Part shown: piece after piece, positions 1 to 34,966 of the stretch
How the letters are laid out: the number at the start of each line of letters is the position of its first letter
Numbering within the stretch: the first letter of the stretch is position 1
Source: Verrucomicrobiota bacterium
GTDB lineage: Bacteria; Verrucomicrobiota; Verrucomicrobiia; Limisphaerales; SXTU01
Direction of reading: 5' to 3'
Assembly: GCA_016235545.1 (NCBI GenBank)
Contig: JACRKB010000091.1
Coordinates: 1-34,966 of the forward strand
Length of the DNA: 34,966 nucleotides
Notes under the pieces: generated by a model
Told to the model about the DNA's origin: nothing
Databases searched by the model: none
Seen by the model: the letters and a program-made list of their open reading frames with translations, nothing else
Translations under genes and position numbers: made by a program

Positions 1-120
1 GACATCCCTGTGTTTGAGGTCGCGCAGGAGGAGGAGACGTTGGAAAGTTTTTACCTGAACCTGATGCAGGACAGCCGAACGCACGCGAAAGAGTTGAAGG
101 GTGAAAAGTTGAAGGGTTGA
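1..120 (+). CDS. ABC transporter ATP-binding protein, C-terminal fragment (truncated by window start)
   Basis: Frame 1 reads DIPVFEVAQEEETLESFYLNLMQDSRTHAKELKGEKLKG* and sits directly upstream of an ABC-2 permease gene; the LESFYLNLM tail resembles ABC-2 exporter ATPases. Confidence 0.6.
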   Translation, partial: DIPVFEVAQEEETLESFYLNLMQDSRTHAKELKGEKLKG

Positions 121-183
121 ACAGTCGCACCTGCACACCGCTTCGACCCTTTAACCATTTCACTCTTCAACCGCCACAACCCC

Positions 184-1032
184 ATGTTCCTCCTCCAACT
201 CCGCAGCGAACTGGCGAAGCTCTTCGGCAAGAAGCGCACCTACATCGGCTTCGGCGTCTTCCTGCTCGCGCAGAACCTCATGCTGCTGGCCTTCCGCTTC
301 TCCAACTGGGAGAAGGGCACGGCCAGGCTGCTGGAATCCAACGGCTACCTCGCCAGCGAATTCATCTCCGCGCTGACGGTCGCGGTGCTCATGCTCATTC
401 CGCAAATCCTCCTGCTCATGCCCCTCTATGTGATGCTTGTGGGCGGCGACCTCGTGGCCAAGGAGGCGGAGGACGGCACGCTGCGGATGATTCTCTCGCG
501 CCCCATCTCGCGCTTCCGGCTGCTGTTCACGAAGTGGCTCACGGGAGTCATCTTCGCGGCGCTGCTCGTCGTCTCGCTGGGTGCGATGGCGCTGTTCTTC
601 GCGCGGTGCTGGTTCGATTGGAAGGGGATGTTCATCTTCATCCCCATCCCTGGCAGCTCGCCGGTCTTCAACGTGCTGGAGGCGGGTGCCGGCCTGAAGT
701 TCTACGCGCTGGCGCACCTGCTCCTCGCCGTGAACGCCTGCACGATGTTGAGCCTGGCGTTCATGTTCTCGTGCTTCAACATGAAGCCCGCCGCCGCGAC
801 CATCCTCGCGCTGTCGTTCCTGTTCCTCAGCGTGGTCATGGAGGGGATGCCCTTCTTCGAGGACTGGCGGGAGTTCGCCATCACGCACCATTTCCGGGCG
901 TGGATACTGGTGTTCGCCAAGCCAATCCAGTTCGCGCAAATCGCCGAGTCGCTCTGCGTGCTGGTGGGCGTGAACGTGACTGCGTTCGTCATCGGGGCGA
1001 CGCACTTCCACATGAGGGACATCAAGTCGTAA
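184..1032 (+). CDS. ABC-2 type transporter permease
   Basis: 282 aa multi-TM protein with GGDLVAKEAEDGTLRMILSRPISR motif typical of ABC-2 permeases. Confidence 0.85.
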   Translation: MFLLQLRSELAKLFGKKRTYIGFGVFLLAQNLMLLAFRFSNWEKGTARLLESNGYLASEFISALTVAVLMLIPQILLLMPLYVMLVGGDLVAKEAEDGTLRMILSRPISRFRLLFTKWLTGVIFAALLVVSLGAMALFFARCWFDWKGMFIFIPIPGSSPVFNVLEAGAGLKFYALAHLLLAVNACTMLSLAFMFSCFNMKPAAATILALSFLFLSVVMEGMPFFEDWREFAITHHFRAWILVFAKPIQFAQIAESLCVLVGVNVTAFVIGATHFHMRDIKS

Positions 1033-1036
1033 GCCT

Positions 1037-1141
1037 GTGGTCAGCCTCTCCGAAATCATCATCCTCGCAGTGCTGGTCGCCATCGGCATCGGCTGCTGGC
1101 TGGTCTTCAGCCGCAGCTCGGGTGAGAAGAAGGATGAGTGA
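1037..1141 (+). CDS. Putative 34-aa single-pass membrane microprotein
   Basis: GTG start 4 nt after the permease stop; translates VVSLSEIIILAVLVAIGIGCWLVFSRSSGEKKDE* with one hydrophobic helix and a charged tail; absent from the ORF track because it is short. Confidence 0.55.
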   Translation: MVSLSEIIILAVLVAIGIGCWLVFSRSSGEKKDE

Positions 1142-1146
1142 GCGTC

Positions 1147-1221
1147 CGTGCCGGCGACTTGCAGTCGCCGCTTCACTCGGACGCGAGAATCAAAGACCGT
1201 GACTGCAAGTCGCCGGCACGG
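1147..1221. repeat. Palindromic repeat family P1 (CGTGCCGGCGAYTTGCARTCGCC arms)
   Basis: cgtgccggcgacttgcagtcgcc...gactgcaagtcgccggcacgg inverted arms; a second full copy at 25355-25430 and a half copy at 13930-13959. Confidence 0.9.
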
Positions 1222-1236
1222 GGAGGGCGGCCTTGT

Positions 1237-2598
1237 TCACGCCGCCGCCCGGTTCAGCACCACCTCCACGCCTTCACGGGCAGCGTCCACTTCCAGGTTG
1301 CTGCCGTGGATGGCGGCGAGCTCGCGCGCCCATTCCTGCATGCTGTCGATCTTCGCGTCATCGTGGTCGGGGTCGTGGTGGAAGAGGAAAAGCTTCTTCA
1401 CCTTGGCGATGACGGAGAGCGCCACAGCGTCGTCCACGCAGGTGTGGCCCCAGCCGATGTGGGACTTGTATTCCGCGCCGTCGTATTGCGAGTCCATGAT
1501 GACAACGTCGCAGTCGCGGATGAAATCAATGAGCTTCTCGTCCTGCTTCTGCGCGTAGGCGAGCACTTCGTAGGACTGGGCGCTGTCGGTGACAGGGGCC
1601 ATGCGCAGGCGCGAGTGCGGCTCGTTGTCGGGCAGGAAGGCGATGGAGCCGCCGCTGGTCTCGAGGCGGTAGCCGACACAGATGCCGGGATGGTTCATGA
1701 AGGCGGCGGTGACCTTCACTTTGCCGATGTTGAACTGCATTTCCTTGATCTCCTCGACCTTGAGATAGCCGGGCAACTGCTGCATGGAGACGGGGAAGTA
1801 GGGGCTTTCCATCTGGCTGGTGAGGACGCTCTGGAGGCCGACGCGCGCGCCCTCGTAGCCCTTGATGCGAATCTGGTTGTGCGGGCTGTAGGCGGGGATG
1901 AAGAAGGGGAAGCCCTGGATGTGGTCCCAGTGCGTGTGGGTGATGAGGATGGAAACCTCGATGGGCTGGGACTTGAATTCGCTGGCCAGCTTGCGGCCGA
2001 GGTTGCGGATGCCGGTGCCGGCATCCAGCACGATGAGTTCGCCGTCGGCTCGCACTTCGACGCAGGCGGTGTTGCCGCCGTATTTCAGCGTCGAGTCTCC
2101 CGGCGTGGCAATGGAGCCGCGCACGCCCCAAAAGCGGACGGTCGGCGGCGTCCCGATGGCGCGGCGGAAAAACGTGGTGTCGGGCGGAGCCGCGCTCTTG
2201 CTCCCCATCACGTCGCTCTTGCGCAGGAAGGTGGTGCCGCCTTCCAGATCGAGCAGGTGAAGCAGCTCGACAGGCTTGATGGGCTTGAGCAGGAAGTCAT
2301 CCGCTCCGGCCTCAATCGAATTGGTGCGGTCCGCCGCATAATTGCTGCTGGAGACGACGATGATGCGCGGCTGTGGGAAGTAAGCCTGATTCGAGCGGAT
2401 GGCGCGGCATACCTGATAGCCGTTGAAGCGCGGCATCAGCAGGTCAGTGATGATCACCTCGGGCTTGTGCTCGATTGCGAGAGCCACGCCCGTGTCCCCG
2501 GCATCAGCCTTCAACACTTGCCAGCCCTCGTCCTCCAAGGTGCGGCAGAGCACTGTGAGCACGATGGGGTCATCGTCAATGACGAGGGCAGTTTTCAC
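1237..2598 (-). CDS. Response-regulator receiver domain fused to MBL-fold metallohydrolase
   Basis: GTG start VKTALVIDDDPIVL; REC motifs DDD, ITDLLMP, VVSSS, LLKP; MBL motif HTHWDH and later LFHHDPDHDD. Confidence 0.88.
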   Translation of the reverse strand: MKTALVIDDDPIVLTVLCRTLEDEGWQVLKADAGDTGVALAIEHKPEVIITDLLMPRFNGYQVCRAIRSNQAYFPQPRIIVVSSSNYAADRTNSIEAGADDFLLKPIKPVELLHLLDLEGGTTFLRKSDVMGSKSAAPPDTTFFRRAIGTPPTVRFWGVRGSIATPGDSTLKYGGNTACVEVRADGELIVLDAGTGIRNLGRKLASEFKSQPIEVSILITHTHWDHIQGFPFFIPAYSPHNQIRIKGYEGARVGLQSVLTSQMESPYFPVSMQQLPGYLKVEEIKEMQFNIGKVKVTAAFMNHPGICVGYRLETSGGSIAFLPDNEPHSRLRMAPVTDSAQSYEVLAYAQKQDEKLIDFIRDCDVVIMDSQYDGAEYKSHIGWGHTCVDDAVALSVIAKVKKLFLFHHDPDHDDAKIDSMQEWARELAAIHGSNLEVDAAREGVEVVLNRAAA

Positions 2599-2667
2599 GC
2601 AAATGGCTTGTCTGGCGGGTAAGAACACCAGCAACGCCCCGTGAATGCAAGCCGCAGGAGATGAGTG

Positions 2668-2758
2668 AGCGAGTGGGAAAGTGGGAAGGTGAGAAAGTGG
2701 GGACGAGCGCCTCTCACCTGCACACTCTCCCACTTTCCCACCTGCTCACCTGCTACAC
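2668..2758. repeat. Inverted 8-bp-period repeat (gtgggaaa units)
   Basis: gtgggaaagtgggaaggtgagaaagtgggg opposed by cactctcccactttcccacctgctcacctgct; overlaps the coaE stop codon. Confidence 0.8.
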
Positions 2759-3346
2759 CTCCGCCAGTATCCGGTCCACCTGCGTCACGGTCACCTCCGG
2801 GCTGCCCTCGGTCCAAATCACATAGTCCGCCTGCGTCAGCTTCCTCTCACTGGGCCACTGCGCCGAGATGCGCTGCTGGATTTGCTCCGCGCTCCACCCC
2901 CGCGCCGCCAGCCGTTGCTGCTGCGACGCCGCCGAGCACGCCACGCAGATGACCTTGTCGAAGTGCCTTGCCGCGTTCGTCTCGAAGAGCAGCGGGATCA
3001 CCACCACGCCCAGTTTAACACCATCCGTCCGCCACTGGTCCACCTGCGCCTGCCACAAAGCCCGGATACGCGGGTGCAGGATCGCCTCCAACTGCTTGCG
3101 TGACATGTCGCTGGCGAAGACTCGCCGCGCAAGCTCGTCGCGCCGCAACGACCCGTCCTGCGCCAGCACCGCGCCGCCGAACATTTCCTGAATCGCCGCC
3201 AGCGCCGGCTGCCCCGGCTCCACCACCTTGCGCGCCAGCACATCCGTGTCCACCACAGGCACGCCGCGCCGCTCCAGCAGTTGCGCCACAGCGCTCTTCC
3301 CCATGCCAATGCCGCCGGTCAGCCCAAAAATCTTCGTTGGAGTCAC
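2753..3346 (-). CDS. coaE: Dephospho-CoA kinase
   Basis: FGLTGGIGMGKSAVAQLLERRGVPVVDTDVLAR, IPLLFET, typical length 197 aa. Confidence 0.93.
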   Translation of the reverse strand: MTPTKIFGLTGGIGMGKSAVAQLLERRGVPVVDTDVLARKVVEPGQPALAAIQEMFGGAVLAQDGSLRRDELARRVFASDMSRKQLEAILHPRIRALWQAQVDQWRTDGVKLGVVVIPLLFETNAARHFDKVICVACSAASQQQRLAARGWSAEQIQQRISAQWPSERKLTQADYVIWTEGSPEVTVTQVDRILAEV

Positions 3347-3485
3347 GAAGGAAAACTATCGACACCCGGCACGTCGGGGCGAGCAAGAATTTCCGCCGCA
3401 GCGGCTCACCGACTCGCAATTCACTTTGACTGCGCGCGCACGCTCGCAAACCCTCCCCCCCGAAATTCGCCGCAGCCGAACTCTC

Positions 3486-4706
3486 ATGTCCGACACTTCC
3501 ACCAACACACCGCCACCACCGCGGGAGGAGCGCGTCCACGGCTTGGACAACCTCCGCGCCGTCGCCATGCTGCTGGGCATCGTCCTTCATGCGGCGCTGT
3601 CGTTCATGACGCTGCCGATTCCGTGGATCGCTCGCGACGTGAGCCGGGCCCTCGGCTTCGACCTGATGGTCGGAGTCATCCACGGGTTTCGGATGCAGCT
3701 CTTCTTTTTCATCGCCGGCTACTTCGCGCATCTGCTGTGGCAGCGGCTCGGCACAAAAGACTTTCTCCGCCAGCGTTGGAAACGCATCGGCGTCCCCTTC
3801 CTCCTGAGCATGGTTACGTTGGTCCCGCTTACCATCGCAGTGTGGGGCTGGGCGGAATTGCAGGCGGACCCGCGCCCGGCCCGACGGCAATACGGCGAGC
3901 TGACCATTTTCGCCATACCCACGGGCCACCTGTGGTTCCTCGAGATGCTGCTGCTGCTTTACGGCGGCGCGGCGCTGATCGCGTGGGTGGGGCAGAAGTT
4001 GAACCTCGCCGCGTGGCTGCCCCGGCTCGACGCCGCCTTCGACTGGTTCATCGCAACCCCTTGGAAGCCGCTGCTGCTTGTCCCACCGACCGCGCTGTGC
4101 CTGTGGGGCGGGCCGATGCTCGGCGAGGTTGACGCCTCCGGCCTGCGACTGCTCCCCGCCGCGCGTGCGGTGGCCTACTACGGCTTGTTCTTTGTCATCG
4201 GCTGGTGGCTGCACCGGCGGCGGCACGGGCTAGGTGCGCTGCATGGCTGGCTCAAAACCTACTTCACTCTCGCGGTGCTGGCCTTCCTCACGTTGGGCGC
4301 ATGTCACATGGCACAGGTGAAGCCCGACGACGCGCAGTTCCAACAGCTCAAGCTGCTCGCGCTCATCGCCGCGTCGCTCTACGCCTGGACGATGATCTTC
4401 GCGGTTTCGGGCTGGTTCATGCGCTTCGCGGGCCAGCACCGCCCGTGGATCCGCTACCTCGCGGACGCCTCCTACTGGTGCTACCTCGCACATCTGCCGC
4501 TGGTGCTTTGGCTGCAGGCCCTCGTCGCGAAGTGGCCGGTCAACGGCTTGCTCAAGTTCACATTCATCATGGCCGTGAACGTGTCCGTGCTCCTCGCCAG
4601 CTACCAGTGGTGCGTGCGCCACACTTGGATCGGCCGCCTGCTCAACGGGCCGAGGGAAAAGGAAAGCCCGCCCGCGAATCACTCGAAGGCACGCGGATCA
4701 AATTAG
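3486..4706 (+). CDS. Acyltransferase family 3 (OpgC/OafA-like) membrane protein
   Basis: MSDTSTN start; RVHGLDNLRAVAMLLGIVLHAALSFM motif and about 10 TM helices. Confidence 0.85.
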   Translation: MSDTSTNTPPPPREERVHGLDNLRAVAMLLGIVLHAALSFMTLPIPWIARDVSRALGFDLMVGVIHGFRMQLFFFIAGYFAHLLWQRLGTKDFLRQRWKRIGVPFLLSMVTLVPLTIAVWGWAELQADPRPARRQYGELTIFAIPTGHLWFLEMLLLLYGGAALIAWVGQKLNLAAWLPRLDAAFDWFIATPWKPLLLVPPTALCLWGGPMLGEVDASGLRLLPAARAVAYYGLFFVIGWWLHRRRHGLGALHGWLKTYFTLAVLAFLTLGACHMAQVKPDDAQFQQLKLLALIAASLYAWTMIFAVSGWFMRFAGQHRPWIRYLADASYWCYLAHLPLVLWLQALVAKWPVNGLLKFTFIMAVNVSVLLASYQWCVRHTWIGRLLNGPREKESPPANHSKARGSN

Positions 4707-4763
4707 GCTCTCCATCCGCGTGATTCGCAGGCAACTCTTCGCTTCGTCTGAAATCTCCCCCGA

Positions 4764-6026
4764 CTACTTCAGAAACGGCCCGACTACTTCCTTCCAAATC
4801 ACGTAGCCCTTCTCATTCATGTGCAGCCTGTCCTCCACGAAGATGTCCGGCCTGGGCGTGCCGTCCGGCCCCATCATGTGCGGGAAGACGTTGATGAACG
4901 CGAGCTGCGGGTCGGCCTTCGTGAGCGCCTCGATGCGCCGGTTCGTCTCGCGCACCGTGTCCACTTGCTTCCAACGCGCCGGGTTCCCCGCGACCGAGAT
5001 GTAGGCGATGCGCGTCTGCGGCAGCTTCCGCTTCACCAGCGCGACAAAGTTCGTGAAATCCGTCGTCACCCGCTCCGGTGTCTTGCCCGCGTTGATGTCA
5101 TTGCCGCCCGCATACAACACGATGAGCCGCGGCTCGTGAGGCAGCACCGCGCGGTCAAAATAGTTGATCGAGTCGAACAGTTCCGAGCCGCCGAACCCGC
5201 GGTTGACGACTTTGTGCTCCGGGAAATCCTCCGCGAGCGACTTCCATCGCACGATGCTGGAGCTGCCCACGAAGACGATGCCACCCTTCGTCGGCGCGCG
5301 GGTCGCGTCGGCCTTCGCGAACACGTCCATCGCGCCCTGCCAGCGAATGCAGGACGTGACAATGTCGTAGCCCGCCTCGCTGAAATGCAGCCTGTCCGTT
5401 AGGAACAAATCCGCGCGCGGCTGCCCATCCTCGCCGAGCAGGTGCGGGAAATAATTGATGAAGCCAAGCTTTCCGTCCGCCTTCGCGTAGTCGGCGATGA
5501 GTTGGTTCGTTTTCCTCACCTGCTCCACCTCGCTCCAGCGCGACGGCGATGTCGGAATGCAGAGGTAGTTAATCTGCGTCTTTGGCAGCGCCGCGCGGAC
5601 CTTCATCACGAACGCCTTGAAATCCGCGAGAACCCGCTCTGGCGGCTTGCCCGCGTGCAGGTCGTTGCCGCCCGCGTTGAGGTAAATCGTCTTTGGCGCA
5701 TAGGGAATGACCACGCGGTCGGCGAAGTGGACGCAGTCGCTCAGATGCGAGCCGCCGAAGCCTCGGTTGACGGGCTTCTGCCTGCCGAAGCGCTGCGGCA
5801 GCGATTTCCACAGCCGGATGTTCGACGCGCCATAAAACAGCGTGGCGTCCGCTGGCGGCGCGTTGGTCTTGTCCCCCGCCTCATAGTCAGCGATGGCCTT
5901 CTCGAACCGCGCCGGGTCGGCGGCCTTCGGCTCTGCGGCGGATGCAAACGGCCACGCAAGCAGCCACGCGGCGCACAGGACGGCGAAGAAATGCAGGCGG
6001 TTGAACAAAACTACAGGCGGCTTCAT
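4764..6026 (-). CDS. Secreted protein with two tandem SGNH/GDSL-type hydrolase domains
   Basis: Signal peptide MKPPVVLFNRLHFFAVLCAAWLLAWPFASA; two copies of G(A/S)S..RWKSL / NRGFGGS / AGGND / DRLH..E.GY. Confidence 0.85.
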   Translation of the reverse strand: MKPPVVLFNRLHFFAVLCAAWLLAWPFASAAEPKAADPARFEKAIADYEAGDKTNAPPADATLFYGASNIRLWKSLPQRFGRQKPVNRGFGGSHLSDCVHFADRVVIPYAPKTIYLNAGGNDLHAGKPPERVLADFKAFVMKVRAALPKTQINYLCIPTSPSRWSEVEQVRKTNQLIADYAKADGKLGFINYFPHLLGEDGQPRADLFLTDRLHFSEAGYDIVTSCIRWQGAMDVFAKADATRAPTKGGIVFVGSSSIVRWKSLAEDFPEHKVVNRGFGGSELFDSINYFDRAVLPHEPRLIVLYAGGNDINAGKTPERVTTDFTNFVALVKRKLPQTRIAYISVAGNPARWKQVDTVRETNRRIEALTKADPQLAFINVFPHMMGPDGTPRPDIFVEDRLHMNEKGYVIWKEVVGPFLK

Positions 6027-6196
6027 GGCGGCGAGTTTCCGCGGTCCTATCAAAAGGGGAAGCGCAAAAACTCCCGGAGCGCGGGCTCCCTTGGCGCATC
6101 GGATGATTCGCGGATGAGCGCGACAACTCACACAGTGCATCTTCGCGCACCTGCTTGCGGCGGGCCGCCCGTGCGCCAGTCCGTGGGCATCGGTGG

Positions 6197-6370
6197 CATC
6201 TCACTTTTTGTTGCAACCGGGAACCCCTACCCTCCTGCTCGTAATCCTGATCCTGCTCATGCTCCTCCCTCGCGTTTCGACCAGCGGAGCAGGATTAGGA
6301 TTACGAGAAGGAGGAGCGACCAAACTGCATTACTCGATCCATCCGGCCTGCAAGAAAGTGAGCTGCGCCC
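6197..6370. repeat. Palindromic repeat family P3 (long copy)
   Basis: ctgctcgtaatcctgatcctgctc ... gagcaggattaggattacgagaaggaggagcg; reverse complement of 6286-6370 aligns over about 85 nt with 28509-28602. Confidence 0.85.
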
Positions 6371-6384
6371 TGCAGGCAGAGCCC

Positions 6385-7434
6385 CTACGGCTTTGCGGGC
6401 AATCCGGGCGGCAGCGGCGGCAGCGGGCCGGCACCCGGTGGCAGCGGGGGAAATTCTATGACGACCTTCCGCCATGCGGCGCGCTCGGACTCCGGCATCT
6501 CCTTCCACTGCTTCGCGTTCGCGTAGAACTGCGCCTGCTGCCCCGGCGTCATCTGGCCGATCTGCTTCAGCGCGGTGATGCAGGCGGCGCGTTCCCCGGC
6601 GGTGAGGTGCTCGAACTGCTCCAGCGTGCGTGCGGTCTCCGCTCGCTTTGGCTCGGGCAGCGCGGCGACGACCCTCGTCTTCGCGCGCTCGTCGAGGCGG
6701 AAGTAGTGCGTGAAGTTGTCGAGCAATTGCTCACGCTGCCGGGCGTCAAACTCCTGCCACTGCGTGAGGTTGTCCGGAACCTTCGCCTCCATTCCGGGCG
6801 GCAACGGTGGGAAGGCGTTCGGAACCGCCGGCCGCGTCATGGCTTGCAGCAGCCGCTCGTTCGTGAGGATTTCACGCTGAATCTCGGCGGGCAGCTTGTC
6901 CCACGCCGCAAGCCGCTCCTCGACGAGCGGGCGCAGGCTCTCCGGCACTGCGGAGAGCTGGGTGGCGCGCGTCGAGGGAAGTGTCGTGAGCAGAGGGTTC
7001 AAGTAATAGCGCAGCTCCGTCGCGCGCAGGCGGGCCTCGCGCTCGGCGGGCGGGAGCGTGTCATATTCGCGAAGCCGGGTGGAGAGCACCTCGCGCAGCC
7101 GAGCCGGTTTGGCGGCCAGTTCCGTGGTCCGCGCGTCCGTCCGCATGGCGAGCAAGTTGCGGAAAACGGCAACCGGATTGCGCTCCGTGTTGCTGGCAGT
7201 CTGAGCACCCGCCATCTCCACAACCAAGCAACAAGCGACGATGAAACCAGCAACTCCCCACCTCCCGGCAAGGTGAGACTCCGTCGAACCCCATTTGGCG
7301 ACGAAAACGGCGCGGGCACAGCGAGCATCTCGGGCCGGGCGCGCAGCACAGAAACTCGCTGCGCTCGCCTCGCTGCGCTCGAAATACGGCTCGACGGAGT
7401 CTCGCCCTACCGGGTTGGAGTGGATCGCATGCAT
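6385..7434 (-). CDS. DUF3106-like secreted protein, third gene of the sigma operon
   Basis: Hydrophobic VAGFIVACCLVVEMAGAQ followed by PPAERE/LPAEIQREI/MTPGQQAQFYANAKQWKEMPESERAAWR repeats; ATG 3 nt after the upstream stop. Confidence 0.65.
   Translation of the reverse strand: MHAIHSNPVGRDSVEPYFERSEASAASFCAARPARDARCARAVFVAKWGSTESHLAGRWGVAGFIVACCLVVEMAGAQTASNTERNPVAVFRNLLAMRTDARTTELAAKPARLREVLSTRLREYDTLPPAEREARLRATELRYYLNPLLTTLPSTRATQLSAVPESLRPLVEERLAAWDKLPAEIQREILTNERLLQAMTRPAVPNAFPPLPPGMEAKVPDNLTQWQEFDARQREQLLDNFTHYFRLDERAKTRVVAALPEPKRAETARTLEQFEHLTAGERAACITALKQIGQMTPGQQAQFYANAKQWKEMPESERAAWRKVVIEFPPLPPGAGPLPPLPPGLPAKP
7272..7411. repeat. Palindromic repeat family P4 (GGTAGGGCGAGACTCCGTCGAGCC ends), inside the 5' part of the 6385-7434 ORF
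   Basis: ggtgagactccgtcgaaccccatttggcgacgaa...ggctcgacggagtctcgccctacc; second copy at 18791-18922. Confidence 0.88.
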
Positions 7435-7437
7435 GGC

Positions 7438-7944
7438 TCAACGTTGCTGTTCAAAGGCCGCCAGCAGTTCCACGTCCGCCGCCGACTGGTTCAGGCGGCT
7501 GATGACCTCGAAGTCCTTCAGCATTTCCACGCTCGGCCCGCGCGCGATGGCGGCGATGTGTTCAACACTGCGTGCAACCTGCGTTTGCGTGCGGACGCGC
7601 CGGCCTTGGAGAACCACCACCGCCGATAGCAGAAGCACGGCGAAGGCGAACTGCGTCGCCAGCGACGGCCAGCGAAGCCACGCGCGCCATCCCGCCCCGA
7701 TGGATGCGGCTGCGGCACGCCTTTCCTGCGCGTCAATCTCGAGCCAGACACGGGCCATGAAATTCGAGGGCACGGGCGGCTCCGGCATCCGGCGGAGCGC
7801 CGAGCAGAGAGCGGCTTCTTCATCCCAACGCTCCCGGTCAGCGGTATGCACGGCCAGCCAGCCAGCGACGCGTGCCAGCTCGTCCGGCGTCAGCGAGCGT
7901 TTCTGCCGGAGGGCGAGGAATTCTTCAAACTCGGTGTTGTTCAT
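7438..7944 (-). CDS. Putative anti-sigma factor-like membrane protein
   Basis: MNNTEFEEFLALRQKRSLTPDELARVAGWLAVH with a central TM helix FAFAVLLLSAVVVL; follows the ECF sigma gene. Confidence 0.65.
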   Translation of the reverse strand: MNNTEFEEFLALRQKRSLTPDELARVAGWLAVHTADRERWDEEAALCSALRRMPEPPVPSNFMARVWLEIDAQERRAAAASIGAGWRAWLRWPSLATQFAFAVLLLSAVVVLQGRRVRTQTQVARSVEHIAAIARGPSVEMLKDFEVISRLNQSAADVELLAAFEQQR

Positions 7945-7990
7945 GTTGGCCTTCCATTTGATACCCGCAGCGCGGGCAAAGTTGCAGGGT

Positions 7991-8599
7991 TCATTCGTCC
8001 TTCCATTCCCCGGTGCGCAGATACGGTTTGAGCCGGGCCTTGAGCGTCTCGCGGGCACGGTGGATGAGGGATTTAACAGCCGAAAGGGAGCAGCCCAGCA
8101 CCTCGGCGATGTCGTCGTAGGCCAGCTCGTCCCGCTGCCAGAGCAGGAGGGCGGTGCGCTGGTTCTCCGGCAGGGCGGCGAGGGCCTCGGCCACTTTCTC
8201 CTCCAGCTCGCCGCAGAGCATTGCGTCCGAAGCGCTGGCCACACGCTTTTCCTCGACGCTGTGGCCGCGCGGCTCGTCGGTGCCCGCGTGCGCCGGGGCG
8301 TCGAGGGAATCGGCGGGGTGCCGCGAGCGGCGTCGGAATTCGTTGAGGCAAAGGTTGCGGGCGATGGTGAAGAGCCAAGTGGAGAACTTCGCGGACGGCT
8401 CGTAGCGGGCGGCGGATTTCCAGACTTGCACGAAGACGCCTTGCGCGAGGTCCTCCGCCTCCGTCGCGTCCGGCAGCGTGCGGAAGATGAAGTTCAGCAC
8501 CGGCTGCTGGTAGCGGGCGACCAGCTCCTCAAACGCCGCGCGGTCGCCACGCTTGACGCGGAGCATCAGCATGGCATCGGGGTCGGTGGCGTCGGGCAT
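7991..8599 (-). CDS. ECF-family RNA polymerase sigma factor
   Basis: RGDRAAFEELVARYQQPVLNFIFRTLPDATEAEDLAQGVFVQVWKSAARYEPSAKFSTWLFTIARNLCLNEFRRR and LAYDDIAEVLGCSLSAVKSLIHRARETLK. Confidence 0.93.
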   Translation of the reverse strand: MPDATDPDAMLMLRVKRGDRAAFEELVARYQQPVLNFIFRTLPDATEAEDLAQGVFVQVWKSAARYEPSAKFSTWLFTIARNLCLNEFRRRSRHPADSLDAPAHAGTDEPRGHSVEEKRVASASDAMLCGELEEKVAEALAALPENQRTALLLWQRDELAYDDIAEVLGCSLSAVKSLIHRARETLKARLKPYLRTGEWKDE

Positions 8600-8646
8600 C
8601 TGGCGCGACGGTAGCAAACACCGTTGCCGGGCGAAAGTTGGTTCAG

Positions 8647-8837
8647 CCGGAACGATTCTTTTGCCACGGATGGAACACAGATGAAACACGGTTGGGGACG
8701 AGGAAAGGGAAACCTTTCAAGGAGACGAACACGCACATCAGACGGTGGTGGCCAACCCGGCGGGCATCGTCAAGCCAGTCGACTGCTCTTCCGTGTAAAA
8801 TCCGTGTTCCATCCGTGGCTCAACTGCATGGTTCCGG
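8647..8837. repeat. Repeat family P2, full-length 191-bp copy with CCGGAAC/GTTCCGG ends
   Basis: ccggaacgattcttttgccacggatggaacacagatgaaacacgg ... ccgtgtaaaatccgtgttccatccgtggctcaactgcatggttccgg; matches 32876-33065. Confidence 0.9.
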
Positions 8838-9598
8838 TTCAGAATATCCGCGAGGTTGGAAGCGAGGTGCTGCTGGGTTACAACCTGCCTGTGCCGAACA
8901 CGCAGCCACTCCGCCGACTCGATCAGATGCTCTCCTCCTGCGGCTATTGCAGCCGGAGCGAGGCGCGCCTGTGGGTGCGCGGCGGGCGCGTGCTCGTGGG
9001 TGGCCAGCGGGCAGAGGCGGTGGAGCAAAAGGCGCGGGCGGCGGACGTGGTCGTGGATGGCGAGCCGCTTGATTCGCCGGAGGGAATTCTCGTCTTGTTG
9101 CACAAGCCCGCCGGCCACGTCTGCTCACACGACACGAAGGAAGGCCCGCGCGTCTTTGACCTGCTGCCGCCCCGCTGGCTCAAGCGCAACCCTCCGATCA
9201 CCTCCGTGGGCCGGCTGGACAAAGACGCCACCGGCGCACTGGTCATCAGCGACCAGGGCGAGCTGGTGCATCGCTGGACTTCGCCCAAGCGGCACGTGAC
9301 CAAGCTCTACGAAGTGACAGTGGACCGCGACCTCGACGCGTCGCTTATCGGCGTCTTCGCCGCTGGCGAGCTGGTGCTGGAGGACGAGCACAAGCCGTGT
9401 CTCCCCGCGAAGCTGGAAATAGTGAGCGCCCGCGAGGCGCGGCTGGAGCTGACGGAGGGCAAGTATCACCAGGTGAAGAGGATGTTCGCCAGCCAGGGCT
9501 GGACGGTCATGCGGCTGCATCGCAGCCGCTTCGGAGAATTCGATCTGGGAGATTTGCCCGTGGGCCAATGGCGGCGGATTCATTCAGCCACGGATTGA
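8828..9598 (+). CDS. rsuA: RNA pseudouridine synthase, RsuA family
   Basis: S4 domain RLDQMLSSCGYCSRSEARLWVRGGRVLVGG; VGRLDKDATGALVISDQGELVHRWTSPKRHVTKLYEV; GKYHQVKRMF. Start is uncertain (8828 lies in a repeat; the 8624 ORF start runs through the repeat). Confidence 0.88.
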   Translation: MVPVQNIREVGSEVLLGYNLPVPNTQPLRRLDQMLSSCGYCSRSEARLWVRGGRVLVGGQRAEAVEQKARAADVVVDGEPLDSPEGILVLLHKPAGHVCSHDTKEGPRVFDLLPPRWLKRNPPITSVGRLDKDATGALVISDQGELVHRWTSPKRHVTKLYEVTVDRDLDASLIGVFAAGELVLEDEHKPCLPAKLEIVSAREARLELTEGKYHQVKRMFASQGWTVMRLHRSRFGEFDLGDLPVGQWRRIHSATD

Positions 9599-9659
9599 AC
9601 ACGGATTCGCAATCAAGCCGGTCCGGCGAACTGCGGTCCCTTCACCCGTGTTCAATCCG
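9591..9659. repeat. P2-type hairpin between convergent genes
   Basis: CGGATTGAACACGG (9591-9604) and CCGTGTTCAATCCG (9646-9659), perfect 14-bp arms. Confidence 0.88.
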
Positions 9660-9855
9660 TGTTCGTTCCACGGCCAAGTTTCTTCTCGATATGGGCGCGG
9701 AGGCACGCTGGGCAGAGGCAGTCGGTGGTGGCATCCGTCGGCATCGGGAGGCGCGGTAGTTCCATGCACCAGCAAGTATTCGCGCCGCAGTGGGCGAGGC
9801 ACTCGAAGACCGCGCCGCACGCGGGGCAGCGTTTGCTTTCGGCGTGGCGGCTCAT
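9652..9855 (-). CDS. Small cysteine-rich CWC-type protein
   Basis: 67 aa: RCPACGAVFECLAHCGANTCWCMELPRLPMPTDATTDCLCPACLRAHI; C-x2-C, CWC and C-x2-C pattern of the Cys_rich_CWC family. Confidence 0.72.
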   Translation of the reverse strand: MSRHAESKRCPACGAVFECLAHCGANTCWCMELPRLPMPTDATTDCLCPACLRAHIEKKLGRGTNTD

Positions 9856-9870
9856 GCGATGAAGAGAGTG

Positions 9871-9941
9871 TCGCGCGAAGTCCGCGAAGGAAGCGAAGTT
9901 TTTCCAGCTCGGCCTTGGACCCTTTCACGTCCTTCGCGCGA
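9871..9941. repeat. Inverted repeat TCGCGCGAAG/CTTCGCGCGA (family P7)
   Basis: tcgcgcgaagtccgcgaagg...ccctttcacgtccttcgcgcga. Confidence 0.6.
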
Positions 9942-9952
9942 CCAGAGACGGC

Positions 9953-11992
9953 TCAAAACGTGGCCGAGACGCCTGCCTGAAAATTAATCCCAGGCGCAGG
10001 GTTGTGGCGCGGAAGGGACGGCGGCGGGAATGGGAACGTGGCAGTGGGGAATTGCTCGTAGCGGCGGTCCAGCAAATTGTTCACTGCCGCGTAGGTCGTG
10101 AGATGCTTCCACTGGTGGCTCAGCTTCGTGTTGACCACGGCATAAGTGTTCGCGGGGAGCAGGTTGGGCAGGTCGTTGAATCGGCGCTGGCCGGTGACGT
10201 AGATCGTCTCGATGCGCCAGAGCCAGCCGGGGGCGGGGCGGAAGTTCACGCCACCGTTCAACTGCCACTCGGGCACGAGCACCTGGCGCTGGCCGGTGTA
10301 GGTGCCGCTGGTGAAGTGGGCGTCAGAGTAGGCGGCGTTGAAGGTGACCTCCACCCACTCGGCGGGCTGGGAATTCAGGCTCAACTCAACACCCGTGCGC
10401 AAAGCGTCGGCGCTGCCGGCGGCCCCGGCGGCAGGGTCGGAGAAGATATCGTCGTCCACCCAGCTCCGGTAGTAAGTGAGGCCGCCGCCGAGGAGTTTGT
10501 GCGCCTGGCTACGGACGCCGATCTCGACGGTCCGGGCGTTGACGGGCACGAGCGCGGGGTTGCCGAAGAAGCGCGGGTCGGCGCTGACGACGTCATTGGC
10601 ACTGGGCAGGCGGTAGGCTTGCGAGAGCGAGACCCAGGCGGAGGACTTCTCGGTGAACTCGTAATTGAGGCTGCCTTTCGGACTCCACACATTGTTTTCC
10701 TTGCTGCCAGTGAAGGCGGGGAAGGCGAAGGGCACATTCATGAACGTGCTGCGGTGGTCGAAGCGCGTGCCGGCGGCAAGGGACAACTTCGGCGTGATCT
10801 GAAGCGTGTCCTGCACGAAGAAACTCAGCGTGGAGGAGTCGTGGACCGTCGTGCCGAAGCCGATTTGGGTGAAGTCCTGCCGCACCGCCTCGGCGCCGAA
10901 TGTGAGCGTGTTGGCGCGCTGCCCCGGCTCGGTCTTCCAGTCCACTTGCAGTGTGCCGCCGTAGCTGGGCTGCTCGGTGGTGATGTTGGCAAAGCCGACG
11001 TTGAAGCCGCTGTCCTTCGTCGCAAATGCCTTCGCGTTCACCGTCCACGCGTCCTCGAAGGACTTGTGGTAGGCGATCCAGCCGCGATGCAGCTCCTGCT
11101 CGAAGAGGAACTGAGTCGCACCGCGCTGGCGCGGGTTTGCGGCAAACTGCGCGGGCGTGAGGATGTCAGGGTTCTCGCTGTGCTCGTCGTGGAACTGGTA
11201 GCTGAGGGTGAAGCGGCCCGCCGGGGTCTCGATGGACGGCTTGGCGAGGAAGTTCCAGCCGCGATAGTTCGCGCCATCGCGCCAGCCAGCCCACTCGTTG
11301 CGGCTGCCGGTGACCACGTAGCTGAAGGCGTTCGCGCGCCCGCTGACAGAGAAGCTGCCTTGGTAGAAGCCAAGATTGCCGACACTCGCGCCGAGGCTGC
11401 CGGAGAAGGGTTTGTTCGCCGCTTCCTTCGTGATGATGTTGATCACGCCCGCTGCCGCGCCCTCGCCGTAAGTGGTGGAGGCACCCCCGCGAATGACCTC
11501 GATGCGCTCGATGGCGGAGAGCGGGACGGAGTTCCAGAGGAAGAAGCCGAGGCCCGCGTCGTTCACGCGCACGCCGTCCACGAGGATGAGCGCACCCGCC
11601 TTGTCACCGTATCCACGAAGGCTGAAGGGCGCGGTCTGGCCGCCGAAGCCCACGGAATCAAGAGAGGAAAAGCCAGCTTGCTGCGAGAGAAGCTCCGGCA
11701 GCGTGAAGGCGGGTGACGCCGCGATGATCTCGCGGGTGATCACGGAGACGTTCGCCGGAACTTTCTCGACGGCGACGGTCTGCTCCGGCAGCCGCGTGGC
11801 GGTGACAACGAGGGCGGGGAGTTGGACGAGGGCGTTGGTCTTGGTCTCCTGTGCCGCTGCGCCTGAAGAGAGGACGGCGAGGAGAGGATAGAGGATAGAG
11901 GATGGAGGAAAGCGAAGACTGCCGAGCCATTCTCTTCCTGCTGACTCCTGACCGCTGACCACTGACCGCTGACTGTTGTTTGCTGATTTCAT
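9953..11992 (-). CDS. TonB-dependent outer membrane receptor (probable cobalamin receptor, BtuB-like)
   Basis: TonB-box/plug LPALVVTATRLPEQ..VPANVSVITREII..PELLSQQAGF..SLRGYG..ILVDGVRVND..IERIEVIRGGASTTYGEGAAAGVINIITK; barrel ends with F (SATF*); lies downstream of a cobalamin riboswitch. Confidence 0.9.
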   Translation of the reverse strand: MKSANNSQRSVVSGQESAGREWLGSLRFPPSSILYPLLAVLSSGAAAQETKTNALVQLPALVVTATRLPEQTVAVEKVPANVSVITREIIAASPAFTLPELLSQQAGFSSLDSVGFGGQTAPFSLRGYGDKAGALILVDGVRVNDAGLGFFLWNSVPLSAIERIEVIRGGASTTYGEGAAAGVINIITKEAANKPFSGSLGASVGNLGFYQGSFSVSGRANAFSYVVTGSRNEWAGWRDGANYRGWNFLAKPSIETPAGRFTLSYQFHDEHSENPDILTPAQFAANPRQRGATQFLFEQELHRGWIAYHKSFEDAWTVNAKAFATKDSGFNVGFANITTEQPSYGGTLQVDWKTEPGQRANTLTFGAEAVRQDFTQIGFGTTVHDSSTLSFFVQDTLQITPKLSLAAGTRFDHRSTFMNVPFAFPAFTGSKENNVWSPKGSLNYEFTEKSSAWVSLSQAYRLPSANDVVSADPRFFGNPALVPVNARTVEIGVRSQAHKLLGGGLTYYRSWVDDDIFSDPAAGAAGSADALRTGVELSLNSQPAEWVEVTFNAAYSDAHFTSGTYTGQRQVLVPEWQLNGGVNFRPAPGWLWRIETIYVTGQRRFNDLPNLLPANTYAVVNTKLSHQWKHLTTYAAVNNLLDRRYEQFPTATFPFPPPSLPRHNPAPGINFQAGVSATF
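11884..11911. repeat. Heptamer tandem repeat (gaggata)x2, gaggatg, gaggaaa within receptor signal-peptide codons
   Basis: Direct reading, period 7. Confidence 0.85.
11941..11989. repeat. Heptamer tandem repeat ctgaNNN units (reverse AGCGGTC/AGTGGTC) at the 5' end of the receptor gene
   Basis: ctgactc ctgaccg ctgacca ctgaccg ctgactg ttgtttg ctgattt. Confidence 0.9.
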
Positions 11993-12073
11993 TCTGGTCT
12001 TTCACTGCAAGCCCCGCGCGGGTTCCTGGGCGCGCGGAGCGGTTGGTGTTGGAGACCAGATGGGAGGCGAAAG

Positions 12074-12111
12074 CAAAAAGCCTTCACCTCCGCAAATTGG
12101 AGAATGAAGGC
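12074..12111 (-). terminator. Intrinsic terminator between riboswitch and TonB receptor
   Basis: Minus strand GCCTTCATTCTCC-AATTTGC-GGAGGTGAAGGC-TTTTTG, a GC-rich stem plus U-tract. Confidence 0.82.
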
Positions 12112-12204
12112 ATCTCAATCCCGCCGAAAGATGGTTCGCCGGGCTGGCCTCATCCTTCTCTTTGTCGGAGAAGCGGGCGCGCGTGAGCGTGCCCTGACGA
12201 GCGC

Positions 12205-12345
12205 TGACAAGCCGGTATCCTGACTCCGGGCTTCAAACCTCGCTCCCGCCTTCCCGACCTTCAGTCAGTGGCATTGGGAGTCCGTAGCCCGTCACAGTGG
12301 CGCAACCGTCCCCGGTTCTCACGGGGTTCCCTGCACTTGTAAGCG
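12205..12345 (-). promoter_or_regulatory. Cobalamin (B12) riboswitch aptamer
   Basis: Minus strand AAGTGCAGGGAACCCCGTGAGAACCGGGGACGGTTGCGCCACTGTGACGGGC...TGCCACTGACTGAAGGTCGGGAAGGCGGG...AGTCAGGATACCGGCTTGTC; matches the B12-box and conserved core. Confidence 0.9.
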
Positions 12346-12582
12346 GTGGTGGCGGAGCAGCTCCGCCGTTGTTCAAAGAACCGGGCGCGGTTGTAGGGCC
12401 ACGCCAGCCTGAAGCCAAGCGGAAAGTCCAGGTTGTGAGAAAATGAGTCGCCATTTCAGGGCGATGCCCAGACTGGGTTTTGATGCACCTTCGGAGCGCT
12501 CTCGCCGGAGTTCGGCCCACGACTGAATTCCGAAGTCGCACGGGGCTGCCGAGGACCGAGGTGTCGCGTTCGTCCGTGCCGA

Positions 12583-13836
12583 TTACTGCCCGCCCAGGAC
12601 CGTCGGGCCCCCCCTCTCGTCCCCGAACTTCAGCGCTTCGTTGACCAGAATCTCGCCGGTGCGCTCACCAAGGCTGGTGCGAGAGACGTAGGCGTAGCGT
12701 TTGAAGCTCTCGAAGTCCTCCTTCGTGAGGATGTATCCATAGGCGTCGTTGGTCAGGCCAAAGAGCAGGTTGTGTTCGCCGCGCATTTTGCGTTTGAGAT
12801 AGAAGCCGATGTTGGGCAGCGCCTCGCCGGGGATGGTGAGGATCTGCGCGTTGCCGATGTTCACAAGGTTGAACTGCGTCGTGACACTCTCCACGTTCGC
12901 GCCGGCGGCTCCGGGCGTGAGCTTCAGCAGCGCGCGCATCAGCGGCGAGTCCACGGGCAACGTCAGCGTGCGGGCGGCGCAGAAAAGTTTGGGCGAGCCC
13001 TGCACCGGCGCGGCCTGCACGATCCGCAGCGCCTCGCCGGCCAGCAACGTGCCGATGCGCTGGCACTCCGCCCAGGTTCTGGCTTCGCGGCCCTCGGGTT
13101 GGCGATTGTCGGCTGTGACCATGCCGCCTTGCGCGCTGTTCATGAAGATGGCCGTGCCACCGCCCTTCGCGGCGATCTCGTCGCAGAGCGGCCCGATGAG
13201 GTCGGGACTGCAAACCCCGGCGGCACTGCCGATGACTTCGGGATGGATCGCATAGTTGACGAGTGTGGCGAAGGGTTTGCCCAAGGCATCGAGCGCCTGG
13301 ATGACATGGCAGCGCGGGTCGTAGAGCTGCTCGGCATAATAGTTGTAGGCGATTTTCCCCTTGGCCTCGCCAGTCGCAATCCGGAGCTGCGCGGGCTGCA
13401 GTTTCGCAACGGCCTCGTTGATCGCTTCGGCCATGCGGGTGCAGACAATGGCCAGAAACTTGGGATCACTCGACGTTCCACCCTTGCCGTCGGGAAAGCC
13501 GTAGCAATCGGGCGCGCTGTGCGTGTGCGTGGCGCCGATCAGGATGTTCTCCGGCGGAATGCCTTTGACTGCGGCGCGGACCCGATTGCCCAGCACCGCT
13601 GGAAGGCCGAGGAAGTCCGCGCTGACCATCGCGACGCGCGTGCTGCCATCCTCAAACACGAGCGCCCGCACGGTCAGGTCACCCTCCGCGCGCGTGGCCG
13701 GTCGCCCGGCTCCGACACCGCCGCTTACTGGCAACAGCGGGTCAGGCGTGACGACACGCGTTGCAATGCCCGCGCGGAAACCGGTGGCGGCGTCAGCCAC
13801 GCACAGCAAACAGAGGAGGAGGACGAGCGATTTCAT
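12583..13836 (-). CDS. Secreted neutral/alkaline non-lysosomal ceramidase-like protein
   Basis: Signal peptide MKSLVLLLCLLCVADA; FRAGIATRVVTP, IGATHTHSAPD, VNYAIHPEVIG, IPGEALPNIG. Confidence 0.82.
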   Translation of the reverse strand: MKSLVLLLCLLCVADAATGFRAGIATRVVTPDPLLPVSGGVGAGRPATRAEGDLTVRALVFEDGSTRVAMVSADFLGLPAVLGNRVRAAVKGIPPENILIGATHTHSAPDCYGFPDGKGGTSSDPKFLAIVCTRMAEAINEAVAKLQPAQLRIATGEAKGKIAYNYYAEQLYDPRCHVIQALDALGKPFATLVNYAIHPEVIGSAAGVCSPDLIGPLCDEIAAKGGGTAIFMNSAQGGMVTADNRQPEGREARTWAECQRIGTLLAGEALRIVQAAPVQGSPKLFCAARTLTLPVDSPLMRALLKLTPGAAGANVESVTTQFNLVNIGNAQILTIPGEALPNIGFYLKRKMRGEHNLLFGLTNDAYGYILTKEDFESFKRYAYVSRTSLGERTGEILVNEALKFGDERGGPTVLGGQ

Positions 13837-13929
13837 GGCTTGTTGGAAATGTGTTGTGCGGCGAGTAGGTCAGGTGCCGTGTGCTGGCGCAAGTGCGCGG
13901 TATTGAAGCGCCAAGGTTGCCGTGCAAAA

Positions 13930-13959
13930 CGTGCCGGCGATTTGCAATCGCCGACGCTA
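13930..13959. repeat. P1 half copy
   Basis: cgtgccggcgatttgcaatcgccgacgcta; contains the stop codon of the 13957-15264 gene. Confidence 0.75.
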
Positions 13960-15264
13960 TTTCAGTTTCCCCTGCATCTGGAAAACCCACGTCAGCGCCG
14001 TGTTCATCAACTGCTCGCCCGCACCAACCGCTGCGGGCGCGACCTGGTTGTCCGCGCCGTAGCCGCCCTCGGCGGCGGCCTCGATGGTTGGGAAGTATTG
14101 ATGGTAGCCGTTGCTGTAGCCGAAGAAGAACAGCCGCTCCACCCGCGCCCGCTCCCGCAGCCGGAGCGCGTGCTGGCAGAAGAACTCGCCGGACGCTCCC
14201 ACGAGTGCGGTGTCGCCGTTGAGCACTGCGACGGTGAGGCGCGGGCGGATGCCGTCGGCAAATTCATCGGCGAAATTCGCGACCAGCTCGGGGAAGAACG
14301 CGAACGAGTAGCCCAGCCGGATCAGCGGGTTGTTCAAATCGCTGCGCGACTCGAAGCGGAACCGCTCCTCGCGCACGACCAGCGAAGGCTTCGCCACCAC
14401 GGCGGGCTGGAGCGACGCCGCGAGCTTCACGACCTCGCGGGCGAGCGCCTGGCCGAAGCCGACGTGGTCCGCGTTCGTGCCTTTATTGATGGAGAGATCA
14501 CCGGATGCTCCCTGCATGAAGATGGCAGTGCCGCCAAAATCCTTCTCGACCGCCGCCTTCATCGCACCGACGTAGTCGGCGGAAAACTTCAGCGTCTGCG
14601 CCGGGAGACTCGTCGGGTGGCCGGTGAAGTTCACGAGCACGGCGAGCGGCTTGCCCGAGGTGTCATCAAAGCGCATCACGGTCAGCGAGCGGTCCACGGG
14701 CTTGAGCGGGAGCTTCGTGTGCCGGTTGCGATTGAAGCCATCGAGGTCTGCGGCGCCGGTGGCGAATTTTGCCGGGGCAAGTTTCCGGTCCGCCTCGACG
14801 ATGGCGGTGACGATGCCGTCCTCAAGCTGCTGGTAGTAGCGGATGGAAGCATCGAAACGGCCCTTGCCCTTGCCGTCCGCGTCGCTCAGTTCGAGCACCG
14901 GCCCGTGGTGCGTGTGCGAGCCGGCGACCAAGGAGTGCTCGATGCCTGCCTCGGCCTTGATGCGCTGGCGGATGTTCTGGAGGGACTTCTCCGACGGCGA
15001 GCGGCCGAGATCGAGGCCGACGATGGCGAGCTTCTTGTCACCCGCCTGGATGACGACGGCCGCCGCGTGAAGCGTATCGATCGCTCCTGTCGAGAGCATG
15101 TCATGGCGCGCGCCGTATCCCCACATCGGCACCGCCTCCTTCGGTGTGATGTCGCGCTTGGCGGCCCCGGCCTTGAAGACAGCTTCGGCGGCGAGACCTT
15201 CGGAGGCGAGGAACAGACCGGACCCGAGTGTGAGCCAGATGACGCAGCGGCGGCAGGAATTCAT
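13957..15264 (-). CDS. Secreted neutral/alkaline non-lysosomal ceramidase-like protein (paralogue)
   Basis: MNSCRRCVIWLTLGSGLFLASEGLAAEA signal peptide; FKAGAAKRDITPKEAVPMWGYG, AGSHTHHGPVLE, VNFTGHPTSLP, MQGASGDL. Confidence 0.85.
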   Translation of the reverse strand: MNSCRRCVIWLTLGSGLFLASEGLAAEAVFKAGAAKRDITPKEAVPMWGYGARHDMLSTGAIDTLHAAAVVIQAGDKKLAIVGLDLGRSPSEKSLQNIRQRIKAEAGIEHSLVAGSHTHHGPVLELSDADGKGKGRFDASIRYYQQLEDGIVTAIVEADRKLAPAKFATGAADLDGFNRNRHTKLPLKPVDRSLTVMRFDDTSGKPLAVLVNFTGHPTSLPAQTLKFSADYVGAMKAAVEKDFGGTAIFMQGASGDLSINKGTNADHVGFGQALAREVVKLAASLQPAVVAKPSLVVREERFRFESRSDLNNPLIRLGYSFAFFPELVANFADEFADGIRPRLTVAVLNGDTALVGASGEFFCQHALRLRERARVERLFFFGYSNGYHQYFPTIEAAAEGGYGADNQVAPAAVGAGEQLMNTALTWVFQMQGKLK

Positions 15265-15339
15265 GGACCGGATTGTTGCGTGCTGGCGCGCAGTCCGCCA
15301 GCAAACTTCACAGGGCAGTCCATACGGGGGTGCAGCTTG

Positions 15340-15506
15340 GCCAACATTTCTTTCGCCACGGATGGGGATGAGGAAAAGGCAACCCTCCGAGAAGCCGAAC
15401 GCGCACACCAAAAAGCGGTGCCGGACGCGGCAGGCAGCTTCGGGACACTTGCTGCGCTTCCGCGCGTAACCCGTGTTCCATTCGCGGCTCAACTGGATGA
15501 ATCTGG
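15340..15506. repeat. P2 degenerate copy
   Basis: tttcgccacggatggggatgaggaaaaggc...cccgtgttccattcgcggctcaactggatgaatctgg. Confidence 0.8.
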
Positions 15507-15636
15507 CTTAGGTTCTTTGCGACCTTGTCCGAGGCACTGCTCCAAACCCGCGGAGTTTCAACATGAATTGCCGTGTGTTTCACCCACGCCTATTCAAGCG
15601 GAAGCCCTGCTGGCTTCTCCGCAGCCGCAAGGTCCG

Positions 15637-15662
15637 TTGCAAGAAACTGAGATGCGCCCTCA
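15637..15662. repeat. P3 partial copy
   Basis: ttgcaagaaactgagatgcgccctca, shared with 6349-6370 and with the reverse complement at 28509-28534. Confidence 0.8.
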
Positions 15663-16178
15663 GCGCCGCCACATCCGCCAGACTGCCAGCAACGAGTAAA
15701 ACGCGACGGCCACGGCATAAGCGACCATCCCCATCCCAACAGCCATCGGGACGGACGGCCATTCGCCCGAGAGCACCACCGCTCCGCCAACGAGTCCGAA
15801 GAGGAGCGTCTCGCCCAGCACGCTGACGAGAAACGAACGGCGACTTGAATGGCTCATCGCATCGCTCACCAGCATCGCGTAGCCCGTCTCGCCCAGCGCG
15901 CGCATGAGCCAGGCGGATTTGAAATTTCGTGCCGCCACCAGAAGGCTGGTTGTGACCAATATCAACGCGGCCAGCGGCCAGTGCGCCGCCGCGAGGCACA
16001 GCAGGATGTTGAAGCCGATGCCCCACTTCCAGCCAAGCCGCTTCGCCAGGGGGTTCGCCTCCAGCGCGAGCGTGGGTGTCGCAAACCAGGTGCTGAGGAA
16101 ATCCATCCCGCGCGCGAACACCAGCAGGCCGAGCGTGATGAGGTAGTCACGGCTGGCGAAGGGGACTGAGTCTTCCAC
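15660..16178 (-). CDS. Conserved multi-TM membrane protein of unknown function
   Basis: 172 aa, several hydrophobic helices (ITLGLLVFARGMDFLSTWFATPTLALEANPLAKRLGWKWGIGFNILLCLAAA). Confidence 0.75.
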   Translation of the reverse strand: MEDSVPFASRDYLITLGLLVFARGMDFLSTWFATPTLALEANPLAKRLGWKWGIGFNILLCLAAAHWPLAALILVTTSLLVAARNFKSAWLMRALGETGYAMLVSDAMSHSSRRSFLVSVLGETLLFGLVGGAVVLSGEWPSVPMAVGMGMVAYAVAVAFYSLLAVWRMWRR

Positions 16179-16183
16179 GGCGA

Positions 16184-16281
16184 GGAGGGGAGGAGGGGAG
16201 AGACTTATTAAGGAGAGCAGGAGGGCAGGAGAGGGAGAAAGGCGGTGGCATCTGAGTTCCTGCCTTCCTGCCCTCCTTATG
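16184..16281. repeat. Palindromic repeat family P5 (TTATTAAGGAGRGCAGGARGGCAGGA)
   Basis: ttattaaggagagcaggagggcaggaga...tcctgccttcctgccctccttat; related copies at 32776-32875 and 33070-33165. Confidence 0.82.
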
Positions 16282-16290
16282 AGAAACCCC

Positions 16291-16683
16291 TCATGCCTTC
16301 TTCCCGTAGATTTGCTCCGGCGTTTCGAGCCGTGGCTCCGTCACCTTGCAGGTCGCTCCTCCTTCTTCGATGCTGCGGAAGAAGCAGCTCTTGAAACCCT
16401 CGTGGCACGCCGCGCCGGTCTGCTCGACTTGGATGAGCAGCGTGTCGCCGTCGCAGTCGAAGGAGATGTCCTTCACCACCTGCACGTGGCCGCTGGACTC
16501 GCCCTTCATCCAAAACTTCTGCCGCGAACGGCTCCAGAAGTGCGTCTTGCCGGTGGCGATGGTGGTTTCGAGCGAGGCGCGGTTCATCCACGCCATCATC
16601 AGCACGCGTCCGGTGGATTGCTCCTGGATGATGGCGGGGATGAGGCCATCGGCGGTGAACTTGAGTTGGTCGTAGAAGCTCAT
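16291..16683 (-). CDS. hisI: Phosphoribosyl-AMP cyclohydrolase
   Basis: [90 protein letters not shown]. Confidence 0.95.
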
Positions 16684-17099
16684 TGGGGAGGGTTGAGAGT
16701 TGAAGGTTGAGAGTTGAGAGGGGTCGTCTGGTCGGAGGCGTCGCCGCCGGTGTCGAGACGGACGAAGAATACGGCGGCGATGATGCAGGCGAAGGCGGCG
16801 AGATGATTCCACTTCAGCTTCTCGCCGAGATAGAGGACGGCGAACGCGCAGAAGACGAGGATGGTGATGACCTCCTGCATAATCTTGAGCTGCGTGGCCG
16901 AGTAGGTGCCGTGGCCCCAGCGGTTCGCAGGCACCATCAGGCAATACTCGAAGAACGCGATGCCCCAGCTCGCCAGCACGACGAGCCAGAGCGGCGCGCT
17001 CTTGTATTTCAGGTGTCCATACCATGCGAAGGTCATGAAGACATTCGAGACGACCAGCAACGCGATTGGCGACCAGCGGGATTGAAGGGACTCAGTCAT
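16680..17099 (-). CDS. DUF486 / DMT-like small membrane protein
   Basis: [103 protein letters not shown]. Confidence 0.9.
16693..16720. repeat. Heptamer tandem repeat (ttgagag/ttgaagg)x4 encoding the C-terminal tail of the DUF486 protein
   Basis: ttgagag ttgaagg ttgagag ttgagag. Confidence 0.9.
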
Positions 17100-17172
17100 G
17101 CGACAAATAGAACCAACTGCGGCCATGCTGTCTGACCGGGCGGATGGCTCCAAGCTGAAATCCGCGCTCCGC

Positions 17173-18729
17173 TCAGTGCCGGAAGTGGCGCGTGCCGGTG
17201 AAGACCATTGCAACCCCGCGCGCGTCGGCGGCGGCGATGACTTCTGGGTCTTTCACGGAGCCGCCGGGCTGAATCGCGGCGGTCGCACCGGCCTCGGCGG
17301 CGGCGATGAGGCCGTCGGGGAACGGGAAGAAGGCGTCGCTGCACACCACGCTTCCCGCGAGCGGGAGCCTGGCCTCGCCCGCCTTCCACACGGCGATGCG
17401 GCTGCTGTCCACGCGGCTCATCTGGCCCGCACCCACCCCGAGCGTGCGGTCGGAGGCGCTGTAGAGAATCGCGTTGCTCTTGAGGTGCTTCACCACGCGC
17501 CAGCCGAAGAGCATGGCCTTCAACTCGGCCTCGCTCGGCGCGCGTTTCGTCACGAGCTTCAGGTCGGTGGCGGTCGTGAGTTTCAGATCGCGCTGCTGGA
17601 GGAGGAAGGACTCGGCCCCGACGCTGCGCACGTCCCACGGCGCGGCGGTGGCGGGGTTCTTGAGGATTTGCAGCAGGCGCAAATTCTTCTTTTTCGTCAG
17701 CACCGCGAGCGCTTCCTCGGTGAACTCTGGCGCGACGATGACCTCGCTGAAAATCTCCGCGATGGCTTCTGCGCACGGGCCGTCGAGCGGCTGGTTCACG
17801 GCGATGATGCCGCCGAACGGCGCCTGCTTGTCCGTGGTGAACGCCTTGTCCCACGCCTCGCGCAGCGTCGTGCCCTGGCCCACGCCGCATGGATTCGTGT
17901 GCTTGAGGATGGCGAGTGTTGGCGCGTCGCCAGTGAACTCCGCGATGAGCGCGGTGGCGGCGGTGAGGTCGAGGATGTTGTTGTAGGAAAGTTCCTTGCC
18001 GTGGAGCTGCTTGAAGTAGTCGGCAAACTTTCCGTAGAGCGCGGCCTGCTGGTGCGGGTTCTCGCCGTAGCGCAGCGGCTGCACCAGTGGCGCGGACACG
18101 ATGAGCGTCTTCGGCAAGCTGACCGCTGATGGCTGTTCGCTGAACGCTTTCTCTAAGTGCGCCGCAATCGCGGCGTCGTAAGCCGCCGTCCGCGCATACA
18201 CCTTCGCCGCCAGCTTGCGCCGCAGCTCCAGCGTCGTCTCGCCCGTCGCCTGCACGAGCGCGGCGACTTCCTCGTAATCCTTCGGGTCCACGATTACGGT
18301 GACGTGGTCGTGGTTCTTGGCGGCGCTGCGGAGCATGGAGGGGCCGCCGATGTCGATGTTCTCGATGGCGTCGTGGAGCGAGACGCCTGGCTTGGCGACG
18401 GTGGCCTCGAACGGGTAGAGGTTCACCACCACGAGGTCAATCGGCGCGATGCCGTGCTGCTTCACGGCCCACTCGTGCTCGGTGTTGCCGCGGATGTAGA
18501 GCAGGCCGCCGTGGACCTTGGGGTGCAGCGTCTTCACGCGCCCGTCGAGCATCTCGGGGAAGCCCGTGTGCTCGGAGATGTCCTTCACAACGAGGCCTGC
18601 GTCGCGGAGCGCTTTGGCAGTGCCGCCGGTCGAGATGAGTTCCACGCCCGCGCCGGCGAGCGTCTGGGCGAACGGGACGAGACCTGCCTTGTCGGAGACG
18701 GAGAGGAGAGCGCGTTGAATCTTGGCCAT
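17173..18729 (-). CDS. purH: Bifunctional AICAR transformylase / IMP cyclohydrolase
   Basis: [41 protein letters not shown]...[15 protein letters not shown]...[14 protein letters not shown]...[12 protein letters not shown]...[53 protein letters not shown]. Confidence 0.97.
18118..18148. repeat. Heptamer tandem repeat inside purH (gctgacc gctgatg gctgttc gctgaac gct)
   Basis: gct recurs every 7 nt at 18118, 18125, 18132, 18139, 18146. Confidence 0.85.
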
Positions 18730-18790
18730 AAAGAGGCGGTGAAAATCCCTGTCTGCAAGCGGCCCGTCAATCGCGCAGTTGGGACTGCAA

Positions 18791-18922
18791 GGTAGGGCGA
18801 GACTCCATCGAGCCACCATTCCAAGCGCAGGGAGCCTGTCAGCTGAACGCTGCGGAGATGAAACTCGCTGTGCTCGCGCCTCCTTCGTCAGCAAATGGGG
18901 CTCGACGGAGTCTCGCCCTACC
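18791..18922. repeat. Palindromic repeat family P4, intergenic copy
   Basis: ggtagggcgagactccatcgagcc ... ggctcgacggagtctcgccctacc. Confidence 0.9.
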
Positions 18923-20012
18923 GGCTCGTCAGCGCCCCCGCCAACGACGCGAGCTGCGCGCGCGTGTGCTCGCTGCTCACCACGAAGCGGAAGAACCCGC
19001 CCTCCGGCCCGCCGGGATACCGGATGAACGGCGGGTGAATCCCCGCCGCCAGCAGCCGCCTTTTGAGCCGCGCCGCCTCCTTCGCCGACACGGGAATCAC
19101 CGGCACGATGGGGCCGGGCGCGTCTGGCAACTCCATTCCACCCGCGCGCAAGCGTTCCTTCAGCCACGCCGCGTTTGCGTGCAGGCGTGCCTGCAAACTC
19201 GGATTCGCGCGGAAGATGTGCAGCGCCTCCAACGCCCCCGCCGCCAGCGGCAGCGGCACGGGCGTCGCACCAGTGAAGCACCGGCTCCTCGCCAGAACCG
19301 CCTCCGCCACCGCGCGACTGCCGACGATGGCCCCGCCAAAAGCGCCGAACGCCTTGCTCAAGGTCACCGTCTGGATCACCCGCGCGTCCTGCACGCCGCA
19401 GTGCGACGGCGTCCCCTGCCCTGCCTCCCCCAGCACGCCAGCGCCGTGCGCGTCATCCACGAGCAGCGCCGCCCTGGCCGGCAACACCGCGAGATACTCC
19501 GCCAGCGGCGCGACCGACCCGTCGTGGGAAAACATCCCGTCCGTGAAGACAATGGGCCGCGCGCCCCGGCCCAGCCCGCGCAATTGCCGCGTGAAATCCG
19601 CCACATCGCGATGCGCGAACGGCACGACCGTCGCCCCCAGCAGCACCGCCGCATCCGCGACGCTCGTGTGGGACCGCGCATCCATCAGGACATGGGTGAA
19701 CTCACCTCGGAGCGCCTGCGCCACGGCGAGGTTCGTCATGTAGCCGTTGTCCACCAGCACGGCGCGCTGCGCATGGAAGAATCGCGCCAACTCGCGCTCC
19801 AGCCGCTCGTAGAGCGAGTGGTTCCCGGTCGTCTTGCGAGAGGAAGCCACGTTCAGCCCGAACGCCTTCAGCCCGCGCCGGACGGCGGCGAGCACGCGCG
19901 GATGGCTGGCGAGCCGGTAGTAATCGCACCCTGCGAAATAGACCAGCCGCCGGCCGCGTCGGCGGACAAAGACCCGATCCACTTGCTGCAACGTCTCGGC
20001 GGTGTGCTTCAT
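18918..20012 (-). CDS. PLP-dependent alpha-oxoamine synthase family protein (BioF/KBL-like)
   Basis: [57 protein letters not shown] (PLP lysine). Confidence 0.9.
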
Positions 20013-20065
20013 GGGCGGCCGTTTGTAGCGAAGAAAGGAGCCGGTGTCCAACGCGAGGGCGCTAT

Positions 20066-20107
20066 AGCTATCAGCTATCAGCTATCAGCTATCAGCGGTC
20101 AGCGAAC
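20066..20107. repeat. Heptamer tandem repeat (agctatc)x4, agcggtc, agcgaac
   Basis: Six consecutive 7-mers; AGCGGTCAGC (20094-20103) is also inverted as GCTGACCGCT (20119-20128). Confidence 0.95.
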
Positions 20108-20223
20108 GAAAGCCTCTTGCTGACCGCTAACCGTTGCCGGCTTCTGCAACAGAGTGCTGGCCTCGCGCCCGTTCCTCTGCTACGTAAAGCTGTCGCGCGC
20201 GTCCACCCAACCACCGAGCACCA

Positions 20224-23154
20224 ATGATCAAGTTCAAAGCCAAAGAGCAGCCCAAGGTCACTCCCCAGCGGAAGGCTGCCGAACAGTTGCTCCAGCAGCT
20301 CAAGCGCACACTTGAGATGGAGGCGGGCCGCGGCAATATCACCATCAACCACTTCCTCACCTCGCGCGGCAGCGAGGACCGCAACGCCTTTGCGCCACAG
20401 ACGCAGCCGGGCACGGGCTTTTACACGCTGGAGGGAGTCGTGGCCACCGGCGGCATGGGCGCAGTGCTCAAGGCGCAGGACAACAATCTTGCCCGCACGG
20501 TCGCGCTCAAGGTGATGCTCAACAGCGCGGACGCGAATGATCAGACGGTCTTCAGCTTCGTGGCCGAGGCGCAGATCACCGGGCAGCTCGAGCACCCGAA
20601 CATCGTCCCTCTCCACGACATCGGCGTGGCCGCCGACGGCACGATCTATTACACGATGAAGCTGATCGAGGGGCGCACGCTGCGCGACATCCTCAAGGAC
20701 ATCCGCGAGGGCAACGCGGACACGATCCAGCGGTTCCCGATTTCGCGCCTGCTGACCATCTTCCAGAAGGTTTGCGACGGCATCTCCTACGCGCATTCGC
20801 GGCGTGTCATCCACCGGGACCTGAAGCCGGACAACGTGATGGTCGGCGAATTCGGCGAGGTGCTGATCCTCGACTGGGGCTTGGCCAAAGTGCTGCCGGA
20901 GCCGGGGCAGGCGGACACGGAGGAGCATGGCGGGGAATTCTCCGGCCCCCTGCCCGGCGCGCCCGGAGGCGACGCGATGGCGACGATGGCCGGGCAGGTG
21001 AAGGGCACGCCAAACTACATGGCCCCCGAACAGGCGGAGGGCCGTGTGGCGGACATTGACACGCGATCGGACATCTACGCGCTGGGTGGCATCCTCTATT
21101 ACACGCTCACGATGCAGCCGCCCGTCACGGGCGCGAACCTCGACGAGATTCTCACGCGGGTCACTTCGGGCGACATCACGTCCCCCAGCTCGTTCAACAG
21201 CAAGCCGATTGAAAACCCATCGGGCAAGACCGCGCCGCACTGCCCGGACGGCACGATTCCCGACGCGCTCTCCGCCGTGGCGATGAAGTGCATGGCACGC
21301 GAGAGCGCGCTGCGTTACCAGACGGTGGAGGAGTTGCAGGCGGACCTCGCGGCCTACCAGGGCGGCTACGCGACGCGCGCACAGGATGCGAACATGTTCA
21401 CGCTGCTGAGGCTGCTGTTCCAGCGCAACAAGAAGGAGGTCTTCATGGCCTTCGGGGCGCTCATCCTCGTCTTCGTCGTCGCGCTCGGCTTTCTGGGCAA
21501 GGTGAAGTTGAGCGAGATCAAGGCGCAGGAAGCGCTAACGAAGGCGAAGGCCACCGTGGCGGAGCTTCGCGAAACCGCGCCCTCCATGGCCGCAGTGGCC
21601 GAGGGCAAGCTGCGGGAGCTCAAGTTCGCCGAAGCGATGACCAACATCAACCAGGCCATCAAGCTCGACGATTCCGTCGCCCGCTTCCACAACATCAAGG
21701 GCAACATTTTCCTGTCATTGCTGGAGATTCAGGAGGCGCGGGAGGCTTTCGAAAAGGCCCGGGAGATTGACACCAAGCTAACTGACGCCATCCGCAGCTC
21801 GGTGCTTTGCGCCGCCATCATCCGGGACAACCCCGACCTGAAGAAACTCAACGACAAGAGCAAGCGCGACATCTACGAGCTCTTCCGAGAGCAGGGGCGC
21901 ATCGAGGAGGCGGGCCGAATCTTCGCGATGGTCGCGGCCACGGACACGCAGGTCGTCGTGGGCTTCCGACGGCAGCTCGCAGCAGCGCAGATCAAGCCGG
22001 AGCTGCTGGAGCGCGATGGATCGGGCCGTTACAGCCTCGACCTCAGCGAGAATCCGGTGAGCAGTCTCGCAGCCTTGCAAAGCATCCCGCTGGCCAGCCT
22101 GAACCTCGCCGGCTGCACCAATGTCTCCGACCTCGGCCCGCTCAAGGGCATGCCGCTGATGAGCCTGAACCTCGCCCGGCTCAACCGCCTCACAGACCTT
22201 GCCCCTTTGAAGGGCATGCAGTTGACAGAGCTGAACCTGAGGAACTGCGACGAGTTGCTCGATCTCGCGCCGCTGGCCGGGATGCCGCTCACCCTGCTGG
22301 ACCTCAGCGACACGAAGATTGTGGACATCAACCCGTTGACCGGCATCAAGCTGGAATGGCTCGACCTGTCTGACTGCAGCCAGGTGCGCGACATCAAGGC
22401 CCTTGCCGGCATGCCGCTGCGGTGGCTCAAGCTCGACCGCACGCGGGTGATCAACATCGGTGCCATCCGCGGCGCACCGCTGCAGTTCATCAGCTTCAAT
22501 GACATCCGCGTCAGCGATATTTCAGCCCTGACGAACATGCCGCTGGTCACGAACCTGATGAGCAAGACGCTGGTGCGAGACATCACGGCGCTGAAGGGGA
22601 TGCGCCTGCAGCACCTCGACTGCTACAAGACGCCGGTGCAAAGCATCGCGCCGCTGGCGGGAATGACCTCGCTGCGGCTGCTGGACTTGCGTGAGACGGG
22701 CATCACGACGATCTCCCCGCTGGCCGGAATGCCCCTCGACGTGCTCAAGCTGGCGCTCACGCAGGTCAGCGACATCGAGGCGCTGCGCGGCGCGCCGCTC
22801 ACAGTGGAACTGGACTTGTCGGAGACACGGGTGGCCAGCCTGGAGCCGCTGCGGGGCGCGCCCCTGCAATACTTGAACCTCTCCAAAGCCCCTGTCAGCA
22901 GCCTCGCCCCGCTCGCAGGGATGCCGCTCAAGGTGCTGCGCATGGACAGCCTGCCGACACAGCCGGACTTGAACCCGCTCTGGGACTGCCAGGAGTTGGA
23001 GCAGCTAGCGATTCCCTTTCCATCCCCCTCGGTCATTGCGCTGCGCCAGCTCCCCAAGCTCAAGCGCCTGGACTACTACGTGCCGTTGGACCTCTGGGAG
23101 CGCTCGAAAACGCCGCCGCAGTTCTGGAAGGACTGGGACGCGCGCAAGCAGTAG
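20224..23154 (+). CDS. Transmembrane Ser/Thr protein kinase with C-terminal leucine-rich repeats
   Basis: GGMGAVLKAQD, VALKVML, VIHRDLKPDNVMV, LDWGLAK (DWG in place of DFG), GTPNYMAPEQ; TM segment VFMAFGALILVFVVALGFL; then about 14 LRRs of the type PLAGMPLxxLxLxxTxVxDIxPL. Confidence 0.93.
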   Translation: MIKFKAKEQPKVTPQRKAAEQLLQQLKRTLEMEAGRGNITINHFLTSRGSEDRNAFAPQTQPGTGFYTLEGVVATGGMGAVLKAQDNNLARTVALKVMLNSADANDQTVFSFVAEAQITGQLEHPNIVPLHDIGVAADGTIYYTMKLIEGRTLRDILKDIREGNADTIQRFPISRLLTIFQKVCDGISYAHSRRVIHRDLKPDNVMVGEFGEVLILDWGLAKVLPEPGQADTEEHGGEFSGPLPGAPGGDAMATMAGQVKGTPNYMAPEQAEGRVADIDTRSDIYALGGILYYTLTMQPPVTGANLDEILTRVTSGDITSPSSFNSKPIENPSGKTAPHCPDGTIPDALSAVAMKCMARESALRYQTVEELQADLAAYQGGYATRAQDANMFTLLRLLFQRNKKEVFMAFGALILVFVVALGFLGKVKLSEIKAQEALTKAKATVAELRETAPSMAAVAEGKLRELKFAEAMTNINQAIKLDDSVARFHNIKGNIFLSLLEIQEAREAFEKAREIDTKLTDAIRSSVLCAAIIRDNPDLKKLNDKSKRDIYELFREQGRIEEAGRIFAMVAATDTQVVVGFRRQLAAAQIKPELLERDGSGRYSLDLSENPVSSLAALQSIPLASLNLAGCTNVSDLGPLKGMPLMSLNLARLNRLTDLAPLKGMQLTELNLRNCDELLDLAPLAGMPLTLLDLSDTKIVDINPLTGIKLEWLDLSDCSQVRDIKALAGMPLRWLKLDRTRVINIGAIRGAPLQFISFNDIRVSDISALTNMPLVTNLMSKTLVRDITALKGMRLQHLDCYKTPVQSIAPLAGMTSLRLLDLRETGITTISPLAGMPLDVLKLALTQVSDIEALRGAPLTVELDLSETRVASLEPLRGAPLQYLNLSKAPVSSLAPLAGMPLKVLRMDSLPTQPDLNPLWDCQELEQLAIPFPSPSVIALRQLPKLKRLDYYVPLDLWERSKTPPQFWKDWDARKQ

Positions 23155-23230
23155 GTGCAGGACGGCAAGCGGTGGATGAAATGGTCGCACGGATGGGCGT
23201 CATCCTCGCGCAGGGCAGCGCGCGGCAACC

Positions 23231-24085
23231 TCAGCACGAATACATGGCGTGCTCGCCCTGGAAGCCGCCGAGCGCGTGGGACCCCTGGGCCGTCATCTCG
23301 AAGTAAGGCTGGAGCTCCGTCGCCGCCGCCTCGCTCAGGAGGCAGAACTGCTTCAACGCCCCGCACACCTTCTCCATGCGGAAGATGAAGTTGACCTGCG
23401 GCCCGATGAGATTGTCCTCGCCCTGCTGCAACGAGCTGTCCATCCGCACCTGCCCGTAATGCAGCACTATGCGAAACTGCATGTTCGTAATCGTCGCCTG
23501 CTGGGCACGGAGCGCGTTGATGGTGGCGGCGATGACCTCTGGCTTGGTGATGTCCATCGGCCAGTAGGCGAGGTAGCCATCGCCAAGGTATTTGTTGATG
23601 TGGCCTTGCGACTTCTCAATGGTCTGCTTGCACGCCAGCACCCACTTGCCGACCATCTGCGCCAGCTCATCCTCGGGCATGGTCTGGCTCATCTTGGTGA
23701 ACTGGCAGATGTCCGCCACCAGCATCCAGCACATGCCCGACTTCGCGGTCTGGTGGGCGGCGGCGATGGTCATCATCGCCTCCTCGCCATCGCCGCCGGG
23801 CGGCTCGCTCGCGCGGAAGACGAGGTTCGTCGTGGAAACCTGGATGCGGTCGTTGTCCTTGAGCTGCGCGGGCATGCGCATCCGCTGGCCGTTGAGGATC
23901 GTGCCGTTGCGGCTGCCAAGGTCCACGATGTAGTAGCCACCGTCGCCCTGCGCGTGGATAATCGCGTGCCGACGCGATACCTCGCCGTCGTTGATCGCCA
24001 GCGTGTTCTCTGGCAGACGCCCAATCGTGCAGGTGCCTTGCAGCGGGAACTGCTCCCCAGAATCCGTTTCCAGCCAGTATTGCAT
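23231..24085 (-). CDS. FHA domain fused to class III adenylate/guanylate cyclase domain
   Basis: FHA: CTIGRLPENTLAINDGEVSRRHAIIHAQ..DLGSRNGTILNG; cyclase: VADICQFTKMS, NKYLGDGYLAYW, GPQVNFIFRMEKV. Confidence 0.9.
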   Translation of the reverse strand: MQYWLETDSGEQFPLQGTCTIGRLPENTLAINDGEVSRRHAIIHAQGDGGYYIVDLGSRNGTILNGQRMRMPAQLKDNDRIQVSTTNLVFRASEPPGGDGEEAMMTIAAAHQTAKSGMCWMLVADICQFTKMSQTMPEDELAQMVGKWVLACKQTIEKSQGHINKYLGDGYLAYWPMDITKPEVIAATINALRAQQATITNMQFRIVLHYGQVRMDSSLQQGEDNLIGPQVNFIFRMEKVCGALKQFCLLSEAAATELQPYFEMTAQGSHALGGFQGEHAMYSC

Positions 24086-24206
24086 TGCCTGTCGTTCGAT
24101 TGACTTGTCCAACGCCGCACGCGGAGGTGAAACCCTTTCCTCGACCGGCGGCTGCGGTAGGAAACAGAAGTGCCGGGACAATTTCCAGCCAAATTCTTTG
24201 CCTCGT

Positions 24207-25877
24207 TCAAGGATGCGCCCGGACGAAAACTTGGAGCGACACGGAAATCGCGGGCTCAACGGGGCGCCAGCGTGAATCGCGCGCGAGGGACTCGGCCTGC
24301 TGCGAGCCGCGACGCGACACCACGACCCGCGCGCCCGCCGACGCAAACTCCGCAGGGCCAGCCAGCACGTCGTCCCCAAGCCATCGCTCGCCAAGGAGGA
24401 ACGCGGTGTAAATCCCCGAGCGTCCGCCGGGCAGAAGTCCGCTCCCGGCGAGCGGGCCGGGCTGCCCGCTGGCCTGCAACCGCGCTGCCAGATCGTGAGC
24501 CACATGGCTGGCCTGATTGGGAATTCCAGCCAGCGCGGCCGCGAGCCAGATCATCGCCGGCACTGCAAAGGAATAGTTCACTACACCAAAGCCCGCCCGC
24601 ACCCGCGCGGACCAGCCCCACGCCCCAACGGCGAGCACCCACAGAAACGGCAGCGCCGGAAAAAAATACCGGTTGTCCTCCGCCATCACAAAGAACGGCA
24701 GATACAACGCGCCCAGCGCGACCACCGGCACCAGAGCCCAACACCAGCGCTGTCGCCGCAAGCACCGCCTGCATTTCACCATGCAACCGCCCGCAATCAA
24801 CACTGCCAGCCCGCTGATTCCCAGCACGTCAAACGTCCCCAGCCATCGCCGCCACAGCGGCAACTCCGCTCCGGTCAGCCACGCACGCCACGGGTTCAAC
24901 CAGTCCCAGCAAATGCCGATGTTGTCTCCGACCACCGCGAGTTGATGCCGGAAGTTCTCACCGCCCGCGAATGGCGACCACCGCACATACGCCATCCGCG
25001 ACGGCTCCTCCCACTGCGTCACACGTCCCGCGTCCGGCTGGTGCAGGGTCGTCATTGCCCGATGATGACCTGCCTGCTCGCCCGGCCCTGCAAGCGCGTG
25101 CGCGATAGGCCCCGTCGTTGAGAAGGTGAACTGCCCGTAGTGCAACGACAGCACTGCGATCCACGGTGCCGCGACCAGCGCAGTGCCGAGCCATGCCAGC
25201 CCCAGCCGCGCCGCCAGCTCCGCGCGCAACTCCCGCCGCCCGCTCATCGCAAGGACTGCCAGCCCCGCCGTCGTCAACAGCGCCAGCGGGAGCGCCACCG
25301 CCTTCGCCAGATACGCCAGGCCCCACCAAACACCCACCGCGATGGCGTGCCGCGCGTGCCGGCGACTTGCAATCGCCGCCCCCTCTCGTTTCGCGTCCGG
25401 CAGGACGGCAACTGCAAGTCGCCGGCACGGGGCAAGAAACATTTTCACCGTCGCGCTCACAGCCAACGCCACCAGCCCCGCCAACAACAAATCCGGCGTG
25501 ATGTGCCGCACCGACCAGAACACCGACCACACAGCCGCGATGCAAGCGCCCGTCCTCAGCGCCACGTTTGGGAGCCGGAACGAGCGGAACACCGACAACG
25601 CCCCGGCGAGAAACACCACTCCCGAAAACGCCATCACCACACGCGCCGCCACCAACGGGACCGCGCCCGCCTTCAGCAGCGGCACCATCAACCAGCTCAC
25701 GAGCGGCCCCCAATAGCCCGTCACCGCCAGCTCGGTCTGTCCGGCTGCGTAGTATCCAGCGATGCGGCAGTAAGCCACCGCATCGGGATTAAGCTGGTGC
25801 AGATTTCGCCACGCCGCGACCGCGAGCAGCACGGCCTGCACGGCGAAGAGCCAGCGAAGTTGATGGCGGACATTCAT
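24207..25877 (-). CDS. Multi-TM glycosyltransferase-like membrane protein (GT39/PMT/ArnT-type)
   Basis: LHQLNPDAVAYCRIAGYYAAGQTELAVTGYWGPLVSWLMVPLL, HITPDLLLAGLVAL, GLAYLAKAVALPLALL, YLPFFVMAEDNRYFFPALPFLWVLA. Confidence 0.8.
   Translation of the reverse strand: MNVRHQLRWLFAVQAVLLAVAAWRNLHQLNPDAVAYCRIAGYYAAGQTELAVTGYWGPLVSWLMVPLLKAGAVPLVAARVVMAFSGVVFLAGALSVFRSFRLPNVALRTGACIAAVWSVFWSVRHITPDLLLAGLVALAVSATVKMFLAPCRRLAVAVLPDAKREGAAIASRRHARHAIAVGVWWGLAYLAKAVALPLALLTTAGLAVLAMSGRRELRAELAARLGLAWLGTALVAAPWIAVLSLHYGQFTFSTTGPIAHALAGPGEQAGHHRAMTTLHQPDAGRVTQWEEPSRMAYVRWSPFAGGENFRHQLAVVGDNIGICWDWLNPWRAWLTGAELPLWRRWLGTFDVLGISGLAVLIAGGCMVKCRRCLRRQRWCWALVPVVALGALYLPFFVMAEDNRYFFPALPFLWVLAVGAWGWSARVRAGFGVVNYSFAVPAMIWLAAALAGIPNQASHVAHDLAARLQASGQPGPLAGSGLLPGGRSGIYTAFLLGERWLGDDVLAGPAEFASAGARVVVSRRGSQQAESLARDSRWRPVEPAISVSLQVFVRAHP
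25355..25430. repeat. P1 palindromic element inserted in frame within the glycosyltransferase CDS
   Basis: cgtgccggcgacttgcaatcgccg...actgcaagtcgccggcacgg; arms match the intergenic copy 1147-1221. Confidence 0.92.
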
Positions 25878-25896
25878 GGTGTTCGTATCCCGGGAG

Positions 25897-25978
25897 AGTG
25901 ATTAGTAATTAGTGATTAGCCAGTGCCAGACCATCCGGCTGACGACCGATTCACTGCTCACTAATTACTAATCACTTC
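25897..25978. repeat. Inverted pair of heptamer arrays (agtgatt agtaatt agtgatt agccagt ... reverse)
   Basis: agtgattagtaattagtgattagccagt at 25897-25924 and ttcactgctcactaattactaatcactt at 25950-25977. Confidence 0.9.
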
Positions 25979-26641
25979 CGCTCCTCCCCTCCTCCCCACC
26001 CACATCAGCTTCCCCCAGCCGGTGAATTTCCGCTCCGTCTCGAAGTTTGCTTCCAGGCAGCGCAGCACCACTTCCGGCTGCCGCAGCCACTGCTCGTAAG
26101 TGTGGCGCTCGCCCTCGATCATTTCCGCCAGAGCATCCAGCTTGTGGAAAATCCTTCGCAGCCACGGCTGACGGCACGCGGCGTGAACCACGGATAGAAA
26201 AGGCGTCGGCCACGGCTCGACCACGACCAGCCGGCCACCCGGACGCAGCACCCGCGCAGCTTCCTTCAGCACGCGCTCCAAATCATCCGGCAACACCGCG
26301 AGATGATGCAAGCCACCCTGCACCATCAAGATGTCCTGGCTCGCCGACGCGAACGGCAGCGCACGGCAGTCCGCGCAGTGACGCCCGTGCTCCGGTGGAC
26401 ACAAAGCCAGCAGCCGCTGCGAAACGTCCACGCCCTCCAGCCGGTGGAAGCCCAGCCGCGCCAGCGCCCGCACGCCATTGCCCCGTCCGCAGAACAGCTC
26501 CGCAACCGCCGCGTCGCGCGGCCACTCACGCGCGCCCAGTCTCACCAGCCGCCGCGTGAACTTCGCTATCTCCTGCTCCGGCGTCTCAAACCGTAGATAC
26601 GCCGCCTCCCACGCTTCCGCTGTGTTGTCAGCGGCGTTCAC
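25961..26641 (-). CDS. Class I SAM-dependent methyltransferase
   Basis: GTG start overlapping the upstream TGA; AVAELFCGRGNGVRALARLGFHRLEGVDVS, QGGLHHLAVLPDDLERVLKEAARVLRPGGRLVVVEPW. Confidence 0.85.
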   Translation of the reverse strand: MNAADNTAEAWEAAYLRFETPEQEIAKFTRRLVRLGAREWPRDAAVAELFCGRGNGVRALARLGFHRLEGVDVSQRLLALCPPEHGRHCADCRALPFASASQDILMVQGGLHHLAVLPDDLERVLKEAARVLRPGGRLVVVEPWPTPFLSVVHAACRQPWLRRIFHKLDALAEMIEGERHTYEQWLRQPEVVLRCLEANFETERKFTGWGKLMWVGRRGGAEVISN

Positions 26642-27246
26642 GCGGAATCCTCCGGCGTCAGGCGAGCCAGCAGGTGGAGTCGCCGTCCGAACACCAAGTC
26701 GGCCAGCCACGGATACAACCCCAAGTCGCCGCGCAATTCCTCGATCCGCAAATCCAGCGCCGCGAACATCTCCCGCCACTGCGCCTCGGTGCGGTAGTTG
26801 TATGGCAGCGCGACGCCGTGCGACGCGTTGCCCACCCAGTCCATCAGCCGCAGCGTGGGGCCGGCCATCCAGCCATCGAGAGTGTGATCTTTCACCACCA
26901 CCATCCGCGCCACGCGGCGGGCTTCGCGAAGCAACGCCTCCGGGGCTTCCGTGTGATGCAGCACATCCACCAGCAGGGCCACGTCGAAACACCCGTCGCC
27001 GTGGGGAATCGTCCTGCCGTCGAACGCCACGACAGGAATTCGCGCCGACGGACGCACCAGCACATCCAGGCCGGAGATTTGCACGTCAGGGCGCAGCTCG
27101 GCGATGGCCGCCGCCAGAGCGCCGTCGCCGCAACCGACATCCAGCACCTTGCCACCCTGCGGCAGCCACGCAGCGATGAGTCCGGCCAGCACACGCACAC
27201 GGCGCGGATGGACCAGCCCTGTGTGCAGTTGTTGCAGCGGTTTCAT
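26638..27246 (-). CDS. Class I SAM-dependent methyltransferase
   Basis: GGKVLDVGCGDGALAAAIAELRPDVQISGLDV, FDVALLVDVLHHTEAPEALLREARRVAR. Confidence 0.9.
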   Translation of the reverse strand: MKPLQQLHTGLVHPRRVRVLAGLIAAWLPQGGKVLDVGCGDGALAAAIAELRPDVQISGLDVLVRPSARIPVVAFDGRTIPHGDGCFDVALLVDVLHHTEAPEALLREARRVARMVVVKDHTLDGWMAGPTLRLMDWVGNASHGVALPYNYRTEAQWREMFAALDLRIEELRGDLGLYPWLADLVFGRRLHLLARLTPEDSA

Positions 27247-27271
27247 GTCGGAGGCTTGCTGCGCGCCGTCT

Positions 27272-28465
27272 TCATCGGCGATACGAACCCAGCACCGCGA
27301 CGAAGAAGCTCGCCAGCACGGTTTGAAAACCCAGCGCCGTCAGCGTCACGCCGGGAATCACCCATCGCATCGTGTGCGCGTAATCCAACCGGCCGAAACC
27401 TGCCTCCCGCCATTGCAGCACCGCCGCCAACAGCAGCGCGACGCCCGCGAACAGCGCCACGACGCCCAAGACAAGGCCTCGTTCGAGCGAGAGAACCTCG
27501 CGCAGCCAGCCGAGCAGTTCCGTTTCGGGTAAAAATCCTTCCCGCGCTGCCAGCGTCCGCGCCAGCCAGCCGAACAGCACGGCTTGATACCCAACCGTCA
27601 TCGCCAGGCTCGCGAAGAGCAGCGTGTGCGCGTCGAACGTCGCACCGAAAAGCGTCAGCCCCGGCATCGCCACGCCGAAGCCCAGCGCGCCCAGCGCCAC
27701 CAGCAGCAAGCCCGGATAAACGAACAGCCAGCGCGGGCTGCAAATCAGGAAGAACCGCAGCGTCCGCCAGCCGTCGCGGAACGTGCGCAGATGCGGCGGG
27801 TGCGCCGTCCGCCCGTCACGATGCAGCGTGATGGCCACCTCCTCAATGCGCGCCCCGCGCAGGCTCGCCTTGATGAGCATCTCCGTGGCAAACTCCATCC
27901 CCTCGCAACGCAGGTCGAGCGCGGGAACGAGCTCCCGCCGGAAGCCGCGCAGCCCGCAGTAAATGTCATTCACTGGCACGCGGAACATCCGCCGCGCCAG
28001 CGCTGAGAAAAGCGGGTTGCCCAGCCAGCGGTGCGACAGCGGCATCGCCGCAGGTTCAATCGTCCCGCCCCCCGCCGGCAACCGGCAGCCCTGCACGAGG
28101 TCCGCTCCCGCGCGCAGCTTCCCGACGAACGCGCCGAGCGCCGCGAAGTCATAGCTGTCATCCGCATCGCCCATGACGACGAACCTCCCACGCGCCGCAG
28201 CGATGCCGCCGCGCAACGCGTTTCCGTAGCCACGTTCCGCCACCGCCACCACGCGCGCACCGAGGCTGGCCGCAATGCCGGGCGAGCCATCCGAGCTGCC
28301 ATTGTCCGCCACGAGCACCTCACCGGAAACCGACTGCTCGCGCAGGAAGCGCCGGGCCTTCTCGATGCACCTGGGCAACGTCTCCGCCTCGTTCAAGCAC
28401 GGCATCACGATGGACAACTCGACGGCGGAGTCATCAGCCGGGCCGGAGGTGGAAGGACTGGGCAC
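27272..28465 (-). CDS. Family 2 glycosyltransferase with C-terminal TM domain
   Basis: ELSIVMPCLNEAETLPRCIEKA, VLVADNGSSDGSPGIAASLGARVV, GRFVVMGDADDSYDF, DIYCGLRGFRRE. Confidence 0.92.
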   Translation of the reverse strand: MPSPSTSGPADDSAVELSIVMPCLNEAETLPRCIEKARRFLREQSVSGEVLVADNGSSDGSPGIAASLGARVVAVAERGYGNALRGGIAAARGRFVVMGDADDSYDFAALGAFVGKLRAGADLVQGCRLPAGGGTIEPAAMPLSHRWLGNPLFSALARRMFRVPVNDIYCGLRGFRRELVPALDLRCEGMEFATEMLIKASLRGARIEEVAITLHRDGRTAHPPHLRTFRDGWRTLRFFLICSPRWLFVYPGLLLVALGALGFGVAMPGLTLFGATFDAHTLLFASLAMTVGYQAVLFGWLARTLAAREGFLPETELLGWLREVLSLERGLVLGVVALFAGVALLLAAVLQWREAGFGRLDYAHTMRWVIPGVTLTALGFQTVLASFFVAVLGSYRR

Positions 28466-28508
28466 GCGCGCGTTTTACCACGGCCAGGCGTGTGGCGACA
28501 GCCGATAC

Positions 28509-28602
28509 TGAGGGCGCATCTCAGTTTCTTGCAGGCGGAATGGTGCGAGCGATCCAGTTGGGCCGCTCCTCCTGCTCGCAATCCTGATCCTAATCCTGCT
28601 CC
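28509..28602. repeat. Repeat family P3 copy
   Basis: tgagggcgcatctcagtttcttgcaggcggaatggtgcgagcgatccagttgggccgctcctcctgctcgcaatcctgatcctaatcctgctcc. Confidence 0.88.
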
Positions 28603-28688
28603 AGTGCGGACGGCCTCACAGACAGAGATTGCGCTTGCTCCGACCCCTGCCCGACGTAATCCTTTGCGGGCAACCACAAGTTGCAAAC

Positions 28689-28773
28689 GCGCACGTGGCG
28701 GAATTGGCAGACGCGCTAGATTCAGGTTCTAGTGAGTAACATCATGCAGGTTCAAGTCCTGCCGTGCGCACCA
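28689..28773 (+). tRNA. tRNA-Leu (anticodon CAG), CCA encoded
   Basis: Acceptor GCGCACG/CGTGCGC plus ACCA; anticodon arm CTAGA-TTCAGGT-TCTAG; long variable arm; GGTTCAAGTCC T-arm. Confidence 0.95.
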
Positions 28774-28821
28774 AATTTTTTCCGAGCGACCCGTTCAGCG
28801 ACCGCCACGACCGCACCCGTT

Positions 28822-30477
28822 ATGGGATTGAACATCCGCAAAGCAGCACCCGAGGACGCCGGCGCCTGGATAACACTCGTCAAGGCGACGCTGGGCGACG
28901 ACCACCCCAACAAGCAGATTTACGATCCCGCCTGGGTCGCCGCCGAACTCGGCTCCGGCCTGCCCGGCAACGAGACCTGGGTGGCCGAGGACGGCGGCAA
29001 GATTCAGGCCAGCATCTCCGTCCTGGGCGCGGTGACGGCGAACGAAAACCCCGTCTGCAACCTCGGACGCAATCTCTTCCACCCCTCCAGCCACGCCGAC
29101 GGCTCGGCGGACGCGCTGCTCCAGAAGCTCACCGAGCTGGCCATACTGCGCCGGCAGATGTGCGTGACGCGCGTGCTGGCGTCTGACAACGCGCAGCAGC
29201 TGCTCATCGAGAAGACAGGCTTTGTCTGCGTGGGCTTCCAGCCGCTCAAGCACATCACCAAGACGCGGGAGGAAGTGCTTTTCTACGTGAAGCGCGCGCG
29301 CTCCATGAGCGCCAACCGCCTGCCGCTCTCGGAGTCGCTGCCGCAGATCGGCGAGCTGGCGACGGCGGCGTTGCTGCACCTCAACATCCCCGGCGCGCCC
29401 GCCATCCGCGATGGCGGCACAGGCTACCCGTTGCAGACGGATGTGGTGGTGGCTGCGGCGAGCGAGGACGATTACAAGGCCGCCCGAGAGGCTGTGGCCC
29501 CTCAAAACCCGCCGCAGGAAATCTCCAGCAACTTCAACTGGGGCGCCGGTTTCATGCGCGTGGCCTCCACGGTGACGCTGCGCGCGATGCTCTGCAGCCG
29601 CGAGGACAAAGTCGTCGCCGGCATGCTCTACCTCTACGATGAGCAGGACCGCTGCGTGCGCATCATGGATGGATTTTGCACGGACAACCTCTCGATGGGA
29701 GCGGTGCTCCAGCATGTCTCCAAGGCCGCGCAGGCGGAGTTGAGCGCGGCCTACGTGGAGATGGACCTGCTCGCCAGCGCGGTGAAGCTCCTCATCAGCG
29801 CCGAGCAGCTCGGCTTCGTCCCCGCCGCCTACCTTCCCGGATTCCACAAGGTCCACGACGGCACGATGGACCTCGTGAAAATGGTGAAGCTCAACCAGAC
29901 CTACAGCATCGAGCACGACAAGCTCACCGCCCATGCGCTGGTCATCGTCAACGTCATCAAGCACTGCCTTCAGGACCAGAGCATCGGCGTCGCCATCATC
30001 AACCTCCTGCGCGACCTCGAGCTTTTCAAAGGCCTGGGCGATGGCGAGCTGCGCAAGGTCGCGCGCCTCTTCACGCAAAAGCTCTTCCGGCCCGGTGAAA
30101 AAATCTTCGGCAGGGACGATGCCGGCAACGAGGCCTACGTCGTCATGCGCGGGCAGATTGAGATCCTGCTGGAGGAGAACACCGCCCCCATCGCCTCGAT
30201 GGGACAAGGGCAGGTCTTCGGCGAGCTGTCCTTTCTGGACGGCGGCAAGCGCGGCGCGATGGCGATTGCCAAGCAGGCCAGCATCGTCCTCGTGATGCAG
30301 CGCCCGCAGTTCTTCGAGATGACGCAGCGAGAGCCAAACCTCGGCCTGGCAGTCATGCGCAACATCGCCCTTGAGCTGACCGTCCGCCTGCGCCGCACCA
30401 ACGCCGCGCTCTCCACCAAGAAATCTGCGGCGGTGTCTCAATTGCGAGGCGACATCATCGAAGGCTCAAGCCGGTAG
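28822..30477 (+). CDS. GNAT-like N-terminal region(s) fused to a C-terminal cyclic nucleotide-binding domain
   Basis: MGLNIRKAAPEDAGAWITLVKATLGDDHPN..., VLASDNAQQLLIEKTGFVCVGFQPLKH (GNAT-like); DLELFKGLGDGELRKVARLFTQKLFRPGEKIFGRDDAGNEAYVVMRGQIEIL...GQGQVFGELSFLDGGKRGAMAIAKQAS (CNB with FGE...R phosphate cassette). Confidence 0.82.
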   Translation: MGLNIRKAAPEDAGAWITLVKATLGDDHPNKQIYDPAWVAAELGSGLPGNETWVAEDGGKIQASISVLGAVTANENPVCNLGRNLFHPSSHADGSADALLQKLTELAILRRQMCVTRVLASDNAQQLLIEKTGFVCVGFQPLKHITKTREEVLFYVKRARSMSANRLPLSESLPQIGELATAALLHLNIPGAPAIRDGGTGYPLQTDVVVAAASEDDYKAAREAVAPQNPPQEISSNFNWGAGFMRVASTVTLRAMLCSREDKVVAGMLYLYDEQDRCVRIMDGFCTDNLSMGAVLQHVSKAAQAELSAAYVEMDLLASAVKLLISAEQLGFVPAAYLPGFHKVHDGTMDLVKMVKLNQTYSIEHDKLTAHALVIVNVIKHCLQDQSIGVAIINLLRDLELFKGLGDGELRKVARLFTQKLFRPGEKIFGRDDAGNEAYVVMRGQIEILLEENTAPIASMGQGQVFGELSFLDGGKRGAMAIAKQASIVLVMQRPQFFEMTQREPNLGLAVMRNIALELTVRLRRTNAALSTKKSAAVSQLRGDIIEGSSR

Positions 30478-30604
30478 CGCTCCCCTGCCCTGCACGCGGA
30501 GGCCAGTGACGCGGTGTGGGTGTCCAAGTTCTTCTCCCCAGCCGGCGCGATCTCCCATTGCAGAAAGGTGCGCCAGCATCGCTGACAAGCGCGATCCCGG
30601 CTCT

Positions 30605-31258
30605 TCACCTTTCGCCGAGCGGCGACAAGTGAGGCGCCACCAGCCGCCAGATGTCATCGTGAACAGCCTCGATGCTCTGAGTGGCATCCACGACCTTCAC
30701 CCGCTCCGGCTCCGCTTCGGCAATCATTTGAAACCCGAGTTCGACGCGGTGGAAGAACGCCCGGTCCGCCTCCTCGAAGCGGTCACGCGGCCCGGCGGTC
30801 GCCGCCTGTCGCGCTTGCCGACGCGCCTCGCTCACCTCGGTGGGCACGCGCAAAAGCAAGGTCAAGTGCGGTCGCGTCTGGCCCACGGCAAACTCGATCA
30901 CCGACTGCACCAGCGCCAAATCGAGCTGCCGCCCGTGGCCTTGATAAGCCGTGGTCGAGTCATGGAAGCGGTCGCACAGGACTATTTCGCCGGCGGTCAA
31001 AGCGGGGCGGATGACTTCCAGCACGAGCTGCGCACGGCTGGCGTTCATCAGGAGCAGCTCCGCCTCCGGCATCATCACCACGTTGGCCGGGTGATGCTTG
31101 AGCAGGTGGCGAATCTCTTCTCCGATAGGTGTGCCGCCTGGCTCTCGGAGGACGCGCGCGCGGTGTCCGAGCTTGCGAAGACGCTCGGCGAGCAGCGCAA
31201 CCTGCGTGCTCTTGCCGCCGCCTTCCGTGCCTTCAAAGGTGATGAACAGTCCGGACAT
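30605..31258 (-). CDS. tmk: Thymidylate kinase
   Basis: GLFITFEGTEGGGKSTQVALLAERL, LREPGGTPIGEEIR, DRFHDSTTAYQGHGR. Confidence 0.96.
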   Translation of the reverse strand: MSGLFITFEGTEGGGKSTQVALLAERLRKLGHRARVLREPGGTPIGEEIRHLLKHHPANVVMMPEAELLLMNASRAQLVLEVIRPALTAGEIVLCDRFHDSTTAYQGHGRQLDLALVQSVIEFAVGQTRPHLTLLLRVPTEVSEARRQARQAATAGPRDRFEEADRAFFHRVELGFQMIAEAEPERVKVVDATQSIEAVHDDIWRLVAPHLSPLGER

Positions 31259-31303
31259 GGTAGTCGCAACCTCTAGTTGCGAATCGCAGCCTGAAGGCTG
31301 CGA

Positions 31304-31307
<4 letters not shown>
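31259..31307. repeat. Double-hairpin repeat (family P6) filling the cysS-tmk intergenic space
   Basis: Minus strand GTAGTCGCAGCCTTCAGGCTGCGATTCGCAACTAGAGGTTGCGACTACC; two hairpins inside GTAGT/ACTAC ends. Confidence 0.85.
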
Positions 31308-32719
<1,412 letters not shown>

Positions 32720-32740
32720 GTAAAGCGGCCAGAGGCTAAA

Positions 32741-32775
32741 GTTCAGAGTCCAGAGTTCAAAGTTCAAAGTTCGGC
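32741..32775. repeat. Heptamer tandem repeat gttcaga gtccaga gttcaaa gttcaaa gttcggc, just upstream of cysS
   Basis: Five consecutive 7-mers. Confidence 0.92.
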
Positions 32776-32875
32776 CAGGAGGGGAGGATGTTTATTAGGA
32801 GAGCAGGAAGGCAGGAGAGAAACGCTACGAGACAAAGGCCGCCCACCTTCCCTCCTGCCTTCCGGCCCTGCTCAT
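32776..32875. repeat. P5 copy
   Basis: ttattaggagagcaggaaggcaggagag...ccaccttccctcctgccttccggccctgctcat. Confidence 0.75.
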
Positions 32876-33065
32876 CCGGAACCATACAGTTGAGCCACGC
32901 AAGGAACACGGATAAAACACGGAGCAGCAGGCGACTGTCTTGACGATGCCTGCCTGTTCTCATCCACCGTTTGGTGGGCGCGTTCAGCTCTCTCGGAGGA
33001 TGCGTCCTCCTCGTCCCTTTCCGTGTTTCTTCTGGGTTCCATCCGTGGCCAAAAACTCGTTTCGG
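32876..33065. repeat. P2 full-length copy (190 bp), inverted relative to 8647-8837
   Basis: ccggaaccatacagttgagccacgcaaggaacacggataaaacacggagcagcaggcgactgtcttgacgatgcctgcc...ggttccatccgtggccaaaaactcgtttcgg. Confidence 0.9.
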
Positions 33066-33069
33066 ATTT

Positions 33070-33165
33070 GGAGAGCAGGAACGCGGGAGTGAACACCGCG
33101 AGCGATGCGCAAGCCCCACCTTCCCTCCTGCCTTCCTGCCCTCCTTATTAAATCCCTCCTCGCCC
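33070..33165. repeat. P5 copy
   Basis: ggagagcaggaacgcgggag...ccaccttccctcctgccttcctgccctccttattaaatccctcctcg. Confidence 0.75.
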
Positions 33166-33186
33166 GCTTCCTGCCCCTTGGATTGA

Positions 33187-34029
<843 letters not shown>

Positions 34030-34049
34030 CCATCGTTCCACGTGTCCTC

Positions 34050-34193
34050 TCAGGTTCGGCTTTCACAGCGCAACGCGAAGTTGCTTGGCGTGATTTCGAT
34101 ATGGGGGGCACGGTCGTTCTTGTCAAACTCCACGTCGCCCGCGCCAAGGATTTTGTTGAACGCGTCGAGGACTTCCCCGGCAAGGCCGTTCAC
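34050..34193 (-). CDS. Putative 47-aa microprotein overlapping the czcA-like stop codon
   Basis: GTG start overlapping the upstream TGA (GTGA); MNGLAGEVLDAFNKILGAGDVEFDKNDRAPHIEITPSNFALRCESRT*. Confidence 0.4.
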   Translation of the reverse strand: MNGLAGEVLDAFNKILGAGDVEFDKNDRAPHIEITPSNFALRCESRT

Positions 34194-34966
34194 TTGTGTG
34201 TTGATTGTGTCGCCCCGCGCTTCTCGACCCACGCGTAGAGCACCGGGAGCAGGAGGAGGGTGAGCAGGGTCGAACTGAGGATGCCGCCGATGACGACGGT
34301 GGCGAGCGGACGCTGCACTTCCGCGCCCGCGCCGGTGGCAATCGCCATCGGGACGAAGCCAAGGCTGGCGACGGCGGCGGTCATCAACACCGGGCGCAGA
34401 CGGGTGAGCGAGCCTTCCACGACGGCGGCGAGCAAGTCCTTCCCTTCCTCGCGCAACTGGTTGAAGTAAGTGACGAGCACCATGCCGTTGAGCACCGCCA
34501 CGCCAGTCAGGGCGATGAAGCCCACGGCGGCGGTGATGCTGAAGGGCATCCCGCGCAGCCAAAGCGCAGCCACGCCGCCCGTGACCGCGAGCGGGATGCC
34601 GGAATAGACCAGCAACGCCTGCCGCAGCGAACCGAACGCGAGGAAGATGAGCACGAAGATGAGCACGAGCGCGGAAGGCACGACCACCGCGAGCCTCGCG
34701 CGGGCCTCCTGCAAGTTCTGGAACTGCCCGCCAAACTCCACGATGTAGTCGTCGGGCAGCTTCACCTGCTCCTTGATGGTTTGCTCGGCGGCGCGCACGT
34801 AGCCTTCGATGTCGCGCGTCTTGAGGTTGACCATGAGGGCGGCGCGGCGCTGGCCGTCGTCCCGGTTGATGGGTTCCACCGTCCTGAGCGTGGTGAACTC
34901 GGCGACTGTGCCAAGCGGGAGCAGGCCGGTTTCACCGACGCGCAGGGGCAGCCGCTTGATTTGCTC
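34190..34966 (-). CDS. CzcA/CusA-type RND efflux transporter, C-terminal part (truncated by window end)
   Basis: DDGQRRAALMVNLKTRDIEGYVRAAEQTIKEQVKLPDDYIVEFGGQFQNLQEARARLAVVVP..., SITAAVGFIALTGVAVLNGMVLV, MTAAVASLGFVPMAIATGAGAEVQRPLATVVIGGILSSTLLTLLLLPVLY. Confidence 0.92.
   Translation of the reverse strand, partial: EQIKRLPLRVGETGLLPLGTVAEFTTLRTVEPINRDDGQRRAALMVNLKTRDIEGYVRAAEQTIKEQVKLPDDYIVEFGGQFQNLQEARARLAVVVPSALVLIFVLIFLAFGSLRQALLVYSGIPLAVTGGVAALWLRGMPFSITAAVGFIALTGVAVLNGMVLVTYFNQLREEGKDLLAAVVEGSLTRLRPVLMTAAVASLGFVPMAIATGAGAEVQRPLATVVIGGILSSTLLTLLLLPVLYAWVEKRGATQSTHK

Follow-up and report, generated by a model that had tools for sequence, protein, structure and literature searches.

Three genes in a stretch of DNA from a verrucomicrobial bacterium raise the question of whether serine/threonine phosphorylation, cyclic-nucleotide synthesis and protein acylation are connected there in a single pathway. 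The stretch, referred to here as the window, is 34,966 nucleotides long and forms a single contig in a metagenome-assembled genome of 5.0 Mb from the order Limisphaerales (Verrucomicrobiota). The genes encode a membrane Ser/Thr kinase, a class III nucleotide cyclase with an FHA domain and a protein that combines GNAT folds with a cyclic-nucleotide-binding (CNB) domain. An earlier note had located the three genes and their domains, and profiles and fold comparisons confirm both (Table 1). The start codons and the gap of 76 nt between the convergent kinase and cyclase genes (23155-23230), also given there, are right. The mechanical ORF of the cyclase extends to 24505; the start at 24085 is the correct one, since the relatives of the cyclase start at the same position. 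All three are real genes because almost every genome of the genus keeps their orthologues, at 66-96% identity.

Table 1. Positions of the kinase, cyclase and GNAT-CNB genes, their domains and their neighbours in the window
Feature	Position	Strand	Basis or remark
Membrane Ser/Thr protein kinase with TPR/LRR C-terminal region, 976 aa	20224..23154	+	ORF, domain profiles, orthologues
Kinase catalytic domain, residues 68-364, all catalytic motifs	20425..21315	+	Profile, motifs
Single TM segment, residues 406-424, between kinase domain and TPR/LRR	21439..21495	+	Hydropathy
LRR region of the kinase	22063..23151	+	LRR_4 E 2e-22
FHA-class III nucleotide cyclase, 284 aa, tail to tail with the kinase	23231..24085	-	Profiles, relatives' starts, fold
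Class III cyclase domain	23234..23749	-	Profile, fold, residues
FHA domain	23837..24031	-	FHA profile E 3e-20, 72.8 bits
Co-directional neighbours of the cyclase, glycosylation-type gene set	24207..28465	-	Domain profiles, synteny
Membrane protein with multiple TM segments, resembling a glycosyltransferase only in position and make-up	24207-25877	-	
Two SAM methyltransferase frames	25961-26992, 26638-27246	-	
GT2 polyprenyl-P sugar transferase-like	27272-28465	-	
Join of two blocks that are apart in relatives	28466..28688	.	Synteny
tRNA-Leu(CAG)	28689-28773	+	48 nt upstream of the GNAT-CNB gene
Tandem-GNAT/cyclic-nucleotide-binding protein, 551 aa, separate block	28822..30477	+	Profiles, fold
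CNB domain	30082..30330	+	cNMP_binding E 3.5e-14, 53 bits

The first gene encodes a bacterial membrane Ser/Thr kinase of the Hanks type, as seen from its Pkinase profile match (121.6 bits against a cut-off of 31.7, E 5e-35) and its catalytic motifs. The latter comprise GGMGAV (GxGxxG), VALK, HRDLKPDN and APE, with the DFG motif replaced by the variant DWG, and a conserved threonine lies within the activation loop (ATMAGQVKGTPNYMAPE). Orthologues are present in all 11 genomes of the genus and are 66-85% identical. The LRR region is predicted to be on the far side of the membrane, where, if this topology holds, it would form the sensor or interaction part of the protein.

The FHA domain of the cyclase contains the GR, SxxH and NG residues of phosphothreonine binding; the residues predicted to make up this site (R23, S37, R38, H40 and N60) are invariant in all 32 homologues. 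The Guanylate_cyc Pfam profile alone matches the cyclase domain weakly (19.0 bits, cut-off 21.9). A profile of the relatives, compared with solved adenylyl cyclases, gives a clear match, with an E-value of 6e-15 to bPAC. The AlphaFold model (pLDDT 86) matches the FHA domains of EmbR, GarA and OdhI and the adenylyl cyclases OaPAC, bPAC, CyaB, CyaC and Ma1120, and its best Foldseek match by E-value is the FHA-GGDEF protein DgcB. The fold, two metal-binding aspartates and the transition-state Asn and Arg place the enzyme in class III: Asp125, Asp169 and Arg236 are kept in 32 of 32 homologues and Asn232 in 30. Lys165 is kept in 29 of the 32 and is Gln in the others. ATP-specific class III enzymes pair the Lys with Asp, Thr or Ser. 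The second base-specifying position, where Asp and Thr are usual and bPAC has an aligned Thr, is Ser in 16 and Asn in 14 of the 32, Asn being the residue of this genus. The natural reading of the sequence is an active cyclase that probably uses ATP. A dead homologue was rejected in view of the kept metal and transition-state residues.

The co-localisation of the kinase and cyclase genes extends to relatives. The two are convergent neighbours in nine of the 11 genus genomes (G000-G006, G009 and G010), and the other two (G007 and G008) have both genes at non-adjacent positions. In a further family, f48, where the cyclases are 66-69% identical to that of the window, the pair is convergent in all three sampled genomes that carry the cyclase (G057, G094 and G118). 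Beyond the genus and f48, 28 homologous FHA-cyclase loci, 29-48% identical, were examined. At six of them a Ser/Thr kinase gene lies in the region, and in four of these, from four families (f4, f14, f18 and f45), the kinase is the direct neighbour: at 105 nt downstream on the same strand in G027, at 82 nt in G127, and in G054 and G013. One gene separates the kinase from the FHA-cyclase in G045 and at the second copy in G027 (f36 and a second f18 locus). The C-terminal parts of these neighbouring kinases vary, being an FGE-sulfatase domain, WD40, LRR with an FHA of its own, or no named domain. In G013, the cyclase comes after kinase-LRR genes, two of which have an FHA-like N-terminus of their own. 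Locus L216 of that genome (G013:C22, 1-13351) consists of successive kinase-LRR genes, the contig end truncating the first, followed by an AAA_35-FHA-cyclase of the same cyclase family.

The four direct kinase neighbours compare with about 0.29 expected in 28 loci (Poisson P 2e-4), where the expectation assumes about 5 kinase-like candidates per Mb, a first-look count, a density of about one gene per kb and independence of the loci. The frequency of any kinase in the region, 6/28 versus 1/20 control regions, is not significant alone (Fisher 0.12). The convergent pair in two families and the repeated, independent pairing with other kinases give good comparative support to the kinase to FHA-cyclase step that the earlier note had proposed.

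The kinase and the FHA-cyclase are read here as a two-protein signalling pair, with a probability of roughly 0.6, in which phosphorylation would lead to FHA binding and to cyclic-nucleotide synthesis. The kinase would sense something via its membrane-anchored TPR/LRR part and phosphorylate threonines, either its own or those of a partner. The soluble cyclase would bind the resulting phosphothreonine through its FHA domain, and this binding would recruit or rearrange the cyclase dimer and thereby alter the cyclic-nucleotide output, presumably by activation rather than inhibition. The product would most likely be cAMP. Against the pair, the two genes are convergent and cannot form one operon. 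The kinase is present and the cyclase absent in G039. The separated genes of G007 and G008, the many genera that have the FHA-cyclase but no orthologue of the kinase, and the Asn of this genus at the second base-specifying position also count against it. As a unit, the pair is credible, conserved and open to testing.

Several known systems come close to the pair. Bacterial FHA genes cluster with kinase genes (PMC1262709). The FHA fold and residues of the window cyclase are those of GarA, EmbR and Rv1747 of M. tuberculosis and OdhI of C. glutamicum, whose effectors are a metabolic regulator, transcription factor or transporter, whereas the effector in the window is a class III cyclase. Myxococcus Pkn2, a kinase with a guanylate cyclase-like domain, is a precedent for kinase-cyclase coupling (PMC1262709). 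Both Pkn2 and the TOMM kinase/cyclase fusion (TIGR03903) combine a Ser/Thr kinase and a class III cyclase in one system, as the window pair does, but they are fused in one polypeptide, whereas the window has two proteins tied by gene order and the FHA domain. TIGR03903 matches the kinase part only (113 bits, cut-off 706). A limited literature search found no described FHA-class III cyclase with a partner kinase, which is no proof of novelty.

The precedent for FHA control of a nucleotide cyclase is DgcB of Bdellovibrio bacteriovorus, whose FHA domain acts as a consensus phosphopeptide sensor and controls the enzyme (Meek et al. 2019, PMC6733907). Like the window protein, DgcB has an N-terminal FHA domain joined to a nucleotide cyclase domain; unlike it, DgcB has a GGDEF domain, which makes c-di-GMP, and takes the phosphopeptide from its own N-terminal region. 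That DgcB reads its own tail opens another reading of the window cyclase: its FHA domain may autoregulate in the same manner or read phosphothreonines of other kinases, the adjacent kinase being a functionless inherited order. Genomes of this order offer many kinase-like candidates (the same count of about 5 per Mb), the FHA-cyclase is widespread, occurring in many genera that have no orthologue of the window kinase, and adjacency is lost in the two genus genomes mentioned above. Inherited order, however, poorly explains a repeated pairing with kinases of varied architecture in several families, and a self-peptide of the DgcB kind has little room because the 284-aa protein has almost no tail before its FHA domain. 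This reading is doubtful.

A different partner is suggested by the glycosylation-type genes, which are on the same strand as the cyclase, the cyclase lying 121 nt behind the last of them. This set is kept as a block with the kinase and cyclase in eight genus genomes, the source included, and in G118 of another family. The cyclase might thus belong with the set, and the module might control envelope glycosylation, a proposal that is compatible with the kinase-cyclase pair. The link to the set is looser than that to the kinase, since the kinase-cyclase pair persists without the glycosylation genes in G003, G094 and G057, and control of glycosylation is considered unlikely. Other genes near the pair include purH (AICAR transformylase/IMP cyclohydrolase), which lies on its kinase side in the window (17173-19281) and beside the cyclase in G057 (L116, 7535-9088). 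Two adjoining minus-strand ORFs of the window (12583-15492) resemble, weakly to moderately, the N-terminal domain of neutral/alkaline ceramidase and are possible paralogues.

The position of the third gene was examined by comparing each ORF of the window with 53 regions from relatives. The relatives at L167, L173, L178, L188 and L206 are publicly labelled Klebsiella pneumoniae or Akkermansia muciniphila, names that look wrong. The comparison divides the window into two separate syntenic blocks. The first contains the kinase-LRR gene and the FHA-cyclase, tail to tail, the multi-TM membrane protein, the methyltransferases and the GT2 gene; the second contains tRNA-Leu(CAG), the tandem-GNAT/CNB gene, tmk (thymidylate kinase) and cysS. 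None of the relatives examined has the two blocks together, and they are joined only in the source genome. Where the sequence of a genus member continues for several kb past the GT2 gene, the tRNA-Leu/GNAT-CNB block is absent there and is found on another contig. In G106, a single-contig genome, 536 kb lie between the cyclase and the GNAT-CNB gene. The proximity of the blocks is a trait of the source genome only and may be an assembly join. The conservation of a three-gene neighbourhood, on which the earlier note had suggested its chain be checked, is not found, and a conserved three-gene module is rejected on synteny.

In the GNAT-CNB protein of the second block, the phosphate-binding cassette of the CNB domain has the required Glu and Arg, and G467, E468 and R477 are invariant in 32 of 32 homologues; cNMP binding is predicted from these residues. 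Pfam detects GNAT weakly (19.5 bits, cut-off 27), and AlphaFold and Foldseek give a tandem GNAT (2wpw, E 6.7e-9) together with the CNB domain. Searched as a profile against solved structures, the tandem-GNAT part had no significant match (best E 0.16). In the first GNAT, the acyl-CoA loop is approximately H/Y-x-D-G-x-A, with an invariant G94, mostly H/Y and no R/Q, compared with the canonical R/Q-x-x-G-x-G/A. In the clavulanic acid pathway, the protein 2wpw likewise has two GNAT folds in tandem but is without a CNB domain and has 13% sequence identity. The mycobacterial cAMP-dependent Pat (NF058543) likewise has CNB and GNAT in one protein, but there the CNB domain comes first and is followed by one GNAT, whereas in the window protein two GNATs come first and the CNB domain last. 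Membership in the Pat family was rejected, the NF058543 match (13.9 bits, cut-off 460) covering the CNB part only. The GNAT-CNB family occurs in 46 of 146 genomes of the order, a few of them detected by one protein part only, and in 2 of 388 genomes of a phylum-wide sample searched with the GNAT part, the source included. By these counts the family is all but confined to the order.

The full linear pathway would run from the kinase to the FHA-cyclase, whose cNMP would act on the CNB domain in the GNAT protein, and from there to protein acylation. It is consistent with the intact phosphate-binding cassette and with a co-occurrence of cyclase and GNAT-CNB above chance, in 20 of the 146 order genomes versus 9.8 expected (Fisher 2e-5) and, at family level, in 10 families that have both (p=0.04), neither figure being corrected for phylogeny. 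Against it, the two genes belong to different blocks elsewhere among the genomes examined, at the distance noted for G106; the GNAT-CNB gene is present without a cyclase of the window type in 26 genomes, and the cyclase without GNAT-CNB in 11, the genus member G006 included; and the acyl-CoA loop is only partly canonical. A census by family and protein searches found nine loci with class III cyclase domains and several other CNB proteins in the source genome, so nothing marks the window cyclase as the source of the cNMP for GNAT-CNB. The pathway as a whole is improbable: the kinase-cyclase half of the earlier proposal is supported by the comparison of genomes, and the GNAT-CNB step, located in a separate block, is not supported as part of it. 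The GNAT-CNB protein does not appear to be a dedicated target of the window cyclase, although it may respond to a cNMP.

An unexpected association of the GNAT-CNB gene is that with the tRNA gene. At 37 of about 46 informative loci (about 80%), from many families, tRNA-Leu(CAG) lies 19-169 nt upstream on the same strand (for example, L009-L018, L065-L087 and L196-L206), and outside the genus or small groups the remaining neighbours vary. In the window, a scan for promoters and terminators near the tRNA and the GNAT start found none, and nothing resembling a terminator separates the two genes. The simplest reading is co-transcription. That the gene is read from the tRNA-Leu transcription unit and encodes a cNMP-gated enzyme, whose two GNATs act on or with leucyl-tRNA like aminoacyl-tRNA-dependent transferases, is speculative and highly improbable, simple co-transcription or inherited gene order being more likely; if it were true, a second messenger would control tRNA-dependent modification in Limisphaerales.

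A three-gene pathway read from a single window can thus stem from the joining of two unrelated syntenic blocks. What the first block offers is the kinase-cyclase pair. Ser/Thr kinase signalling and cyclic-nucleotide signalling in bacteria are usually studied apart, and the genomes of the host order are rich in kinases. If the proposed pairing is true, a phosphothreonine-reading cyclase that repeatedly teams with varied membrane kinases would be a simple wire, open to testing, between both systems.

Follow-up and report, generated by a model that had tools for sequence, protein, structure and literature searches.

The glycosyltransferase-like gene at positions 24207-25877 carries an in-frame insertion that is, with a probability of about 0.85, one copy of a mobile, genus-specific dimer of REP-like palindromes (REPIN/BIME-like). 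Members of the repeat family are dispersed, their hairpins are kept, sites without a copy exist and the reading frame of the gene is open. The gene is part of a stretch of 34,966 nucleotides (the window), which is contig C23 of the 5.0 Mb draft genome (MAG) G000. The repeat is referred to as the GTGCC family, and the following features were distinguished:

24207..25877, minus strand: host gene, 556 codons, with a predicted ArnT-like GT-C membrane glycosyltransferase fold (open frame, orthologues, structure model)
25355..25429, no strand: in-frame REP-like dimer, GTGCC family, encoding APCRRLAVAVLPDAKREGAAIASRRHARHA together with flanking codons
25355..25377, plus strand: dimer arm 1, CGTGCCGGCGACTTGCAATCGCC, 23 nt, family consensus with one mismatch
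25378..25406, no strand: spacer separating the two arms, 29 nt, sequence not conserved across the family
25407..25429, minus strand: dimer arm 2, CGTGCCGGCGACTTGCAGTTGCC, 23 nt, family consensus with one mismatch
1147..1220, no strand: second dimer of the GTGCC family, spacing 51
1134..1202, plus strand: putative 22-codon relic frame, MSERPCRRLAVAASLGRENQRP, located where the GNAT gene begins in congeners; it stops within the dimer
13930..13952, plus strand: single arm of the GTGCC family, just past the 3' end of gene 13960-15267 (minus strand)

The arms of the in-gene dimer are inverted, with a start-to-start spacing of 52 nt. Five arm matches with up to three mismatches were present in the window, compared with 0.02 expected from shuffles. 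Folding of the 77-nt strand gave z = -5.6 for the plus and -6.6 for the minus strand, and no shuffled sequence folded equally well. The original prediction of inverted 23-nt arms lying in frame in the coding sequence 24207-25877 was borne out, as the 556-codon frame is open, and the peptide that it quoted for the insert was correct on translation. It had also described the loop motif CGGACGCGA as shared with the copy at 1147. This motif occurred within one mismatch in only two of 38 dimer spacers, those of the copies at 25355 and 1147, and was rejected as a mark of the family. Other repeats in the window included dispersed sequences around ATCCGTGTTCCATCCGTGGC and similar strings at 8647-8869, 9583-9674, 15452-15527 and 32844-33065, some of them long inverted pairs. 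A 26-nt perfect inverted repeat, CTGAGGGCGCATCTCAGTTTCTTGCA, was present at 15638-15663 and 28508-28533, 12.8 kb apart.

Searches with the arm GCCGGCGACTTGCARTCGCC, allowing two mismatches, gave 149 matches in G000 (77 and 72 on the two strands) and none with the reversed pattern as control. Arms were present in all ten other sampled genomes of the genus, with 6 to 190 each. Outside the genus, 47 genomes from other families of the same order held 0-3 arms per genome, and a further 389 genomes of the phylum yielded one two-mismatch match in each of two genomes. The GTGCC family is dispersed and bound to one freshwater verrucomicrobial genus, being nearly absent elsewhere in the phylum. Mapping of 61 stretches around copies in G000 (370 kb) covered 125 arms in 77 clusters, including 38 dimers. 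The conserved arm core, GTGCCGGCGACTTGCAGTCGCCG followed by (T/C)C, folds as a stem of 7-8 bp with a 3-nt loop; the stem starts with C-G and G-C pairs and is preceded on its 5' side by the conserved string GTGC(C) (G 0.93, T 0.91, G 0.98, C 0.94). Stem positions covary, A-T being replaced by G-C, and C-G by T-A or G-C. Among 77 distinct arms, 30 doubly compensated stem pairs were counted, against a mean of 11.5 and a maximum of 20 in shuffles that ignore the relatedness of the arms. Each arm is a hairpin in itself with compensatory changes, which makes the unit a dimer built from REP-like palindromes. The 38 dimers showed spacings of 45-52 and 72-75 nt, with one of 93, and their spacer sequence was little conserved. 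Many single arms occurred besides the dimers, and some copies were collapsed into a single hairpin, CGTGCCGGCGACTGCAAGTCGCCGGCACG. Spacing in multiples of three was considered as a sign of coding origin and rejected: it was found in about 27 of the 38 dimers in G000, intergenic ones included, and not clearly in two congeners.

All ten congeners, and a minority of the members of the order, had an orthologue of the host gene; one of the congener sequences was partial. The stretch before the conserved WWG motif comprised 42 codons in G000 and 19 in the congener G003 and the outgroup G039; the expectation that orthologues without the insert would be about 25 residues shorter thus agreed with a difference of 23 codons. 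The loop was occupied in most congeners as well, by different inserts that included an unrelated palindrome. It comprised 35-41 codons in G002, G008, G009 and G010, where the DNA read CGTAGCCGCCGAGGTGAGGAGGCGGA...TCCGC[C/A]TCCTGACCTCGGCGGCTACGG. This palindrome is a member of a GTAG-tagged family, for which G000 gave 24 matches and G010 gave 245; the family's matches at G008:C81:4097/4142 and G002:C214:10643/10706 fall within the orthologous host genes. The right flank, CGGCACGCCATC in G000 (compare CGGCATGCCATC in G007), is missing from the GTAG-bearing alleles, which suggests that the GTGCC and GTAG palindromes at this loop were separate insertions. In a tree of four proteins, G000 was sister to G008, G009 and G010 (support 99 for the group and 80 within it, with weak deeper nodes). 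The loop of G001 held a half-relic of the GTGCC family with five mismatches in 24 positions, matched in quality by one of 20000 mononucleotide shuffles. G007 (L043 / L244) carried a 46-residue insert in the same loop that was single-copy in that genome; as a dispersed repeat it was rejected, the 162-nt query matching itself alone in G007 and nothing in G000.

Replacement and decay of inserts were also seen at other orthologous sites. The copy at 1147-1221 had been described as intergenic. In congeners, however, a GNAT gene (ATGAGTAAG...) begins at this place, in several of them with a palindrome in frame, and the dimer at 1147-1220 is better read as the relic of a former in-frame N-terminal insertion in the GNAT gene. 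The site lies behind the permease gene 184-1032. A GTGCC copy is in frame there in G001 (collapsed), G002 and G003; half of a GTAG-family element is in frame in G009, and a GTAG dimer in G010 has a frame closing at codon 39. G004 and G005 have no palindrome, and in G000 the dimer remains while the GNAT gene does not follow. In uvrB, a short linker with no insert was found in G001, G008, G009 and G010. The linker was occupied by a GTGCC dimer in G000, G004 and G006, by a dimer of a third palindrome, GGTAGGGCGAGACTCCGTCGAGCC, in G005, and by an insert matched to no family in G007. Because the occupied alleles share additional flanking residues (KASARA...DG), the linker may already have been longer before insertion, or several events may have occurred. 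KsgA and a histidine kinase contained inherited, decaying GTGCC dimers in several congeners. In ksgA of G006 (L231 / L230), a deletion extends from the element into the gene, with WKLVANL before PYSVASP lost and the NLPY motif partly missing; it could be real or an assembly error. Altogether, three of the five sites examined held unrelated palindromes in different species. The GGTAGGGCGAGACTCCGTCGAGCC family forms two inverted dimers in the window (7264-7414 and 18791-18924) and has 31 arms in the mapped G000 stretches, 17 within called genes, with at least five in the AddB-like L150.

One wider interpretation, put forward tentatively and more doubtful than probable, is that in this genus several palindrome families, unrelated to one another, serve interchangeably as in-frame linkers at a fixed set of permissive protein sites that are colonised, lost and recolonised. 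Short mobile palindromes would then keep supplying new protein sequence, in part under selection for innocuous frames.

A search for further in-frame copies elsewhere in the genome had been proposed with the original prediction, and such copies were found. With genes called by a dicodon model trained on the 61 mapped stretches, 24 of the 77 clusters (31%) were inside open genes and 50 between assigned neighbours, the remainder being at ends. Neighbours of the intergenic clusters formed 34 tandem, 11 convergent and five divergent pairs. Nearly all intragenic clusters had coding signal on both sides. Host proteins recognised by Pfam included UvrB, KsgA (RrnaAD), TsaD, a Mur ligase, CheA-like and AddB-like proteins, a ketoacyl synthase, a glycogen debranching enzyme, Lnt, an MFS transporter and a GAF histidine kinase. 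The called gene L129 is among the 24 and was left out of the frame counts. One frame was preferred: 15 of 19 forward arms in genes read GDLQSP (p about 6e-5 against one third) and 12 of 14 reverse arms read GDCKSP or near variants (p about 8e-5 against one third), the two arms of one dimer not being independent in these counts. This preference, the strong folding and the dN/dS below 1 in inherited inserts could mean that the palindrome is retained for its use to the cell, either through an RNA hairpin that it forms in the transcript or through a peptide linker that is under selection. Yet constraint on the inserts, although estimated from small counts, was weaker than on their own proteins in most comparisons, most clearly in uvrB with a dN/dS of 0.34-0.84 in the insert and 0.04 in the protein. 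Moreover, orthologues lack the element or carry an unrelated one, purging of worse peptides accounts for the frame bias, and the window copy itself is in the rarest frame (PCRRLAVAV...AAIASRRHA). Retention for cellular use is therefore considered improbable.

The host gene might instead be decaying, with the insertion merely unpurged. Its codon-model score is low (45 over 1671 nt), and no GNAT gene follows the other dimer of the window in G000. Against this, the 556 codons contain no stop or frameshift, dN/dS outside the insert was 0.24-0.37 in comparison with four congeners, the invariant residues of the protein are kept across 18 orthologues and the same loop tolerates inserts in several species. 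The possibility of a pseudogene, which the original prediction had named as its refutation, thus found no support in the sequence, and decay appears very unlikely. A Pfam search of the host protein returned no family. The AlphaFold model built from 18 sequences had a mean pLDDT of 87.6, and its best PDB match in Foldseek was ArnT (5f15, E 4e-7, TM 0.52), followed by oligosaccharyltransferases and Pmt4. The model indicates an ArnT-like integral membrane protein with a GT-C glycosyltransferase fold. Flanked by the predicted helices 129-148 and 165-191, the insert is the least confident part of the model (pLDDT 56-61). It comprises about 25 residues, is rich in arginine and has a net charge of about +5. 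Cytoplasmic loops of membrane proteins are expected to be positively charged (positive-inside rule), and the active site of GT-C enzymes is expected on the periplasmic side. The insert loop is probably cytoplasmic, judging from the helix count from a cytoplasmic N-terminus, with which the positive charge agrees. Those relatives of the gene that carry names came from verrucomicrobial metagenome bins with the labels Pedosphaera and Limisphaerales, and the lineage of G000 most probably belongs there. The public records of L092, L093 and L098, from verrucomicrobial bins, are titled Klebsiella pneumoniae or Akkermansia muciniphila and are apparently mislabelled.

Skipping of the insert during expression, by translational bypass or a splicing-like removal, would suit the strong hairpin across it; such a process would not need frame or stop-free DNA, yet the called genes with inserts are open (the gene caller being blind to closed ones), and we regard it as extremely unlikely. 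A misjoin of two contigs at the repeat, of the kind that repeats provoke in draft MAGs, has hardly any probability either, as both flanks are co-linear with single orthologous genes in congeners and the outgroup and several congeners have in-frame family members at other orthologous sites.

For the favoured reading, a mobile dimer inserted in frame, a hairpin-recognising single-strand transposase (Y1/HuH-type) would copy GTGCC dimers in trans. Copies that keep the frame and land in tolerant linkers would survive selection. In the host protein, the insert would lengthen a cytoplasmic loop between two transmembrane helices, opposite the periplasmic active site, and may affect function little. 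Tolerant linkers would be struck repeatedly, leaving unrelated palindromes at one place in different species. Y1 transposases (RAYT, TnpAREP), which recognise a hairpin with a GTAG tag, are considered the movers of REPIN/BIME elements (PMC8266576). The genus gave 17 Y1_Tnp matches (three in G000 and 14 in congeners), and no GTGCC arm was present within about 1.5 kb of any of them; some of these flanks ended at contig ends. Two of the 17 loci carried other inverted repeats of GTAG type: the Y1 transposase genes L031 (G000 C138) and L161 (G002) are flanked by GTAGCCACGGGTG and GTAGCCGTGGGTGA in a REPtron-like arrangement. The GTGCC family has no GTAG tag and no flanking Y1 gene was found, so that its movement by a RAYT in trans is an inference. 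A search for a parent element of the family (MITE-type origin) found none. Linkers around GTGCC copies have diverged and the insertion ends are blurred.

In-frame palindromes were already known from Rickettsia (PMC10969869, PMC3733652), where the Rickettsia palindromic elements (RPEs) are about 150 bp long and encode conserved peptides. In-frame REP dimers encoding 20-30 amino acids were likewise known from many genes of Opitutus terrae, a member of the same phylum, and other species (Di Nocera et al. 2013, PMC3733652). The latter include the repair genes uvrA and uvrB, and two Xanthomonas species have different REPs at about the same recB site (PMC3733652). The prediction for the window had been a dispersed palindrome that, as in Rickettsia, had entered a working gene in frame, and the shorter loops of G003 and G039, the further in-frame copies and the purifying dN/dS are consistent with it. 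The analogy held for the insertion habit, the palindromes entering unrelated protein genes with a similar argument for tolerance; the closest precedent is formed by the intragenic REP dimers of O. terrae and not by Rickettsia alone. By their description, RPEs differ from the GTGCC dimers, which are about 70-100 nt long, have variable spacers and occur in one verrucomicrobial genus. The O. terrae dimers are also dispersed and in frame in many genes, including repair genes. Intragenic dimers of that study are GTAG- or CGTC-tagged, and the CGTC superfamily has AT pairs at the stem ends and is without a known transposase (PMC3733652). In the window family, by contrast, GTGC(C) precedes the hairpin on its 5' side and the stem ends in GC pairs; it shows neither the GTAG string nor the terminal CGTC with AT at stem positions 1-2. 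A CGTC-like string at the inner 3' end of many GTGCC arms would be compatible with a distant relation to the CGTC type. As in REPs generally, hairpin palindromes of 20-50 nt are present in many dispersed copies, mainly between tandem or convergent neighbours, although 24 of the 77 clusters are in genes. With REPIN/BIME (PMC3116915, PMC8266576) the family shares two inverted REP hairpins with a short spacer, a 3-nt loop and a conserved 5' string; it differs in the string itself and in that no RAYT flanked by the same repeat was found. The GTAG-tagged palindrome of the genus, GTAGCCGCCGAGGTSAGGAGGCGGA, is also dimeric, dispersed and in frame at the host loop, but its arm sequence is unrelated, and the GTAG tag and a frame closed by TAG belong to that family.

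New are the GTGCC family itself, genus-bound, of neither GTAG nor CGTC type and without a flanking transposase found, the high intragenic share and the recurrent occupation, within one genus, of the same sites by as many as three families. The in-frame habit recurs in many other genes and in at least two other repeat families. The known range of in-frame palindrome insertion thereby grows beyond Rickettsia and scattered REP cases and takes in a verrucomicrobial genus from freshwater in which about a third of the mapped copies are in genes. Ten sequenced congeners allow inserts to be followed site by site as they are gained, decay, collapse and are replaced, and such tracing makes it testable whether the inserts are harmless passengers or suppliers of useful linkers.
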